From an uncultured delta proteobacterium (GTDB taxonomy: Bacteria; Myxococcota; Myxococcia; Myxococcales; 40CM-4-68-19), in contig CAIWCD010000024.1 in NCBI GenBank assembly GCA_903911145.1, forward strand, positions 124,001 through 188,000: a DNA stretch of 64,000 nt, in the 5' to 3' direction. Shown one piece after another: positions 1 to 64,000 of this stretch (its first letter is position 1; every line of letters starts with the position of its first letter). The notes under the pieces were generated by a model that saw only the letters and a list, made by a program, of their open reading frames with translations, was not told where the DNA came from and did no database searches. The position numbers were made by a program, and so were the translations under genes.

Positions 1-1532
1 TCGAGGCCGCCGTCGTGGAAGGCGAAGATGCGCGTCGCCGTGCTCGCGATCAGGTCGCGGTCGTGCGCGACCATCAGCACCGTGCCCGGATACTCCTTGA
101 GGCCTTCGGAGAGCGAGCTGATCGCCTCGAGGTCGAGGTGGTTGTTCGGCTCATCGAGGACAAGAATGTTCGGCTGCTCGAGCATCAGCTTGCAGAAGAG
201 CAGACGCACCGCCTCGCCGCCGGAGAGCGCCTTGGTCGGCTTCATTCCTTCGTCGCCGCGAAAGAGCATGCGCCCGAGCAGACCGCGCAGCTGCTCGTTG
301 CCCGCGGTGGCGTCGATGTCGTGCAGGTAGTCGAAGCAGGTGGTGGTCTTCGGGATCACCGGCTTCGCGTCCTGCGGCAGATAGCCGATCTGCGCCTCGT
401 GGCCCCAGACGACCTTGCCCGCGTCCGGCGTGAGTTCGCCGATCAGCGTGCGCAGCATCGTCGTCTTGCCGACGCCGTTCTTGCCGACGATCGCGACCTT
501 CTCGCCGCGCGTGATCAGCGCCGAGAAATTCTTGAAGAGCGGCTTGTTCCCATCGAACGACTTGGTGATGTTCTCGATGGTGAGCGTCTGCTTTCCGCTC
601 GGCCGCTTCTGCTCGAACTTGATGAACGGGCGCGCGATGTTCGACTTCTTCACGTCAGCCAGAGACAGCTTCTCGAGCTGCTTGACGCGGCTCTGCACCT
701 GGCTTGCGCGCGTGCCGGCGGAGAAGCGCGCGATGAAGTCCTGGAGCTGCTCGCGACGCTTGGTGCGATCCTGGTTCTCGCTCTCGATGCGCGAGCGGAC
801 CTGCGACTTCGCGCGCACCATGTCGTCGTAGTTGCCGACGTACGTGATGATCGTCTCGTAATCGATGTCCGCGATGTGCGTGCAGATCTCATTGAGGAAG
901 TGGCGGTCGTGGCTGACGACGACGAGCGTTCCTTCGTACGCGAGCAGAAACTCCTCGAGCCAGTGGATCGAGTCGAGGTCGAGCGAGTTGGTCGGCTCGT
1001 CGAGCAAGAGCGCGGTCGGCTTGCCGAAGAGCGCCTGCGCGAGCAGCACGCGGACCTTGTCGCCGCCGGTGATCTCGCGCATCAGGCGCGACTGCTCCGC
1101 TTCCGGAATGCCCAGACCCTGCAGCAGCGTCGCCGCTTCGCTCTCGGCGGAGTAGCCGTCTTCTTCTGCGACGACGCCTTCGAGTTCGCCGAGGCGCGCG
1201 CCGTCGTCATCTGAGAGTTCAGACTTCGCGAGCAGAACTTCCTTCTCCTGCATTGCAGCCCAGAGCGCCTTGTTGCCCATCAGCACCACGTCGAGAACGC
1301 GCATCTCCTCGAACGCGAACTGCTCCTGCTTGAGCACCGAGAGCCGCTTGGGCTTGGAGACGGTGCCGCTGTCCGGCTCGAGATCGCCGGAGAGGATCTT
1401 CATGAACGTCGACTTGCCCGCGCCGTTCGGGCCGGTGAGGCCATAGCGGCGCCCCGGCGGGAACATCGTGTTGACGTCCTCGAACAGCTTCTTGCCGGCA
1501 AACGCCTTGGTAACGCCGATGACCTGGATCAT
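1..1532 (-). CDS. ybiT: ABC-F family ATPase, YbiT type (3' end outside window)
   Basis: The protein has two ABC ATPase domains in one chain and no membrane segments. ABC-F proteins bind the ribosomal E site and modulate translation; this describes the family and was not read from this gene. About 510 residues are visible from ATG 1530-1532 (MIQVIGVTKAF). The first Walker A is GPNGAGKST, the first Walker B region reads LLLDEPTNSLD, and a linker precedes a second domain with Walker A GKNGVGKTT and a second LDEPNNHLD. The segments FAFEEMRVLD and SHDRHFLNEICTHIADIDY closely match E. coli YbiT, so this subfamily is preferred over EttA or Uup. The second domain has DEPNNHLD where DEPTNHLD is usual. 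The stop codon lies beyond the window start; judged by YbiT length only a short C-terminal stretch is missing. Confidence 0.93.
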   Translation of the reverse strand, partial: MIQVIGVTKAFAGKKLFEDVNTMFPPGRRYGLTGPNGAGKSTFMKILSGDLEPDSGTVSKPKRLSVLKQEQFAFEEMRVLDVVLMGNKALWAAMQEKEVLLAKSELSDDDGARLGELEGVVAEEDGYSAESEAATLLQGLGIPEAEQSRLMREITGGDKVRVLLAQALFGKPTALLLDEPTNSLDLDSIHWLEEFLLAYEGTLVVVSHDRHFLNEICTHIADIDYETIITYVGNYDDMVRAKSQVRSRIESENQDRTKRREQLQDFIARFSAGTRASQVQSRVKQLEKLSLADVKKSNIARPFIKFEQKRPSGKQTLTIENITKSFDGNKPLFKNFSALITRGEKVAIVGKNGVGKTTMLRTLIGELTPDAGKVVWGHEAQIGYLPQDAKPVIPKTTTCFDYLHDIDATAGNEQLRGLLGRMLFRGDEGMKPTKALSGGEAVRLLFCKLMLEQPNILVLDEPNNHLDLEAISSLSEGLKEYPGTVLMVAHDRDLIASTATRIFAFHDGGL

Positions 1533-1639
1533 CTGTCTTGATCTCGCTTCACGAAGTGCGCCCCATGTGGCGCTTCACTCCCGCTCAAGCCAGAGCGGGG
1601 CCGCGCGATGTAGCACGTTTCGGGGATGCCCCGCGCGAC

Positions 1640-2155
1640 TCACACCTTGGGCGGGTGCTTCTGCAGTTTTCGCTGCAGCGTGCGGCGGTGCATCTTCAGG
1701 CGGCGCGCGGCCTCGCTGATGTTGCCGTTGCAGTCGGCGAGAATCTTGTTGAGGTACTCCCACTCCTGCCGGTCGAGCGACGGAACCGAATCGACCGGCG
1801 GCGGCGCGCGCTCGCCCTTGAGCGCCGCTTCGATCTCCTCGGCGTCGGCGGGCTTGTTCAGATAGTTGAGCGCACCGAGACGAATCGCCTCGACGGCAGT
1901 GCCGATCGTTCCGTAGCCGGTGAGCACGACCACTTCGGGCGGGCGGGGAAGCGCGCGCAGCTCGCGCACCACCTCGAGGCCGCTCTTGCCGGGCATCCGC
2001 AGATCGATCACCGCGTAGTCAGGTGGAGTCGCGCGCGCGACCGCGCTGGCCTCCTCGGCATTTCCCGCGAGCACCACGTCGTAGCCTCGACGCTGGAAGG
2101 CGTTGCGCAGGGCGTGGCGAAAAGAGTCGTCGTCGTCAACGATGAGCAGGCGCAT
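1640..2155 (-). CDS. regA: Response regulator RegA/PrrA/ActR type
   Basis: This is a cytoplasmic DNA-binding response regulator of 171 residues. Residues 1-120 form a receiver domain with the acidic DDDD cluster at 7-10, the phosphoacceptor Asp51 in VIDLRMPGKSGL, and the conserved Thr and Lys (VLTGYG, NKPAD). The C-terminal 45 residues form a short Fis-type helix-turn-helix (NISEAARRLKMHRRTLQRKL) with no AAA+ domain between. This short architecture is the hallmark of RegA/PrrA/ActR redox regulators, which control respiration, carbon and nitrogen fixation genes in proteobacteria. It lies 38 nt downstream of its cognate kinase, so the two are probably co-transcribed. An AGGAAT sequence sits a little upstream of the ATG. 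The targets in this organism are unknown. Confidence 0.93.
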   Translation of the reverse strand: MRLLIVDDDDSFRHALRNAFQRRGYDVVLAGNAEEASAVARATPPDYAVIDLRMPGKSGLEVVRELRALPRPPEVVVLTGYGTIGTAVEAIRLGALNYLNKPADAEEIEAALKGERAPPPVDSVPSLDRQEWEYLNKILADCNGNISEAARRLKMHRRTLQRKLQKHPPKV

Positions 2156-2193
2156 GTGGGGGCGGATTCCTATCAGATGAACCGGCCAGTCGC

Positions 2194-3444
2194 CTACGCC
2201 TCCGGCATGACCAGCACGACCTCCGTCCCCGCACCTTCGCTGGACGTGACGAGCATTTCGCCTCCTTGCCGCTCGACGACGTGGCGCGCGAGATAGAGGC
2301 CAAGTCCGCTGCCCTTGCCCGGACCTTTGGTCGTGAAGAATGGCTCGCCGATGCGGTTGTGCAGCGCTTCCGGTACGCCGACGCCGTTGTCGGCCACGGT
2401 CAGGCGGAGGTCGTCACCGTCGCGAACCAGCGTGATGCGCACCGAGCAGTCTGCTCGGCCTTCGGTCGCCTCCGCAGCGTTCTCGAGGAGATTTCCGATC
2501 GACTGCTCGAAGGCGTGGCGCGGGAGGCGGACCTTCACGCCCACTGCGTCGGGCGCGATGTTGAAGTCGGGCCGCGGCGTGCGTCGCCCGTCCTGCCAGA
2601 GCGCCAGCGCGCGTGTCACGGCCTCGTCGAGCGCGAACTCCTCGGGCTCGATGTCGGCCCCGCGCGGCGCGAGCATCGAGGTGATGATCTCCTTGCAGCG
2701 GCGCACCTGCGCGCGAATCTCCCTCGCCTCGTCGCGGCGATCTCCCTCGAGTTGGTCGATCAGCTCGCCCGCGAGAATCGCAATCGTGCCCAGCGGCGTA
2801 TTCAGCTCGTGAGCGGTGCCTGCTGCGAGCGTTCCGAGAGCGGCGAATCGCTCGGCACCTTCTGCAGCGGCGCGGGCGCGCGACAGCTCGATCTCGCGCT
2901 TTCGCAGAGCACGACTGATGCGAAACGAGAAGGTCGAGATGAACGTGGTGGCGACGAGAAACGCGATCCACGCGCCGCGCTGCTCGAGGATCGCACCGTT
3001 CGCGCTCTTGAGATCGAGCGGCGTCACCGGCAGGAATTCGAGCGTGCTGTAGGCCAGCGCCGCCGCGCCCGCGAGCGTGAGCACCCATCGCGCCGGCAAC
3101 ACGACCGCGGCGATCGTGATGTGCACGAGATAGAGGAGCGAAAAGGGATTCGACGTGCCTCCCGAGAGCGCGAGCAGCGCGGTGAGCGCTGTGACATCGG
3201 TGAGCAGATGCAGCCCGGCCGTGCGCTCCGTCGGCTGGCCGCCGCGCAAGAGCCACAGCTGGGTCGCTCCGTTGACGAGCGCGAGCAGCGCGCAGACCAG
3301 CAGCAGCGCGTGCTCGGGAATGGTGGTGGCGACCATCCGGCTGCCGACCATGATCGTCGCGATCTGTCCGGCCACGGCCAGCCAGCGCAGACGCACGATC
3401 CAACGCAGGTTGATCAGCGGCGCCGATTCGATCCCCAGCGGCAT
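2194..3444 (-). CDS. regB: Redox-sensing membrane histidine kinase RegB/PrrB/ActS type
   Basis: A 416-residue sensor kinase with about six membrane segments in residues 15-175, then HisKA and HATPase domains. The H-box HELNTPLGT carries His212; the N-box is NLLENAAEA, and the ATP lid has GPGKGSGLGLY. Two family-specific redox features are present. One is the heptapeptide GGTSNPF (residues 95-101), matching the GGxxNPF quinone-binding motif of RegB. The other is Cys250 in QVRRCKEI, matching the redox-active cysteine box. The kinase should therefore respond to quinone-pool and thiol redox state and phosphorylate RegA next door. The start was set at ATG 3442-3444 because a longer frame would run through the divergent YcaO gene, and MPLGIESAPLINLRW places the first helix as in RegB. 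Confidence 0.93.
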   Translation of the reverse strand: MPLGIESAPLINLRWIVRLRWLAVAGQIATIMVGSRMVATTIPEHALLLVCALLALVNGATQLWLLRGGQPTERTAGLHLLTDVTALTALLALSGGTSNPFSLLYLVHITIAAVVLPARWVLTLAGAAALAYSTLEFLPVTPLDLKSANGAILEQRGAWIAFLVATTFISTFSFRISRALRKREIELSRARAAAEGAERFAALGTLAAGTAHELNTPLGTIAILAGELIDQLEGDRRDEAREIRAQVRRCKEIITSMLAPRGADIEPEEFALDEAVTRALALWQDGRRTPRPDFNIAPDAVGVKVRLPRHAFEQSIGNLLENAAEATEGRADCSVRITLVRDGDDLRLTVADNGVGVPEALHNRIGEPFFTTKGPGKGSGLGLYLARHVVERQGGEMLVTSSEGAGTEVVLVMPEA

Positions 3445-3609
3445 GGAACTCCCGACGGCGCGTTTGCCGCAGTGTGGATTCGACCGAGCCAGTTCGATCG
3501 GGCGGGAATCTATCTCCAGATCTGCCGGCGCGCGGAGGGACAAGGCGCCGCGTGCCTTTGGCAAACTCGCGCACGTGCCGCGGGAGAGCCTGATAGCTTC
3601 GCGCCCTCG
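3445..3609. promoter_or_regulatory. Divergent promoter region between regB and the ycaO-tfuA unit
   Basis: These 165 bases separate the two divergent units. The plus-strand unit has a TGATAGCTT box (extended -10-like) ending 10 nt before the YcaO start. No equally clear box was found for regB. I saw no convincing operator palindrome and no convincing short RiPP precursor gene in it. Confidence 0.45.
3594..3599 (+). promoter_or_regulatory. -10-like box TAGCTT before the YcaO gene
   Basis: TGATAGCTT has a TGn extension and ends 10 nt before ATG 3610. A start site about 7 nt downstream would leave almost no 5' leader. Similar boxes precede other genes in this window. Confidence 0.5.
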
Positions 3610-4785
3610 ATGCCTCGCTCCCGCTCCACCACGCGCAGCTCTGCAGAGATCAGCAAAGCCACGCTGGATGCGCTTGCGCGGCAGATCGGCGTTGCGCGCG
3701 TGGCCCGTGTGACGGGGCTCGATCGCGGAGGCGTGGAGGTGGCCTGCGCCATTCGCCCGGGCGGTCATGTGCTGCAGGTCTCGAATGGAAAAGGTCTCGA
3801 TGCGCAGGCCGCCCGGGCCGGCGCGCTCCTCGAGGCCGCTGAGTTGTGGGCTGCCGAGAATCCCGATCCTTCGCGCCTCATCATCGCGTCATGTCTTGAG
3901 TTGAAGGCCCGCGGCGTCGCGGCCTGGCCGTTCGCCGACGAGCTGCTTTCCGGCGCGCCGTTCTCTCCTGCGCTGCGCATTGCGTGGACCCAAGCGCGCG
4001 TGCTGGCCGCGCCGACGACAGATCGTTTGCAGTCGGACGTGGTGCTCGTGCCTGCGGCGCTGGTCCACTGCGTCTCGGCAAACGGACCCTGGCTGGGGCC
4101 GGCGGTGCATCGCTGGACGAGCAACGGAATGGGCGCGCACCCGGATGGAGAGCTGGCGCTGCGTCACGCGCTGCTCGAAGCGGCGGAGCGCGACCTGCTC
4201 GCCCGCGCGCTCCCGCACGGTTGGACCCCTCGGGATGTGCAGCGGCGCAAACTGGACCCGTCGTCGATCAATGCGGTTGCTCCGCGCATCGCGGAGTTGA
4301 TCGCGCAGCTGCGCGAGCGTGGGCTGACGGCGCACCTGTTCGATCTGCGACCCGCGTTGTCGGGCACGCGCTGGTTGGGTCTCATGCTCGTGGGTGCTCT
4401 GCTGATCGACGACGATGCGGGTCCGATTCCGCTCTCGGCCGGCTATGCGTGCGCACCGACTCTCGAAGGCGCATTGCGCGGAGCTCTGCTCGAGGCTGCG
4501 CAGTCGCGACTCACCGATGTGCATGGCGCGCGCGAAGACATCGACGCGACCGATCACGATGCGTCGCGGGACCTTGCTGCGCTTGCGAATCGCTCGGGCC
4601 GACGGCGTCTGCTCGATGCAGGTGCGTTGCCGCGCGGACGCGAAGAGAACAGCGCGCAGCTGACCCGCCGGTTCGTCGCTGCGGGCTTCACGCGAGTTGC
4701 CGCGATCGATCTCGCGCCGCCAACTCTCTCTGCGCGCGTGCTCAAGGTCGTCGCGCCCGGGTTGCGCCTGTCGGAGCTTCTCTAG
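3610..4785 (+). CDS. YcaO-domain protein (TfuA-associated)
   Basis: This 391-residue protein belongs to the YcaO family, ATP-dependent enzymes that activate peptide backbone amides. Members make azolines, amidines or, with TfuA as partner, thioamides. Two family motifs with conserved glutamates are visible: SNGKGLDAQAARAGALLEAA near residue 58, and SNGMGAHPDGE followed by LLEAAERD near residues 171-195. A further Glu-rich stretch, GALLEAAQSR, comes later. The C-terminus (VVAPGLRLSELL) lacks the proline-rich tail of azoline-forming YcaOs. The stop codon directly abuts the ATG of tfuA, so translation is probably coupled. No E1-like or ocin-ThiF partner, dehydrogenase or obvious precursor lies nearby. 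The start ATG was chosen for its position just after a TAGCTT box. YcaO membership is secure; the substrate is unknown. Confidence 0.9.
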   Translation: MPRSRSTTRSSAEISKATLDALARQIGVARVARVTGLDRGGVEVACAIRPGGHVLQVSNGKGLDAQAARAGALLEAAELWAAENPDPSRLIIASCLELKARGVAAWPFADELLSGAPFSPALRIAWTQARVLAAPTTDRLQSDVVLVPAALVHCVSANGPWLGPAVHRWTSNGMGAHPDGELALRHALLEAAERDLLARALPHGWTPRDVQRRKLDPSSINAVAPRIAELIAQLRERGLTAHLFDLRPALSGTRWLGLMLVGALLIDDDAGPIPLSAGYACAPTLEGALRGALLEAAQSRLTDVHGAREDIDATDHDASRDLAALANRSGRRRLLDAGALPRGREENSAQLTRRFVAAGFTRVAAIDLAPPTLSARVLKVVAPGLRLSELL

Positions 4786-5907
4786 ATGAAGATCGCGACC
4801 GAGTTGATCGTCTTTCTTGGCCCGACGCTGCCGCAGGCAGAGGCGCGACTCGAACTCGCAAAAGTCGGGAAGTCCGCGCCCAGCAAGGCCCTGCGCGTCT
4901 CCATTGAACCTCCGGCGCGACAGGGAGATGTCTGGCGCGCACTGCAGAAGCGTCCGCGCGCGCTCGCGCTGATCGATGGAGTCTTCGAGGCAAGTCCGAG
5001 CGTCTGGCACCACGAGTTGCTCGATGCACTCGACGCAGGCGTGCTCGTCTTCGGTGCGGCGAGCATGGGCGCGCTGCGCGCGAGCGAACTCTCTGCGCAC
5101 GGGATGATCGGCGTCGGCGAAATCTTCGCGCGCTATCGCAACGGGCTCGACGACGATGCCGCGGTCGCGCTGCTTCATGCGGGTGCGGAACACGCGTTCG
5201 CGCCAATGACGATCCCGAGCGTGAACGCTGAGCACGCGATCGACGTGGCGCTGCGCGAGGGCGTGGTGAGCGGCGCCGAGGCGCGCAAGCTGCGTGCGGC
5301 CTCGTCGGCGCTCCACTACCAGGAACGGCGGTGGCCGCTGCTCCTCGAGCGGGCCGGGCTCTCTCGCTCCGCGCGTGCGCGCTGGGATGTGTTTGCTGCG
5401 CGCGGCCTGCCTGATCTGAAAGCGGAGGATGCGCGACTCTGCCTGCGCGAAAGTGCGCGTGCCGCCCTCGCGCAGCGTCTGCCTGGCGCGAGCCTGCATC
5501 CGAAGCCACGCGCGCAGCCGAGCTCCGCGCATGTCCGCGCTCGTCGCGCGCTCCAGTCGCTTGAAGAATCTGCTGCCCCGCCCCCATCGCAGGATGCCGC
5601 CCGCGATGCGATGCGAACCCTCCTGCTGGCGGGGCTTGCGCGAGCGACCGGCACGCAGGCCGCTCCAGAGGAGCTCGCTGCGTGCGAGCAGCAGCTGATG
5701 CTCCCGGCTCGTGATCGCGCAGCGCGCGACCGGATTCTGTTGCGCGCTGGCATCGCCGAGGATGAATTCCAGAAACTGCTCGAGACGCTCGCTCTCGAGC
5801 AGCGCGCCCTCGACTCCTCGTCGCAGCTTCTGCCCGACGGACCGTCGCCGATCGAGGCGGCGCGTCTCGCGCAGCTGCTCGCAACGCTCGGCCGCGGACG
5901 TTTGTAG
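4786..5907 (+). CDS. tfuA: TfuA-like protein, YcaO partner
   Basis: A 373-residue soluble protein. Residues 8-170 form the TfuA-like core: IVFLGPTLP at the start, ALIDGVFEASPSVWHHELL at about 62-80, and the family signature FGAASMGALRASEL at 89-102 followed by GMIGVGEIFARYRNG. TfuA proteins work with YcaO in making thioamides: in methanogen McrA, in thioviridamide-like peptides, and by genetics in trifolitoxin. TfuA is thought to help deliver sulfide. The C-terminal half (about 180-373) is helical, rich in Ala, Arg and Leu, and not part of the core; I do not recognise it. The gene starts on the base after the YcaO stop. The pair is convincing. Whether it thioamidates a RiPP, a ribosomal protein or another protein cannot be told here. 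Confidence 0.9.
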   Translation: MKIATELIVFLGPTLPQAEARLELAKVGKSAPSKALRVSIEPPARQGDVWRALQKRPRALALIDGVFEASPSVWHHELLDALDAGVLVFGAASMGALRASELSAHGMIGVGEIFARYRNGLDDDAAVALLHAGAEHAFAPMTIPSVNAEHAIDVALREGVVSGAEARKLRAASSALHYQERRWPLLLERAGLSRSARARWDVFAARGLPDLKAEDARLCLRESARAALAQRLPGASLHPKPRAQPSSAHVRARRALQSLEESAAPPPSQDAARDAMRTLLLAGLARATGTQAAPEELAACEQQLMLPARDRAARDRILLRAGIAEDEFQKLLETLALEQRALDSSSQLLPDGPSPIEAARLAQLLATLGRGRL

Positions 5908-5938
5908 CCGCCCGCGCGCGCATGTTAACGACCGCGCT

Positions 5939-7012
5939 GTGACTGCTCCCCGTGCGACGAAAGTGCTCCGCCGCCACCAGCGCAGCTTGCGTGCACAGTT
6001 CCTCTACTTCCGTGCCCTGCTGCGGCGCTTCCGCTTCACCTTTGCCGCGCTCTTCATTCTTGTCTTCGGCGGCGGCACGGCGCTCTGGTGGCTCGAGCTC
6101 CACTCGGGCGCGCCGGTCAAGTACAGCCGCGCGCTCGTCACCGCCTACTTCCTTCTCTTCGCGCAGAACATCGGCGAGGTCCCCGACATACCGCTCGTCG
6201 AGGCGATCTACGCGATCATTCCTCCCCTCGGAATTCTCTCCGTCGCGCAGGGGCTCGTGCAGTTCGGCTTCCTACTTTTTTCCAAGCAGCGCGATGACAA
6301 GGAGTGGTTCGCCGTGCTCGCACAAACGATGACCGATCACGTGGTGGTGTGCGGCGCAGGACGCGTCGGCTTCCGCATCTTCGAGCAGTACCAGAAGCTC
6401 AACATCCCGATGGTGGTGATCGAGCGCAAGGCCGACGCGCCGTTCGTTCCCGCGATCCTCGCGGCGGGAGTGCCCGTGCTCATCGCCGATGTCCGTTCGT
6501 CGAGCGCGCTCGAGCAGAGCAACCTCGCGACCGCGCGCGCGATCGTCTGCGCCACCGACGACGATCTGGCGAATCTCAACATTGCGCTCGACGCACGCCG
6601 CCTGAAGCCGGGCATCCGCGTCGTCATCCGGCTCTTCGATGATGACCTCGTGGCGAAGACGCGCGAGGCGTTCCAGTTCGAATCCTTCTCCACGTCCGCA
6701 CACGCCGCGCCCGCTCTGGCTGTGGCTGCGCTCGATCCGGCGATCACCAACTCGTTCGAGATGGGCGGCCGCCTGCTCGTCGTCGCCGAGGTGGTCGCAG
6801 GTGCGGGGCTGGCCAATCACACCGTCGATGAGCTGCGCATCAAGCACCAGCTCTCGGTGCTGCAGACGAGCGGCGCGAGCGGAGTTCCTCTCTACGATCC
6901 GGCAGGGAGTACGCGCGTCGCCTCGGGAGACAAGATCGCGCTGCAGGGAACGCTGCAGGCGTGGCAGAATTTTCGTGCGAGCACGCAGTCCTCGAGGAGC
7001 AGAGATGCCTGA
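5939..7012 (+). CDS. RCK/TrkA-N domain membrane protein, channel-like with unusual pore
   Basis: A 357-residue protein. The N-terminal ~115 residues have two to three membrane helices (FRFTFAALFILVFGGGTALWW; IYAIIPPLGILSVAQGLVQF). A TrkA-N NAD-binding domain follows (VVVCGAGRVGFRIFEQY, VVIERKAD, IVCATDDDLANLNIALDAR), then a TrkA-C-like domain ending near residue 345. This resembles a two-helix K+ channel with one RCK module. However, the pore segment reads LLFAQNIGEVPDIPLVEAIY, with no TVGYG selectivity filter. The start is GTG 5939-5941, 31 nt after tfuA. The TGA overlaps the next gene's start by 8 nt. It may be a non-canonical ion channel or a ligand-sensing membrane protein. Transport is not shown. 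Confidence 0.8.
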   Translation: MTAPRATKVLRRHQRSLRAQFLYFRALLRRFRFTFAALFILVFGGGTALWWLELHSGAPVKYSRALVTAYFLLFAQNIGEVPDIPLVEAIYAIIPPLGILSVAQGLVQFGFLLFSKQRDDKEWFAVLAQTMTDHVVVCGAGRVGFRIFEQYQKLNIPMVVIERKADAPFVPAILAAGVPVLIADVRSSSALEQSNLATARAIVCATDDDLANLNIALDARRLKPGIRVVIRLFDDDLVAKTREAFQFESFSTSAHAAPALAVAALDPAITNSFEMGGRLLVVAEVVAGAGLANHTVDELRIKHQLSVLQTSGASGVPLYDPAGSTRVASGDKIALQGTLQAWQNFRASTQSSRSRDA

Positions 7013-8945
7013 GCTGGGTCCGATTGCCGCCGCTGCTTTGATCGCGACGCCCGAACAGTTCCAAGCGACGTCGCGCGCAGCGATGCAGCTCGCGCGCGAG
7101 AAGATCGCCGCGCTCAAATCGCTTCCTTCTGATGCGCGCGGCATCGCGGTGCTCGCGCTCTTCGATCAGGCGAGCGCCGCGATCGGCGATGCGTCGGCAG
7201 TCGCGAGTGTCGCGCGCAATGCCCATCCCGACGGAGCGATGCGCGCGGTCGCGGAGATCTGCGAGCAGGAGCTCGACGCGCTCGCGACGCAGCTCGGCCT
7301 GGATCGCGAAGTGTTTCACGCACTCGAGAAGCTCGATCTCTCGAACGAGGATCAAGCGACGCAGCACTATCTTTCGCGCACTCTTCGCGACTTCCGGCGC
7401 GCTGGCGTCGATCGCGATGATGAGACGCGCGCGCGGATCCAGGCGCTCAACGAAGAGCTCACGCGCATCGGCCAGGAGTTCAGCCGCAACATCCGCGAGG
7501 ACGTGCGCCGCGTTCCGATCGAGCCGAGTGAGCTCGCCGGGCTCCCCGAGGATTTCGTTCGCGCGCACGCGCCGGGAGCGGACGGGAAGGTCTGGCTCAC
7601 CACCGACACGCCCGACTATCTGCCCTTCATCTCGTACGCGAAATCGACGCGTGCGCGCGAAGCGCTCTGGCGTGCCTATCGCCAGCGCGCGCATCCGAAA
7701 AACCTCGCCGTGCTCGCGACGCTGCTCGAGAAGCGACACGAACTCGCGACGCTCCTGGGACACGCGAACTGGGCCTCCTTCGTTACGGAGGACAAGATGA
7801 TCGGCAGCGCGGAGAGTGCGCGCGCGTTCATCGAGAAGATCGCGCAGGCTGCGAGCGCGAGAGCCGCGCGCGATCACCAGACGCTCGTCGAGGCGAACGG
7901 CGGCGGTGCGGTCAATCCGTGGGACGCGGAGGTCTTGAAGGAGGGCGTGCGGCGGGCGCACTTCTCATTCGACGCGCAGTCGGTGCGGCCCTACTTCGAG
8001 TTCAAGCGGACCCTTGCTGGCCTGCTCGATCTCACCTCGCGCCTCTTCGGCGTCGAGTACAAACCCGTGCAGGATGCGCCGATCTGGCACGCGTCGGTGC
8101 TCTGCTACGACGTCTACGAATCTGGCGCGCGCGTCGGTCGTTTCTATCTCGACCTTCATCCGCGCGTCGGGAAGTACAAGCACGCAGCTCAATTCACTCT
8201 CTGCTCGGGACAGCTTGCCGTGAAGCTCCCCGAGGCTGCGCTGATCTGCAATTTTCCCGGCCCGACTCTCGATGACGGCGCGCCCGCGCTGCTCGAGCAC
8301 GGCGAGGTCGTGACGCTCTTCCACGAGTTCGGACATCTGCTGCACCACCTCTTCGGCGGGCAGACGAAGTGGAGCGGACTGTCGGGCGTTCGCACCGAGT
8401 GGGATTTCGTCGAGGCTCCGTCGCAGCTCCTCGAGGAGTGGGCGTGGGATGTCTCGGTGCTGCAGCCGTTCGCGACGCATGTCGAGACGGGCGCTGCGAT
8501 TCCCGCGGAGTTGGTGCAGCGGATGCGCGCGGCGGATGAATTCGGAAAAGGCCTGCGCGTCCGACAGCAGATGTTCTACGCGGCCATCAGCCTGTCGTTT
8601 CACGATCGCGATCCGCGCGGGCTCGACACCACCGGGCTCGCCGCTGAGCTGCAGAGCCGTTACACGCCCTTCGCCCACGTCGAGGGAACCTACTTCCACG
8701 AGTCGTTCGGCCACCTCGAGGGCTACTCGGCCATCTACTACACGTACATGTGGAGCCTGACGATCGCGAAGGATCTGCTCACCGAATTTCGCAAATCGGG
8801 ATTATCGAATTTGGTAACGGCGCGGCGGTATCGAAACGAGATCCTCGCGCCGGGTGGAAGTCGCAAGGCTGCGGACCTGGTGCGCGCGTTCCTCGGCCGG
8901 GAGAGCAGCTTCGACGCGTACGCGGAGTGGCTCAACGCGGAGTAG
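7005..8945 (+). CDS. M3 family metallopeptidase (thimet oligopeptidase/Dcp-like)
   Basis: A 646-residue cytoplasmic zinc peptidase. The catalytic motif is HEFGHLLHHLF near residue 440 (HExxH); a downstream YFHESFGHLEGYSAIYYTYMW supplies the conserved C-terminal substrate-binding histidine/tyrosine region of the M3A family. The N-terminal half is the helical lid typical of oligopeptidases, which cut short peptides only. It starts at ATG 7005, inside the end of the RCK gene, so the two are translationally coupled. It lies in the same unit as YcaO and TfuA, but it could simply be a housekeeping peptide recycler; a role in maturing a modified peptide is speculative. Confidence 0.93.
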   Translation: MPELGPIAAAALIATPEQFQATSRAAMQLAREKIAALKSLPSDARGIAVLALFDQASAAIGDASAVASVARNAHPDGAMRAVAEICEQELDALATQLGLDREVFHALEKLDLSNEDQATQHYLSRTLRDFRRAGVDRDDETRARIQALNEELTRIGQEFSRNIREDVRRVPIEPSELAGLPEDFVRAHAPGADGKVWLTTDTPDYLPFISYAKSTRAREALWRAYRQRAHPKNLAVLATLLEKRHELATLLGHANWASFVTEDKMIGSAESARAFIEKIAQAASARAARDHQTLVEANGGGAVNPWDAEVLKEGVRRAHFSFDAQSVRPYFEFKRTLAGLLDLTSRLFGVEYKPVQDAPIWHASVLCYDVYESGARVGRFYLDLHPRVGKYKHAAQFTLCSGQLAVKLPEAALICNFPGPTLDDGAPALLEHGEVVTLFHEFGHLLHHLFGGQTKWSGLSGVRTEWDFVEAPSQLLEEWAWDVSVLQPFATHVETGAAIPAELVQRMRAADEFGKGLRVRQQMFYAAISLSFHDRDPRGLDTTGLAAELQSRYTPFAHVEGTYFHESFGHLEGYSAIYYTYMWSLTIAKDLLTEFRKSGLSNLVTARRYRNEILAPGGSRKAADLVRAFLGRESSFDAYAEWLNAE

Positions 8946-8974
8946 TCGAGCGCCCACCGCGGACGCACGCAACG

Positions 8975-10798
8975 CTATCCCGCGTTCGAGTCGCCAATCC
9001 GCTCGACGAGATGCGCGGTGATCCGCGCCAGCAGCCGCTCCTGCGCATCTCGCGGCGTGAAGGTGTGATCGGTTCCGTCGAGGAGTTCCACCTGGAACGT
9101 CTCGGCGTGCTGCATCTTGCGGGCGCCCGTGCCGAGGTGCTCCTCCATCACATCGACGCCGCCGTCGTTCGAGCCATAGAGAAGGAGCGCATCGCAGCCG
9201 CGCGTGGCAAGCGATTGAAAGCCCCGCGCGATGTCGTCGGGCTCGCGCGTGATCCCGAGTTGCACGAGCGCGGCGGCCGCGCGATTGCGCCCTCGCACGA
9301 GAGCGCGGCGCGCGAGTTCCAGCAGCACATGCCGCACATGGATCTCTCCGCGTGCGAGCCGCTTCCAGGTCTCGATCGATCGCGCGCGCTGCTTGTAGAA
9401 GCTCGTCGCCTGGAACGCCTTGCGGGTGCGCAGCTCGAGCGAGTCCCCTTCCTTCCAATGAAACGTGGGCGGATTGACGAGCACGATCGCGTTCGCTCGC
9501 GGGTCTTCGAGCGCGGCGTAGTACGCGATGTACGCGCCCGAGCAGAGGCCGGCGAGCACGAAGCGATCGGCTCCGCGCTGGGAGAGGAAGTCGATCGCCG
9601 CGCGCGTCTGGGAAATTCCCGACGGGGAGTAGACGTCCTTCTCGAGCTGCCCCTCGAGGCGCGGACTGTCGCCGATTCCCGAGAGGTCGAAGCGCAGCGC
9701 GCGAAAGCCAAGCTGCGCCCACGCGCGCGCCCAGCGCACGTACATTCGATTGCTGCCGATGCGATGATTCGCGCCGATGTTGATGAGCAGCACGCAGGTG
9801 CGCGCGCGCGGTCCGCTTCCTTCGCCCGGCTCGGTGAGAATTCCGAAGAGGCCGCCGAATCGAACGGCCTCCTCGCGAATCGCGCCGACGGAGATCTCTG
9901 CGCCGCTGGTCGAAGAGCCATCGGCGCTCGTCGTCACCGGCGGCGCAGCACCGTCGCGCAACGGGACAGAGAGAGAGAGCCACGCGACGATTTCGCTCCA
10001 GGCTTCGAGCGGAAGTTCGCGCGTGTAGGGATCTCCGCGAAGCGCGAGCGCGTAGCCGGGAGTCGCTTGATCCGTGACGACCGTGCCGTTCGCGCGCAGA
10101 TGTTCCACCAGCGCCTTCTCGCCTCCTGGCGCGTCGTCTCGCGCAATGACGAGCGCGCGCGCGCCCGCTCTGGCTGCGGTCGCGAGCGGATCGAGCTGCG
10201 CCAACGCTGCGCGCATGGGCTCGGTCATGAGGAAGCCGAAATTCTCGTCGTCGGACGCGCGTCCCTCCGGATTTCCCGGCGCGGGGATCGGCGTCTGCAT
10301 CATCCGCAGCGCCCGCAACTCGCGCAGCGCGGCCTTGCCCGAGATCGACGGTCCGAGCAGCACCAGCGCATCGACCGGATTGGCTTGAGCCGAGGCGAGC
10401 GCGAGCAGGCCGCCGACCTTCATTCCAAAGAGCACGATCTGTCGCGCGCCGCTCAGGCTGGAGGCCTGTGTGCGCGCCGCGTCGATGCTCGCGAGCCACT
10501 CACGGGTCCGGTCGTCGCTCGTGTCCTCGCCGAATGAATCGCCGGTGCCGAAGTAGTCGAAGCGCAGCGCCGCGATGCCCGCGCGCGCGAGCTGCTCGGC
10601 GAGGTGGCGATACGAGTAGTGCGTGATCATCGTGTCGTAGCCGAACGGATTGCAGAGCACGACAGCGCAGTCGCGCGCATCTCCTTGCGCGGCGTGGAAC
10701 CATCCGAAGAGCGGCTTTGCCAGATCGCCGAACCAGATCGGCTCTGCGAGTGGGCTCTGTGGCCCGGCTGAGGCAGACGTCTTCACGCGATCGTTCAC
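8975..10798 (-). CDS. Double-domain alpha/beta hydrolase with one degenerate domain
   Basis: A 607-residue protein with two tandem alpha/beta-hydrolase domains. The first (about 30-280) has the oxyanion-type CNPFGYD and RFDYFGTGDS segments, but its nucleophile elbow reads GMKVG at 125-129, with Lys127 where Ser is expected. The second (about 330-600) is complete: GLCSG with Ser420, GSND with Asp545, GTDHTF with His578. Paired hydrolases of this sort resemble the two exosortase-associated hydrolases, which are separate genes, but no exosortase is present. The gene begins 6 nt after the stop of the upstream PHP lipoprotein gene, so the two are likely co-transcribed. No signal peptide is visible. 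The substrate is unknown; thioesterase or esterase activity is the likeliest guess. Confidence 0.82.
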   Translation of the reverse strand: MNDRVKTSASAGPQSPLAEPIWFGDLAKPLFGWFHAAQGDARDCAVVLCNPFGYDTMITHYSYRHLAEQLARAGIAALRFDYFGTGDSFGEDTSDDRTREWLASIDAARTQASSLSGARQIVLFGMKVGGLLALASAQANPVDALVLLGPSISGKAALRELRALRMMQTPIPAPGNPEGRASDDENFGFLMTEPMRAALAQLDPLATAARAGARALVIARDDAPGGEKALVEHLRANGTVVTDQATPGYALALRGDPYTRELPLEAWSEIVAWLSLSVPLRDGAAPPVTTSADGSSTSGAEISVGAIREEAVRFGGLFGILTEPGEGSGPRARTCVLLINIGANHRIGSNRMYVRWARAWAQLGFRALRFDLSGIGDSPRLEGQLEKDVYSPSGISQTRAAIDFLSQRGADRFVLAGLCSGAYIAYYAALEDPRANAIVLVNPPTFHWKEGDSLELRTRKAFQATSFYKQRARSIETWKRLARGEIHVRHVLLELARRALVRGRNRAAAALVQLGITREPDDIARGFQSLATRGCDALLLYGSNDGGVDVMEEHLGTGARKMQHAETFQVELLDGTDHTFTPRDAQERLLARITAHLVERIGDSNAG

Positions 10799-10804
10799 TG
10801 CGCT

Positions 10805-13501
10805 CTAGAGCGTCGGCGCCGAGAGGTCGTAGCTGCAGCTCTTGCCGCCGGGCGCGTCGAACTTTCCGTTGCCGTCGACGTCGACGAAGATCGGGTTGGT
10901 GGTCGCGCGCGGCATCTGCGCGGTGTCGCCGCCCTGCTCGAGACCCATCGGTAACTTGCCGCCCATCACCAGCACCACCACCGCCGCATCGCGCGTGACG
11001 GGAATCGAGATCGTCCCGTCGTACTTCACGACCGCGCCAGGAGCGGTCGCGGTGACTTTCGCGACCTGATCGCAGTTGACGAGCACGACGAAGTGGCTGA
11101 TCGACAGCTCGGGGATCGCCTCGATGTGCACGTGCAGATCGACCGTGCCTGCTGCAGCCGTCACGGTGTCACCGAGGCTCGCAGTACCGTTGATATTCGC
11201 CCGCACGAATGCGCCGGTGCTGACGATGGCGCGGCCGCTCTTGATCGCTGAGACGAGATTCGCTTCGTTGAAGTTCGCCGGTGTGTCGCTCGTCGCGTAG
11301 TAGGTGCGGGCGTTGCCGACCTCGTCGGTGCCGTGCACGTCGCTCACGCCCACCGCCGTCTTCGGGTGTCCGAGGTTCGCGAACGCAAGCCAGTCGTCGA
11401 GGATTCCCGTCGAGTCGGGATGCGCGGGATCGAGCGTCACGCTCTTGGTGCCGTTGATGTACTCGAACGCGTCGAAGTCCCAGCTCCAGAGATTCGAGCC
11501 CGGCAGCATGCCCACCGCGGTCGGATCGGTGACGTCGGGAAGTCCCGTCAGCCGGTTCCATTTGATCAGACACATCCACGAGCAGCCCATGCGCGGATGG
11601 TTGAGCTGCGTGATGCCCGCGCCGCGCGCCCGCTCGAGCGCGAAGATGTGATCGAAGTCGAGCCCGAACCAGGGCACGGGCGCACCTCGCAGATGCGTCG
11701 GGTCAGGCCGCACCGGATACATATTCGTATGCTCGGGATTGGTGGCGGTGACCTCTTCGCTCATCACGACCGCGATCTTTCCAGTGAGGCCCGCGGCCGC
11801 GATGGTCGGTTTGTAGTCGCCGATGATCTCGTGATCACTGGCGGCGAAGACCTCGATGCCGTCGGCCGCCACGGAGAGCACGCGCGTGTCGACGGGCAGC
11901 CGGCTGTCGATGCTGGGACCTGCGTGCACGTGCGAGTCGAAGGCGAGAAAGCCGCTGGTGTCGACGACGCGCGGGAGCGTGACGGAGAGCGGCGTGGTCG
12001 TGTTGGCCGCGATCGAGATCGTCCCTTCATAGACGTCGTAGGCGTAGCCGTGCGTGACGCTGATCTCGTAGTTGCCCGGCGGCAGGCTGACATCTCCGTG
12101 GCCATCGACAGGGAAGAGATCGAGCGCTGAGGCGCCATCGGCGCGGACTTGCAGACGCGCGGGGATTGCGGTGCCGTGCTCGTCGTGAGTCGTCAGAGCG
12201 AGCGTCCCGTTGGGCGCGATGTGCAGGGCGGGCTTCGGGATTGCGGCCGTCGTGAAGGCATCGCTGTACGCGGGAATACGCCCCGGCAACGCGGTCGCGA
12301 GACGGAACGACGCGCCGTGAAACAGCGGCACGCTGCCCGTGAACTTTCCCTGCGCGTCGGTGTGGAACGCGTCCATCGGCGACCAGAGGCTCGAGCCGTT
12401 GAGCCGCTGCAACTCGACGTCCGTGTTCGCCGCAGGCGCGCCAGTCGCATCGTCGATCACGCTCCCCGAAATGGGAAACATCGCGTGCGCGATCGTGGCC
12501 GGCACGCCGCTCTGCAGGGCCTGCACGGCGCTGTTCGAATCGGTCGCGCCGACGGCGACGAAGTAGCTGGCTGTCTGCGTGTCTCCCGACGTGCCCGCGG
12601 GCGCGAGCACCAGCGGCGCGACCAGCGCCTGATCGAGATCGACCAGCGCGTCCATGCCCGAAGCGTTCAGGCTGCCGAGCAGCTGCGTGTCCATCGCCAG
12701 CGCGTACGACCCGTCGCTTGCTCCCTGCGAAAGCCACGGTGCGCCGACGTTGACCGCGTAGCCCCCGAAGCTCTCCGCGCTCGACGCATACGCGCGCGGC
12801 GTGACGCTGTTGGAGCTGAGCACCATCGCGCCCGTCATCATGTTGCGCGCCACGTTCGCTGTATTGCGGATGTGCAGCTGCAGCTGCAGCACAGGCGAGC
12901 CCGGTTCGAGGATGTAGTCGAGATCGAGATCGACTCCCATCGGATCGCTTAAGGCTCGCGGCGTGCCGCCCTCGACGACATTGCGCAGCAGAGTCATCTC
13001 GAGCAGCCAGAAGTGATCGTCGGTGCCGTGCACGCGCACCACGGCGGCCTTGCCATCGCTGCCGTCGTTGAGCACCGAGATCGATTGCCCATGGAATGCG
13101 CGCAGCACCGAGTTGCCGAAGTTGCTGATGTCGAGAGCGCCGAAGATCGGCGCGAGTTCGCCGAACCGCTCGACGCTCTCCTGCGCGCAGCCGTTCACCG
13201 CAACCGCGTCAACGAGGATGCCGCCGTAATAGTAGTAGGTCTTCGGATACGCGCTGCCGACCTGCGGTGCGTCGATGACGAACGCGGCCTTCTCATTCAT
13301 CAGGAGGTAGTCGCCCGGGCTCGCGAGCACGTCCGAGCCGGTCATCTTCTGCGCCGCGCTGCTGAGTTTGAGCGCGCGCGACTCACCCGCGACCGGGCAT
13401 CCTGCGCTGAAGATCCCACTGCCCGTCGGCGCTGGCGCACTCTTGTGGCACGCGCTGGCGAGCGCGCAGATGGTTGCTATGCAAACGATCTCGGTACGCA
13501 T
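10805..13501 (-). CDS. CehA/McbA-type PHP-domain lipoprotein
   Basis: An 898-residue exported lipoprotein. The signal peptide MRTEIVCIATICALASAC ends in a lipobox with Cys18. The first ~400 residues are beta-rich with carbohydrate-binding or Ig-like features, including a carboxypeptidase-regulatory-like segment (ISGSVIDDATGAPAANTDVEL, about 340-400). Residues ~520-760 carry a PHP-type metallohydrolase: FDSHVHAGPSIDSR, VFAASDHEIIGDY, a later NHPRMG and VGVSDVHGTDE, giving the His/Asp metal ligands. CehA/McbA relatives cleave carbamate or phosphate esters, but most secreted homologues have unknown substrates. The codons for residues 6-10 hold a repeated GTTTGCATAGCAACC sequence also found elsewhere in the window. 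GAGG precedes the ATG. Function beyond metallohydrolase is not assignable. Confidence 0.82.
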   Translation of the reverse strand: MRTEIVCIATICALASACHKSAPAPTGSGIFSAGCPVAGESRALKLSSAAQKMTGSDVLASPGDYLLMNEKAAFVIDAPQVGSAYPKTYYYYGGILVDAVAVNGCAQESVERFGELAPIFGALDISNFGNSVLRAFHGQSISVLNDGSDGKAAVVRVHGTDDHFWLLEMTLLRNVVEGGTPRALSDPMGVDLDLDYILEPGSPVLQLQLHIRNTANVARNMMTGAMVLSSNSVTPRAYASSAESFGGYAVNVGAPWLSQGASDGSYALAMDTQLLGSLNASGMDALVDLDQALVAPLVLAPAGTSGDTQTASYFVAVGATDSNSAVQALQSGVPATIAHAMFPISGSVIDDATGAPAANTDVELQRLNGSSLWSPMDAFHTDAQGKFTGSVPLFHGASFRLATALPGRIPAYSDAFTTAAIPKPALHIAPNGTLALTTHDEHGTAIPARLQVRADGASALDLFPVDGHGDVSLPPGNYEISVTHGYAYDVYEGTISIAANTTTPLSVTLPRVVDTSGFLAFDSHVHAGPSIDSRLPVDTRVLSVAADGIEVFAASDHEIIGDYKPTIAAAGLTGKIAVVMSEEVTATNPEHTNMYPVRPDPTHLRGAPVPWFGLDFDHIFALERARGAGITQLNHPRMGCSWMCLIKWNRLTGLPDVTDPTAVGMLPGSNLWSWDFDAFEYINGTKSVTLDPAHPDSTGILDDWLAFANLGHPKTAVGVSDVHGTDEVGNARTYYATSDTPANFNEANLVSAIKSGRAIVSTGAFVRANINGTASLGDTVTAAAGTVDLHVHIEAIPELSISHFVVLVNCDQVAKVTATAPGAVVKYDGTISIPVTRDAAVVVLVMGGKLPMGLEQGGDTAQMPRATTNPIFVDVDGNGKFDAPGGKSCSYDLSAPTL
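13468..13486 (-). repeat. 19-bp repeat, copy A (GTTTGCATAGCAACC core)
   Basis: This 19-mer is identical to 47250-47268 apart from orientation relative to its gene. It lies in the signal-peptide codons of the PHP lipoprotein gene. Related copies are at 26098-26124 and 54358-54371. Confidence 0.5.
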
Positions 13502-13580
13502 ACGGCCTCACGAAAATGAAATGCGGCGAGACGGTATGCACAGAAGTTGCGTGATCGGAACAGATCGGCCGAGCGGCAGC

Positions 13581-14099
13581 TCAGAGCGTCGCGTGGATGT
13601 TGAGCGTCAGTTGCAGCCCGCGCGCGGGGACGGGAGGAGGCGAATTGTAGAGGACGGTGACGCTGAGCTCCCCGCCTGCCTCGAGGTAGGCCTTCAAGTC
13701 GGTCGAGGCCTCGAGGTGATAATTCGTCGTCCCGACCGCTCCTGGCGCGGCCAGTTTCGCGAGCTCCACCGTGGGGAGGCTGTTGCCCGAGAGTGTGATC
13801 GCGCCGCCGGTGATGAACGAGAGGTCCCGTCCATCGGTGGAATTGAGCGTCGCCCACGTCATCGTCACCGAGGAGAGCTTGCTGAGATCTCCCGCGTTCG
13901 CCTGCAGCGGCGTTGTGATCGTGTTCGCGGCGACGGCGGACGGCGTCGGAGGAAAGCCGCCGATGGTCAGCTGCGAAACGACCGGCACGTCCTTGGAGAT
14001 GAGGCCGCAGGCGCAGAAGAGCAGGGCGCAGGCTGCGAGCGCGAGCTGGCGTGCGTGCGCGAACGTCGAACGATCGATGAGCTGCTGGTTCGTCTGCAT
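13581..14099 (-). CDS. Small secreted/lipoprotein, unknown function
   Basis: A 172-residue exported protein. The start was set at MQTNQQ (ATG 14097-14099), giving an N-terminus with a hydrophobic core LALAACALLFCACGL and a cysteine suited to lipidation or export. A longer frame to 14174 adds a basic segment that would spoil the signal peptide. The mature part is Ser/Thr-rich, predicted beta, with segments such as TITTPLQANAGDLSKLSSV and LTLNIHATL, and has no catalytic motif I recognise. It sits between engB and the PHP lipoprotein on the same strand. It may be an envelope protein; no function is proposed. Confidence 0.65.
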   Translation of the reverse strand: MQTNQQLIDRSTFAHARQLALAACALLFCACGLISKDVPVVSQLTIGGFPPTPSAVAANTITTPLQANAGDLSKLSSVTMTWATLNSTDGRDLSFITGGAITLSGNSLPTVELAKLAAPGAVGTTNYHLEASTDLKAYLEAGGELSVTVLYNSPPPVPARGLQLTLNIHATL

Positions 14100-14134
14100 C
14101 GCCCTTCTCCTTGTTCGGGCTGCGCCCGTGCTCG

Positions 14135-14764
14135 CTACGCCGGACCTTCGCTGGCACGCACGAGCGCTCGCCACAGCTCATCCTCCCCGATCGACTCCTT
14201 CGCGGAGAAGCCGAGCACATCTTCGCGCGGGATCTCGAGCTTCGTCGCGATGCGCTGCAGCTGCGATTCGCGACGCGTCTTCGGCAGACGGTCGAGCTTG
14301 GTCGCGATGATCAGCAGGCGGCGCGGTAGCGTGCGCGACCAGGCGAGCATCTCGAGATCGTTGGGTTGCGGCCCGAGCTCGCCGTCGACGAGCAGCGCGA
14401 GCGCGCGCAGCGAATCGCGCTTGGTCAGGTACTCCTCGATCATCTTGCGCCAGCCATCGCGCTCGGTCTTCGAGCCAGCCGCGTGTCCGTAGCCGGGAAG
14501 ATCGACGAGGCGCACGACGTGTTCTTTTCCGCGCGCGCCCGAGCGGGTCTTCTCTGCGGCGTGGACGTCGAAGAAGTTGATCAGGCGCGTGCGCCCCGGC
14601 GTGTTCGAGACGCGAGCGAGTGCCTTGCGCTGGGCGAGCGTGTTCAGGCAGCTCGACTTGCCGACGTTGCTGCGCCCGCAGAAGGCGACCTCGGGCGGGC
14701 CGTCGTGCGGCCACTGCTGGCGCGTCGGAGCGGAGACGAGAAAGTCGGCGGAGAGAATCATCAT
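14135..14764 (-). CDS. engB: Ribosome biogenesis GTPase EngB (YihA/YsxC)
   Basis: A 209-residue small GTPase of the TrmE-Era-EngA-EngB group, needed for large-subunit assembly in other bacteria. G1 is GRSNVGKSS, G2 lies in SNTPGRTRLINFF, G3 is DLPGYG, G4 is TKLD and G5 is FSAKESIG. Length and motif spacing are as usual for the family. Two ATGs lie side by side at 14762-14764 and 14759-14761, and either could start translation. It follows resB by 30 nt on the same strand. Confidence 0.95.
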   Translation of the reverse strand: MMILSADFLVSAPTRQQWPHDGPPEVAFCGRSNVGKSSCLNTLAQRKALARVSNTPGRTRLINFFDVHAAEKTRSGARGKEHVVRLVDLPGYGHAAGSKTERDGWRKMIEEYLTKRDSLRALALLVDGELGPQPNDLEMLAWSRTLPRRLLIIATKLDRLPKTRRESQLQRIATKLEIPREDVLGFSAKESIGEDELWRALVRASEGPA

Positions 14765-14794
14765 GGGTGCGTCCCGGATGCGGCGGCAGGCGCT

Positions 14795-16309
14795 CTATGG
14801 CGCTGGACGCGAAGAGGAGAGAGGCAGATTGAGTGCGGAAGAGAGGCCGGCGAATTCGCGCGCGAACGCATCGGCGCGGCGCGTGGAGGTTCCTGCCAGC
14901 GTCATCTCGCCCGCACCCAGCTTGATCCAGATGCGCTTGTGGACGCCAGAGAGTGCGAGGATGAGTCCGATGCAGAGGAGCGCGAGTCCGACCGCGACGA
15001 TGGGCAGGCCGGGATCGCTCGCGAGCCGCAACTCGATCGCATAGACGCTTTCGAGCTTGTCGAAGGAGAAGCCGAAGCGGTCCTCGCGGTTCTGGCTGTC
15101 GAAGTTCGGCGACTTGGCGAAGATCCAGAACGAAGTCACCTTCGCGTCCGCGGAGCCGCGCCCAGCCTGCGTGCGCGGCGTTCCTGGCTTCTGCTCGGTG
15201 CGCACCACCTGCATCGCTGCACCCTGTCCCGCGAAATTCGGCGAGTAGTCGACGAGCTCGTAGTGCAGTCCGGGCGCGGCTTCGATTGGCTCGCCCGGCC
15301 CGACCACCACCTCGTGCTTCTCGCCGCTCGCTTTGTTGATGACGGTGATGCGCGCGCGCATCTGCCCGTCGACCTCGCGAACGCCCGCCGCGTGGAACGT
15401 GAGCCCCGCAAACGAGAGCGCGTGATCCGGCGAGATCGCCCCTTGCGTCAGGAGCCGGCCCGCCGCGCCGTCTGCGGTGCGATCGAAGATGCGCAGACTC
15501 GCGTCGAGCGGCTCGAGCTTGCCTGGCGCCACTTCGCGCACGTGAAGCGCATCGCAGCGGATGATGATCCCCTGGTCGGTTGCGAGGTCGGTGAGGCGCT
15601 GCTTGAAGCTCGTGCCGTTCGGCTGCACGAGACGGAACGAATCGGTTTCGCCTCCTTGCGCGACGGAGGTGAATCCCGAGAAGGCCGGGAAGCGCCCTGC
15701 GATGGCCCCGCCGAGAGCGACCAGCAGCCCGAGCGCGCAGAGGAAGGGACCGACGAGCGTGTGGCGCGCAGACTCGGCGAAGAGTCGCTCGCTTGCGTCG
15801 GTTTCCGGCGCGAGCCGTTCGACCGCGAATCCCTGCTCGCGCAGCAGCGATTCGGCGCGATCGAGCGCTTCCTTCGTTGCACCCGCGCTCGGGACTGAGG
15901 CGCGCAAAGCCGCGCCCAGTGCGGACTCGAGACGCTTCGTCGGATTTCGCAGCAGGCGAGCGAGGCGAGGCAGACGCTCGATCGAGGTCGCGAAAACACT
16001 CATTCCGAGCGACGTGAGCAGAACCGTGAACCACCAACTGTTGAGCGGGTCGTAGAGCTCGAAGATGCGCATCGCGCGCAGTCCGATCCCCTCGGCGCCG
16101 GTCGGCCCGTCGATGTTTCCGGAGAGCGTGCCCGGCGGAAAGATCAGCGCGCCGAAGACGATCGCGATCAGCACCAGCGCGGCCTGCACGACCGCCGCGC
16201 GAGGGGAGGCGAAGAGATTCCAGAGCTGCTCGATGAGCGGATGGGCCGCGGAATCCTGCGATGCGGGCCCGGAGTTCGTGAGCGCCGGAGTCGGTGCAGA
16301 TTCACTCAC
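14795..16309 (-). CDS. resB: ResB-like cytochrome c biogenesis membrane protein
   Basis: A 504-residue ResB/Ccs1-family protein, part of the system II cytochrome c synthase that keeps apocytochrome thiols reduced and delivers heme. Membrane helices are visible near 40-60 (AALVLIAIVFGALIFPPG), 90-115 and 190-215, then a large periplasmic region, then a final helix near 455-475 (VAVGLALLCIGLILALSGV). The start is GTG 16307-16309, which overlaps the TGA of the upstream cytochrome by 4 nt; a longer in-frame reading would run back through the cytochrome gene. The usual partner CcsA/ResC is not in this window. Pairing with a multiheme cytochrome supports a role in maturing it. Confidence 0.88.
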   Translation of the reverse strand: MSESAPTPALTNSGPASQDSAAHPLIEQLWNLFASPRAAVVQAALVLIAIVFGALIFPPGTLSGNIDGPTGAEGIGLRAMRIFELYDPLNSWWFTVLLTSLGMSVFATSIERLPRLARLLRNPTKRLESALGAALRASVPSAGATKEALDRAESLLREQGFAVERLAPETDASERLFAESARHTLVGPFLCALGLLVALGGAIAGRFPAFSGFTSVAQGGETDSFRLVQPNGTSFKQRLTDLATDQGIIIRCDALHVREVAPGKLEPLDASLRIFDRTADGAAGRLLTQGAISPDHALSFAGLTFHAAGVREVDGQMRARITVINKASGEKHEVVVGPGEPIEAAPGLHYELVDYSPNFAGQGAAMQVVRTEQKPGTPRTQAGRGSADAKVTSFWIFAKSPNFDSQNREDRFGFSFDKLESVYAIELRLASDPGLPIVAVGLALLCIGLILALSGVHKRIWIKLGAGEMTLAGTSTRRADAFAREFAGLSSALNLPLSSSRPAP

Positions 16310-16899
16310 GGCGCGCTCGCGACCAGCCAGCGAGCCAGCTGCGTGTTGGGAATGTGCAACGCGTGCGGGCCTTGCTGGGCGTGGCTTTGCGACTTGCGGG
16401 CCGCGCGATCGGCTGTCCAGTGATCGATGCGCGTGAGCGCCGTTTGCAGATCGAACGCCTTCATATGCGACTGCTCTCCGCCGTGGCACGACAGACAGAG
16501 CGGGCCGGAATTCGTGCCCGAGAGATCGGCGAGGCCGAAGAGGTGCGAGAGCTCTTTGTCGCGCATGACGACATCGGCTTGATAGAAGCGGCCGCCGCCG
16601 TGGCAGGTCTCGCAGGAGACGCCCCGGACCAGCGCTTGCCCGGAGCGGACTTCGTCGCGCGAGTGGCAGTAGAGGCAGAGCTGCGAGCGTCGCTGCTTGT
16701 CGTCGAGTGCCTCGGTCGCGTGCGCGTGCGGGCTCTCGCTCCAGATGCGATAGGCCTCGGCGTGGCACGCGCGGCAGCTCTCGGCGCCCATCAGATCGGA
16801 CGCGCGCGCAGTCGTGGCGAGCGCGCAGAGGAGCAGCGCAGCGGCCGTGCAGCGCACGAGGCAGAGCGCGCTTCTCGTGAGAATGGTCGAGATCATCAC
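16306..16899 (-). CDS. Periplasmic tetraheme cytochrome c
   Basis: A 197-residue exported protein with signal peptide MMISTILTRSALCLVRC...ATTARAS. Four CxxCH heme-binding sites are present: CRACH, CLYCH, CETCH and CLSCH, giving four c-type hemes; several other histidines can serve as distal ligands. The first site in ESCRACHAEAY and the spacing resemble the cytochrome c554/NrfB-like multiheme group. It is translationally coupled to resB. Its redox partners are unknown. Such proteins carry electrons in the periplasm in respiration, for example of nitrogen or metal compounds, but the sequence does not say which. ATG 16897-16899 is followed directly by a second ATG. Confidence 0.9.
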   Translation of the reverse strand: MMISTILTRSALCLVRCTAAALLLCALATTARASDLMGAESCRACHAEAYRIWSESPHAHATEALDDKQRRSQLCLYCHSRDEVRSGQALVRGVSCETCHGGGRFYQADVVMRDKELSHLFGLADLSGTNSGPLCLSCHGGEQSHMKAFDLQTALTRIDHWTADRAARKSQSHAQQGPHALHIPNTQLARWLVASAP

Positions 16900-16960
16900 G
16901 CTCCCCCTAACAGGGCTGGCGAGGGGAGCGCAACGTCGCTCGCCCTGCCGCAGAGAGTCC

Positions 16961-18259
16961 CTACGCGAAGGCGTCGCGCAGAGAGAATGCGAGCATCGCG
17001 ATCGTCAGCGCGACGAGGATGGCCGCCGTCGCCCACGAGATCCACGAGAGGACGCGGCCGTTGCGATACTGGCCCATCAGGCGCCCGTCCTGCGCGAGCA
17101 GCAGCATGAAGACGAGGATGAACGGCAGGAGCACGCCGTTGGCCGTCTGCGAGAGGAGCATCAGCTTCAGCAGCGGCAACCCCGGGATGAGCACGAGGCC
17201 CGCGCCGACGACGATGAGCGCGGTGTAGAGGAAGTAGAACTGCGGCGCCTCCTCGCGGCGCTTGTCGATGCCGCTCTCCCAGCCGAATGCTTCGCAGACG
17301 TAGTACGCGGTCGAGAGTGGCAGGATGCTCGCGGCGAAGAGCGAGGCGTTGAAGAGGCCGAAGGCGAAGAGGCTCGACGCATATTTTCCTGCGAGCGGCC
17401 CGAGCGCGAGGGCTGCGTCTTTCGCATCCTCGATGTGTCCGCCCGCCTTGAAGATGGTCGCGCCGCACGCGAGCACGATGAAGAACGCGACGACGTCGGT
17501 GACGATGCAGCCGAAGATCACGTCGAGGCGCGAGAGCGGATAGTCCTCGATGCTGACGCGCTTCTCGACCACCGCCGACTGCAGATAGAACTGCATCCAC
17601 GGCGCGATGGTGGTGCCGACGAGCGTGACGACCATGGTGAGCGCGGGGCCGGTGAACTGCAGCGTCGGCTTGAGCGTGCCGATCGCGACCTCGTGCCAGT
17701 CCGGTTTCGCGAGGTAGCCGCTGATCAGATACGCGACGTAGAAGACGCAGGCGACGAGGAAGATCCGCTCGACGATCTTCGCGTTGCCCTTGACGACGAG
17801 GATCCAGACGAAGGCCGCCGCGAAGGGAACCGAGACGAAGCGGGAGATGCCGAAGATCTCCAGCGACTGCGCGACGCCGGCGAATTCCGCGACGGTGTTG
17901 CCGAGGTTCGCGAGCAAGAGCGCGAGCAGGATCCAGAACGTCACCTTCACGCCGAACCGCTCGCGGATGAGATCGCTGAGGCCCTTGCCGGTCACCACGC
18001 CCATGCGCGCGCACATCTCCTGCACGAGGATGAGCGCGAAGGTGATCGGGATGAGCGTCCAGAGGAGCGAGTAGCCGAAGTCCGCGCCGGCCTGCGAATA
18101 GGTGGCGATGCCGCCGGCGTCGTTGTCGACGTTGGCGGTGATGATGCCGGGGCCGATGACGGCGAAGATCGCGGTGAGCCGCATCCAGCGCGCGCGCCAG
18201 CCCGTCGTCGCGGCGCGCGCGATCCCGGCGGAACTCATGCGCGCGCGTCCGTCAGTCAC
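16961..18259 (-). CDS. Nramp-related divalent metal transporter (NRMT-like motifs)
   Basis: A 432-residue inner-membrane protein with about 11 helices and the Nramp fold. Metal-site motifs are not those of Mn/Fe-type MntH. Helix 1 has DAGG (Asp47 to Gly50) where DPGN is canonical, and helix 6 has IAPWMQFYLQS with Ala219 where the metal-binding Met of MPH normally sits. Replacement of that Met by Ala is a reported feature of Nramp-related magnesium transporters, so Mg2+ (or Mn2+) is more likely than Fe2+. The start is GTG 18257-18259, overlapping the upstream MgtE_N/CBS gene by 8 nt; an ATG at 18236-18238 (MSSAG) is an alternative. Coupling to an MgtE-type regulatory protein supports magnesium or manganese. 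Confidence 0.85.
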   Translation of the reverse strand: MTDGRARMSSAGIARAATTGWRARWMRLTAIFAVIGPGIITANVDNDAGGIATYSQAGADFGYSLLWTLIPITFALILVQEMCARMGVVTGKGLSDLIRERFGVKVTFWILLALLLANLGNTVAEFAGVAQSLEIFGISRFVSVPFAAAFVWILVVKGNAKIVERIFLVACVFYVAYLISGYLAKPDWHEVAIGTLKPTLQFTGPALTMVVTLVGTTIAPWMQFYLQSAVVEKRVSIEDYPLSRLDVIFGCIVTDVVAFFIVLACGATIFKAGGHIEDAKDAALALGPLAGKYASSLFAFGLFNASLFAASILPLSTAYYVCEAFGWESGIDKRREEAPQFYFLYTALIVVGAGLVLIPGLPLLKLMLLSQTANGVLLPFILVFMLLLAQDGRLMGQYRNGRVLSWISWATAAILVALTIAMLAFSLRDAFA

Positions 18260-19547
18260 GCAGCACCCGGATGAGAATGTCGTCCACCGTGATCACGCCG
18301 AGCAGCCGTCCATCCGCCGACTCGACCGGCAGCGAGTAGAGGTCGTACTTCGCCGCGAGATCGGCCACCAACTCCGGCGAGTCGTCTGGCGCCAGGCGCG
18401 CGGGATGTTCCTGCATCATGGCCTTGATCGATTCGTCAGGGTCCGCGAGCAGCAGCATGCGCAGAGGGATCCATCCGACGAGCTTCCCACCCGCGCTGAG
18501 CACGTAGGTGTCTTGCAGATGCTCGACGGTGTCGGCCTGTCGTCGCACCTCGGCGAGCGCGTCGCCTGCGTGCAGCGTCGGCTTGAGCCGGATGTAGTCG
18601 GGCGTCATCATGCCGCCCGCGCTGTGCTCGTCGTAGGTGAGCAGCTCCTCGACCTCGCGCGCCTCTTCCGGCTCCATCTGCGAGAGCAGCGAATCGCTCT
18701 CGCTCGGCGTGAGGTTCTCGAGCAGATCGGCGGCGGCGTCGGGCGGCATCGCCTCGAGCATGTCGGCGGCCTTCGCCGAATCGACCATCTTGATCAGCTC
18801 GCGCTGGATGCCCGGCGTCGACTCCTCGAGAGCCTCGGCTGCGGCCTCGACCGGCAGCTCGCGAAAGAGCACCGCGCGCTTGCGTCGATCGAGATCGGCG
18901 AGGATCTCCGCGAGGTCGGCCGGGTGCAGATCCGCGAGAGCGGTGCGCGCAACGTCAAGCCGCACGCGCGATGCGCCCGAGGAGAGCGGCTTGACATACT
19001 TCCAGGGGATGAACTGCTCACGCGTGAGATAAGCCGCGCCAGGCGCCATCGCGCGCACGATCGCATCGACCGCGCGCTGCCATCCCATCCGCCGCACCAG
19101 TCCGCGAAACCCGACGTCGACGTGGGCCACGCGCAGATCTCCGCGCGCACGCAGGAGGTGCAGATCGTTGACCCGCTCCACCTTCGCGTCGTTGGTGTCG
19201 AGCATCTGCCGATCGAGCACTTCCTGCGAGAGCGGGATCTCGTCGGGCGGCATGATGAGTGGCTTGAGCGACGAGAGAGATTTCAGCTCGACGCGGCCAG
19301 GCGAGCAGAGCACCACGTCGGCCCACTCGACCCGCTGCAGCGGCCCGCGAGGCCGCGCCTGGATGCGCAGCGCGCGGATGCGCGGGAAGGGATCGTTGGT
19401 CGGCTCGACCATCAGATCGGCGAGCCGACCGACGCGCGTGCCCTCGGCGAAGACGGGCGATTCGAGCAGTTCAGAGAGGAAGAGAAACGTTCCTTCGAGC
19501 GAGGGCTCGGGAGGCGCGGGGTGCCGAGCTTGCATTTGCCTGCTCAT
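18252..19547 (-). CDS. Soluble PRC-barrel / MgtE_N / CBS-domain protein
   Basis: A 431-residue protein with no membrane segment. N-terminal PRC-barrel-like modules (about 20-190; VGRLADLMVEP, VAHVDVGFRGLVRRMGW) are followed by an MgtE intracellular N domain (about 205-300; LHPADLAEILADLDRRKRAV, a helical superhelix) and a CBS pair (about 310-431; GGMMTPDYIRLKP, LYSLPVESADGRLLGVITVDD). In MgtE these last two domains bind Mg2+ and gate the channel; here the channel domain is absent. The gene overlaps the Nramp-related transporter, so it is probably its cytoplasmic gate or sensor. The pairing is the best clue to function. There is no reason to call it a truncated MgtE: the C-terminus ends cleanly after the second CBS. 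Confidence 0.88.
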   Translation of the reverse strand: MSRQMQARHPAPPEPSLEGTFLFLSELLESPVFAEGTRVGRLADLMVEPTNDPFPRIRALRIQARPRGPLQRVEWADVVLCSPGRVELKSLSSLKPLIMPPDEIPLSQEVLDRQMLDTNDAKVERVNDLHLLRARGDLRVAHVDVGFRGLVRRMGWQRAVDAIVRAMAPGAAYLTREQFIPWKYVKPLSSGASRVRLDVARTALADLHPADLAEILADLDRRKRAVLFRELPVEAAAEALEESTPGIQRELIKMVDSAKAADMLEAMPPDAAADLLENLTPSESDSLLSQMEPEEAREVEELLTYDEHSAGGMMTPDYIRLKPTLHAGDALAEVRRQADTVEHLQDTYVLSAGGKLVGWIPLRMLLLADPDESIKAMMQEHPARLAPDDSPELVADLAAKYDLYSLPVESADGRLLGVITVDDILIRVLRD

Positions 19548-19717
19548 GGCGCACCTCGAAAATGACGTCTCGCTCGAATGGTGTCTCTGGGGTGCGCGGG
19601 TATCGCGGAGCGCGGCAGACAGTCAAGCGATTCGCACGTCACCATGCACGCTGTCGGGATCGCGCGCATCGGATCGTTTGCGGGAGAGGGTCGCGTTTTG
19701 TTAGAAGCCCGCGCTCC

Positions 19718-20965
19718 GTGTCAGAACTTCCGACCAACAATCTCGCCGACGAGCTCAAGTCGCTGCGCATCGATCGCGATGCGCGTGTGCGCGGACTTCC
19801 CTCGTGGGCAAAGTGGCTCCTCTTCGCCGCGGTGCTCGGCGCAGGCGGTTACTTCGCCTTCCAGCAGATCTCCGAGCGGCTGCTCACGCCGTCTGTCGAG
19901 ACAACCACGGTCGCGCTCGTCACGCCGACGCAGGCGCAGCAGCTGCTCATCGCGACCGGCTATGTCGTGCCGCAGCGCAAGGCCAACGTCGCGCCGCGCA
20001 CCGGTGGTCGTCTGGCGAAGATCTTCGTCGAGGATGGCACCGAAGTGAGGGCGGGCCAGCTGATCGCGATGCTCGAAGATCAGGACACCAAGGCGCAGCT
20101 GCTGCAGGCGCAGGCGAACTTCAAGTCGTCCGAGGCGCGACTGCTTCGCTCTGAGGTCGATCAGCGCGACGCGCAGCGGGCCTACGATCGAGAGCAGATC
20201 GTGCAGCAGAAAGGGGTCTCGACCGCATCGGCGCAGGACAGTGCGATCGCGCGGCTCGATTCAGCGAAGGCGCAGACCATCGCGAGCAAGGCAGACATGG
20301 CCGCCGCGGCCGCGCTGGTGGAGGTCGCGCGCGTCAATCTCGACAACTGCTCGGTGCGCGCGCCGTTCGCCGGACGCATCACGCAGAAGCTCGCCGACAT
20401 CGGCGAGATCGTCTTCGGCGCAGTCGGCGCAGGCGCGGGCGGCAACGGTGGCGTCGCTTCGCTCGCCGATTTCTCCTCGCTGATGGTCGAGGCCGACGTC
20501 AGCGAAAGCCAGGTCATCAAGGTGCAGCCCGGCACTCCCGCGGAGATCGCGCTCGATGCATTTCCCGGCCGCACCTTTCGCGCGAAGGTTCACGAGGTGC
20601 GCCCGAAAGTCGATCGCGCGAAGGCCACCGTCACGGTCAAGGTTGCGTTCATCGATCCGATGGACGGTGTCCTGCCTGACATGGGAGCGAAGGTGACGTT
20701 CCTCTCGAAGGAGCTCAGCGCCGCTGCCGAGAAGGCGCCGCCCACTCCCGCAGTTCAAGCGGATGCGGTCGTCGGCGTGGGCGACAACAAGGTGCTCTGG
20801 GTGGTTCAGCCCGACGGCACGCTCCTGTCGAGCAGCGTCGTGCTCGGCCCACCCATCGGCGGGCTTGTGTCGCTCAAGAGCGGGCCAGCGCCGGGAACGA
20901 AAGTCGTCGAGAAGCCAGCCGCGGATTTTCACGCAGGCATGCACGTCAAGGAGAAGTCGCCGTGA
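19718..20965 (+). CDS. MacA/HlyD-type periplasmic adaptor
   Basis: A 415-residue membrane-fusion protein. One N-terminal helix ([19 protein letters not shown], about 26-44) anchors it. Then come a barrel-sandwich segment ([24 protein letters not shown]), a helical hairpin (about 125-200, [15 protein letters not shown]) and a second lipoyl half ([20 protein letters not shown]). It is the first gene of a four-gene unit with an ATPase and two permeases. The start is GTG 19718-19720, just downstream of a TTAGAA box; longer frames have no support. It ends in a GTGA overlap with the ATPase. Likely role: export or envelope transfer of lipids, peptides or siderophores in MacAB fashion. No outer-membrane TolC is encoded in the window. 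Confidence 0.9.
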
Positions 20966-21660
20966 GCGAGTCAGCGAGCGCAGCAAGTGGCAAGGCCATC
21001 GTCGAGATTCGCAACCTGCGCAAAGTCTACTCGCGCGAGAAGCAGGAAGTGGTCGTTCTCGACGGCATCAACCTCGACATCATGACCGGCTCGTTCGAGG
21101 CGCTGATGGGTCCGTCGGGCTCGGGCAAGAGCACGCTGCTCAACTTGATCGCGGGGATCGATTCGCCCACGAGCGGCTCGATGAAGGTCGCGGGCGAGGA
21201 TGTCGCCAGCCTCTCCGAGACGCAACGTGCGGCGTGGCGTGCGCGCCACATCGGCTTCATCTTCCAGTTCTACAATCTGATGCCGGTGCTCTCGGCGGCG
21301 GAGAATGTCGAGCTGCCGCTGCTCTTGACGTCGCTCTCGAAGAGCGAGCGCAAGAAGCGCGTCGAGACCGCGCTCAAGCTGGTCAATCTCGCTGACCGCA
21401 TGGATCACACGCCCAAGCAGCTCTCCGGCGGGCAGCAGCAGCGCGTGGCGATCGCGCGCGCGATCGTGGCGGACCCGACCATCATCGTCGCCGACGAGCC
21501 GACGGGAGATCTCGATCGCAAGAGCGCAGAGGAAATTCTCGCGCTGCTCACGACGCTCAACAAGACGCTCGGCAAGACGATCGTGATGGTCACTCACGAT
21601 CCGCACGCAGCCGAAGCGGCGACGGTGCAGCGCCGCCTCGACAAGGGGCTCTTGACGTGA
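20962..21660 (+). CDS. MacB/LolD-type ABC transporter ATPase
   Basis: A 232-residue ATPase. Walker A is GPSGSGKST, the Q-loop lies in [14 protein letters not shown], the signature is [14 protein letters not shown], Walker B is [12 protein letters not shown] and the switch His is in MVTHD. The sequence is typical of the MacB/LolD/FtsE group, which power mechanotransmission rather than classical transport. It starts at GTG 20962 within the adaptor's stop codon and ends in a GTGA overlap with the first permease, so the genes are translationally coupled. Confidence 0.95.
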
Positions 21661-22808
21661 CGCTGACGACGCTCGCGCTTCGCAATGCGCTCTTCCGAAA
21701 CGGCACCCGCTCGTTCCTCACCGTCCTCGGCACGATGGTGGCGGCGCTCGCCTTCGTCATGCTGCGCACCATCCTCGGCGCCTGGTACGCCAACAGCGAG
21801 CAGAGCTCGAGCGATCGCATCGTCACGCGCAACGCGATCTCGCTGACGCAGCCCTTGCCGCTCTCGGCCGTCGCGCACGTGCAGCAGATCCCGGGCGTGA
21901 CACGGGTGACCTGGTCGAACTGGTTCGGCGGCATCTACAAGGATCCGAAAAATTTCTTCGCCCAGTTCGCCATCGATCCCGTCTCCGGTCTCGACGTCTA
22001 CGACATCCGCTTCGTCGAGGGCTCGAAGGAAGAGTTCATCTCCGATCGCAACAGCTGCCTGATCGGGACGAAACTTGCCAAGCAGTATGGCTTCAAGATC
22101 GGCGACACCGTTCCGTTGCAGGGCGACATCTATCCCGGCGACTGGCGCTTCAAGGTCGCGGGCCTCGTCGAAGCAGACGACGCGTCGGTGGCCGGCTCGA
22201 TGTGGTTCCACTGGGCGCGCCTCAACGAGGGGCTGCCCGACGCGCGCAAGGATCAGATCGGCGTCATCACCAGCAAGGTCGCGCACGCCGACGATTCGCC
22301 GCGCGTGGTGAAGGCGATCGACGACTACTTCGCCAACTCCGACAACGAGACGCACACCGAGACAGAGAAGGCGTTCCGCCTGAGCTTCGTCTCCGGCAGC
22401 GCGGCGATCCTCGGCGCGCTGCAGGCGGTGAGCGTCGTCATCCTCGTCATCATGGCGCTCATCCTCGGCAACACGCTGGCGATGGGACTGCGCGAGCGCA
22501 CCGCCGAGATGGGCGCGATGCGCGCGATCGGATTCCTCCCGAAACACATCGCGTGGCTCACGCTATCCGAGGGCGCGCTGCTGGGATTTCTCGGCGGCAT
22601 TGCGGGAATCATCGCGGCCAATCCGCTCCTCAACGCGTTTGGAAAAGTCGTCGAAGGATTTGGCTTCCTCGTCGGACTCCGCTTCCGTTGGGACACGGGC
22701 CTGTTGACGGTCAGCGCGACGTTCGCGATCGGCGCGCTCGCTTCGGCGATCCCGGCCTGGTCGGCTTCGAAGATGGAAGTGGTCGCGGCTCTTCGGCGGC
22801 AGGAGTGA
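21657..22808 (+). CDS. FtsX-like ABC permease 1
   Basis: A 383-residue MacB/FtsX-type permease. There is one N-terminal helix ([20 protein letters not shown]), a large periplasmic MacB-like core (about 45-250) and three C-terminal helices ([57 protein letters not shown]). The motif [13 protein letters not shown] after the second helix is characteristic. It starts at GTG 21657 in a 4-nt overlap with the ATPase. With the second permease it probably forms a heterodimer. Confidence 0.92.
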
Positions 22809-22812
22809 TCCG

Positions 22813-23979
22813 ATGATTCCGCTCTCGTACAACTTCCGCTCGATCTTCCGCCGACGCGTCACCGCGATCGCCACCAGCCTGGGTCTGGGCCTCGTCGTCT
22901 TCGTCTTCGCCGCCGTGCTCATGGTCGCCAACGGCGTGCAGCAGACGCTCAAGTCGACCGGCTCGCCGCGCAACGCGATCCTGCTGCGCAAAGGCTCGAC
23001 CTCCGAGCTGACATCGTTCGTCTCGCGCGATGCAGCCAAGACGTTCGCGGCGCAGGAGAGCGTCGCGCAGGCGGGCGGCAAGGCGATGGCCTCGCCCGAG
23101 CTGTACGTGATCCAGCAACTCGAGCGCGCTGACAAGTCGGGGCCTGCGAACGTCGCTTTCCGCGGCTACACGCAGGATGGCTACGAGACGGTTCGCAAGG
23201 AGACCATCCACGTCATCGCGGGCCGGCTGCCCACGCCAGGCACGAGCGAGCTGATGATCGGCAAGGCCACCGTCGGTCGGTACGTCGGCGCAGAGCTGGG
23301 ACAGACGATCAAGAAGGCGCGTCGCGATTGGAACATCGTCGGCGTGTTTGAAGCAGGCGGCAGCTCGTCGGAGAGCGAGATCTGGGCCGACGTCGAGCAG
23401 CTTGCGCAAGCGATGAACCGCACCAGTGGCTACTCGTCGATGACCGTCCGTCTGCGCGATCCGTCGGACCTCGGCCAGCTCAAGACCGCCGCCGATGCCG
23501 ACCCTCGCTTCAACCTCGAAGCGAAGCGCGAGGACGTCTACTACGAGGAGAATTCGGGCAAGCTCGCCGGCTTCGTCATCGGCCTCGGCAGCGTCATCGC
23601 CATCTTCTTCGCGTTCGGCGCAACGCTCGGCGCGATGATCACCATGTACAGCCAGGTCGCGAGCCGCCTGCGCGAGATCGGCACGCTCCGCGCACTCGGC
23701 TTCTATCGCCGCACGGTCCTCTTGAGCTTCCTCATCGAGAGCCTGATTCTCTCGGTGATGGGCGCCGCGGCGGGCTGCCTGTTCGCGAGCATGCTCGGCC
23801 ACGTCTCGTTCACGACGCTCAATTTCGGCAGCTTCACCGAGACGAAATTCCAGCTTGCCTTCTCGAAGAACGTCGCGATCGGCTCGAGCATCTTCGCGGT
23901 CGTGATGGGACTCGCAGGTGGACTCCTGCCCGCCATTCGCGCGGCCCGCATGCCGATTGTCGAGGCGAGCAAGGGGTAG
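22813..23979 (+). CDS. FtsX-like ABC permease 2
   Basis: A 388-residue paralogue of the gene before it: N-terminal helix (IATSLGLGLVVFVFAAVLMV), periplasmic core, then three C-terminal helices with SRLREIGTLRALGFYRRTV between. It starts 4 nt after permease 1. Having two different permeases suggests a heterodimeric transporter, unlike E. coli MacB where ATPase and permease are fused and homodimeric. Its Tyr codons are almost all TAC, which is a useful contrast with ygiQ and dnaE. Confidence 0.92.
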   Translation: MIPLSYNFRSIFRRRVTAIATSLGLGLVVFVFAAVLMVANGVQQTLKSTGSPRNAILLRKGSTSELTSFVSRDAAKTFAAQESVAQAGGKAMASPELYVIQQLERADKSGPANVAFRGYTQDGYETVRKETIHVIAGRLPTPGTSELMIGKATVGRYVGAELGQTIKKARRDWNIVGVFEAGGSSSESEIWADVEQLAQAMNRTSGYSSMTVRLRDPSDLGQLKTAADADPRFNLEAKREDVYYEENSGKLAGFVIGLGSVIAIFFAFGATLGAMITMYSQVASRLREIGTLRALGFYRRTVLLSFLIESLILSVMGAAAGCLFASMLGHVSFTTLNFGSFTETKFQLAFSKNVAIGSSIFAVVMGLAGGLLPAIRAARMPIVEASKG

Positions 23980-24039
23980 TAGACGCTCCGGTCGTTGTTC
24001 ACTTTCCTCCTCTGCGCAAGACGGAACAGGACGCGCCCC

Positions 24040-24330
24040 ATGAGCTCGTTTCGATTCCCGGTGTTCGCTCTCGCTCTGCTCGCGGTGGGTCTGACGGGCT
24101 GCTTCTCCACGTCGATGGGCTATTTCAAGAGCGACGGGCTGCCGCACGCATCGACCGATCTGGGCTGTCCCGCGGACCAGCTGACCATGACGCCCTTGAA
24201 CGATGAGGCGAAGTCGCGGATCGATACGCTCATGGGCGCGCTGATCGGCGTCACGGGCTGCGGCAAGCAGGTCGTCTACCTGCTCGACGAGAACCTCGCC
24301 TGGGTCATGAACACGTCCCCGACGAACTGA
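24040..24330 (+). CDS. Small lipoprotein, unknown
   Basis: A 96-residue lipoprotein: signal peptide MSSFRFPVFALALLAVGLTGC with lipobox LTGC, then a short mature part with two further Cys (DLGCPADQ, VTGCGKQ). It lies 60 nt after the second permease and just before another lipoprotein, so it may belong to an envelope group. No known domain is recognised. ATG 24040 was chosen to begin at the signal peptide. Confidence 0.7.
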   Translation: MSSFRFPVFALALLAVGLTGCFSTSMGYFKSDGLPHASTDLGCPADQLTMTPLNDEAKSRIDTLMGALIGVTGCGKQVVYLLDENLAWVMNTSPTN

Positions 24331-24401
24331 TCTCCGCTGCGCGGCAGGAGCATGCGCGCGGGCTTGACGCCCCTCGCCCGCTCATGCGACGTGCGCGTCC
24401 C

Positions 24402-25079
24402 ATGACCCGACTCCAGTCGACGCTCTGCGCAGCCCTTCTCGTTCTCTCGCTCTCCGCCTGCGCGCATCACCACGCGTCGGGGCCGATGCTCCTGACCGCG
24501 CCCGCCCACGGCCAGACCTGGACCGAGGTCGCGCTCACGCTCGATGGCAAGGGAGTCGACAACGACAAGCGCGACGATTGCGTCTCGGAGGCGAACAAGG
24601 CGCGCATCAAGCTGGTGGCCAGCGCGCCGATCAGCGGCACGCTCTACTTCCTCGATTCGGACGACTATCTCGAGTCGGCGTCGGTCCACGGCGGTCGCTA
24701 CATGTTCGCGATGATGGGCGCGTCGGCAGAGTGCCGCCTCGCGCTCGCGAAGATGGTCGACCTCGAGTCGTACGTCGAGACTGCGCCGGCCGACCCGAAG
24801 GGCTGCAAGAGCCTCGGCACCGTCGAGGGCAGCGATGCCGGTTGGATGCTCCCCGGCAACTACGACGCGGCCGTCGCCGAGGCGCAGTTCAATGTCCTCT
24901 CGCAGGGCGGCAACTATTTCTCGATGGATGTCGTCCGGCAGCTCGGCAATCGCGTCATCATCAACGGCCGCGCGTTCGCCTGCTCTGCGAACTCGCACGC
25001 GAAGCCGCTCTCACACACGCTGTCGCAGGCGACCATGCCCGCTGCGCCGCGTGTCGCGAGCGCAGCCGCGATTCGATAG
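24402..25079 (+). CDS. DUF4156-like lipoprotein
   Basis: A 225-residue exported lipoprotein (MTRLQSTLCAALLVLSLSAC, lipobox LSAC). The segment CKSLGTVEGSDAGW followed by a late GGNYFSMD resembles the DUF4156 family of small lipoproteins of unknown function. ATG 24402 gives a clean signal peptide; ATG 24384 adds six residues and is possible. An early Ala/His-rich stretch (HHHASG) follows the lipid anchor. I would not assign a function. Confidence 0.6.
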   Translation: MTRLQSTLCAALLVLSLSACAHHHASGPMLLTAPAHGQTWTEVALTLDGKGVDNDKRDDCVSEANKARIKLVASAPISGTLYFLDSDDYLESASVHGGRYMFAMMGASAECRLALAKMVDLESYVETAPADPKGCKSLGTVEGSDAGWMLPGNYDAAVAEAQFNVLSQGGNYFSMDVVRQLGNRVIINGRAFACSANSHAKPLSHTLSQATMPAAPRVASAAAIR

Positions 25080-25112
25080 AGACACCCGGTCGTCCGCTCG
25101 CGGGCGCCGCGA

Positions 25113-26150
25113 CTACTCCCGCGCGTGCGCCGCGAAGAAGTCGAGGATCGCGCTCGACGCGTCGACTGCATCGCTCGTCTTGCCGAGGAAGAAGACGCCC
25201 ATTCCTCCCGGCCAGGTGTGTCCGCCGCCATCGATGGTGCAGAGGATCGCGCTCGCGTCGTTGGTGCAGCCGCTGCTCGCGCTGCAACTCACATCGTCGC
25301 GTTGGTAGAGAGTCGACGCGGAGCCGCTGCAGCGATTGCGCGCGCGCCAGCGGCCGATGCTCTCGTCCGCCGAGGGAAAGTTGAGCCGCGGTCGTCCCTC
25401 GTGCGGCACGAGGAGATCGCTGGTGCCATTGAACGCGAGCAGCGGCACGGGCCGCGACGGTGTGCAGCTCGGCACCACCTCGACGCCCGCGACGGGCGCG
25501 ACCGCGGCGATCAGATCGCTCGCTTCGCAGGCGAGGCGGTAGCTCATGAAGCCGCCGTTCGACATCCCCGTCGCGTAGACGCGGCGCAGGTCGAGGCACA
25601 TTTCGCGGCCGAGCTGCGCGACGAGATCGCGAATGAAGCGCACGTCGTCGCTCTCTTCATCCTGTGCGCGCCCGCAGCAGACGCCCGCGTTCCACGAGTA
25701 GCCAATCCCCTCGGGCCAGGCCATCGCCCAGCCGCGCTCGCGCGCCAGCGGCTGCATCTTCGTGAGCAGCTGCTGCTCGCCGGGCGTCTCCATCAGGCCG
25801 TGAATGTTGAGCACCAGCGGTATCGGGACTGGCTTCGCGTCGGGCGTCGTTGCGGCCTGCGCGGGCACATCGAGGAGGAAGTGGCGGGTGTGTCCACCGC
25901 TGGTGAGCGAACGCTCGCGCGAGACCTCTCCGGTTGGCTGCGTGCGCGCAGCCGCGCCCAGCCTGCATCCGCGGCTCGGCAGGGGCGTCAGTGCGGCAGT
26001 CGAGGCACGCTGCGCGAAGACCGACTCCGCCTGCGCGTCACCGAGCCGATCGCGCACCGCCGTGTGCTTCGCCGCTCCGCAGGCAGTAAACGAAATCATT
26101 GCTATGCCAATGATTGCTATGCAAAGCATCTGTCCGAGCTGCCGCGCCAT
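25113..26150 (-). CDS. LpqC/PHB-depolymerase-type esterase, lipoprotein
   Basis: A 345-residue exported esterase. Signal MARQLGQMLCIAIIGIAMISFTAC has a lipobox before Cys24. The catalytic fold shows the oxyanion region LNIHGLMETPGEQ, the nucleophile elbow GMSNGG in RRVYATGMSNGGFMSYRLAC, an Asp in FNGTSDLLVP and the final His in IDGGGHTWPGG. This is the polyhydroxybutyrate depolymerase/feruloyl esterase/LpqC group, which cleave ester bonds outside the cytoplasm; the substrate here is unknown. A longer frame upstream is only an arginine-rich extension opposite the next gene, so ATG 26148-26150 is chosen. Several cysteines may form disulfides. The signal-peptide codons contain two copies of the GCATAGCAA repeat motif. 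Confidence 0.85.
   Translation of the reverse strand: MARQLGQMLCIAIIGIAMISFTACGAAKHTAVRDRLGDAQAESVFAQRASTAALTPLPSRGCRLGAAARTQPTGEVSRERSLTSGGHTRHFLLDVPAQAATTPDAKPVPIPLVLNIHGLMETPGEQQLLTKMQPLARERGWAMAWPEGIGYSWNAGVCCGRAQDEESDDVRFIRDLVAQLGREMCLDLRRVYATGMSNGGFMSYRLACEASDLIAAVAPVAGVEVVPSCTPSRPVPLLAFNGTSDLLVPHEGRPRLNFPSADESIGRWRARNRCSGSASTLYQRDDVSCSASSGCTNDASAILCTIDGGGHTWPGGMGVFFLGKTSDAVDASSAILDFFAAHARE
26098..26124 (-). repeat. Two near-tandem GCATAGCAAT-type repeats
   Basis: On the coding strand two copies occur 14 bp apart, TTTGCATAGCAAT and TTGGCATAGCAAT, differing mainly at one base. Both lie inside the signal-peptide codons of the esterase. They resemble the repeats at 13468, 47250 and 54358. 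Confidence 0.4.
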
Positions 26151-26231
26151 CGATTGCTCCCGCTGATTCTTCCAGCCAGTCCACGAAGAAAATCGTCGTA
26201 GCATGGGCGCCCCCCTGGAGAACGACCATCC

Positions 26232-27968
26232 ATGAATGCGCGCGCGCGCCGCACCGAGCTGGCCCTCGGCCTCCTGCTCCTCGTCGCCTACGGGTGGCTC
26301 TTCGTCTTCTTCCCGCGCCTGAACAACCCGAATGAGCTCGTGCGCGTCTACATGGCGCGCGCGATCGCCGAGCAGCACAGCTATGCGATCGGCCAGCGCG
26401 TGCAGATGCCGAACCGGCGCTTCACGGATGTCGGACCGCTGATTGCCGAGTGGGGATGGGTCAACGACAAGTCGCTCGTCTGCGATCTCCCTGGCCTCAA
26501 AGGACCGAACTGCGCGGGCGCGCTCTACTCGGGCAAGGCGCCCGGCGTGTCGCTGCTCGCGGCTCCCATCGTCTGGATCCACGACGCGCTCTCGCAAGCG
26601 ATCCTGCAGCGCCCGCCAACCAAAGACGAGTACGTGCTCGTGCTGCGCTGGCTGCTCGCGATCCTTCCCTCGATCGCGCTCTGGCTCGCCGCGCGCCGCT
26701 TTCTGCTCGCGAGCGGCGTCGATGAACCGCTCACGCTCACCGTCGTGCTCGCCGGCGCGTGCGGCTCGCTCTCGTACACGTTCGGCCAGATGGTCGCGAG
26801 CCACCAGCTCACCGGCATCGCACTCGCGGCAGGATTCTTCGCGACGTTCTGGCCCGACGCGAATCGCGCACAGAGCGGTGCCGCATCGCCGCCCGACCGC
26901 GCCCAGCAAGGCTTTCCGCACGACAAGCAGGAGCGGTGGCGCGCGGCCATCGCGGGATTCGCGCTCTCCGCCTCGGTCTGCATCGAGTACCAGTCCGCGC
27001 CCGCGGCGATGATCCTGACTGCCGCGTGGCTCCTCGTGCGCTGGCGGCCGCTGCGCTCGCGAGAGCTGCTCGTCGCCTTCGCGCTTGGCGCGCTCCCGTT
27101 CGCGGCGCTCTTCGTGCAATTCCACACGGCCGTCTACGGCGCGCCCTGGCGAACCGGCTACTCCTTCCTCGAGAACGCCGGCTTCCAGCGCGACATCGCG
27201 CCCGGCTTCATGGGCATCTCGATTCCCACTGGCGAGCGCGTCTGGGGCAGCTTCTTTTCCCCCGCGATGGGCCTCTTCTTCTTCGCGCCGTGGACCGCTC
27301 TCGCTCTCGGCGCGCTGCCCGGCGCATGGCGCACGTGGAGATCGCAGCGCTCGCTCGATGCAGCAGGCCTCGCGATCCTCACTGCGCTCGCGGTCGTCCT
27401 CTACTACCTGGCCTTCCAGTCGACGCACGCGCTCTGGCGCAGCGGCTGGACGGTCGGTCCGCGCTACATCACGCCGCTCGCCCCCTTCGCGGCCCTCGCG
27501 GTCGCGCTCTCGCTGCAACGTCTCGGCGCCTCCGCGCGTGCTCTCGGCGTCGGACTCCTCGGCGGCTCTGCAGCCGCAGCGATCGCCGCGACGGGACTCG
27601 CGTCCAGCGTCTGCCAGGGCTTTCCCGATGAGCCGACCGGCCCGCTCGCCGAGGTCGTCGCGCCGCTGCTCTCGCACGGATGGGTCCCGCGCAATCTGCT
27701 CCAACTCGCTGGCGTGCCCGGCCTCTGGAGCGCGCTGCCGACGTTCCTCGCGCTCGCGCTCGCGATCCTCGCGTGTCTGGTTGCGCCGCTGCTTCTCGAG
27801 GCGCCCTCACGCGCCCGCAGGATCGGCCTCGCCTGTGCGCTGGTCGTCGCCGCTGCTTTAAGCATCGGCCAGTGGAGCACCAGCGCCCACGACGCGCCGT
27901 GGCCGTCGGCTGGGTTCCTCAGCAGCCAATGGACGCCGCTCTCGCCTCCGGGCGTGACGCGGTTCTGA
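26232..27968 (+). CDS. Multi-pass membrane protein, GT-C glycosyltransferase-like
   Basis: A 578-residue protein with roughly 11-13 membrane helices. It begins with a helix (LALGLLLLVAYGWLFVFFPRL), then a ~100-residue loop with LNNPNELVRVYMARAIAEQ and GALYSGKAPGVSLLAAP. An acidic or Asn motif after helix 1 and the KAPG stretch before helix 2 are typical of GT-C enzymes, which move sugars from polyprenyl phosphates in the inner membrane. The C-terminal half is Ala/Leu-rich helices. It is preceded by a TAGCAT box. No glycan cluster surrounds it, so the GT-C call is an inference from topology. Confidence 0.62.
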   Translation: MNARARRTELALGLLLLVAYGWLFVFFPRLNNPNELVRVYMARAIAEQHSYAIGQRVQMPNRRFTDVGPLIAEWGWVNDKSLVCDLPGLKGPNCAGALYSGKAPGVSLLAAPIVWIHDALSQAILQRPPTKDEYVLVLRWLLAILPSIALWLAARRFLLASGVDEPLTLTVVLAGACGSLSYTFGQMVASHQLTGIALAAGFFATFWPDANRAQSGAASPPDRAQQGFPHDKQERWRAAIAGFALSASVCIEYQSAPAAMILTAAWLLVRWRPLRSRELLVAFALGALPFAALFVQFHTAVYGAPWRTGYSFLENAGFQRDIAPGFMGISIPTGERVWGSFFSPAMGLFFFAPWTALALGALPGAWRTWRSQRSLDAAGLAILTALAVVLYYLAFQSTHALWRSGWTVGPRYITPLAPFAALAVALSLQRLGASARALGVGLLGGSAAAAIAATGLASSVCQGFPDEPTGPLAEVVAPLLSHGWVPRNLLQLAGVPGLWSALPTFLALALAILACLVAPLLLEAPSRARRIGLACALVVAAALSIGQWSTSAHDAPWPSAGFLSSQWTPLSPPGVTRF

Positions 27969-28065
27969 TCGTCGCCGGGAACGACCGTTCAGGTTGGTGC
28001 GAAAGCTCTTTCCCTCACCCGATCGACCGATGCGGTTCCCCTCTCGATCTCGGAAATCGATCGGC

Positions 28066-28071
28066 TATGCT
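28066..28071 (+). promoter_or_regulatory. -10-like box TATGCT before the PP2C gene
   Basis: GGCTATGCT ends 9 nt before ATG 28081. It is one of the GGCTAnnnT class of boxes found at short distance from start codons here. Confidence 0.5.
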
Positions 28072-28080
28072 GCGCGGACG

Positions 28081-28836
28081 ATGCCCACCGAGTACGCCGG
28101 TGCCACCGATGTCGGTCGCAAGCGCGACCACAACGAGGATGCTCTCCTCGTGCTGCCCGAGCACGATCTCGCGGTGGTCTGCGACGGCATGGGCGGACAC
28201 GAAGCGGGCGAGGTGGCGAGCGGCATCGGCGTCGACACGATCAAGCGCTTCTTCGAGATCGCCAAAGACGGCAACGCGACCTGGCCGTTCCCGTACAACA
28301 AGAAGCTCGACGACGCCGGCAACCTCCTCGTCGTCGGCGTGCAGTGGGCGAACCAGCGCATCCGCGAGATGGGCGAGACCGATCGCCGCAAGAGCGGAAT
28401 GGGCACTACCTTCGTGGGCGTGCTCCTGCGGGGCGCGCGCGCGACGTTCGGTTGGGTCGGCGATTCGCGCGGCTACGTCTGGCGGCGCGGGCACCTCCAC
28501 CCGGCCACCAGCGACCACTCGCTCATCAATGAGCTGATCAAGACGGGCCGACTCTCCGACGAGGAGATCGCGAACTTCCAGCACAAGAACATCATCACGC
28601 GCGCGCTCGGGATGGAAACGGCCGAGGTCGATCTCAATGCGTTCGATCTGGAGTCGGGCGACATCTGCCTGGTCTGCTGCGACGGACTCACGGGCATGCT
28701 CACCGACGCGCGCATCGCGGAGATCCTCGCTGGAGAGAGCGACCTGAAGAAGGCTTGTGATCAGCTGATTGCCGAGGCGAATGCGAACGGCGGCACCGAC
28801 AACATCACGGTCGGGCTGGCGCGCTACACGGCCTAG
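28081..28836 (+). CDS. PP2C-family serine/threonine protein phosphatase
   Basis: A 251-residue cytoplasmic phosphatase that removes phosphate from Ser/Thr, using two metal ions. The metal aspartates sit in KRDHNEDA and VVCDGMGGH; GWVGDSRGYVWR, a late VCCDGLTGML and GTDNITVGLA complete the family motifs. Start ATG 28081 is set by the close TATGCT box and by the first motif at its usual distance. Myxobacteria have many Ser/Thr kinases, and a small stand-alone phosphatase fits that setting. No kinase is next to it. Confidence 0.93.
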   Translation: MPTEYAGATDVGRKRDHNEDALLVLPEHDLAVVCDGMGGHEAGEVASGIGVDTIKRFFEIAKDGNATWPFPYNKKLDDAGNLLVVGVQWANQRIREMGETDRRKSGMGTTFVGVLLRGARATFGWVGDSRGYVWRRGHLHPATSDHSLINELIKTGRLSDEEIANFQHKNIITRALGMETAEVDLNAFDLESGDICLVCCDGLTGMLTDARIAEILAGESDLKKACDQLIAEANANGGTDNITVGLARYTA

Positions 28837-28910
28837 AGATCTCGCGGAGCCGCTCCTGGCGCGGCCGGGCGCGATCGCGGTGGAAAACTGGCTCTCCCTC
28901 TTGCGGGTGT

Positions 28911-28916
28911 TAGGCT
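28911..28916 (+). promoter_or_regulatory. -10-like box TAGGCT before cdd
   Basis: TGTTAGGCT has a TGn extension and ends 8 nt before ATG 28925, which leaves almost no 5' leader. Confidence 0.5.
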
Positions 28917-28924
28917 TCTCGTCG

Positions 28925-29416
28925 ATGGCCAGCCAACCACACAGGCAGACTCCCCGTCGCGATCCCCACGCAGCTCTGCCCGAGCTCCTGCGCGCTGCGG
29001 CTCGTGTGCGCCGCAATGCCCACGCGCCCTACTCGAACTTCCTCGTCGGCGCGGCCGTGCTCGCGGGCGGGCAGATATTCGTTGGGGCGAATGTGGAGAA
29101 CAGCTCCTACCCGCTGAGCGTCTGCGCGGAGCGGAGTGCCGTGAGCGCGGCGGTCTCGGCCGGGCACACGCGCATCGATGCGGTCGCGATCGTCGGCGGC
29201 GCGCTGCGTCCGGTGCCTCCTTGCGGTGGCTGCCGGCAGGTGCTCGCGGAGTTCTGCGCGTCCGACGTTCCGGTGGTCTACTCCTCGCCCGCAGGTCGTA
29301 AAGTCGAGAGCACGATCGCCGCACTCCTGCCCGCTGCGTTCGGCCACGACGATCTCAAAGCCTCTGCGAACGAGCCTGTCGTCAAGCCGGCCGCGCGCCT
29401 CAAGCGCATCTCTTAA
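28925..29416 (+). CDS. cdd: Cytidine deaminase
   Basis: A 163-residue enzyme converting cytidine and deoxycytidine to uridine forms in pyrimidine salvage. Zinc ligands and the catalytic Glu are in CAERSA (Cys, Glu) and PCGGCRQVL (two Cys). NVENSSYPLSVCAER and the preceding SNFLVGAAVL are standard homotetrameric-type Cdd motifs. An N-terminal ~25-residue extension is polar and probably disordered. It ends 12 nt before the stop of the large surface gene on the other strand. Confidence 0.94.
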   Translation: MASQPHRQTPRRDPHAALPELLRAAARVRRNAHAPYSNFLVGAAVLAGGQIFVGANVENSSYPLSVCAERSAVSAAVSAGHTRIDAVAIVGGALRPVPPCGGCRQVLAEFCASDVPVVYSSPAGRKVESTIAALLPAAFGHDDLKASANEPVVKPAARLKRIS

Positions 29417-29428
29417 GCGGCGCGGGCG

Positions 29429-32400
29429 CTACTTCCCGAGCAGAAACTCGACGCGCTCGTTCTTCTTGCGGCCCTGCGCCGTCAGATTGGGCGCGATCGG
29501 CTGCGTCGCTCCAGCGCCAGTCGCGGTGAGGCGAGCGCCCTCGATCCCCTGGCCGATGAGGAACTTCACGACCGTGTCCGCGCGCTGCTGCGAGAGGCTC
29601 TTCGCCTGCTCCTCGGAGGGCGCGCCGCCCGTGTGCGCGCGCACCTCGACATGCTCAAGCTCGGGGTGGCTCTTGAGCAGCGTCGCGACCTGCTGCAGCA
29701 GGGCCAGCGAGCGCCGCTCCAGGCCGGCCTCGTTGCTGTGGAACTCGATGCGTCCATCGATCGCGAGACGGTTTCCACTGATGCCGACCTGCCTGGTGGT
29801 GATCTCGGTGGTGACGAGCGGCGCGAGCGGGAGCGCCTCGTCCCGCGTGGTGGCCCGCGGTGGCGGAGACGTCAGCGGCAACGTGTTCGCATCAGGCAGC
29901 GCGAGCATGTTTGAAGGCGCAGGAGTGGGTCGCGCTTGAGGTGTCGCGCTCACCGGGCTTTGCGGCGCTGCGTTCGCATCCGGTGCTGGTGGCGCATGAG
30001 GCGTTGGTGCGGACGATGCCTGCGCGGGAGCGTTCGTGCTTGCGAGGGGCGCCGGCGCGATATTCGCTGAGGCAGATATGATGCTCGCTGGCGCCGCGTT
30101 CGCAACCGGCGGGACTGGCGCGGGCTGCGGTGATTTCTCTGCGGCGTTGTCGGCGGTGGACGTTGGCTTGCGCTCGGGGGCTTTGGGGGCAGCGAACGAG
30201 AGCACCGAGACCGAGGGGCGCCTGGCGAATCGATTTCGCGCCGCCGCACCGCAGGCCTCTGGCGCGTACGCAAGTCCCAGCACCAGGCGCGCTCGCGGCG
30301 AGCCGACACCGCTGGTGAGCGCGGTTCCGAATCCCATGTCGAACGAGATTGCCTCGGTGGCGCAGAAGGAGACGCCGAGTCGCCACTCCGCGGGGATGGT
30401 GCCGGGGGCGAACCCTCCGCGCAGCGCACTCTCGGCTTCCGCCTCGACGAAGACCCGACGCGGGACTGACGACGTGCTCACCTCGGGAAGCCAGGCGATG
30501 CCGCCGCGCACGCCGAGTTCGTTGCCCTGCTTGACGTCGAGAATCGTCTGCGGGGTGCGCAGCCGCAGGAGGAGATTTCCCAGCAGCTCGAACTGCGCGC
30601 CCGCCAGCGAGAGGTGCCGCCCCGCCGCGGCGAGCAGCTCGACCTGCATGCGCGTGTCTCCCACGTAGGCCGTGTTGCTCGCCGTGCGAAGCGTCAGCGA
30701 GCCCTGCACCGCGAGATCGATCGGGGCGCTCTCCTGGCGCAGCAGCGACACGCGCGGGGTCAGCCGCAGATCTCCCAGCCCGCTGCCGAAGGAGCCCGCG
30801 GGCCGCGCCGCCGCAGGCAGCGCCGAGAGATCGCCGCTCTCCGAGAGGAGAATCGGCAGCTGCACCGCGAGAGAGTAACGGCTCCAGATGTGGACCTCCA
30901 ACCCGATGAAGCTCTCGATACGATCGAGGACGAGGACTTCGCGCCCGCCCGTGTTGGGATGGAACACCAGCGGTTCGTACGCGCCATCGAGCCAGAGGTT
31001 GGCGGACACGAACGGATCGCCGTCGATCGGTGCGCGCGCCCCCTCGACTCCGAGCAGGCCCGCACCGTCGGAAGGAGGCTGGAAGCGGCCGAGGTCGAGC
31101 TGCTGTGCGTGCGCGCCGGTCGCGATCAGAAGGGCGAGCGCGCCAATGCGTGCAGGGGAGAAGCTGCGCCGAAGCCTCCTCGCGCGGCGGTGGGGCCAGG
31201 CCAGGAGGAGCAGCGCGATCGCGACGAGCGGCATCGGAACGCCGCCGCTCGCGCAGCCGCCGCGCACCGAGCCGGGCACCTGAATGGTGAACTCGACGGA
31301 GGCCGGAGCGCTGACGTTGCCGAGCGAATCGGTCGCGTTCGCGACGAGCGTGTGGCTCCCGCCGGAGACGGTGCCCAGAGAGAGCGTCCAGCTCCCGTCC
31401 GCGCCAGGACTGGTCGCGCCGATCGCCGCTCCATCGAGCACCAGCGAGACAGCAAGCCCAACGAGCGCTGTTCCGCTCGCGGTCACCGCTGCGTTCTCCA
31501 ATGTCGAACCATCTGCGGGTGTGACAATCGTCGGCGTCGCGGGCGCGACAGTGTCGATGACAAGCGAGACCGGGCTTGAGTCTGGCGAGACGTTTCCGCT
31601 CAGGTCCGCGGCCCGCGCGGTGATCTGGTAGCTGCCGTCCGGGATGGAGCTGAACGGCTGGCAGGTCCAGTGGCCGTTGGCTGGTGTCCCGGTGCAGAAG
31701 TCCCGTCCGTTCGAGCGGACGTTGATGAAGATCCCTGCGGTCGCTGTGCCGGTGAAGGTCGGGCGCGAGTTGTTGGTCGGCGAGGTCGGTGCATCGAGCG
31801 TCGGCGCCGCGAGTCCGTTCGGGTTCGTCGTCGTCACGGTGAGCGGCTGGACGGGGTTCGAAGGCGCGCTCTGCACTCCTGCGCGCGAGGTCGACTGCGC
31901 GGTGAGCTGGTAGTCGCCAGTTGCGAGCGGTGACGTTGGCGTGCAGCTGAAATGCCCCTGCACGTCGGCCGTCGCGCTGCAGAGCTTGCCGGCGCCCGGA
32001 TCATCGACCTCGACGGTATCGAGCGCTTCGGCACTGCCCGTGAAGGTCGGCGAGTGGTTCGTCGTCGGCGTGCTCGGCGGATTGAGCGACGGCGCCTGCG
32101 GCACGCGCGTGTCGACCGTGAACGAGATGGGTGCGGAGGGCGCAGAGCTTGCGTGGCTTCCGGCCGGCGCCTGCTGCACGGCGTGCGCGGAGTAGGGCGT
32201 CGCGGGTTGCCCGATGAGCAGCACGTTGCTCGCGCAGCTCCACGTTCCATCTCCGCGAACTGTCGCCGTGCAGAGAGTCTGCGCGCCGACCAGTGCGACG
32301 GTGACGGTGTCGCCGGGCACACCGGTTCCCGTGAAGGTCGGCTCGGTCTGCGCGGTGAATCCCGGCTGCCCTCCGGTCGGTGTCGCGAGCGGATCGAGCG

Positions 32401-35400
32401 TCGGCGCGGGAGCGATGGTGTCATCGATCGTGAACGTCACGGTCGCCGACATCGCGGAGATGTTCCCGACCGCGTCCGTCGCGTTCGCCTGCACGGTGTG
32501 GCTCCCGTTGGCCAGGCTGCTCTGCGACACGCAGGAGAAGCGCCCGACGGAAGGGCCGCTGCAGAGTGGCGTCTGGCCCTCGAAGACGGTGACCTGCGCG
32601 CCCGCTTCGGCCGCGCCAAGGAAGAGCGGAAAGTGCATCGCGGTCGGGCTCGGCACGGCGTCGAGCACGGGCGCGCCCGGGGCAGTCGTGTCGATGGTGA
32701 TCGCCAGCGGCGCGGACGGAGGCGAGAGCACGGTCGTGCTCGAGCGCGCGAAGGCCGTGAACGTGTAGTTCCCGTCGGGAAGCGACTGGCTGCTGCAGCT
32801 CCACGGTCCGGTCGAACCGCTTGGGGCGACCACCGGATCGGTCCCGCAGATCAGGTTGCCAGCGCCGTCGTAGACGACGACATTCGTGCTCTGATCGGCC
32901 GTGCCCGTGAAGGGGATCAGGTTCTGCCTGGTTGGCGAGCCGGGACCGGTCAGCGTCGGTGCATCGGGCTGCGTATTGTCGACCACCAGCGGCTGCACGG
33001 TTGCGCTGCTGCGATTTCCGGCGAGATCGATCTGGACCGCCTCCAGCCTGAAGTTGCCGTTCGCGAGTGCCGACGATGTGCAGCTCCACGTTCCGTCGCT
33101 CTCGACCACGGCCGAGCAGAGCAGGTTGCCGAATCCGCCGCTCGCGCCATCTCCGACCTGCACGGTGTCTCCTGCGATGCCTGTCCCGCTCAAGCCTGGC
33201 GACGTCTGTGCGGTGGGCGACGCAGGCGCGTTGAATCCGGGCGGCGCGGGCGGCGTTGTGTCGATGGTGAAGACGTCGTTGTTCGAAGGGCAGACGGTCG
33301 CGGCTCCGTTGGTTGCCACCGCGACCACCGTGTAGCTGCCGTCGCCGAGCGGGCTCGCGACGTGGCATTGCCAGACGCCACTGTTGTCCACTGTCGCGAT
33401 CGCGCAGAGCGGTGTCGAGCCGGCTCCGCAGGGAGATGCGCCACCCGCGCAGACATGAACCGCGAGGCCGGCAGTCGCGGTGCCGTGGAAGGTCGGCTGG
33501 TTGTTGTTCGAGGGCGAAGCGGTCTGCTGCATCGTCGAGCCACAGGCCCCGCCGGTCACAACAGTGAAGGGCTGCGGGCCCGCGACGCTGCCCGGCGATC
33601 CGTTCGCCTCGAGCACGGCCGCCATCACGTTGTAGCTGCCGTCGGCGAGGGTGCGGTCGCAGCTCCATTGATCCCCGAGGGTCGAGGAGTCGCACGTGAT
33701 CGCGGGGCCGCTCGAGGGAGTGACGGTGATGCGCACCGTCTCGCCGTTCGCGACCTGCTGCGCGGTGCCGCTGAAGTGGACGCGCGAGCTGTTGAGAACC
33801 TGTCCGCTGCTCGGCGTGATGATCACAGGCGCGAAGGGGCCATTGACGACGAACGGATAGTCCGGACCCCACGGGCCGACGTTGCCGCTCGCGCCGACGA
33901 TGCGTGCGCGCGCGATGTAGTTTCCGTTGCCGAACGCGGCGGCGGCGCAGCGCCACGAGCCGTTTGTGCCGGTGCTCGCGGTGCAGCTTTGCAGCGGCGA
34001 GGAGTTGGTCGGCCCGCTGTACGAGACCTGCACCGTCTGGCCGGTTGGTGCCCGGCTGGTTCCGGAGATGGTGAGCAGCACGTCGGCCCAGCTGGGATCC
34101 GCGGGCCCGGTCACGACCGGCGCGGACTCTGCCGCTGCGCCGACCACCAGGCGGGTGGCGTCGTCATCGGCGAGGCCCACGGCCGCCGAGCTCGCAAGCG
34201 CCGCGGGAGTATTGCCCGTGTCGACAGCCGCGAAGTTCGAGCTCCCGACGGAGTTCGGATCTCCGGTGAGCGCGTAGATCTCTCCCGCCGTCTGCTCTCC
34301 CGCGCCGCCCACGGCGTTCGCGATCTCCGTCGCCGTCGCAAGTCCCGTCACCACGCCCTGCACGTCGATGATCGTGTTCGCCGCAAGCCCCGCGTGCACC
34401 ACGGCCGTGAAGGTTCCGCTCAGCGAATCGCCCGGGTTGAGCGTCTGGACCATCGTGCAGACCAGCAGCCCGTTGTTGTTCGAGCAGCTGCCTCCCATGC
34501 TCGGTGTGAGGTTGGTGAGCCTGGTCGGATCAACGCGGACGGCAAACGTGTAGCTGCTCAGCGGCGCAGTGCCGGTGTTGCTGATCGAGACGCTATACGT
34601 GACCGTGTCGCCCGGATGCACGGTGGTGTTGGGATCGCTCACCGTCATCGTCGTGTTGATGGCGGGCGCGTAGACGTGATCGGCGGGAACGAGAGTGAAG
34701 CCATTGAGGCTGCTGGTGGTCGGTGGCGTCGCGCTGCCATCGGCCCACGACCATTCGAGTCCCTGGCTTCCGTTGCCGTTGAAGTAGAGGAGGTCGAAGG
34801 GAAACAGGCCTCCCGCAGCAGGGAACGTCACCGTCAATTTGCTCTGGTTGAACTGGCTCGAGCAGCCTGCGTAGTAGGCGGTCCCGGCAACGGTGGTCGA
34901 CATGCTGCGGTTCTGGTCGCAGCTCATCGTGTGCGCGGTGGTGCCGTCGCTGATCGCGAAGCGGAAGCCGTCGTCGCTCGCGACCACGAAGGTCTTTACG
35001 ATCGGCTGAGCCGTGGCGCTCGGATCGACGCGCAGATATCCCGCGAAGAGTCCCGCCCAGTTGTTCTTCTGCGCGCCGAAGATCTTTCCCGGGTCGAGAT
35101 TCTGGCTGAAGAGCCCGCCCGCCGAGCCGCCGCCCGAAAAATCGATGGGCAGGCCGAGCGGCCACGAAGCGACGGAGATGCTGGTCGCAGGTGTAGCCGG
35201 GACCTGCAGCGCGGTCGCACCATTGACGAGCGTCTCCGCCTGGCTGAGCGGATCGCCGCCGCCGAACGCATTTGCCGCGCAGCAGACGGCCTTGGCGGCT
35301 GGGCCGTTGCCGGCGTCGGGCGGGAGTGGCAGGGGGGCCAGCAGACTGCTCGAGCTGTTCGCCGGCCGCGGGCGAGTGGCGCCGGAGCCGGCCTGGCCGC

Positions 35401-35521
35401 AAGCCAGAGCGCACGCGAGGAGCGCGACGAGCATCATCGGAACTCCGCGCGCGCGGTCTCCGAGCGATTGCCGACGAGGCGCAACCTGCGAATTGAGCTT
35501 CGATGCCACGCGACACCTCAC
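29429..35521 (-). CDS. Giant surface protein: PA14, Ig-repeat and MYXO-CTERM part joined to signal-peptide/barrel/OmpA part
   Basis: A 2030-residue protein with two successive export modules. N-terminal module: signal peptide with an LLAC box near residue 36; PA14-like domain at ~100-290 (FVVASDDGFRFAISDG, LLYFNGNGSQGLEWSW); a DUF11-type domain at ~305-400; ten Ig-like repeats at ~475-1415, nearly all with a Cys pair (LC...WSC); then a MYXO-CTERM-like tail near 1420-1455 (GGCASGG, hydrophobic helix, HRRARRLRR). Directly after comes a second signal-like helix (RIGALALLIATGAHA) ending near residue 1471, a barrel-like region (~1472-1765), a Pro/Ala-rich linker and an OmpA C-terminal domain (~1910-2030). 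The order matches myxobacterial TraA followed by TraB, which drive outer-membrane exchange as two genes. Here they are one frame. GTG 35519-35521 is the assumed start; GTG at 35509 or ATG near 35437 are possible. Confidence 0.75.
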   Translation of the reverse strand: MRCRVASKLNSQVAPRRQSLGDRARGVPMMLVALLACALACGQAGSGATRPRPANSSSSLLAPLPLPPDAGNGPAAKAVCCAANAFGGGDPLSQAETLVNGATALQVPATPATSISVASWPLGLPIDFSGGGSAGGLFSQNLDPGKIFGAQKNNWAGLFAGYLRVDPSATAQPIVKTFVVASDDGFRFAISDGTTAHTMSCDQNRSMSTTVAGTAYYAGCSSQFNQSKLTVTFPAAGGLFPFDLLYFNGNGSQGLEWSWADGSATPPTTSSLNGFTLVPADHVYAPAINTTMTVSDPNTTVHPGDTVTYSVSISNTGTAPLSSYTFAVRVDPTRLTNLTPSMGGSCSNNNGLLVCTMVQTLNPGDSLSGTFTAVVHAGLAANTIIDVQGVVTGLATATEIANAVGGAGEQTAGEIYALTGDPNSVGSSNFAAVDTGNTPAALASSAAVGLADDDATRLVVGAAAESAPVVTGPADPSWADVLLTISGTSRAPTGQTVQVSYSGPTNSSPLQSCTASTGTNGSWRCAAAAFGNGNYIARARIVGASGNVGPWGPDYPFVVNGPFAPVIITPSSGQVLNSSRVHFSGTAQQVANGETVRITVTPSSGPAITCDSSTLGDQWSCDRTLADGSYNVMAAVLEANGSPGSVAGPQPFTVVTGGACGSTMQQTASPSNNNQPTFHGTATAGLAVHVCAGGASPCGAGSTPLCAIATVDNSGVWQCHVASPLGDGSYTVVAVATNGAATVCPSNNDVFTIDTTPPAPPGFNAPASPTAQTSPGLSGTGIAGDTVQVGDGASGGFGNLLCSAVVESDGTWSCTSSALANGNFRLEAVQIDLAGNRSSATVQPLVVDNTQPDAPTLTGPGSPTRQNLIPFTGTADQSTNVVVYDGAGNLICGTDPVVAPSGSTGPWSCSSQSLPDGNYTFTAFARSSTTVLSPPSAPLAITIDTTAPGAPVLDAVPSPTAMHFPLFLGAAEAGAQVTVFEGQTPLCSGPSVGRFSCVSQSSLANGSHTVQANATDAVGNISAMSATVTFTIDDTIAPAPTLDPLATPTGGQPGFTAQTEPTFTGTGVPGDTVTVALVGAQTLCTATVRGDGTWSCASNVLLIGQPATPYSAHAVQQAPAGSHASSAPSAPISFTVDTRVPQAPSLNPPSTPTTNHSPTFTGSAEALDTVEVDDPGAGKLCSATADVQGHFSCTPTSPLATGDYQLTAQSTSRAGVQSAPSNPVQPLTVTTTNPNGLAAPTLDAPTSPTNNSRPTFTGTATAGIFINVRSNGRDFCTGTPANGHWTCQPFSSIPDGSYQITARAADLSGNVSPDSSPVSLVIDTVAPATPTIVTPADGSTLENAAVTASGTALVGLAVSLVLDGAAIGATSPGADGSWTLSLGTVSGGSHTLVANATDSLGNVSAPASVEFTIQVPGSVRGGCASGGVPMPLVAIALLLLAWPHRRARRLRRSFSPARIGALALLIATGAHAQQLDLGRFQPPSDGAGLLGVEGARAPIDGDPFVSANLWLDGAYEPLVFHPNTGGREVLVLDRIESFIGLEVHIWSRYSLAVQLPILLSESGDLSALPAAARPAGSFGSGLGDLRLTPRVSLLRQESAPIDLAVQGSLTLRTASNTAYVGDTRMQVELLAAAGRHLSLAGAQFELLGNLLLRLRTPQTILDVKQGNELGVRGGIAWLPEVSTSSVPRRVFVEAEAESALRGGFAPGTIPAEWRLGVSFCATEAISFDMGFGTALTSGVGSPRARLVLGLAYAPEACGAAARNRFARRPSVSVLSFAAPKAPERKPTSTADNAAEKSPQPAPVPPVANAAPASIISASANIAPAPLASTNAPAQASSAPTPHAPPAPDANAAPQSPVSATPQARPTPAPSNMLALPDANTLPLTSPPPRATTRDEALPLAPLVTTEITTRQVGISGNRLAIDGRIEFHSNEAGLERRSLALLQQVATLLKSHPELEHVEVRAHTGGAPSEEQAKSLSQQRADTVVKFLIGQGIEGARLTATGAGATQPIAPNLTAQGRKKNERVEFLLGK
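31080..31280 (-). other. Junction of MYXO-CTERM-like tail and internal signal peptide
   Basis: In the large surface gene this stretch encodes GGCASGGVPMPLVAIALLLL, then AWPHRRARRLRR, then RIGALALLIATGAHAQQ. The first is a sorting-tail pattern and the last is a signal-peptide pattern with an AHA cleavage site. No stop codon lies between. The ATG in VPMPLV is the only nearby internal start candidate. Coordinates are approximate. Confidence 0.6.
31275..34100 (-). repeat. Ten tandem Ig-like repeats (coding)
   Basis: About 90-105 residues per unit inside the surface protein. Units begin with APTL-P-SPT and contain PTFTGTA, then LC...G.WSC, then DGSY, and end in FTIDTTAP. The first two and the last unit are more divergent; the last has no Cys pair. 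Coordinates are approximate. Confidence 0.75.
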
Positions 35522-35664
35522 AGGACGCCCCGCGCAAGTCTATCACGGCACCATGCGCCCCTCGCCGCCGTGCACGAGCTGAAATAGAGCGGACGCTTGA
35601 GGCGGTGCTGGACAAGGGCGTGCGCAAGGACGAGGATCGAAAGTTCATTCGAGGGAGCACCACC

Positions 35665-36108
35665 ATGACCCACCGCCACATCCACTTCGGCGATCGCAGC
35701 CGGCAAGCCGCTCTCTTCGAGACGATGATCCTCGCCGCCGGCGCCGACGGCGTGGTGACGAAAGACGAGATCGAAGAGATCTACCGGCGCGTCTTCGAGC
35801 GGCCGGAGTTCAAAGGCATCCAGACGCAGGACCTCCGCGACGCGCTCCAGCACGCGGCCGATCAGGTTGCCAAGGAGAAGGATCTCGCGCACCTGTTGCC
35901 CTCGATCGCCAAGCGGCTCCCCGAGGCGACCTCGCGCCAGCTCGCGTTCGGGCTGGCCGCTTCGGTGGCGATGGCCAATCGCAAGCAGCTGCCGCACGAG
36001 CTTCAAGTCCTCAAGGCGCTGCAGCGCGCGTTCGACATCGCGGATGCGGATGTCGTCGAGCTCTTCGACGCCGCCGAGCGCCACGCGCCGCTCCCGACCC
36101 ACGCGTAA
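35665..36108 (+). CDS. TerB-like small helical protein
   Basis: A 147-residue soluble, all-helical protein. AAGADGVVTKDEIEEIYRRVF early in the chain resembles the TerB/DjlA-type module, whose acidic residues (Asp, Asp, Glu) can bind metal. The rest (ASVAMANRKQLPHELQVLKAL, AFDIADADVVELFD) is the second half of this fold. TerB-fold proteins appear with tellurite resistance and other stress systems, but no other ter gene is present. The start is ATG 35665, which follows GGGAGCACCACC. The next gene begins 9 nt after its stop. Confidence 0.7.
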   Translation: MTHRHIHFGDRSRQAALFETMILAAGADGVVTKDEIEEIYRRVFERPEFKGIQTQDLRDALQHAADQVAKEKDLAHLLPSIAKRLPEATSRQLAFGLAASVAMANRKQLPHELQVLKALQRAFDIADADVVELFDAAERHAPLPTHA

Positions 36109-36117
36109 AGGGAGCGC

Positions 36118-36654
36118 ATGGCCCACCAGATCCACTTCTTCATGACGCCCGAGGATGAGCTCGAGCTCCTGCGCAAGCTCGAGCCGTGGAAGCTCGACCT
36201 CTACCCGGAGCTGACCGAGGCTGCCTCGCAGCCGATCCTCGCGGATGCCTCGGTGCAGCTCGATGGACCGGGTTACTACTTCGCGGTCGGCGACGTGCAG
36301 GCCTACGCAATCAAGCGCGGGAAGACGCGCGGAATGTGGAAGATCGACGAAGTTGACTCGCCGGTCATTTATTTCGAGCGCTCGCTTCCTGACGAGAACG
36401 GTGAGCTGCGCGCAGGAAAATTCTGGGTCGAGCTCGAGGCGAGCGGCGACTACGCGCGCACGGGCGGCAAGCCGGATCGGCTGCGCCGTCTCTGGCTCGA
36501 GATCCACGGCTTCCTGAAGGTCCGTTACCGCAAGAGCAAGCCGACGCACGGGCAGGGCTTCTACGTCGGGCCGCACGCGGCCAGAGCGGCGCAGGGCGGA
36601 CTTGTGCTTCGCGAAGCGGGACGTGGGGGCGAGACAATCGAGGCGTATCGGTAG
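36118..36654 (+). CDS. Hypothetical protein, co-transcribed with TerB-like gene
   Basis: A 178-residue cytoplasmic protein of mixed alpha/beta composition, with GGGAGCGC just before its ATG. Segments such as LEPWKLDLYPELTEA and RGMWKIDEVDSPVIYFERS look like a folded domain, and HGQGFYVGPHAARAAQGG lies near the end. I do not recognise the family. The 9-nt spacing from the TerB-like gene suggests a shared transcript. Immunity or stress functions cannot be claimed from the sequence. Confidence 0.6.
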   Translation: MAHQIHFFMTPEDELELLRKLEPWKLDLYPELTEAASQPILADASVQLDGPGYYFAVGDVQAYAIKRGKTRGMWKIDEVDSPVIYFERSLPDENGELRAGKFWVELEASGDYARTGGKPDRLRRLWLEIHGFLKVRYRKSKPTHGQGFYVGPHAARAAQGGLVLREAGRGGETIEAYR

Positions 36655-37070
36655 CGAGCGGCGGCCGGCGGTGGCTGAAGGCGTGCGGGCGACACGCACC
36701 TGTACTTCTCGAGGCGCGATCGAGGGCGTGCTCGGAGCGAGTCAGCGCGGCGCGAGGCACTCAAGGAAAATGCAATTCGCGCTGACGAGCGCGGCTCGGC
36801 TCCCGGAGCCGGCCGCTATCGAGAAGAGGACGCGACCGACCATCACGATCCGGTTTCGCCTCGCACGCGCCTCCGGTTTCGCCAGCGCCAAGGTCCGGGA
36901 CCAAAAGGCGCGCGCGTGTGCGGAGACGTGAAGTCGAAGCAGCCTTCGTGCAGCTCCGCACACTCCCCGAGCGAGACGTCGTCGCCGCGCCCGAGACATC
37001 CAGGTGCGTGTCGCCCGCCCGCTCCTGGCGCGGTCTTCAGCGCACTCAGGAGATCTCGAGAGAAGCTGCG
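36655..37070. other. Intergenic region, no gene recognised
   Basis: This 416-base gap lies between convergent units. It holds short palindromes such as GGCTCCCGGAGCC but no tRNA, no credible coding frame and no clear terminator with a T-run. Open frames across it are shadows of the neighbouring peptidase. Confidence 0.5.
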
Positions 37071-38513
37071 CTACCTCGCCCCGCTCTTGACGAGCTCCGC
37101 ATAAAATCGGATCGCGCTCTTCGTCGCCTTCGCGAAGTCGCTCAAGCTCAGGCTCTCGTCTTCGCTGTGCGCGTTCGAGTAGGGATCCTCGACGCCGATG
37201 AGCAGCGCCGGTGCGCCGCCGAGTTCGCGGGCGAACGGCTCGACGAACGGGATCGAGCCGCCGCAGCCAATGGCCACCGGCTCCTTCCCGTAGCCGTCGC
37301 GCAGCGCCTGGAAGGCCGCGCGGAACGCCGGCGCCTCGGTGCTCGTGTACCAGGAGCCGACTGCGCCCTCGCTCTTGACCTCGACCTGCACGCCGAACGG
37401 CGGGTTCTCCCGGATCGCGGCGATGAGCTTCGCTTCGACCTCTTTCGGATCCATGTCGGCAACGACGCGGATGCCGACGCGGGCCCACGCCGACTCGACG
37501 AGGATGTTGCGCGCGTCCGCACGGCTGCTCGCCTGGATCGCGTTGATCGCCAGCGAGGGCATGCGCCAGTTCATCTCGTACGGATGCCTTCCGCCGAGCA
37601 GGCGCGTGCCCTCGAGCATCCCGGCCTGCTTGCGAAAGAGCGCGTCGTCGACGGGCAGCGCGGCGATGCTCTTCTTCTCGTCGGGCGTGAGCGCGCGCAC
37701 GCGATCGTAGATTCCCGGGATCGCGATCGAGCCATCGTCGTTCGATAATTTCGATAAGATTTTCGATAACGCCATCGCCGCGTCCGGCACCGGCCCGCCC
37801 CACATCCCGCTGTGCACGGGCTGCTTGAGTGCGCGCACCTCGACCTGAACGGTGACGAGTCCGCGCAGCGCGGTGGTGATGCTCGGCAGGCCCGTGTCGA
37901 AGTTGCACGTGTCGGTCAGCACGATCGCGTCGGCCTGCAGCATCGACTTGTGCTTGGCAAGGAACGCCGCGAGCGAGCCAGAGCCTGCCTCCTCTTCTCC
38001 CTCGATGACGAGCTTGACGTTGACGGGCAGCGCGCCCGCCGTCTTGAGCCACGCATCGATGGCCGCGACGTGGACGAGGATGCCCGCCTTGTCGTCGGCG
38101 CAGCCGCGGCCGAAGAGACGACCATCGCGCTCGGTCGGCTCAAACGGCGGCGAGGTCCAGCGCGCAAGATCGCCCGCGGGCTGCACGTCGTGATGCGCGT
38201 AGAGGAGAATCGTCGGGCGACCCGGAGCGCGCAGCCACTCGGCATACGCGTAGGGATGCGCGCCCGGCACGCCCTCCATCTCGATCATCTGGACGTTGTC
38301 GAGGCCGGTCCGCTTGAACAGCGCGCAGACCGCCTCAGCGCTCTCGCGCACCCGCGCGCGATCGAATCCGTCGAATGAGACGCTCGGGATGCGAGCGAGC
38401 GCTTTGAGCTCCTCGACGGCGTCGCGCTCATGCGCGGCATGCCAGGAAAGGGCGCGATCGAGAGTGACGGAATCGACGGGAGCGGGCGTCGGGAGCAGCG
38501 TCGGTGTGGTCAT
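37071..38513 (-). CDS. M20 family dipeptidase/deacylase
   Basis: A 480-residue metallopeptidase of the M20 family. Zinc site residues are visible: AHHDVQP (His and Asp), GRGCADDKAG (bridging Asp), EGEEEAGSGS (catalytic Glu pair), and a late SNAHSEDES (His). The lid domain between about 200 and 320 carries the dimer helices. Members of this subgroup (CNDP/carnosinase-like) cut dipeptides or N-acyl amino acids. The start is ATG 38511-38513, 9 nt downstream of a TATGGT box on the minus strand. No signal peptide is visible. The substrate is unresolved. Confidence 0.92.
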   Translation of the reverse strand: MTTPTLLPTPAPVDSVTLDRALSWHAAHERDAVEELKALARIPSVSFDGFDRARVRESAEAVCALFKRTGLDNVQMIEMEGVPGAHPYAYAEWLRAPGRPTILLYAHHDVQPAGDLARWTSPPFEPTERDGRLFGRGCADDKAGILVHVAAIDAWLKTAGALPVNVKLVIEGEEEAGSGSLAAFLAKHKSMLQADAIVLTDTCNFDTGLPSITTALRGLVTVQVEVRALKQPVHSGMWGGPVPDAAMALSKILSKLSNDDGSIAIPGIYDRVRALTPDEKKSIAALPVDDALFRKQAGMLEGTRLLGGRHPYEMNWRMPSLAINAIQASSRADARNILVESAWARVGIRVVADMDPKEVEAKLIAAIRENPPFGVQVEVKSEGAVGSWYTSTEAPAFRAAFQALRDGYGKEPVAIGCGGSIPFVEPFARELGGAPALLIGVEDPYSNAHSEDESLSLSDFAKATKSAIRFYAELVKSGAR

Positions 38514-38522
38514 GGGACGCGC

Positions 38523-38528
38523 ACCATA
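38523..38528 (-). promoter_or_regulatory. -10-like box TATGGT before the M20 peptidase
   Basis: On the minus strand TCTATGGT ends 9 nt upstream of ATG 38513. Confidence 0.45.
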
Positions 38529-38599
38529 GAGCAGGCGGCAGTCGACTCACCAGCGCGCTGCGATCCGCTATGCTGCGCCGCCTTCAACCGGAGCCCCTC

Positions 38600-39136
38600 A
38601 TGCGACTGACCCGTTCAGCTCTCCCGATATTCGCCTTCGCGATTTCGCTGTTCGTCACGTTCTCTGCGCGCGCCGAGTCCGCGGCTTCTGCCGACGCGAG
38701 CGCTGGTCCTCCGGGCTGGGACAAGCTCGTGACTCTCTCCGGCAAGTGGGAAGGGGTCGGGCACGAAGGTGCGAAGTCATTGCCCGTGACGACCGAGTTT
38801 CATTTCGTGGCTGACAAGTCGGTGCTGATGAACACGCTCGCCGCGGGCACGCCGCACGAGATGATCACGATGTTCCACGACGATGGCGGCACGCTGATGG
38901 CGACTCACTACTGCGCCATGCACAACCAGCCGCGCCTGTACTCCGAGCCCGCGAAGGCAGCGAACCAGCTCTCATTCCTCTTCAAGGACAGCACGAACAT
39001 CGGGCCCGGCGATGCCCACATGAAGCGGCTCGTGATCACCTTCGTCGATGCCACGCACCACCTCGAGGACTGGTCGGCCGTCGACGAGGAGGGCAAGGAG
39101 TCGGTGAAGCGATTCGAGTTCCACCGCAAGCAGTAA
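38600..39136 (+). CDS. Secreted protein, possibly lipocalin-like
   Basis: A 178-residue protein with signal peptide MRLTRSALPIFAFAISLFVTFSARA, cleaved near ARA-ES. The mature part is beta-rich: KLVTLSGKWEGVGH, TTEFHFVADKSVLMNTLA, and a Tyr/His-rich THYCAMHNQPRLY. The GKWEG start and the repeating strands recall small calycin or DUF1579-like proteins. No enzyme motif was seen. A TATGCT box lies 25 nt upstream of the ATG, with a short GGAG in the leader. It faces the PilT-like gene, which ends 12 nt away. Confidence 0.6.
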   Translation: MRLTRSALPIFAFAISLFVTFSARAESAASADASAGPPGWDKLVTLSGKWEGVGHEGAKSLPVTTEFHFVADKSVLMNTLAAGTPHEMITMFHDDGGTLMATHYCAMHNQPRLYSEPAKAANQLSFLFKDSTNIGPGDAHMKRLVITFVDATHHLEDWSAVDEEGKESVKRFEFHRKQ

Positions 39137-39148
39137 GCGCTGCTCCTG

Positions 39149-40372
39149 CTACGGCTTGCGCTCCTCGAGTTCAGAGAGGATGGCGTGGAGATCGCCGTCC
39201 GATTGGATCTCCAGGACGCCGTCGATCGGCTCGCTCGATGGCGCGCGCGACCGCTCCCTGCGCGGCTTTGCGGCATCGGCTGCGATGTTTCGCTGCGGGC
39301 GCGCGGGCGCAAGAGGGACCAGATCCTCACTCGGAACTTCTGCGTCGAGCGGCGCGGCGGCGGAGACTTCGTTGGGTGACGGGACGAACCAGTGCGTGCG
39401 CTTCTCGAGCCACTCGCGGTAGCGCGAGAAGGTGAACGAGCCTTCGCTGCCGCCGGTCTCCATCGCCGTCTGCAGCTTGGAGAACTGCCCCTGGCGCACG
39501 ATCGCGCGCACGGCCTGGGTCGCCATCAGCACTTCGCACTCGGGCGCGAGAATGTTGTGCCGGGGGAAGAAGCGAAGACGCTGGCAGACGACGCCGACGA
39601 GGCAGTCGGCAAGCTGTGCAGAGATGCCGCTCTGAATCTCCGCGGGGAAGGCGCCGACGATGCGCTGAAGCGCTTCTGCAGCGGTCGAGGAGTGCAGCGT
39701 GGTCAGGACGAGATGGCCGGTCTCGGCCGCGTTGAGTGTCAGCCGCATCGTCTCCGGATCGCGCATCTCGCCAACCATCAGCACGTCGGGATCCTCGCGC
39801 ATCGCATCGTAGAGGCCCTGCTCGAACGTCGGCGTGTCGCGGCCCACCTCGCGCTGGCGGATGAACGAGGTGCGCGGCGTGAGCGCGAACTCGATCGGTG
39901 ATTCGATGGTGACGATGTGGCGCCGCTCGCCCGCGTTGAGTTCGTGGATGAGCGCCGCGAGCGTGCTCGATTTCCCCGAGCCGGTGGCGCCACAGACGAT
40001 GACGAGTCCGTGCGGCGCGCGCGCAAGCTGGGCGAACTCGGGATGGAGATTGAGTCGATCGAGCGTGGCCTCGAACGCAGGCAGCACGCGCAACGCGATG
40101 CCGATTCCGCGCGAGGTGCAGAAGATGTTGATGCGACAGCGAGCACTCCCGATCGTGCGGGCGAGATCGCACGATCGGCGCTCGAGAAACTCACCCCAGC
40201 GCGCCTCTCCGATCAACTCGCGCGCACAGCCAAGCAGTTCGCTCGCGCTGATCGGCGCGCCCTGCGGACGCAGCTGGCCGCGGATGCGGAAGCAGACGGC
40301 CTGTCCCGGCTCGAGGTGGATGTCGCTCGCCTGTGCGGCGCGAGCGGCGGTGACGAGTTGAGTGAGCTGCAT
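39149..40372 (-). CDS. PilT-like retraction ATPase, orphan with C-terminal tail
   Basis: A 407-residue ATPase of the PilT/PilU class, which in type IV pili powers retraction. Walker A is GATGSGKSS, Walker B is in REDPDVLMVGEMRDPET and the HLVLTTLHSSTAAEALQRI block follows; AVRAIVRQGQ matches the family AIRNLIRE segment. Two departures from the usual are seen: the Asp box reads TIESPIEF rather than TIEDPIE, and the last ~80 residues form a Pro/Arg/Ser-rich tail that PilT lacks. The start was set at MQLTQLV (ATG 40370-40372), with AGGAGCCC just upstream. No other pilus gene is in the window. Confidence 0.87.
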   Translation of the reverse strand: MQLTQLVTAARAAQASDIHLEPGQAVCFRIRGQLRPQGAPISASELLGCARELIGEARWGEFLERRSCDLARTIGSARCRINIFCTSRGIGIALRVLPAFEATLDRLNLHPEFAQLARAPHGLVIVCGATGSGKSSTLAALIHELNAGERRHIVTIESPIEFALTPRTSFIRQREVGRDTPTFEQGLYDAMREDPDVLMVGEMRDPETMRLTLNAAETGHLVLTTLHSSTAAEALQRIVGAFPAEIQSGISAQLADCLVGVVCQRLRFFPRHNILAPECEVLMATQAVRAIVRQGQFSKLQTAMETGGSEGSFTFSRYREWLEKRTHWFVPSPNEVSAAAPLDAEVPSEDLVPLAPARPQRNIAADAAKPRRERSRAPSSEPIDGVLEIQSDGDLHAILSELEERKP

Positions 40373-40464
40373 GGGCTCCTCCTTCGCAAGACCGCGCGGA
40401 ACTTCTGCGCGCAAGATAACGCTTGTGCGCATGCGCGCATTTCTCTGACGCGCGTTTGTCGGAC

Positions 40465-41283
40465 TCAGGCGCTCTGCGCTGCTGCTGCACCTGGGGCGAA
40501 ATGCCGCTCGAGTTCGGCGATCATCTCCTCCTCGCGCTCGAGCGGAAAGACGTGTCCCGCGCCCTTGAAGACGTGCAGCCGCGCGTTGGGAATCGCGCGC
40601 GCCATCTCCTGCGAGTTGCGCCAATCGACGAGCCGATCCGCGTCTCCCGTGAGCAGCAGCGTCGGCGCGCGGATCTCGCCGAGGCGCGAAGTCGTCTCGT
40701 GCAGGCCGGCCGCGAGCACCTGGAGGATCGCTCTCTGCGCGCGCCCTCGCTCAGCCCGCTCGTGCCAGCGGCGCAGCTCCTCTGGCGAACCTGGCTGCGC
40801 ATACCAGGCCGATCCGACGAGCATCGAGGCCAGTCGATCCTGCGTCGCGCGTCCGGCGAGAGTGGCGAAGAGATCGACGATGATCTTCGGTGAGGCCTTG
40901 TGTCCGCGCAGCCAGCTCGCGAACGTGCAGCCGAGCGCAAGCCTGTGCACGCGAGGGGGATGCCGCAGCGCCAACTCCTGCGCGATCGTGCCGCCCATTG
41001 AAACACCGAAGACATCTGCGCGATCGATCCCGACCGCGCCCAGCAAGGCCGCGGCGTCGTCGGCGAGATCGCGGATGAGATACGGACGCGTCGGCAGCGA
41101 CGATTCACCGGTGCCGCGATTGTCGAACGTAATGACGAATCTCTTCTGCGCTGCTTGGGTCGGCAGCGTGTCCCACGCCTCTGAAGAGAGCCCCATCCCC
41201 ATGATGAGCAGCAGCGCAGGCGATCGCGGATCGCCATAGGTCCGGTAGTGAATCCGCTGCCCGTCTCGCGTGATGAACGGCAT
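40465..41283 (-). CDS. Alpha/beta hydrolase
   Basis: A 272-residue hydrolase. The nucleophile elbow is GVSMGG, the oxyanion/cap segment is LLLIMGMG, the acid is in TGDADRLV and the His is in GAGHVFPLE. FDNRGTGES is typical of the haloperoxidase/lipase-like group. It starts 15 nt after the stop of the wax ester synthase gene on the same strand, and may work with it in lipid storage or turnover. The substrate is unknown. Confidence 0.88.
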   Translation of the reverse strand: MPFITRDGQRIHYRTYGDPRSPALLLIMGMGLSSEAWDTLPTQAAQKRFVITFDNRGTGESSLPTRPYLIRDLADDAAALLGAVGIDRADVFGVSMGGTIAQELALRHPPRVHRLALGCTFASWLRGHKASPKIIVDLFATLAGRATQDRLASMLVGSAWYAQPGSPEELRRWHERAERGRAQRAILQVLAAGLHETTSRLGEIRAPTLLLTGDADRLVDWRNSQEMARAIPNARLHVFKGAGHVFPLEREEEMIAELERHFAPGAAAAQSA

Positions 41284-41298
41284 GGTGTCGCTCGCTGG

Positions 41299-42723
41299 CT
41301 ACAGAGGAGACGCGTGCAGCGGAATCGGCTGGCCGGCAGCCGCGAGCAGCTCGTCGAGAGAGCGACGCAGCGCCCGCGAGAGCTCATCGAGATCCTTCGC
41401 CGCGTCCGCATCGCCGGTCAGCCCGATGCAGATGCGGCCGTCGTAGCTGAGGAGCGCAATGACGATCGCCTGCTGCGCCGCGAGCGGCACTTGCGGATGG
41501 CCCGCGCGCATTCTGCGGCCGAGCAGATAGAGCGGGAACTGCGGCCCCGGAACATTGGTGACGACGAGGTTGAAGAAGCGCGTCACCGACTGCAGGCGCG
41601 CGGCCTGCGCCATCATCGTCGGCGGCGCGAAATCTCCGAGGCGCGAGAGCGCGTGCGCGCCCATCGCCTGCCCGCTCTCCTTGAGGCCCTTCATCTCCTC
41701 GCGGATTTTCAGGAGGCGCGAGGCGGCGTCGGGGTCGCTCACGGGCAGCGTGCAGAAGACCGCGGAGACTTGATTTCCCATCTCCCCCGATGCCCCGGAG
41801 GCGCGCATGCTCACGGGCACCATCGCGCGCAAGTCCGCGCTGGCAGCCTCTCCGCGCGCGAGCAGATAGTCGCGCAGGCCGCCCGCGACCGTGGCAAGCA
41901 CGACGTCGTTCACCGTGCCTCCGAGATGCGCGCGCACCGACTTCACCTCGTCGAATGCGATCTCGAGCATGGCGAAGCGGCGGTGTGGACCGATCGGCAC
42001 GTTGAGCGAGCAGGCCGGCGCCTGGCCTCGTCCGGCGAACGAGAGCAGCGGCTTGAGACCCGTGGCGAGCTCCTTGAGGATCTGCCGCGCCTCGCTCGAT
42101 TCGTTGCCCGCGCTCTGCACCGCGTCGCGCAGAAAACGGAGCGGATGCGCGAGCTGATCGGTCATCGAGCGGGCGAGCAGCTCGGTCACGTTCGGCGCAG
42201 GCCGCGGCTTCCAGATGGCCGTGGGCGCGGTCGGGACGTGATCCGGGTCCATCTCGAGCAGCGCACCCGCGAGGTCGATGCCCGCGACCCCGTCGATCAT
42301 GCAGTGGTGCGTCTTGGAGATGAGCGCGAAACCACCATTCGACAATCCTTCGACAAGCCACATCTCCCAGAGCGGCTTGTCGCGATCGAGTCGCTGCGAG
42401 AAGAGCCGGCCGGCGAGCTTCTCGAGTTCGTCGATTCCGCCCGGCGCGGGGAGCGCTGTGTGCCGGACGTGGAACTCGAGATCGAACTGCGTCTCGTCGA
42501 TCCAGACGGGCCGACCCTGCTTGAACGGCACGAACATGAGGCGCTGCCGATAGCGCGGAACCTGGGCGAGCTTCGATTCGATCAGCGTGAGGAGTTCGCG
42601 GTAGGGCGGCGCTGTGCCCTCGAAGAGCGCGACCGCGCCGACGTGCATGTGCGCGTTGCGATCGTTCTCGAGATCAAGGAAGAGCGCATCGAGCGTGGTG
42701 AGCCGTTCGAACCAGGGCGTCAT
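41299..42723 (-). CDS. Wax ester synthase / diacylglycerol acyltransferase
   Basis: A 474-residue WS/DGAT of the bacterial bifunctional family, making wax esters or triacylglycerol from acyl-CoA. The catalytic HHxxxDG motif is HHCMIDG at 139-145. A C-terminal block (NLVVTNVPGPQFPLYL) and PLWEMWLVEG around residue 117 are family signatures. It is the first gene of a two-gene unit with the downstream alpha/beta hydrolase. A TTAGCTT box ends 7 nt upstream of ATG 42721-42723. Confidence 0.92.
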   Translation of the reverse strand: MTPWFERLTTLDALFLDLENDRNAHMHVGAVALFEGTAPPYRELLTLIESKLAQVPRYRQRLMFVPFKQGRPVWIDETQFDLEFHVRHTALPAPGGIDELEKLAGRLFSQRLDRDKPLWEMWLVEGLSNGGFALISKTHHCMIDGVAGIDLAGALLEMDPDHVPTAPTAIWKPRPAPNVTELLARSMTDQLAHPLRFLRDAVQSAGNESSEARQILKELATGLKPLLSFAGRGQAPACSLNVPIGPHRRFAMLEIAFDEVKSVRAHLGGTVNDVVLATVAGGLRDYLLARGEAASADLRAMVPVSMRASGASGEMGNQVSAVFCTLPVSDPDAASRLLKIREEMKGLKESGQAMGAHALSRLGDFAPPTMMAQAARLQSVTRFFNLVVTNVPGPQFPLYLLGRRMRAGHPQVPLAAQQAIVIALLSYDGRICIGLTGDADAAKDLDELSRALRRSLDELLAAAGQPIPLHASPL

Positions 42724-42730
42724 GCGCGGG

Positions 42731-42736
42731 AAGCTA
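42731..42736 (-). promoter_or_regulatory. -10-like box TAGCTT before the WS/DGAT gene
   Basis: TGTTAGCTT on the minus strand ends 7 nt before ATG 42723. It has the same TGn extension as the boxes before the YcaO and cdd genes. Confidence 0.5.
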
Positions 42737-42836
42737 ACACCGCTGTGCCGAAAGTCCCGTTCATGCCGCGGTGTGGCTTGCGCAGAGATCCGGTTCGGGT
42801 CAAACCATCCGCCCTCCCTGGGGGCAGGAACCGATC

Positions 42837-44930
42837 ATGTCCAAACCGATGACGCTGACCCAGAAGATCCTCGCGGCGCACGCCAAGAGCCTGCCGCGGC
42901 CGTGGGTGCAGGCGGGCGACGTCCTTCAAGTCGCAGTCGATTGGACGATCGCGAGCGAGCTGGCGTGGAACGGGATGGATCGCACGTACGCGTCGCTCGG
43001 CCGGCCGGCGCTGCACAACAAGGAGAAGTTTTTTCTCGCCGTCGATCACACCGTCGATCCGGAGACGTTGAAGAACGACGCGCGCACGCAGAAGCTCGTG
43101 CAGCTCTCACGGAAGTTCGCCGAGGAGAGCGGCATCAAGCATTTCTACGATTCGAATCAGACCATCCTGCACACGCGCTTCTATCGAGATCTGGTGCGGC
43201 CCGGAGATCTGGTGCTCGGCGCCGACTCGCACACGAGCTCGCACGGCGGCATGGGCGCTGTGTCGATCGGTCTGGGCGGCGCGGATATCACGGTCGCGAT
43301 GGTGCTCGGCGCGTCGTGGATCGAGGTGCCAGAGGCGATTGCGGTTGATTACTCGGGTCAGCTTCCGTTCGGCCTGTCGGGCAAGGACGTCATCCTCCGC
43401 ACGCTCTCGCTGCTCGGGCGCAACAGCGTCGCGATGGAGCGTTCGGTCGAGTATCGCGGGGATATCAAGCAACTATCGACCGACGCGCGATTTGCCATCG
43501 CGAACATGACCGCTGAGTTTGGCGGCTTGAACGGAATCTTCGAGGCAGATGAGGTCACGGCAGCGTGGCTTGCGGGCCGAAGCGAAGCGGATGATGCGCG
43601 CGCCCACGGTGTAATGACGGCATATCGCGCTGATATCGATGCGCCATATATCGCGCGATATCCGATCAAGCTTTTGAACCTCGAGCCGCAGGTCGCGCTG
43701 CCCTTCTCGCCGGACAAGGTCGTGGGCGTGACGGAGGCCGCGGGGATTGAGCTGCAAGGTCTCTTCATCGGTGCGTGCACGACGACGGAAGAGGAGCTCG
43801 TGATGGGCGCGCTCGTCCTCGAGGCGCAGGCGCGCGCGAGCGGCGGGAAGTCGCGGCGTGCGCCGAATGACAAGCAGATCGTCGTTCCGGGTGATCTGGC
43901 GATCCAGGAGAATCTGCGCCGCGGCGGCCTGCTCGAGATCTACGAGCGCGCGGGCTTCCGCGTTGATCCGCCCGGCTGCTCGATGTGCCTGGGCGTCGCG
44001 AGCCGCAAGGCATCGCGCGGAGAGAAGTGGCTCAGCTCGCAGAATCGCAACTTCGAGAACCGGATGGGCGATGGCTCGTTCGCGCATCTCTCCTCGGCGG
44101 CCACGGTGGCCGCGAGCGCGCACGGCATGAAGATCGCCGACCCGCGCGCGCTGCTTTCGCAGATCGATCCGGCGCGATTCGCCAAGCTGCTCGGCGCTCG
44201 TCACGCGCGCACGCCGGAGCTCAATGGCGCAGCGCCCCGCATCGAGATCATCGAGCCGGACACGAACTCCGCGGTCGCGAAGGGCGCGTCGGGGGCGGGT
44301 GCGAAGGCCGCGTCGGCACCTGCTGCGCGCAAGGCAGATCAGGCGACTCTTGCAGCAAGTGCAACAATCGGTGCGAGCATGAAGGCCGCCACCAGCGCGG
44401 CCCCGATCGATCCGATCCTCCACTCGCGCATCCAACGCTTCGACGACAACGTCGACACCGATGCGATCATTCCAGGCCAGTTCTGCCACCTCACTTCGCT
44501 CGCGGATCTCGGCGACAAGTGCTTCCACTTCGTTCGTCCCGACTTCACCGCGAAGTCGCGCGCGGGCGCACAGGTCGTGGTCGCGGGCGACGGCTGGGGC
44601 TCGGGCAGCTCGCGCGAGCAGGCCGTGCTGGCGCTCAAAGGCGCGGGCATCAAGTGCATCATCGCGAAGAGCTACGCGTTCATCCACAAGCGCAATCTCG
44701 TCAATGAAGCGCTGCCGTTTCTCCTCGTGCGCGACGCGGCCTTCTACGAGGCCGCGAAGGAAGGCGGCGAGATCGAGATCGATCTGTCGCGCGGGTCGAT
44801 TCTCCTCGGCGGCGTGGCGTTCCAGGCGCAGACGCCGAGCAAGATCATCCAGGCGCTCGCGGGCGAGGGCGGGATCGTGCCGGCGATTCAGCACCACGGC
44901 ACGAGCGTGTTCGAGAAGCTGACGGCGTAG
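42837..44930 (+). CDS. Fused large/small aconitase-family hydro-lyase (LeuCD-like)
   Basis: A 697-residue enzyme with both aconitase-family halves in one chain. Residues 1-490 are the large (LeuC-like) half: Fe-S ligands come from a Cys in FIGACTTTEEE and from GCSMCLG; the latter form, SMCL, is that of isopropylmalate isomerase. SSQNRNFENRMG follows. After an Ala-rich linker (~490-545) comes the small (LeuD-like) half: DDNVDTDAIIPGQF, GSGSSREQAVLALKGAGI. IPGQF resembles the IPKQF of E. coli-type LeuD, but the following residues (CHLTSL) differ. Most bacteria keep the two halves as separate genes; fungal Leu1 and Lys4 are fused. Substrate could be isopropylmalate, homoaconitate or another 2-oxoacid intermediate. 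Confidence 0.85.
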   Translation: MSKPMTLTQKILAAHAKSLPRPWVQAGDVLQVAVDWTIASELAWNGMDRTYASLGRPALHNKEKFFLAVDHTVDPETLKNDARTQKLVQLSRKFAEESGIKHFYDSNQTILHTRFYRDLVRPGDLVLGADSHTSSHGGMGAVSIGLGGADITVAMVLGASWIEVPEAIAVDYSGQLPFGLSGKDVILRTLSLLGRNSVAMERSVEYRGDIKQLSTDARFAIANMTAEFGGLNGIFEADEVTAAWLAGRSEADDARAHGVMTAYRADIDAPYIARYPIKLLNLEPQVALPFSPDKVVGVTEAAGIELQGLFIGACTTTEEELVMGALVLEAQARASGGKSRRAPNDKQIVVPGDLAIQENLRRGGLLEIYERAGFRVDPPGCSMCLGVASRKASRGEKWLSSQNRNFENRMGDGSFAHLSSAATVAASAHGMKIADPRALLSQIDPARFAKLLGARHARTPELNGAAPRIEIIEPDTNSAVAKGASGAGAKAASAPAARKADQATLAASATIGASMKAATSAAPIDPILHSRIQRFDDNVDTDAIIPGQFCHLTSLADLGDKCFHFVRPDFTAKSRAGAQVVVAGDGWGSGSSREQAVLALKGAGIKCIIAKSYAFIHKRNLVNEALPFLLVRDAAFYEAAKEGGEIEIDLSRGSILLGGVAFQAQTPSKIIQALAGEGGIVPAIQHHGTSVFEKLTA

Positions 44931-44972
44931 AGCAGCGTCGGCTATCGCGAGCGCGCGGCGCGGGGAGCCTGC

Positions 44973-45332
44973 ATGGCGGTCTATTGGAACCTCTTTCTCA
45001 AGACGCGCACGCGTGCCGAGACGCAGGTCTGCGCTCTCCTTCGCATCGCGCCGCCGTTCATGGTCGCGGATTTCGGTGGCGAGGCTTGGGATTCATGGTC
45101 GGCGTCGGCAAATCGTGTCGACGGTGAAGAAGAGAAGGATCTGTTTGCGGAGTGGACGAGCGCTCCCTCACGAGCTGGTGCAGCAGGGATGGTCGTCGAC
45201 GAGCGATTCTGGAGATCGATTGGCGAACCCTCGTCGGCAAAGTTGATCGCGCCGGGCCGCTACGCTTGGCCGCGCTTGACAGAAGTGGAACTGGAAGCGC
45301 GCCGCGCGAAGAGGCGGGATCAGAACGAATGA
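44973..45332 (+). CDS. Possible small hypothetical protein
   Basis: A 119-residue frame preceded by GGGGAGCC at a suitable distance from its ATG. It has no recognisable domain and is rich in Trp, Arg, Ala and Glu (WNLFLKTRTRAETQ, FGGEAWDSW). It is the only candidate for the 455-base gap between the aconitase-family gene and the next one. Codon usage is not clearly that of a neighbour. It may be spurious. Confidence 0.3.
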   Translation: MAVYWNLFLKTRTRAETQVCALLRIAPPFMVADFGGEAWDSWSASANRVDGEEEKDLFAEWTSAPSRAGAAGMVVDERFWRSIGEPSSAKLIAPGRYAWPRLTEVELEARRAKRRDQNE

Positions 45333-45400
45333 CCTTCCGCGATCGGCGACAGCCAATTTCAACGAGCGCAACCCTCGATTGAGGCATGCTCGCTCCCTCG

Positions 45401-46435
45401 ATGAACCCGCGCTCATTCGCTCTCCTCCTCGCAGTTTCGCTCTTCGCGTCAACTCTCGCCGTGCCCGCGCAAGCCGCCCCGCGCAATGCCGCGCTGCGCG
45501 TCTCCGCGGGCGATGGCGTGACCGACGCCGAGGCGGGCCAGGTCGAGGCGGCGCTCTGGAAATCGTTCGCGCCGCCGCTCTCGACGCACGGATTTCTCCT
45601 CGAGCCGCTCGCGCCGCTGCACGATGCACTTCGCGCGCAAGGCATCCCCGAAGGCGAGCTGCACGCCTCGATGAACTCGCCCGCGAACAGCGCGCTGCTG
45701 GTGCGTCTACGCGAGCTCGACGTCGAGCTGGTCTGGTTCACCGTGCTCACGCGCGATGACGGCAAGGTGCGGCTCGCCATCGCGGCGATGGGCTTTCACG
45801 ATCTCTCTTCACTGCCGACTTCGCTCGAGACTGCGACGACACTTCCCGAGCTTTCCGAGAAGCTCGGGCACGATGCGCCCGCGCTCATCGAGACGGCGCT
45901 CGCGAAGTTCAAGAGCGCGCCGATGCCGCTCTGGTGGCGGCCCGCACAGATGATCGCGGCGAATGAGCCGGCCGCAGTTGCGACTGCGCAGCCCAGTGCG
46001 AATCCGCGCAGCAACCAGCCTCGCCTCGCCGACGGCGCGCAGCTCGCGGTGCTCGAGTTCAAGCACAGCGCGGAGTTTTCTGCGGCCGATGCGCGCTATC
46101 TCTGCGATGTCGTGCGCGCGGCGGTGCTCTCGAACGTGCCGCGCCTGAGCGTGATGACGCGCGAGAATCTGCTCGTGCTGCTGCAGGCCGCGGGCAAGGA
46201 CGTCGCCGAGTGCGAAGGGGAGTGCGAGGTCGACACGGGTCGTCGCATCGGCGCGGACGCGGTGGTGAGCGGCGACGTGCTGAAGTTCGGCGCGCGCTTC
46301 AAGGTGAGTCTGCGCCTGCACGAGACGAAGAGCGGTCGCTTGATCTCCGCGGTGGTGGCGAGCGGCGCGACGCTCGAGGAGCTCGATGCGCAGCTGCAGC
46401 AGCGCGCGGGCGAGCTGCTCGCGTCGCAGCGATAG
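45401..46435 (+). CDS. Secreted CsgG/LpoB-fold protein
   Basis: A 344-residue exported protein: signal MNPRSFALLLAVSLFASTLA, cleaved near AQA-APR. The mature N-terminal half (~30-180) is unassigned. The C-terminal half (~205-345) has the CsgG-like fold: LAVLEFKHSAEF, LCDVVRAAVLSNVPRLSVMTRENLL, IGADAVVSGDVLKFG, FKVSLRLHETKSG. Myxobacteria encode many such proteins, often in envelope or secretion roles. The start at ATG 45401 is preferred over 45386 because a CATGCT box ends 10 nt before it, which fits the local promoter pattern. Two Cys lie in AECEGECEV. Confidence 0.7.
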   Translation: MNPRSFALLLAVSLFASTLAVPAQAAPRNAALRVSAGDGVTDAEAGQVEAALWKSFAPPLSTHGFLLEPLAPLHDALRAQGIPEGELHASMNSPANSALLVRLRELDVELVWFTVLTRDDGKVRLAIAAMGFHDLSSLPTSLETATTLPELSEKLGHDAPALIETALAKFKSAPMPLWWRPAQMIAANEPAAVATAQPSANPRSNQPRLADGAQLAVLEFKHSAEFSAADARYLCDVVRAAVLSNVPRLSVMTRENLLVLLQAAGKDVAECEGECEVDTGRRIGADAVVSGDVLKFGARFKVSLRLHETKSGRLISAVVASGATLEELDAQLQQRAGELLASQR

Positions 46436-46481
46436 ACACTGCTGCTATGTTCCGCGCCCGCAAGCGTTGAGGAGGTCTCCT

Positions 46482-47231
46482 GTGGCCTGGTCCGTGAAGA
46501 GAGCGATCGTCGTCGGCGCGTCGTCGGGGATTGGCGAGGCGATCGCCAGGCAGCTCGCCGCGAGCGGGGCCGAGGTTGCGCTCGTCGCGCGCCGCAAAGA
46601 GGAGCTTGATCGGGTCGCCGAATCGATCCGGACCGCCGGGGGCAAGGCTTTCGTGCACGTTCACGATGCCGCGCACTCCAGCGAAGCCGCGCCGCTCTTC
46701 GACGCGATTGTCACCGAATTGGGCGGCCTCGACTGCCTCGTCTACGCTGCGGGCGTGATGCCCGAGATCGTCGAGGGCGAGTTCGACTTCGCGAAAGATC
46801 GCGCGATGGTCGAGGTGAATCTCCTCGGCGCGATCGCCTGGTGCGGGCCTGCCGCGCAGAGATTTTCCGCGCAGAAGAGCGGCACGCTGATTGGCATCTC
46901 GAGCATCGCGGGCGAGCGCGGTCGCCGCGGCAATCCCGGCTACTGCACGAGCAAGGCGGCCTTCTCGACGTGGCTTGAGAGCATGCGCAACCGCGTCTCG
47001 CGCGACGGCGTGAACGTCGTCACCATCAAGCCGGGATTCGTCGACACCGCGATGACGCGCGGCAAGAAGGGACTCTTCTGGCTCGTCTCCGCAGACGACG
47101 CGGCACGCATGACGCTCGCTCTCGCCGCGAAGGAAAATTCCGCGGCCGGATTCGTCCCGGGCCGCTGGGCGCTGGTTGCGCTGGTTGTCCGCTCGATCCC
47201 GTCGTTCATCTTCCGTCGCATGAATTTCTAG
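46482..47231 (+). CDS. DprE2-like short-chain dehydrogenase
   Basis: A 249-residue SDR enzyme. The cofactor loop is GASSGIGEAIA, NADP-type Arg residues follow in ARRKEEL, the active site is Y in GYCTSKAAF with Ser in SSIAG. In mycobacteria DprE2 reduces the 2-keto intermediate made by DprE1 to give decaprenylphosphoryl arabinose. Its placement 8 nt before the DprE1-like gene is the reason for the name; on its own the sequence is a general SDR. GTG 46482 has an AGGAGGT sequence 7 nt upstream. Confidence 0.75.
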   Translation: MAWSVKRAIVVGASSGIGEAIARQLAASGAEVALVARRKEELDRVAESIRTAGGKAFVHVHDAAHSSEAAPLFDAIVTELGGLDCLVYAAGVMPEIVEGEFDFAKDRAMVEVNLLGAIAWCGPAAQRFSAQKSGTLIGISSIAGERGRRGNPGYCTSKAAFSTWLESMRNRVSRDGVNVVTIKPGFVDTAMTRGKKGLFWLVSADDAARMTLALAAKENSAAGFVPGRWALVALVVRSIPSFIFRRMNF

Positions 47232-47239
47232 AGGGAAAC

Positions 47240-48721
47240 GTGGCTGCCGAGATGGTTGCTATGCAAACCAGTTCAGCGCTCGTTCGCACCGACGCTCCGC
47301 TCCGTGTGCTCGACGGTTTCGGCGGCTCGATGCGCGCGGCCTGCCGGACGCTCTCGCCGCGCACCAGCGAAGAGCTCTCCCAGATGCTTGCGCGCGCGAA
47401 TGACGCCGGCCTCTCGATCGCGCTGCGCGGCTCTGGGCGCAGCTACGGTGACGCTGCGCTCGGCAGCGATGGGCTCGTCATCGACGCGCGCGGGCTCAAT
47501 CAGATCCTCTCGTGGGATCCGGTGAGCGGAGTCGCGGAAGTCGAGGCGGGAGTGCAGCTCGCCGATCTCTGGAAGCGCGCGCTGCCCGACGGCTACTGGC
47601 CCGCGGTCGTGCCGGGCACGATGTTCCCGACGATGGGCGGCATGGCCGCGATGAACGTGCATGGCAAGAACCAGTTCAAGGCGGGCGTCTTCGGCGAGCA
47701 CGTCCTCTGGTTCGATCTGATCACGGCGAACGGCTCGACCGTGCGCGCGAGCCGCGAGCGCAATCCCGAGCTGTTCCACGCGGCGCTCGGCGGCGCGGGC
47801 CTGCTCGGCGCATTCGCTCGCATTGCGCTCAAGCTCAAGCCAGTCGAGAGCGGACGGATGAAGGTCGGCTCGATCCCCGTCTCGTCCTTCGCGGAGCAGT
47901 TCGCGCTTTTCGATGAGCTGCGCGAGGGCGCGGACTATCTCGTCTCCTGGATCGACTGTTTCGCGAGCGGAGCCACGCTCGGCCGCGGGCAGATCCACGT
48001 CGCGCACCATCTGCACGCCAATGACGATCCGCGCGCGGTCGAGAGCCTGCGCCTCGAGGAGCAGACTCTCCCTGCGCACATTCTCGGCTTTCCCAAGTCG
48101 CAGCTCTGGCGCGTGATGCAGCTGTTCACCAACGATTTCGCGTGGCGATCGGTCTGCCTCGCGAAGTATCTCGCGGCGCGGCTCGCGGGTCGCAAGCACA
48201 CCTATCTGCAGTCGCACGCAGCGTTCGCGTTTCTCCTCGATTACGTCCCTGATTGGCGACGCGCGTACGATCCGCGCGGCTTTCTCCAGCACCAGCTCTT
48301 CGTCCCCGATCCGGCGGCGCGCACGGTCTTCCCCGAGGTGCTGCGGCTGCTGCAGAAGCACGGCACGCCGAGCTATCTGGGTGTGCTCAAGCGGCACAAG
48401 GCCGACCCGTTTCTCCTCTCGCACGGCTTCGACGGATGGTCGCTGGCGATGGACTTTCCCATCGGCCGCGACGGTGGAGCCAGGCTGCGCGCGGCGGCGC
48501 GCGAAGTCACGCAGCTGGCTCTGGGCGCGGGCGGGAAGTTCTATCTCGCCAAGGATCAGCTGCTCGAGCCGGCCCAGATCGAGCGCGCGTACGGCGCGAA
48601 GCTCGATGAGTTCTTTGCGCTCAAGGCGAAGGTCGATCCGCGCGGGACGCTGCAGAGCGATCAGGCGCGGCGGCTGTTTCCCGAGCGGCTGCGTGCGCTC
48701 ACCAGTGCGCGCGCGAAGTAA
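47240..48721 (+). CDS. DprE1-like FAD-dependent sugar oxidase
   Basis: A 493-residue FAD enzyme. The FAD-binding loops read GSGRSYGDAAL and FPTMGGMAAMNVHGKNQFK, and substrate-site stretches GFDGWSLAMDFP and GGKFYLAKDQ resemble DprE1. DprE1/DprE2 together epimerise decaprenylphosphoryl ribose to the arabinose form in actinobacteria. Here the order is DprE2 then DprE1, the reverse of mycobacteria. Non-actinobacterial homologues exist and their products are less clear. The start is GTG 47240; an ATG at 47252 (MVAMQTS), inside a repeated 19-mer, is also possible. No prenyl-ribose synthase is nearby. Confidence 0.78.
   Translation: MAAEMVAMQTSSALVRTDAPLRVLDGFGGSMRAACRTLSPRTSEELSQMLARANDAGLSIALRGSGRSYGDAALGSDGLVIDARGLNQILSWDPVSGVAEVEAGVQLADLWKRALPDGYWPAVVPGTMFPTMGGMAAMNVHGKNQFKAGVFGEHVLWFDLITANGSTVRASRERNPELFHAALGGAGLLGAFARIALKLKPVESGRMKVGSIPVSSFAEQFALFDELREGADYLVSWIDCFASGATLGRGQIHVAHHLHANDDPRAVESLRLEEQTLPAHILGFPKSQLWRVMQLFTNDFAWRSVCLAKYLAARLAGRKHTYLQSHAAFAFLLDYVPDWRRAYDPRGFLQHQLFVPDPAARTVFPEVLRLLQKHGTPSYLGVLKRHKADPFLLSHGFDGWSLAMDFPIGRDGGARLRAAAREVTQLALGAGGKFYLAKDQLLEPAQIERAYGAKLDEFFALKAKVDPRGTLQSDQARRLFPERLRALTSARAK
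47250..47268 (+). repeat. 19-bp repeat, copy B
   Basis: Identical over 19 bp to 13468-13486. It overlaps the first codons of the DprE1-like gene and is extended by one base to GGTTGCTATGCAAACC, an imperfect inverted repeat. Confidence 0.5.
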
Positions 48722-48728
48722 CGAGGCG

Positions 48729-49436
48729 CTACTTTCCCATCCGTGCGGCGAGCGCCTCGCTCGCGGTCGCTTCCGCCGCGGCCCAGCAGCGATCGATCTC
48801 CGCACCCGTCGCTGTGGCCGCTGCAATCGCCTGCGCTTCGATCACCGCCGCGGCCGTGCTCTCGTCGGGAAATCCATACGAGCCGGCCGTGCCCGAGAGC
48901 CGATGCGCGAGCGTGCGCGCCTGGGCGCGCGCCTTCTCCTCGAGCGGATTTGCCCGCGCGAAGCGCACCGCGCGCTTGAGCTCATCGAGCTTGCCCGGCA
49001 GCTCGCGCTCGTATTCGACGTGGAGCTTGTCCATCTCCGCCTGCACTTCGGGCGGCAGCGGCGGCGCCTCGCGCTCACCGAGGAGTCGATCGAGCTGCGA
49101 GACGAGCGTCTCCGGTGCGACCGGCTTGTGGACAATCAGCGCCACGCCCAGGTCGCGCTGCAGCATCTGGTGATCCTTGAGGCTCTTCCAGAACGCCGAG
49201 ATGAACACCACGGGAACAGCGCGCGCGCTCGGAGGCAGCTTCTTGATCCAGGCCGTGCCGTCGCCGTCCGGGAGGAGACCATCGACCACGATCAGGTCCG
49301 GTTTCTCCGCGAGCAGGCGGGTCGCATCGGCCACCCGGCCTGCCTCGAGAACGCGCAGTCCACGGCGCACCATCAGCGGCAGGAGCAGCGCGCGAAACTT
49401 CTGATCGTCTTCCAGCAGCAGGATCGTCTTGGACAC
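48729..49436 (-). CDS. Response regulator with C-terminal Hpt domain
   Basis: A 235-residue protein. The receiver domain (1-120) has an acidic pair in EDD and the phosphoacceptor Asp in IVVDGLLPDGDG. The C-terminal part has an Hpt-type helix with HRLSGTAGSYGF, placing a phosphorylatable His. No DNA-binding domain or kinase follows. It could relay phosphate from another kinase to a further regulator. The start is GTG 49434-49436; a TTATGGA sequence lies 9 nt upstream. No partner kinase lies beside it. Confidence 0.83.
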   Translation of the reverse strand: MSKTILLLEDDQKFRALLLPLMVRRGLRVLEAGRVADATRLLAEKPDLIVVDGLLPDGDGTAWIKKLPPSARAVPVVFISAFWKSLKDHQMLQRDLGVALIVHKPVAPETLVSQLDRLLGEREAPPLPPEVQAEMDKLHVEYERELPGKLDELKRAVRFARANPLEEKARAQARTLAHRLSGTAGSYGFPDESTAAAVIEAQAIAAATATGAEIDRCWAAAEATASEALAARMGK

Positions 49437-49518
49437 AGGCAGCCTTCCATAAGCGATGCGCGCCGTGTGTCAAGCGCGCCTTGCCTTGACGGGCCGACAG
49501 TCGGAGAGTCCGCGCGCC

Positions 49519-50721
49519 ATGTCCATCGCCGCCCGCGCCGCTTCTCTCGGCACCACCGTCTTCTCCGAATTCACCGCGCTCGCGCAGAAGAGTGGCGCCG
49601 TCAATCTCGGGCAGGGCTTCCCAGATTTCGACGGACCCGCAGAGATCAAGGAGGCCGCGATCGCCGCCATCCGCGCGGGCGAGAACCAGTACGCACCGGG
49701 GCCCGGCTCGCTTGCGCTGCGCACTGCAATCTCCGAGCACGCCGCGCGCTTCTATGGCCAGTCGCTCGATCCCAATTCGATGATCACGGTGACGAGCGGC
49801 GCGACCGAAGCGCTCTTCGATGCGCTCCTGGGCCTCGTCGATCCGGGCGACGAAGTGGTCGTCTTCGAGCCGTTCTACGATTCGTATCTCGCTGGCATCG
49901 AGATGGCGGGCGGCGTTGTGCGACCCGTGCTGCTGCGGCCGCCCGATGCCACGCATGAGACGTTCTGGTTCGACGCCGACGAACTTCGCGCCGCCTTCTC
50001 GCCGCGCACGAAACTGGTGCTGCTCAACACGCCGCACAATCCGACCGGCAAGGTCTTCACGCTCGCCGAACTCGAGCTGATCGCGCAGCTCATCGAGGAG
50101 CACGACGCACTCGCGCTTGTCGACGAGGTCTACGAGCACCTCGTCTACGCGCCGGCGCGCCATCTGCGCTTTGCGACCTTGCCGGGCATGCACGCGCGCA
50201 CGCTGACCATCTCGTCGGCGGGCAAGAGCTTCTCGCTGACGGGCTGGAAGATCGGCTGGGCGATGGGGCCCGCCGAGCTGCGCCGCGGCGTGCAGAGCGT
50301 CCACCAGTTCGTCACGTTTGCGAGTGCGGCGCCGTTCCAGACCGCCGTGGCCGCGGCTTTGCGGCTTCCCGACGATTACTTCGCACTGGTTGCGCGCGAG
50401 TTTGTCGCCCGCCGCGATCGCCTCGCGGCCGCGCTCGCGCTTGCTGGCCTGCCGACGCATCGCTGCGATGGCGCCTATTTTCTCCTCGCCGATATCTCGC
50501 TGGCGCGCGACGCAAACGGCGCTCCCTTTGCCGACGACTTCGCCTTCTGCCGGCACCTCACGGAGAAGATTGGCGTCGCGGCGATCCCGCCCTCGGCGTT
50601 CTACACGGCAGCGCACGCACAGGCTGGGCGCGGACTTGCGCGATTCGCCTTCTGCAAGCGCGACGCGACGCTCGACGAGGCCGGGAGCCGGCTCGCGAAA
50701 CTTTCGCGCGCGACAAAGTAA
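49519..50721 (+). CDS. Class I aminotransferase (KAT/methionine-type)
   Basis: A 400-residue PLP enzyme. The PLP lysine is in SSAGKSFSLTGWKIGW, the Asn in HNPTGKVF and the Asp/Tyr in VDEVYEHL. The N-terminus AVNLGQGFPDFDGPAEIK and the KAT/YbdL-like length suggest it transaminates kynurenine, methionine, Gln or aromatic 2-oxoacids. It lies 45 nt before the beta-decarboxylating dehydrogenase on the same strand, so the pair could act in one pathway. The start at ATG 49519 is set by the usual N-terminus. Confidence 0.88.
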   Translation: MSIAARAASLGTTVFSEFTALAQKSGAVNLGQGFPDFDGPAEIKEAAIAAIRAGENQYAPGPGSLALRTAISEHAARFYGQSLDPNSMITVTSGATEALFDALLGLVDPGDEVVVFEPFYDSYLAGIEMAGGVVRPVLLRPPDATHETFWFDADELRAAFSPRTKLVLLNTPHNPTGKVFTLAELELIAQLIEEHDALALVDEVYEHLVYAPARHLRFATLPGMHARTLTISSAGKSFSLTGWKIGWAMGPAELRRGVQSVHQFVTFASAAPFQTAVAAALRLPDDYFALVAREFVARRDRLAAALALAGLPTHRCDGAYFLLADISLARDANGAPFADDFAFCRHLTEKIGVAAIPPSAFYTAAHAQAGRGLARFAFCKRDATLDEAGSRLAKLSRATK

Positions 50722-50750
50722 CGCGGGCCGCGCGCGACCCTGAGTTCGGC

Positions 50751-50756
50751 TACGCT
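50751..50756 (+). promoter_or_regulatory. -10-like box TACGCT
   Basis: GGCTACGCT ends 10 nt before ATG 50767, as for the GGCTATGCT box of the PP2C gene. Confidence 0.45.
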
Positions 50757-50766
50757 CCCGCGCCCC

Positions 50767-51858
50767 ATGACGACCCAGCAGAAGATCGCAGTCATCCCCG
50801 GCGACGGCATCGGTCCTGAAGTCGCGCGCGCCTCGGTCCGCATCCTCGAGCGCATCGCCGCGGCCCGCTCACTTCCTCTCACGTTCGACTGGTTTGACTT
50901 CGGCGCCGAGCGCTACTTGAAGGACGGCACGATCCTCCCCGACGGATTCATGCAGCGCCTGCGCGACGAGTACGCCGCGATCTACTTCGGCGCCGTCGGC
51001 GATCCGCGCGTGCCGGGCAACGAGCACGCGAAAGGGATCCTGCTCGCGATGCGCTTCGAGCTCGACCTCTACGTGAACCTGCGACCGTGCATTCTCTTCG
51101 ACGATCGCTTGAGCCCGCTGAAGGGGAAGGGCACGAACGAGCTGCGCTTCACCGTCTTCAGAGAGAACACCGAGGGCCTCTACACAGGCACGGCCGGCAC
51201 GTTCAAGAAGGACACGCCCGACGAGATCGCGCAGGAGGTCGAGGTCAACACGCGCAAGGGAGTCGAGCGGATCATCGTCGCCGCGTTCGAATTCGCGCGG
51301 GCGAATAAGCAGACACGTGTCTGTATGGCCGACAAGGCCAACGTGATGCTCCACGGGCACGGCCTCTGGCGCCGCGTCTTCGCGATCGTCGCCAAGCGCT
51401 ACCCGGAGATCCAGGCGAAGGCGATGTACGTCGACGCGCTGGCGATGGATCTGATCCGCGCGCCCGAGAGCTACGGGGTGATCGTGACGAACAATCTCTT
51501 CGGCGACATCCTCACGGATCTCGGCGCGGCGTTGACGGGCGGCCTCGGGATCGCGGCGAGCGGGAATATCCATCCGGACCGCGTCTCGCTCTTCGAGCCC
51601 GTGCACGGCAGCGCGCCGGACATCGCGGGGAAGGGAAAGGCGAACCCGGTGGCGATGGCGCTCTCGGGCGCGATGATGCTCGAGCACCTCGGACATCTGC
51701 GCGAGGCGAAGCTGCTGCACGACGCGACGGTCGAGCAGGTGCGCGAGGGGAAGCACACGGCCGATCTGGTGCCTCTCCTCGGAGGCGCGGCCTCGAGCAC
51801 AGAAGAGGTCAGCGCGGAGCTGCTCGCGCGCGTCGAGCGGCGGCTGGCGGAGGGGTAG
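50767..51858 (+). CDS. Isopropylmalate/isocitrate/homoisocitrate-type dehydrogenase
   Basis: A 363-residue beta-decarboxylating dehydrogenase. The nucleotide-site start is IPGDGIGPEV; the Mg-site Asp residues lie in TNNLFGDILTDLGAAL; the conserved ENTEGLY, and PVHGSAPDIAGKGKANP complete the signature. The loop around residues 83-105, with NEHAKGILLAMRFELDLYVNLRP, determines substrate and does not match E. coli LeuB exactly. The enzyme could be NAD-dependent isocitrate dehydrogenase or act in leucine or lysine biosynthesis; the class is sure, the substrate is not. Confidence 0.87.
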   Translation: MTTQQKIAVIPGDGIGPEVARASVRILERIAAARSLPLTFDWFDFGAERYLKDGTILPDGFMQRLRDEYAAIYFGAVGDPRVPGNEHAKGILLAMRFELDLYVNLRPCILFDDRLSPLKGKGTNELRFTVFRENTEGLYTGTAGTFKKDTPDEIAQEVEVNTRKGVERIIVAAFEFARANKQTRVCMADKANVMLHGHGLWRRVFAIVAKRYPEIQAKAMYVDALAMDLIRAPESYGVIVTNNLFGDILTDLGAALTGGLGIAASGNIHPDRVSLFEPVHGSAPDIAGKGKANPVAMALSGAMMLEHLGHLREAKLLHDATVEQVREGKHTADLVPLLGGAASSTEEVSAELLARVERRLAEG

Positions 51859-51912
51859 GATCGACTCGCGCTCGGTCAATCGCCGTGCGGGAGAGATCGT
51901 GTTCGCGAAGAC

Positions 51913-51946
51913 CGGTACAATTGTACCGATCGGTACGTTTGTACCG
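51913..51946. promoter_or_regulatory. Nested palindromic operator (two CGGTACnnnnGTACCG boxes)
   Basis: Two 16-bp inverted repeats with arms CGGTAC/GTACCG lie at 51913-51928 (perfect, centre AATT) and 51931-51946 (centre GTTT), 18 bp centre to centre. Between their facing arms is another perfect palindrome, GTACCGATCGGTAC, at 51923-51936. They are about 105 bp upstream of the aldo/keto reductase start. TetR-type regulators often use such sites; no regulator gene is adjacent. Confidence 0.7.
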
Positions 51947-52050
51947 CGCGTTGCAAGCGATCCTTGTCGCCGAGCGCGCGTTCCGCTCACCGGTTACAAC
52001 CCGCGCCCGTCCGCAGCGCCTTGCGGTCTGACCCCCACCTCGGAGCTCTC

Positions 52051-53082
52051 ATGCGCTACCGCCCGTTCGCTCGCACCGGCCTCTATGTCTCGGAGATCTG
52101 TCTCGGCACCATGACGTTCGGAGGCAAGGGCTTCTGGGAGGTCGTCGGCAAGCTCGGTGTCAGTGAGGCCGAGGGACTCGTGGGAGCCGCGCTGGACGCG
52201 GGCGTGAACTTCATCGACACCGCCGATGTCTATTCGGAAGGCGAGTCGGAGCGGCTGCTCGGGAGCGCGCTGAAGTCGCTCGGCCGTCCGCGCGAGCAGA
52301 TCGTCGTCGCGACGAAAGTGCGCGGCCGCACAGGTCCGGGGCCCAACCAGGTCGGCCTCTCGCGCGGGCACATCTTCGACAGCATCGACGCGAGCCTCAA
52401 ACGTCTGCAGCTCGATCACGTCGACCTCTACCAAATCCACGGCGTCGATCAGACGACGCCCATCGAGGAGACGGTGCGTGCGCTCGACGACCTCGTGCGC
52501 GCTGGGAAGGTCCGCTACGTCGGCTTCTGCAATCTGCCCGCGTGGCAGGCGATGAAGGCGCTCGGCCACTCGAGCGAGCAGCACCTCGCCCGCTTCCAGA
52601 GCGCGCAGATGTACTACTCGATCGCCGGGCGCGACCTCGAGCGCGAGGTGGTGCCGCTCGCCATCGATCAACACCTCGCGATCCTGCCGTGGAGTCCGCT
52701 CGCGGGCGGGCTGCTCTCGGGGAAGTTCGACGGCGACAAGCGCGGACCTGCGGGGAGCCGGCGCGCGTCGTTTGATTTTCCGCCGGTCGATAGCGCGCGT
52801 TTGCCGCGCGTGCTCGAGGCGCTGCGTGCAGTGAGCGGTGAGACGGGGCTTTCGGTGGCGCGCATCGCGCTTGCCTGGGTGCTCGCGCGGCCGTTCGTGA
52901 CGAGCGTGATCATCGGCGCGAAGAACCGCCAGCAGCTCGACGACAATCTCGCCGCGAGCGGAGTGACGCTCACGCCCGCGCAGCTCAAGACTCTCGACGA
53001 CGCGAGTGCGCTGCCCTCCGAATATCCCGGCTGGATGGTCGACTGGCAGAACCGCGACCCGCGCGTGCCTGCGGCGAAATAG
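52051..53082 (+). CDS. Aldo/keto reductase
   Basis: A 343-residue NADP-dependent reductase with the AKR barrel. The catalytic tetrad is readable: Asp and Tyr in FIDTADVYSEGES, Lys in VVATKVRG, His in YQIHGVD. NADP-binding segments SPLAGGLLSGKF and VIIGAKNRQQLDDN follow. The start at ATG 52051 begins MRYRPFARTGLYVSEI, normal for the family. It lies after the 192-base intergenic stretch with the palindromic operator, so it is probably repressible, for example by an aldehyde or drug-sensing regulator. Confidence 0.92.
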   Translation: MRYRPFARTGLYVSEICLGTMTFGGKGFWEVVGKLGVSEAEGLVGAALDAGVNFIDTADVYSEGESERLLGSALKSLGRPREQIVVATKVRGRTGPGPNQVGLSRGHIFDSIDASLKRLQLDHVDLYQIHGVDQTTPIEETVRALDDLVRAGKVRYVGFCNLPAWQAMKALGHSSEQHLARFQSAQMYYSIAGRDLEREVVPLAIDQHLAILPWSPLAGGLLSGKFDGDKRGPAGSRRASFDFPPVDSARLPRVLEALRAVSGETGLSVARIALAWVLARPFVTSVIIGAKNRQQLDDNLAASGVTLTPAQLKTLDDASALPSEYPGWMVDWQNRDPRVPAAK

Positions 53083-53161
53083 CCAGTAGAGCGGCCGCGC
53101 TCTTCCTTCGCGCGCAGCCCCGTGGCACAAGGGCGCGCTGAGCAACCACCCCGGAGATCAC

Positions 53162-54358
53162 ATGAAGCCTCTTGCGACCGAGATCGTCTTCCTCTCTGCC
53201 AAGCGCACCCCGTTCGGGACGCTCGGCGGCGCGCTCAAGGATCAGAGCGCGACCGACCTCGGTGTGCATGCGGCGAAGGCGGCGCTCGCCGCGGCGCAGG
53301 TCGACGCAGCCGATGTCGATCACGTCGTCTTCGGCAACGTCATGCAGACCTCGGCCGACGCGATCTATCTCGCGCGCCACATCGGGCTGCGCTCGGGCGT
53401 GCCGCAGGAAAAGCCCGCGCTCACGCTCAACCGCCTCTGCGGTTCGGGCTTCGAGGCGATCATCCAGGCCGCGCTGCAGATGATCGCGGGCGACACGCAG
53501 GTGGCGCTCGTCGGCGGCGCGGAGAGCATGTCGCAGGCGCCGCACATCGCGCGCGGTCTTCGCTTTGGCGTTCCGCTCGGCAAGTCGCCAGCGCTCGAGG
53601 ATGCGCTCTGGGCGGGCCTGACCGACTCCTACTGCAATCTCCCGATGGCGATGACGGCGGAGAATCTCGCCGTGCAGTACGGCCTCACGCAGGCGCAGGT
53701 CGACGAGTACAGCATCCTCTCGCAGAAGCGGTTCGCTGCCGCGCAGGAGGGCGGACGTCTCGCCGCGGAGATGGCGACGGTGGAGTTGCCGGGCAAGAAG
53801 GGTACGACGATCCAGTTCAGCAAGGACGAGCACAACCGCCCCGACGCGACGCTTGAGTCGCTCGCGAAGCTGCCCAAGGTGTTCAAGAAGGACGGCGTGA
53901 TTCACGCTGGCGCCGCGAGCGGGATCTGCGACGGCGCGGGTGCGCTCGTGATGACCACGCGCGCGTATGCGGACAAGAAGGGCCTCAAGCCGATCGGCAA
54001 GCTCGCGGGCTGGGGCATCGCGGGCTGCGATCCGCGCATCATGGGGATCGGTCCCGCGCCGGCCATTCGCGCGGCTCTCGCCAAGAGCGAGAGCAAGCTC
54101 TCCGACTACGATCTCTTCGAGGTGAATGAGGCCTTCGCGCCGCAGTACCTCGCGGTCGAGAAGGAGCTGGGGCTGCCTCGCGAGAGCACGAATGTCGACG
54201 GCGGCGCGATCGCGGTCGGTCATCCTCTCGCGGCGTCGGGCGCGCGCATTACGGCGCACCTGCTGCACGAGCTCGCACGCCGCGGAGGCAAGCGCGCGAT
54301 CGGCTCGGCCTGCATCGGCGGCGGGCAGGGGATCGCCGTTCTGGTCGAGTCGATTTAG
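53162..54358 (+). CDS. Acetyl-CoA C-acyltransferase (thiolase)
   Basis: A 398-residue thiolase that condenses two acyl-CoA or cleaves 3-ketoacyl-CoA. The nucleophilic Cys is in LNRLCGSGFEA, the His in GGAIAVGHPLAASGAR, the second Cys in CIGGGQG. GGAESMSQAPH is also standard. Its sequence and length match the biosynthetic/degradative acetyl-CoA acetyltransferase type, but the direction cannot be told. The LeuA-like gene starts 26 nt after its stop. Confidence 0.93.
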   Translation: MKPLATEIVFLSAKRTPFGTLGGALKDQSATDLGVHAAKAALAAAQVDAADVDHVVFGNVMQTSADAIYLARHIGLRSGVPQEKPALTLNRLCGSGFEAIIQAALQMIAGDTQVALVGGAESMSQAPHIARGLRFGVPLGKSPALEDALWAGLTDSYCNLPMAMTAENLAVQYGLTQAQVDEYSILSQKRFAAAQEGGRLAAEMATVELPGKKGTTIQFSKDEHNRPDATLESLAKLPKVFKKDGVIHAGAASGICDGAGALVMTTRAYADKKGLKPIGKLAGWGIAGCDPRIMGIGPAPAIRAALAKSESKLSDYDLFEVNEAFAPQYLAVEKELGLPRESTNVDGGAIAVGHPLAASGARITAHLLHELARRGGKRAIGSACIGGGQGIAVLVESI

Positions 54359-54371
54359 TTTGCATACAAAC
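54358..54371 (+). repeat. Inverted repeat GTTTGCATACAAAC
   Basis: GTTTG and CAAAC flank CATA. It overlaps the thiolase stop and lies 13 nt before the next ATG. It resembles the GTTTGCATAGCAACC repeats at 13468 and 47250. Confidence 0.4.
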
Positions 54372-54384
54372 GATCGGAGCCCCG

Positions 54385-55641
54385 ATGACGACACTTCTCT
54401 ACGATTGGAATCTCGGGGTTCCTGATGCGCGTGCAGCCGCGGGGCCGCCTGGGCTGCTCGGCAACGCACGCGTGCTCGACGAGACGCTGCGCGACGGCAT
54501 TCAAAGTCCGAGCGCGATCGATCCGAAGCTCGATGAGAAGATCGCGCTGTTGCACATGATGGATGAGCTGGGCGTCGAGCGGCTCGACGTCGGCCTGCCC
54601 GGCGCGGGCGCGAACCAGCGCGAGGCGATCGAAATTCTCTGTCGCGAGATCGCCTCGAGCAAGCTCGCGATCAAGCCCACCGTGGCTTGCCGCACGGTGA
54701 TCTCGGACATCGCGCCGGTCGCCGAGATCGTCCAGCGCACGGGCGTTCCGCTCGAGGTCTACGCGTTCATCGGCAGCTCACCGATCCGGCAGTTCGCCGA
54801 GGAGTGGGACCTCGCGTTCATCGAGAAGCAGTCGGTCGACGCGATCTCATCCGCAGTGAAGGATGGCCTCGCCGTCACCTACGTCACCGAGGACACGACC
54901 CGCTCACGTCCCGAGGATCTGCGCCGACTGTTTCTCGCCGCGATACGCGCCGGAGCGCGCCGGCTGTGCCTTTGCGACACCTGCGGCCACGCCACTCCCG
55001 AGGGCGCGACCGCACTGGTGCGCTTCGCGCAACAGGTCGTGAAGGAGAGCGGCGAAGAGGTCGGACTCGACTGGCACGGGCACAACGATCGCGGGCTCGC
55101 GCTGGCGAATGCGCTGGCGGCGGGCGAGGCCGGCGCGACGCGACTGCACGGCTGCGCGGCGGGGATCGGCGAGCGCGTGGGAAACACCGCGACCGACCAG
55201 CTGCTGATGAATCTGAAGCTGCTCGGTCATCCCTTCTATGCGAAGCGGCCGATGCAGAAGCTCGTCGAGTTCACGCTCTCTGCCGCGCGAGCGACGGGCC
55301 ATCAGATCCCGGTCAACTATCCGCTTGCAGGTGCCGACGCGTTCCGGACCGCCACTGGCGTGCACGCGGCGGCGATCATCAAGGCGCAGAAGAAGGGCGA
55401 TGCCTGGCTCGCAGACCGCATCTATTCGGGCGTTCCCGCGGGCGAGTTCGGCAAGGAGCAGGAGATCGAGGTCGGGCCGATGAGCGGTCTCTCGAATGTC
55501 CGGCACTGGCTCGCGCGCCACGGCGTCGACAGCGACGACGCGTTCGCCAAGGCGCTCCTCTCGCGGGCGAAGGAGACCTCGCGCACGCTGAGCGAGGCGG
55601 AGCTGCAGAATCTCGTGCGTGAGCTGCGCGCGCAGGCCTGA
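54385..55641 (+). CDS. LeuA/homocitrate synthase/HMG-CoA lyase superfamily enzyme
   Basis: A 418-residue TIM-barrel enzyme of the LeuA/HMGL superfamily. The first motif is LDETLRDGIQSPSA (DxTLRDG with the usual Glu changed to Ile), the metal-site is WHGHNDRGLALANALA (HxH and Asn), and IGERVGNT follows. The lack of a long C-terminal LeuA regulatory domain and the short tail point away from feedback-inhibited LeuA. Candidates are homocitrate, citramalate or 2-isopropylmalate synthase. An HMG-CoA lyase is less likely because the lyase signature differs. It starts 26 nt after the thiolase. Confidence 0.78.
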   Translation: MTTLLYDWNLGVPDARAAAGPPGLLGNARVLDETLRDGIQSPSAIDPKLDEKIALLHMMDELGVERLDVGLPGAGANQREAIEILCREIASSKLAIKPTVACRTVISDIAPVAEIVQRTGVPLEVYAFIGSSPIRQFAEEWDLAFIEKQSVDAISSAVKDGLAVTYVTEDTTRSRPEDLRRLFLAAIRAGARRLCLCDTCGHATPEGATALVRFAQQVVKESGEEVGLDWHGHNDRGLALANALAAGEAGATRLHGCAAGIGERVGNTATDQLLMNLKLLGHPFYAKRPMQKLVEFTLSAARATGHQIPVNYPLAGADAFRTATGVHAAAIIKAQKKGDAWLADRIYSGVPAGEFGKEQEIEVGPMSGLSNVRHWLARHGVDSDDAFAKALLSRAKETSRTLSEAELQNLVRELRAQA

Positions 55642-55646
55642 CGCGT

Positions 55647-55652
55647 TAGGCT
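55647..55652 (+). promoter_or_regulatory. -10-like box TAGGCT before the rhomboid-like gene
   Basis: CGTTAGGCT ends 7 nt before ATG 55660. Confidence 0.45.
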
Positions 55653-55659
55653 CCACCTC

Positions 55660-56436
55660 ATGCCCCGACGACCGCAGAGCGCAGTCTCCTTCACGATGCC
55701 GCGCATTCTTCCCGGCGTGCGGGCTCTCCTCATCGCGCTCGCGGTGATCTCGATCGGCATCGACGCACTGGTCGCGTGGGGCTCGGGAGATCTCGGCGCG
55801 CGCCTCGCCGATCTCGTCGTGCTCCATCCACACGACCTCTGGCAGGGCCGCGTCTGGGAGCTCGTCACCTTCACGCTCTTCGAATCGACGCCGCTGGGGC
55901 TGCTCTTCAATGGCCTGATGCTCTGGATGTTCGGCAGCCAGCTTGAGCGGGCGTGGGGCACGCGCCGCTTTCTCACCTTCTATTTCTCCTCGACGGCACT
56001 CGCGGGCGCCGCGGCCGCGATCATCGGGCTCGCCATCCACTCGATCGGCACCACTCCGACGGCGGGCGGCTGGACCTCGGTGGAAGCGCTCTGCGCCGGT
56101 TTCGCGCTCAGCTTCCCGACCGCGCAGATCCTCTTCGCGTTCGTCATCCCCATCCAGGCCCGTCTGCTGATTCCCATCTCGCTCGGCATCACGCTGCTCT
56201 TCGTCATCATGACGGGAAGCGTGCTGCCCTTCGTGGTGCCCGTGCTCGCGCTCGGCGCGGGCGTGCTGCTCCACGACGCGCGCGGACCGCGCGGGCTGCT
56301 CCTGCGTCTTCGCGTGCTCTGGATCGAGAGGAAGATGCGCAGCCGCAAGCTGCGCGTGGTGCCGGGACTCTCCAGCGATGGAGCGCCGCGGGTGCCGCGC
56401 AGCGCGAGCCGCGGCAGCGACGACTATCTCCATTGA
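55660..56436 (+). CDS. Rhomboid-like membrane protein, probably non-catalytic
   Basis: A 258-residue membrane protein with about six helices. LLFNGLMLWMFGSQLERAWGTRRFLTFYF closely follows the rhomboid helix-2/loop consensus (HxxFNMLWLWxFG...ELE..GxxRFL). The helix that should carry the GxSG nucleophile instead has GGWTSVEALCAGFA, and the catalytic His is not evident; the motif could be WTS but not GxSG. It is thus probably a rhomboid-fold pseudoprotease or a divergent protease. The basic, Ser-rich C-terminal tail is cytoplasmic. It lies downstream of the LeuA-like gene but has its own box. Confidence 0.72.
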   Translation: MPRRPQSAVSFTMPRILPGVRALLIALAVISIGIDALVAWGSGDLGARLADLVVLHPHDLWQGRVWELVTFTLFESTPLGLLFNGLMLWMFGSQLERAWGTRRFLTFYFSSTALAGAAAAIIGLAIHSIGTTPTAGGWTSVEALCAGFALSFPTAQILFAFVIPIQARLLIPISLGITLLFVIMTGSVLPFVVPVLALGAGVLLHDARGPRGLLLRLRVLWIERKMRSRKLRVVPGLSSDGAPRVPRSASRGSDDYLH

Positions 56437-56448
56437 TCGGGACGACCG

Positions 56449-56766
56449 CTAGCGCGGCTCTTCGCCGTTCTCGTCGAGAGGAATGAGCAGCTCCGACTCC
56501 TCGAGGAGGATTGGCTCCTCGAGCGCGTCCATCGGGGGCGCCGCGTCGTCGGCAAGCTCTTCCTCGGAGAGAAGCAGCACCGCTTCGTCGACGAGCGCGG
56601 TCTCGCCCAGCCGCAGTGGCCGCGGCAGTCCATTCGCCTTCTTCGGTCCGCGCAGTCCTTCTGCCCAATCGAATGCAAGCAGCGCAGAGCCGCGCCCCGC
56701 CTCGTCCAAATGCTCGGGCGGCTCGCCGGCGGCGGCGCTCTGCGGGCTCTGATCGGGTTCGCTCAT
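56449..56766 (-). CDS. Small acidic hypothetical protein
   Basis: A 105-residue acidic protein (many Glu, Asp and Leu; LLLSEEELADDAAPP, LLIPLDENGEEPR), no membrane segment or known domain. Support for its reality: a GGCTACTCT box ends 8 nt upstream of the ATG on the minus strand, and it fills the gap between convergent genes. Function unknown. Confidence 0.55.
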   Translation of the reverse strand: MSEPDQSPQSAAAGEPPEHLDEAGRGSALLAFDWAEGLRGPKKANGLPRPLRLGETALVDEAVLLLSEEELADDAAPPMDALEEPILLEESELLIPLDENGEEPR

Positions 56767-56774
56767 GCGCGCAG

Positions 56775-56780
56775 AGAGTA
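56775..56780 (-). promoter_or_regulatory. -10-like box TACTCT before the small acidic protein
   Basis: GGCTACTCT on the minus strand ends 8 nt upstream of ATG 56766. Confidence 0.45.
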
Positions 56781-56870
56781 GCCCGATTCACGGTTGAGCG
56801 CCCCACTCTGATACTCTGGCCGGCCGCCCCGCAGTCCGCGTGGCGTTCGATTCAGTCGAAGGACGTTGGA

Positions 56871-58793
56871 ATGGCCGGGCTGGTTCAACTCAAATCAAAG
56901 GGAGGCTCGGGCAAGCGCGCCGGGCAATCTCCTCCTCGACCGGGCCCAGAAGCCTTCCTCCCGACCAATCTCGAAGAGGCGCGCGCGCGCGGCTGGGACG
57001 AACTCGATATCGTCCTCGTCAACGGCGATGCCTATGTCGATCACCCGACCTTCGGAATTCCATTAATCGGCCGTCTGCTCGCCTCGCGCGGCTTTCGCGT
57101 CGGAATCATCTGCCAGCCCGATTGGACCGACGCGAGCGAAGGAAAGGATTTCCTCGCCTGCGGCCGCCCGCGCCTCTTCTTCGGCATCTCGAGCGGCAAT
57201 ATGGATTCAATGGTCAATCACTATACGGCCGGTAGAAAACGCCGCGATAGCGACGCCTATACTCCCGATGCCGCGCCCGGCAAGCGCCCGGACTACGCCA
57301 GCGCGGTCTATGCGCGCCGATTGAAGAAGCTCTTCCCCGATACCCCGGTGATTATCGGCGGCGTCGAATCCTCGCTGCGCCGCCTCGCGCATTACGACTA
57401 TTGGAGCGATCGCGTCCGCCGCTCGATCATCGTCGATTGCCCAGCGGATATCCTCGTCTATGGAATGGGCGAGGCGCCGATTCTCGAGATCGCGCGCCGA
57501 TTGGTCGCCGGCGAGGATATCTCGGGATTAACCGATGTCCGCGGCACTGCCGTGCGCTTCAAGTACGACAATCGCCTCCCGCGCACGAAGGAATCCGGCG
57601 ATGCGTGGCGTTTTCTCTCGGCGCAGACCGATCGCGCCGAGGTCTGGCTGCCGAGCTATGAGGAGATCTGCGCGGATAAGAAGGTCTATGCCGAATTCTC
57701 GCGCCTCTATCACCTCGAGCATAATCACGAGAACGCCCGCGTTCTGATTCAGCCGCACGGCGGACATCTCGTCTATATCAACCCGCCGGCGCCGCCTCCC
57801 TCGACGGAGTTGATTGACGCCGAATATGAGCTGGCCTTCACGCGCTTGCCTCACCCGATGTATGGCGATGCGAAGATCCCGGCGTGGGAGCAGATCCGCT
57901 TCTCGGTGACGATCCTGCGCGGCTGCGCTGCTGGCTGCTCATTCTGCTGCATCACCGAGCACCAGGGCCGCGATGTTGTATCGAGGAGCGAAGCATCGGT
58001 ATTGCGCGAAATCGAGTCATTAAAGGATATCCCCGGCTGGACCGGAGTCGTCTCGGATATCGGCGGTGCCACCGCGAATATGTGGCATATGGTCTGCACC
58101 GACGAGGCTTGGCATAAGGCCTGCCGCCGCGCCTCGTGCGTCTATCCGAATGTCTGCGAGAAGTTCGGCACCGATCACGGACCGCTGATTCAATTGATGC
58201 GCAAGGTGCGCGCGACGCCCGGCGTGAAGAAGGCCTTTGTCGCCTCGGGCGTTCGATATGATCTCTGCTTCGACGACGAGAAGAACGGCGACGAATATAT
58301 CCGCGAGCTGGTGGCCAATCACGTCGGCGGCCATCTGAAGATCGCACCCGAGCATATCTCGCCGGGCGTGGTGCGCGTGATGAAGAAGCCGGGCAAGGAG
58401 ATGTTCGAGCGGTTCCGCGAGATCTTCGACAAGGAGAGCGAGGCCGCCGGTAAGGAACAATATCTCGTTCCCTATTTCATCTCGGGTCATCCCGGCTGCG
58501 AAGTGAAGGATATGGTCGAGCTATCCGACTATCTCGACGAGAACGGCTGGCGGCCGCAGCAAGTGCAGGACTTCACGCCGACGCCGATGACGCTCGCGAC
58601 CGATATGTACTATTCGGGATATCACCCGAACACGGGCGAGCCGGTGCATATCCCGAACAATGCCGACGAGAAGGTGATGCAGCGCGCGCTGCTGCAGCCG
58701 CATCTGCCGCAATATCGGGAGCTGGCGAAGCAGGCGCGCGAGCAGGCGGGCGTGGGGCCGCGGCCGGCGAAGCGTGCGCGCAAGAGCGATTGA
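56871..58793 (+). CDS. ygiQ: YgiQ-type radical SAM protein
   Basis: A 640-residue YgiQ-family radical SAM protein. The N-terminal domain (IVLVNGDAYVDHPTFG, ISSGNMDSMVNHYTAG) is followed by a [4Fe-4S] site CAAGCSFCCI (CxxxCxxC) at about 350. The C-terminal motif has HLKIAPEHISPGV and DFTPTPMTLATDMYYSG. The biochemical role of YgiQ is unsettled. The start at ATG 56871 precedes MAGLVQLKSKGG, a disordered N-terminus; an upstream extension has no support. Its Tyr codons are mainly TAT (about 21 TAT to 4 TAC by hand count), unlike most neighbours. Confidence 0.93.
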   Translation: MAGLVQLKSKGGSGKRAGQSPPRPGPEAFLPTNLEEARARGWDELDIVLVNGDAYVDHPTFGIPLIGRLLASRGFRVGIICQPDWTDASEGKDFLACGRPRLFFGISSGNMDSMVNHYTAGRKRRDSDAYTPDAAPGKRPDYASAVYARRLKKLFPDTPVIIGGVESSLRRLAHYDYWSDRVRRSIIVDCPADILVYGMGEAPILEIARRLVAGEDISGLTDVRGTAVRFKYDNRLPRTKESGDAWRFLSAQTDRAEVWLPSYEEICADKKVYAEFSRLYHLEHNHENARVLIQPHGGHLVYINPPAPPPSTELIDAEYELAFTRLPHPMYGDAKIPAWEQIRFSVTILRGCAAGCSFCCITEHQGRDVVSRSEASVLREIESLKDIPGWTGVVSDIGGATANMWHMVCTDEAWHKACRRASCVYPNVCEKFGTDHGPLIQLMRKVRATPGVKKAFVASGVRYDLCFDDEKNGDEYIRELVANHVGGHLKIAPEHISPGVVRVMKKPGKEMFERFREIFDKESEAAGKEQYLVPYFISGHPGCEVKDMVELSDYLDENGWRPQQVQDFTPTPMTLATDMYYSGYHPNTGEPVHIPNNADEKVMQRALLQPHLPQYRELAKQAREQAGVGPRPAKRARKSD

Positions 58794-58935
58794 TCGGGCG
58801 AGGAGCAGGGAGTGTCCCGATTCGCTGCTCCGACTTCGGCCTTTCGCGCGGTATATCGTCGGTCGTTGGTAGCTGTGTTGAAGAGGGTCGAAGTTCCTCA
58901 TCGCCAAACACGTTCGCGTATCGGGATGCGTCGAC

Positions 58936-59742
58936 ATGATCGTTGCAATCACCCTCATCCTGCTCGCGCCGATTGCCGACGGGGGCCTTCAGTCACTTGG
59001 TTCGCGGTACGAACCAAGCATCGCTGCCGTCGAGTTCAGGGCGCTGGACTTGCTGAGGCGTGAATCGCGCTGCGCCACAGCCGAACAAGGGCGCTGCGGA
59101 GAATGGCGCTACACCAAGTTTTCGGACGGATACACCGCGCTCACTGAGTATTTCGACACGGTCGGCGAGCTGGTCGCAACACAGTGGTGGAGCGACGACG
59201 GCCAACACGTTCTCACCGGCGCGCCGATCTCTTGCAAAGAGCAGCTCGAGGTCGATCTCTGCGCGGCGGCGCGAGGCAAGGTCGCTCATCGTGGAGGCGT
59301 TTGGCAAATAGACTTCTCCCGCTTGGAGTCGAGCTTCACCAGCACGACCAATGCCGATGGCTCGATCACGATGACTCTCAAATCCGCCGCGGAGCGCAGG
59401 GTATTGGAGAGCAGCCCCGCCCCCGCGTTGCCCGTCTTAGTGAACCACGTCGCCGCGACTCAGTCGGCGCGGAGTTGGCTACCGCTCTCGGCGCACGTCG
59501 CTGTTGGCCGAGGGACCATTCGAGTGGGCGAGGTCGAGTTCGCCTATGTATTGCAACCCGATCCACAGCAAGGCGACTATTGGATGACAAGGATACCCGC
59601 CGGGATATCGCTCAAGACGAACGAACACGTGGTATCCGTCGACGAACATTTTCACGCGAGGAGCGAGACATATTTCGAGCTGAGCGCCGGCGACAAGCTG
59701 CTCGCGAAATTCAGCCTCTCCTATACGCCTGAGTTGCAATGA
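58936..59742 (+). CDS. Secreted hypothetical protein
   Basis: A 268-residue protein with an N-terminal hydrophobic stretch (MIVAITLILLAPIADGG), probably a short signal or anchor, and two Cys pairs near the start (RCATAEQGRCGEW, PISCKEQLEVDLC). The rest is beta-rich without a recognised domain. GC content is visibly lower than its surroundings, consistent with recent acquisition or weak selection. The upstream spacer is 142 bases. Confidence 0.6.
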   Translation: MIVAITLILLAPIADGGLQSLGSRYEPSIAAVEFRALDLLRRESRCATAEQGRCGEWRYTKFSDGYTALTEYFDTVGELVATQWWSDDGQHVLTGAPISCKEQLEVDLCAAARGKVAHRGGVWQIDFSRLESSFTSTTNADGSITMTLKSAAERRVLESSPAPALPVLVNHVAATQSARSWLPLSAHVAVGRGTIRVGEVEFAYVLQPDPQQGDYWMTRIPAGISLKTNEHVVSVDEHFHARSETYFELSAGDKLLAKFSLSYTPELQ

Positions 59743-59783
59743 ACCGCTGCCAATCCCGCCGAGGCAGATATCGCGCGGGTTCT

Positions 59784-60803
59784 TTACCTCTTTGGCGCGC
59801 GCGTCGGCATCTTCTCTTCAAGCTCCTCGATCGTCTTCGGCCAATCGCTCTTTAATAAGCGCGCAAGCGAACGATCCGAGAGAAGACGACCGCCGGTCTG
59901 GCAGCGCGGGCAATAGTCGGTCTCATTCGACTGATAGGCGATTCGTTGCACCGCTGTCTGGCAATCAGGACAGGGTTGCCGATACTTCCCATGCACAGCC
60001 ATCTCGGGGCGAAAGGCTGTCACCTTCTCCGGAAAGCCGCCTGCGGCCTGTGCGCGCAATCGTTCGGTCCATTCAATCAATACCGTGCGCGTTGCCTGGT
60101 GCAGTCGCGCAATCTCCTCATCGTCGAGCTTGCTCGTGAGCTGCACAGGCGACAGGCGCGCGCGATGGAGAATCTCGTCGCTGTATGCGTTGCCGATTCC
60201 GGAGAAGAGCCGCGGATCGGTGAGCGAGCGCTTGAGGGTATGGTTCTCGCTCTGCAGCGCGGCCCGGTATTCCGAAGCGCTGCAATCGAGCGGCTCGATG
60301 CCGCCGCGATCCATCGCGCGGGCCGTCGCCTCGGTGCGTACGAGGTGGATCGACGCGCGCTTCTTGCTCGCCGCTTCGGTGAGGATCATCGTGCCGCCAT
60401 TTGCGGCATCGCGGGGAATCGCCGGCTCGCCCGCGGTTGGTTCAGGCCTCGGCCCGAAATCAAAGGCCGCAAGACCGAGCTTGCCGGGAATCTTGCTGCC
60501 AAGCGGAGCCCAGCGGAAGCGGCCGGCGATCATGAGGTGGATCACGACCCAGAGATCTTCGGAAGAGTCACCGCTGTCGCGCGCGTCCGCTCCCATCGCG
60601 GTCGGGAGGGAGTCGAGCCGAAGTGCCACGCGCTTGCCGATGCGCCGCAGCTCGCGCACCGAATGCTGCTTTGCGGCTGAAATGGGCGGGTCGAACGTGC
60701 GCACGACAAATGGGCTGGCCACGCGAATCCCAAGCAGCGTCGCGCCGCGCACTCGTGCGTCAATCGCCTCTATATAAACTGTGACGTCGGGAAGTTCAGG
60801 CAC
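59784..60803 (-). CDS. Fpg/Nei-family DNA glycosylase
   Basis: A 339-residue base-excision repair glycosylase with AP-lyase activity. The catalytic start is MPELPDV (Pro1/Glu2 after Met removal), Lys residues are in GKLGLAAFDF, and the H2TH region is SGIGNAYSDEILHRARLSP. A zinc finger CPDCQ...YCPRC lies near residue 280. The final ~35 residues (KSDWPKTIEELEEKMPTRA) extend beyond the finger. It acts on oxidised purines or pyrimidines. It begins 11 nt after the stop of the VOC gene on the same strand. Confidence 0.92.
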   Translation of the reverse strand: MPELPDVTVYIEAIDARVRGATLLGIRVASPFVVRTFDPPISAAKQHSVRELRRIGKRVALRLDSLPTAMGADARDSGDSSEDLWVVIHLMIAGRFRWAPLGSKIPGKLGLAAFDFGPRPEPTAGEPAIPRDAANGGTMILTEAASKKRASIHLVRTEATARAMDRGGIEPLDCSASEYRAALQSENHTLKRSLTDPRLFSGIGNAYSDEILHRARLSPVQLTSKLDDEEIARLHQATRTVLIEWTERLRAQAAGGFPEKVTAFRPEMAVHGKYRQPCPDCQTAVQRIAYQSNETDYCPRCQTGGRLLSDRSLARLLKSDWPKTIEELEEKMPTRAPKR

Positions 60804-60814
60804 AAACGGTGACG

Positions 60815-61177
60815 TTAGATGTATTGCGCCAATTCAAAGACATATCCGTCCGGGCATTCGAAATCCTGCGCCCGACCCCCGGGAACTTCATGCGGTGCAC
60901 CGAGCGCGCGGCCGCCGTGCTGCTCGACGAGGCGGATCTTCGCCGCGAGATCATCGACGCGAATTCCGAGCATTGCTCCGCCGCGATCATATCCGCGCCG
61001 ATTCAGTGCTGGCGGATGAAAGGCCGGATGGAGCGCGAGCGCCAGTCCCGGACGCAGCGTCAGCTCGACCCACTCCGGCGCTGCCGACTGCTCGGGAAGG
61101 CCGATCACGTCGCGCCAGAAGAAGCGGGCGCGCGGCAGGTCGGCGACTTGCAGCGATATCCAGCAGAGCTCACTCAC
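60815..61177 (-). CDS. VOC/glyoxalase-like protein
   Basis: A 120-residue single VOC domain: LQVADLPRARFFWRDVIGLPE, then WVELTLRPGLALALHPAF, ending in FECPDGYVFELAQY. Zinc-type residues may be His in ALHPAF and Glu in VFELAQY. VOC proteins bind metals and can be glyoxalases, dioxygenases or antibiotic-binding proteins; the reaction here cannot be told. It is in a unit with the Fpg/Nei gene. Confidence 0.82.
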   Translation of the reverse strand: MSELCWISLQVADLPRARFFWRDVIGLPEQSAAPEWVELTLRPGLALALHPAFHPPALNRRGYDRGGAMLGIRVDDLAAKIRLVEQHGGRALGAPHEVPGGRAQDFECPDGYVFELAQYI

Positions 61178-61274
61178 GCAATCCTCGCAGGTCGATCAGG
61201 CGAGCGAATATAGCAGCCTGCGGCAAGCGGGACGGCGCGCAGTTGGTTAGAAGAGAGCGCGAAAGTGAGGTTGC

Positions 61275-62186
61275 ATGAAGGTTGTGATCGGTGGCGCGAA
61301 CGGATTGATTGGCAAGCAGCTCACCCGGGCGCTCGCCTCGCGTGGAGACGAGGTGGTGCAGCTCGTCCGCGCAGTGCATGGCCCGCAAGCGTCGGGCGGC
61401 ATCACGCAGGTGCTCTGGGATGGGCGTTCGAGCGGGCCCTGGAGTTCGAACATCGAGGGGGCCGACGCCGTGATCAACCTCGCGGGTGCGAATGTCGGCC
61501 AGCATCGTTGGAGCGAGGCGCGCAAACGCGAAATCCTCGCGAGCCGCATCGATTCGACGCGCGTGCTCGTCTCGGCAATGCGCGCGGCCAGTTTGCGGCC
61601 ACGCACCTTCATCTGCGCCTCTGCCGTCGGCATCTATGGCCCGCGCGGCGACGAGCCGATCGACGAGGGAACGGCCGCGGGCAGCGATTTTCTCGCCGGC
61701 GTCTGCGCGGCCTGGGAGGCGGAAGCGAAGAGCGCGGAGGCACTCTCGGTGCGCTGCGTGCAGATGCGCACCGGAATCGTCCTTGCCCAGCAGGGGAAGG
61801 GAAGCGCGCTCGATCCTCTCTTGATTCCCTTCAAGCTCTTCATCGGCGGCCCTGTCGGGAGCGGAAAGCAATGGTTTCCCTGGATTCACCTCGAGGATGA
61901 GGTCGCCGCTTTTCTCTGGGCGCTCGATCACGATGCTCTCCGCGGGCCGGTCAACGCGGTCTCTCCTGGCATCGTCACGATGCGGGAACTCTGCGTCCAG
62001 CTGGGTCGCGCGCTCCATCGCCCATCGTGGCTGCCCGTGCCCGCGGCGGCGCTGCGCCTCGCGGTTGGCCAGTTCTCCGAGGCGCTTCTGACCGGCCAGC
62101 GCGCGGTCCCCTCGCGGCTCGTCGAGAGCGGCTTCCAGTTCCGCTTCCCGGACCTCGCTCGCGCGCTCGCCGCGCTACTTGGCTAA
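61275..62186 (+). CDS. TIGR01777 family NAD(P)-binding epimerase-like protein
   Basis: A 303-residue extended-SDR protein (YfcH type). The cofactor site is VIGGANGLIGKQL; the family markers are NLAGANVGQHRWSEARK, FICASAVGIYGPRGDEPIDE, and WFPWIHLEDEV. Biological role of the family is unknown; division-inhibitor relatives are named SulA by old annotation only. It begins 97 nt after the divergent VOC start, following a TTAGAA box and a GAGG leader. Confidence 0.9.
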   Translation: MKVVIGGANGLIGKQLTRALASRGDEVVQLVRAVHGPQASGGITQVLWDGRSSGPWSSNIEGADAVINLAGANVGQHRWSEARKREILASRIDSTRVLVSAMRAASLRPRTFICASAVGIYGPRGDEPIDEGTAAGSDFLAGVCAAWEAEAKSAEALSVRCVQMRTGIVLAQQGKGSALDPLLIPFKLFIGGPVGSGKQWFPWIHLEDEVAAFLWALDHDALRGPVNAVSPGIVTMRELCVQLGRALHRPSWLPVPAAALRLAVGQFSEALLTGQRAVPSRLVESGFQFRFPDLARALAALLG

Positions 62187-62271
62187 AACGCGCCCGATCG
62201 CTCTGCGTGCCGTCGTGACGCACCTTCATGTCGCTTGACGCAGGCTCCTCCACGCAGCCAGATTCCCGCCC

Positions 62272-64000
62272 ATGCCCGCTGACTTCACGCACCTCCATCT
62301 GCACACGCTCTACAGCCTCCTCGACGGCGCCATCCACCTCGACGATCTGATGAAGACGTGCGTCGCCACCGGCATGAAGTCGGTCGCGGTTACGGACCAC
62401 GGAAATATGTTCGGCGTGGTCAATTTCTATCAGACCGCGAAGAAGGCTGGCATCAAGCCGATCATTGGGTTTGAGGCCTATGTCGCCGGCGATAAGGGCC
62501 GCAAGGATAAGAGCCAGCGCATCGGCAATCACCTTGTGCTCCTGGCGATGAACAACGCGGGATATCGCAACCTCCGATATCTCTCGACCAAGGCTTTTAC
62601 CGAGGGGTTCTATTACGACCCGCGCATCGACAAGGAGCTGCTGCGCACGCACAATGAGGGCGTGATTGCGCTGACGGCCTGCATGGCGGGCGCGGTGCCC
62701 AAGGCGATTCGCCGCGGCGATATGGATGAGGCGCGGCGCGAGACGCAGGAGCTGAAGGATATCTTCGGCGATCGTCTCTATCTCGAGGTGCAATCCAATG
62801 CGCTGCGCGAGCAGCTGCCGGTCAATCACGGCGTCTGCGAGCTATCCCACGATATGGGTATCCCGCTCGTGGCTACGGCCGATAGTCATTATGCCAAGCG
62901 CTCGGATGCCAAAGCCCATGAGATCCTCATGGCGATCGCGCAGGGCAAGACGCTCGACGATCCGAAGCGGATGAAGCACGAGACGGAGGAGCTCTTCATC
63001 AAGAGCCCCGACGAGATGGCGGGCGTCCTCGATGGTGTCACTGGCGTCGGCAGCGAATGGCGCGAGGCGGTTCACAACTCGTATCTGATTGGCGAGCGCT
63101 GCAACGTCGAGCTGAATCTCAAAGATAAGTATCTTCCCAAGTTCCGCACGCCCGACGATGAATCGCTCGATACCTATATCCAGCGTCGCGCGCGCGAAGG
63201 ACTCGACCGGCGCTTCCGCGAGATGCCGAATATCGACAGCATCAATCGCGATACCTATCGCGAGCGGCTCGAGCGCGAACTCGGCGTGATCATCAAGATG
63301 GGGTTCTCGGGATACTTCCTCATCGTCCAGGATTTCATCAACTGGGCCAAGACGCACAATATCCCCGTCGGCCCTGGGCGCGGCTCCGGCGCTGGTTCGC
63401 TGGTCGCCTATTCGCTGCGCATTACCGATATCGACCCGCTTCCTTATAATCTCCTCTTCGAGCGCTTCTTGAATCCGGAGCGCGTTTCGATGCCGGACTT
63501 CGACGTCGACTTCTGCCAGGATCGCCGCGGCGAGGTGATCGATTACGTGTCCGATAAGTACGGCCGGGATAACGTCGCGCAGATCATCACCTACGGCGCG
63601 CTCTCGGCGAAGAGCGCGATTAAGGATGTCGCGCGCGTCATGGGCCTGCCGTTCGCGGAGGTCAATGAGCTGACCCGCAATATCCCGAACCTGATCGATG
63701 GCCATCCGCCGACGATCGACGGCGCGCTTGCCGTCGAGCCGAAGCTGACGGCGATCCAGGAGCAGAAGCCGATCTTCAAGCAGGTGATCGACTATGCGCG
63801 TGCGCTCGAGGGATTAACCCGCTCGACCGGCATGCATGCCGCCGGAATCGTCATCGGCGAGAAGGAGCTCTGGGAATATGTCCCGCTCTGCCGCGGGCAG
63901 AACGGTGAACTCGTCACGCAGTTCGCAAAGGACGAAGTCGAGCTTGCTGGGTTGGTGAAGTTCGACTTCCTTGGATTAAAGACGCTCACGGTCATCAGTG
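62272..64000 (+). CDS. dnaE: DNA polymerase III alpha subunit (3' end outside window)
   Basis: The first 576 residues of the replicative polymerase. The PHP domain begins FTHLHLHTLYSLLDGA and has VTDHGNMFG. The polymerase palm follows: PVGPGRGSGAGSLVAYSL and MPDFDVDFCQDRRG (catalytic Asp pair). The rest of the palm, the fingers and the tau-binding tail lie beyond the window. Tyr codons are mostly TAT, as in ygiQ. Confidence 0.96.
   Translation, partial: MPADFTHLHLHTLYSLLDGAIHLDDLMKTCVATGMKSVAVTDHGNMFGVVNFYQTAKKAGIKPIIGFEAYVAGDKGRKDKSQRIGNHLVLLAMNNAGYRNLRYLSTKAFTEGFYYDPRIDKELLRTHNEGVIALTACMAGAVPKAIRRGDMDEARRETQELKDIFGDRLYLEVQSNALREQLPVNHGVCELSHDMGIPLVATADSHYAKRSDAKAHEILMAIAQGKTLDDPKRMKHETEELFIKSPDEMAGVLDGVTGVGSEWREAVHNSYLIGERCNVELNLKDKYLPKFRTPDDESLDTYIQRRAREGLDRRFREMPNIDSINRDTYRERLERELGVIIKMGFSGYFLIVQDFINWAKTHNIPVGPGRGSGAGSLVAYSLRITDIDPLPYNLLFERFLNPERVSMPDFDVDFCQDRRGEVIDYVSDKYGRDNVAQIITYGALSAKSAIKDVARVMGLPFAEVNELTRNIPNLIDGHPPTIDGALAVEPKLTAIQEQKPIFKQVIDYARALEGLTRSTGMHAAGIVIGEKELWEYVPLCRGQNGELVTQFAKDEVELAGLVKFDFLGLKTLTVIS

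Follow-up and report, generated by a model that had tools for sequence, protein, structure and literature searches.

The myxobacterial surface receptor TraA carries a MYXO-CTERM tag, at which it is cleaved by MrtX (PMC11980579), and it is found in a 1:1 ratio with TraB (PMC12045341). For MXAN_5598 of Myxococcus xanthus, a protein with the same layout as the one described below, Guo, Haft and Wall (2025) have proposed processing at an internal MYXO-CTERM (PMC11980579).

Anatomy of the 2030-residue frame

The window, a stretch of 64,000 nucleotides from contig CAIWCD010000024.1 of an uncultured delta proteobacterium, contains on its minus strand a frame of 2030 codons with no internal stop. This confirms the first-pass annotation, which had described one continuous frame with an adhesin, a MYXO-CTERM-type tail, a second signal, a barrel-like region and an OmpA domain. 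The frame is listed with a GTG start, though the ATG at 35437 is more likely to be used. In order of translation the parts are:

29429..35521, minus strand: whole frame, 2030 aa, GTG start as listed
35402..35437, minus strand: lipoprotein-type signal MMLVALLACALA ahead of Cys41 (residues 29-40), read from the sequence
34742..35083, minus strand: PA14-like region (residues 147-260), sub-threshold PA14 match
34373..34633, minus strand: DUF11-type domain (residues 297-383), profile match
31277..34114, minus strand: about ten Cys-paired Big_13/Ca_tandemer Ig repeats (~residues 470-1415), from profiles and Cys spacing
31166..31261, minus strand: internal MYXO-CTERM-like tag with Gly-Gly-Cys1423, hydrophobic helix and Arg cluster (residues 1421-1452), TIGR03901 12.8 bits
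31106..31165, minus strand: second signal-peptide-like helix ending in AHA before QQ (residues 1453-1472), putative cut 1472/1473, read from the sequence
30242..31024, minus strand: TraB-like outer-membrane beta-barrel (~residues 1500-1760), NF033763 match and low-confidence model
29777..30241, minus strand: Pro/Ala-rich linker (~residues 1761-1915), read from the sequence
29459..29743, minus strand: OmpA peptidoglycan-binding domain (residues 1927-2021), PF00691 61.6 bits, cut-off 27.2

Of the domains named at first pass, OmpA and the Ig repeats score above their curated cut-offs, the latter with Big_13 (10 stretches), Big_6 and Ca_tandemer (8 stretches; 160.7 against a cut-off of 50), and Cys pairs run along the repeats with a spacing of mostly 10-17 residues. 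The PA14 match (PF07691, 16.0 bits, gathering cut-off 24) and the tag (cut-off 20) fall below theirs, yet both are conserved in relatives: the PA14-like motif is kept in L171 and L173, including a same-genus protein of 41% identity, and the position of the tag is conserved across the relatives. A separate scan of the N-terminal part puts DUF11 barely above its cut-off. L171, the same-genus orthologue, has the lipobox too, as do many of the fused relatives. A first scan of the genome contigs with the whole protein as query gave no relative. The adjoining genes encode PP2C, cytidine deaminase and TerB-like proteins.

The second half is homologous to TraB. The whole protein scores 82.1 bits against the TraB model NF033763, under the curated cut-off of 700, and the barrel alone matches model positions 8-296 with E=3.1e-5 and 22 bits against the same cut-off of 700. 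An AlphaFold model of the barrel from a four-sequence alignment has 12 strands but low confidence (pLDDT 56); its best fold matches are outer-membrane barrels. A single-sequence run reached a pLDDT of only 33 and gave a useless model. Among the 60 profile matches listed, solved structures covered only OmpA or OmpA plus the linker, and none the barrel.

Fused and split relatives of the junction

On comparison of 36 junctions, the window tag has the invariant Cys, hydrophobic helix and Arg cluster of MYXO-CTERM, and some 600 residues come after it in place of the extreme C-terminus. It is not a chance resemblance, because on residue-shuffled proteins the tag detector fired only about 0.002 times per 95-residue window. 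With "fused" defined by the presence of a tag ahead of the barrel, 36 frames of the same kind were found in 25 of the 60 genomes of the order, spread over families f1, f2, f3, f4, f6 and f7; among the genomes are G006, G034 and G054, each assembled as a single contig. In all 36 the Cys motif, helix and Arg cluster are followed by a second hydrophobic helix, an AxA-type site and then the barrel. The fused paralogues C2 and C3 of the same genome exceed the TIGR03901 cut-off, at 20.9 and 21.8, and at C18, also in this genome, the second signal is of the lipoprotein type. The tag at C1 of this genome has the same form, but there it terminates a separate protein. A tag in mid-protein had seemed odd at first pass; as a rule such a position is unusual, but it is frequent within this order, and MXAN_5598 had already provided a published case (PMC11980579).

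The same barrels also occur as separate signal-peptide proteins and in overlapping split genes. Overlaps of 4 bases (ATGA/GTGA) are found at the TraA-TraB loci, in C1 and at L137, L143 and L149. These split homologues, which the annotation had proposed to look for, together with the fused frames bear out its suggestion of a natural fusion between an adhesin/MYXO-CTERM half and a TraB-like barrel/OmpA half. Placed on the tree, the fused state requires 10 changes, at least 7 of which are forced by starred (well-supported) branches. From the Arg cluster to the AHA site the window frame has no in-frame ATG, GTG or TTG, and separate initiation of the second half is therefore ruled out.

A probable two-protein precursor and its alternatives

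Taken together, the window protein is probably a self-splitting polyprotein for export to the cell envelope, giving an adhesin and its anchor at 1:1. The N-terminal lipoprotein-type signal would direct Sec export of the PA14-like/DUF11/Ig adhesin until the MYXO-CTERM helix acted as a stop-transfer sequence, with the Arg cluster on the cytoplasmic side, and the second signal-like helix would then allow export to resume. Signal peptidase I would cleave past AHA, between 1472 and 1473, releasing a barrel/OmpA protein that would enter the outer membrane and hold the peptidoglycan. Cys1423 would be lipidated, followed by myxosortase cleavage there, and the adhesin would reach the surface by way of the type II secretion system and may rest there on its barrel partner in the way that TraA has been modelled on TraB. 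Two cuts in one chain would thus yield receptor and anchor at 1:1 from a single gene. The genome encodes GspD and a myxosortase-family protease, which scores 160.9 bits with the MrtX model (below the cut-off of 180) and 100.1 with Mrt_core (cut-off 100).

It is unlikely, though worth weighing, that only the second signal is cut, the internal tag being degenerate and unprocessed by myxosortase, so that the adhesin is held by the inner-membrane helix or by the N-terminal lipid alone. The sub-threshold score of the window tag would fit this, as would the N-terminal lipobox, which offers an alternative anchor. However, Cys, helix and Arg cluster are kept in every fused junction read, the terminal tag of C1 has the same form and a gene for a myxosortase-family protease is present.

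That the chain is never cut is similarly improbable. The product would then be a giant adhesin permanently anchored by its barrel/OmpA part, with the helices either buried as a linker or folded as a hairpin in the membrane. The single frame and the lack of an internal start codon at the junction agree with this, and intimin and the autotransporters are known examples of long single chains that combine adhesin and barrel. Against it, the two hydrophobic helices around the Arg cluster would lie in the inner membrane with only about 32 residues left before the barrel. Since that stretch, from the AHA site to the first strand predicted by the low-confidence model, would span 11 nm or so at the very most, an uncut hairpin in the inner membrane would probably fall short of a barrel in the outer one. 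The occurrence of the barrels as separate or split proteins also argues against a permanently uncut chain.

A functional TraA-TraB fusion, performing kin recognition and outer-membrane exchange, is very unlikely. The TraB-like second half, the PA14-like N-terminal region and the parallel with traAB in being split or fused all speak for it, but the TraA model NF033759 has no match in this genome, while as a positive control it scored above cut-off in 12 of the 60 genomes of the order. The type I signal and Cys-rich stalk of TraA are replaced in the window adhesin by a lipobox at the N-terminus and by Ig repeats. By these profile and sequence comparisons the first half is not TraA, contrary to the first reading. 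Nor is the second half TraB, homologous as it is: it is far below the model cut-off, and the TraB genes linked to traA form a starred clade of their own that does not include the window protein. The Cys-rich stalks of C2 and C3 had also been considered as TraA-type TIGR04201 repeats; this was dropped, C3, the only one tested, being unmatched.

Finally, although the genome is assembled in 53 contigs, an assembly or sequencing error merging two genes, be it a missed stop, frameshift or chimera, is scarcely credible, because a junction of this kind is open in 36 frames of 25 genomes, single-contig assemblies among them, and dN/dS across it stays under 1 in 12 of the 13 pairs; the frame is real.

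Comparison with known systems

Adhesin-barrel fusions are common in the order, and one example was already in print. What is new here is the conserved second signal, the breadth of the class, the repeated switching between split and fused states and a second pair, MXAN_2561/2562, that is fused in the window's own family. On balance, we would expect self-splitting export polyproteins to be a general class in the Myxococcota, in which neighbouring genes, the first for a MYXO-CTERM surface protein and the second for its exported envelope partner, switch repeatedly between a split state, often with a 4-base overlap, and a fused one. In the latter the tag and a second signal of type I or lipoprotein type would free both products, with the TraB-like and MXAN_2562 barrels as at least two families that do so. 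If so, TraA-TraB would be one case of a widespread myxobacterial receptor-plus-anchor module, with fusion fixing the 1:1 ratio. Split and fused orthologues of one pair would provide natural experiments on the mid-chain sorting tag, the restart of export and adhesin-barrel partnering, and annotation as a single "OmpA family protein" may conceal two mature proteins.

TraA and TraB share with the window protein the succession of a MYXO-CTERM surface receptor, then a signal, barrel and OmpA domain, with a homologous second half, but traA and traB are two genes overlapping by 4 bases where the window has one. In MXAN_5598 adhesin, internal MYXO-CTERM, barrel and OmpA stand in identical order within one frame, and this protein has been detected in OMVs (PMC4158809). 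Its apparent orthologues (L075-L078, L080-L084 and L105) share the barrel family and the fused class with the window protein; they adjoin ftsZ, and most of them ftsA too. The window gene, in contrast, has PP2C, cytidine deaminase and TerB-like neighbours and lies on another branch of the tree, and its product is set apart by the lipobox, the PA14-like region and an adhesin built of Ig repeats.

MXAN_2561/2562 (NF045522/NF040596) likewise place a MYXO-CTERM protein before an outer-membrane barrel and are split or fused by family, being fused in f1, f5 and f8 and adjacent genes in f2, f3, f4, f6 and f7. The MXAN_2562 barrel is smaller, lacks OmpA and is unmatched by the TraB model, and the pair is single-copy and almost universal in the order. 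The window Ig repeats, far above the Ca_tandemer cut-off, resemble those of Ca_tandemer/Blp-type adhesins but, unlike these, they are followed by a tag of the MYXO-CTERM type and then by a barrel/OmpA partner.

Architecture of the window protein

The window protein is encoded by 2030 open codons on the minus strand (window 29429-35521; gene starts are approximate). From the N-terminus its features are:

Residues 29-41, minus strand: lipoprotein-type signal MMLVALLACALAC, preceded by a basic leader, as read from the sequence
Residues 147-260: PA14-like region, a sub-threshold match
Residues 297-383: DUF11
After DUF11: approximately ten Big_13/Ca_tandemer Ig repeats carrying Cys pairs
After the Ig repeats: internal MYXO-CTERM-like tag, with GGC1423ASGG, a hydrophobic helix and an Arg cluster
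Residues 1453-1472: second hydrophobic helix, ending GAHA/QQ
Between the second helix and OmpA: barrel-like region, then a Pro/Ala linker
Residues 1927-2021: OmpA

The reading of the sequence in the first-pass annotation holds, but within the window sequence PA14 and MYXO-CTERM each score under their curated cut-offs; both assignments are backed by conservation in relatives. Antisense to the gene lies a 1211-aa open frame (window 31952-35587, plus strand), probably arising from high GC and codon bias. The source genome comprises 5.3 Mb in 53 contigs, and the nearest named relatives found are the uncultured 'Deltaproteobacteria' MAGs SZAS-2, DP_11 and DP_13. Gene context is little informative, because the adjoining genes encode a PP2C phosphatase, a cytidine deaminase, a TerB-like protein and an M20 peptidase.

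Fused and split barrels

The second half is TraB-like, as first suggested, in that the barrel, taken by itself, matches TraB model NF033763 over positions 8-296 (22 bits, E=3e-5), but it is not TraB itself: the window protein reaches 82 bits where the cut-off is 700, and lies apart from the well-supported traA-linked TraB clade (100) on the tree. A sister fusion, L095, matches positions 8-499 of 522 with 158.6 bits. With an alignment of five barrels from the source genome, relatives turn up in 54 of the 60 genomes sampled from the order. Among 106 barrel frames taken from fetched regions, a few of them checked by eye, 36 (25 genomes; families f1, f2, f3, f4, f6 and f7) follow an internal MYXO-CTERM-like tag in one fused frame and 13 are split behind a gene with a terminal tag of the same kind, while for 57 the detector found no such tagged partner; the sample is one order, contig ends cut some fused frames and the regions were picked from stronger matches, making these figures counts and not rates. 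The 13 split frames supply the two-gene homologues that the first-pass annotation had proposed seeking. Four-base gene overlaps occur as ATGA (the traAB loci and L137) or GTGA (L143, L149 and contig C1 of the source genome, where at 20215-21323 (L021) a 2668-aa frame with a terminal MYXO-CTERM meets a TraB-like gene); M. xanthus traA and traB have a four-base overlap (PMC3325183).

The tree requires 10 changes for the fused state, 7 forced by well-supported branches, so the state has changed repeatedly, fusion and fission not being distinguished by such counts. The window protein pairs with L087 (97, well supported) within a well-supported group (99) made up of Ig-type f1 fusions together with barrels that have no partner. 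The tree is a quick one and several deep branches fall below this support, leaving the backbone less certain.

Read towards the barrel, all 36 fused junctions show the Cys of the tag, its helix and its Arg cluster, then a further hydrophobic stretch and finally an AxA-type site. The tag is present by construction, since the class was selected by it; the second signal was no selection criterion, although a script placed its site with the loose pattern [AGSTV]xA. On shuffled proteins the tag detector fires 0.002 times per 95 residues. dN/dS is <1 across the junction in 12 of 13 close pairs, the exception, L076/L077, having few differences. Separate initiation of the second half behind the tag is ruled out for normal start codons, as the window protein has no in-frame ATG, GTG or TTG between the Arg cluster and AHA.

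Other internal tags in the source genome

Internal tags account for four of the 13 top-scoring MYXO-CTERM matches in the source genome (contigs C2, C3, C46 and C18); the window tag, absent from those 13, is a fifth. C2:4463-6286 (L022) and C3:121525-123315 (L023) lie in further fused frames of 2176 and 2356 aa, which have Cys-rich stalks and resemble TraB more strongly (219.9 bits for L023); in the C3 copy the Cys repeats gave no match to TIGR04201. At C18:21158-21244 (L199), in a 3412-aa frame, a MYXO-CTERM-like tag runs straight into a lipoprotein signal, with CarboxypepD_reg repeats behind it. At C13:88717-96318 (L019, L025) lies a 4191-aa frame in which DUF11-type matches accompany two OmpA-like stretches.

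Among the independent evidence, a second barrel pair speaks most strongly for a general split/fused module. At C46:137519-138412 (L198, L210) the families of MXAN_2561 (MYXO-CTERM; 97.9 bits, cut-off 150) and MXAN_2562 (outer-membrane barrel; 149.3 bits, cut-off 100) are fused in a 589-aa frame with an internal tag and a putative second signal. This barrel occurs in 58 of 60 genomes, nearly always single-copy. In the loci that were read, all ten f1 loci whose junction is readable have it fused, as do those of f5 and f8; in f2, f3, f4, f6 and f7 it is mostly a separate gene directly downstream of a tag-ending gene.

Proposed processing and comparison with known systems

We favour a polyprotein for which we infer two cuts, at the internal tag and at the AHA site, because of the hairpin geometry, the myxosortase-family protease and GspD encoded in the genome, and the 1:1 action of TraA and TraB (PMC12045341), a ratio that fusion would enforce. 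In the precursor, the two helices flanking the Arg cluster would form an inner-membrane hairpin. The barrel would begin some 32 residues from the AHA site, a spacing taken from a weak structure model (pLDDT 56), and uncut would be unlikely to reach the outer membrane.

The suggestion that the first half is TraA was not borne out: the TraA model NF033759 has no match in the source genome, although the model passes its cut-off in 12 of the 60 genomes sampled from the order. True TraA is present in one family of the order, and on this basis the source genome probably belongs to the Myxococcales. The window protein and many fused relatives carry a lipoprotein-type N-terminal signal, whereas TraA has a type I signal (PMC3325183).

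The architecture is already known from one protein, MXAN_5598; the window protein belongs to a different branch. MXAN_5598 has an N-terminal adhesin, an internal MYXO-CTERM motif and a C-terminal barrel/OmpA; its layout has been likened to TraA and TraB combined, its N-terminal part is considered probably processed and surface-anchored, and its gene is placed beside ftsA and ftsZ (Guo, Haft and Wall, mBio 2025, PMC11980579). The protein has also been found in vesicles and membranes of M. xanthus (PMC4158809). Within the family that carries TraA, L075-L078, L080-L084 and L105 are fused frames that adjoin ftsZ and are mostly flanked by ftsA at the opposite end; they are thus apparent MXAN_5598 orthologues.
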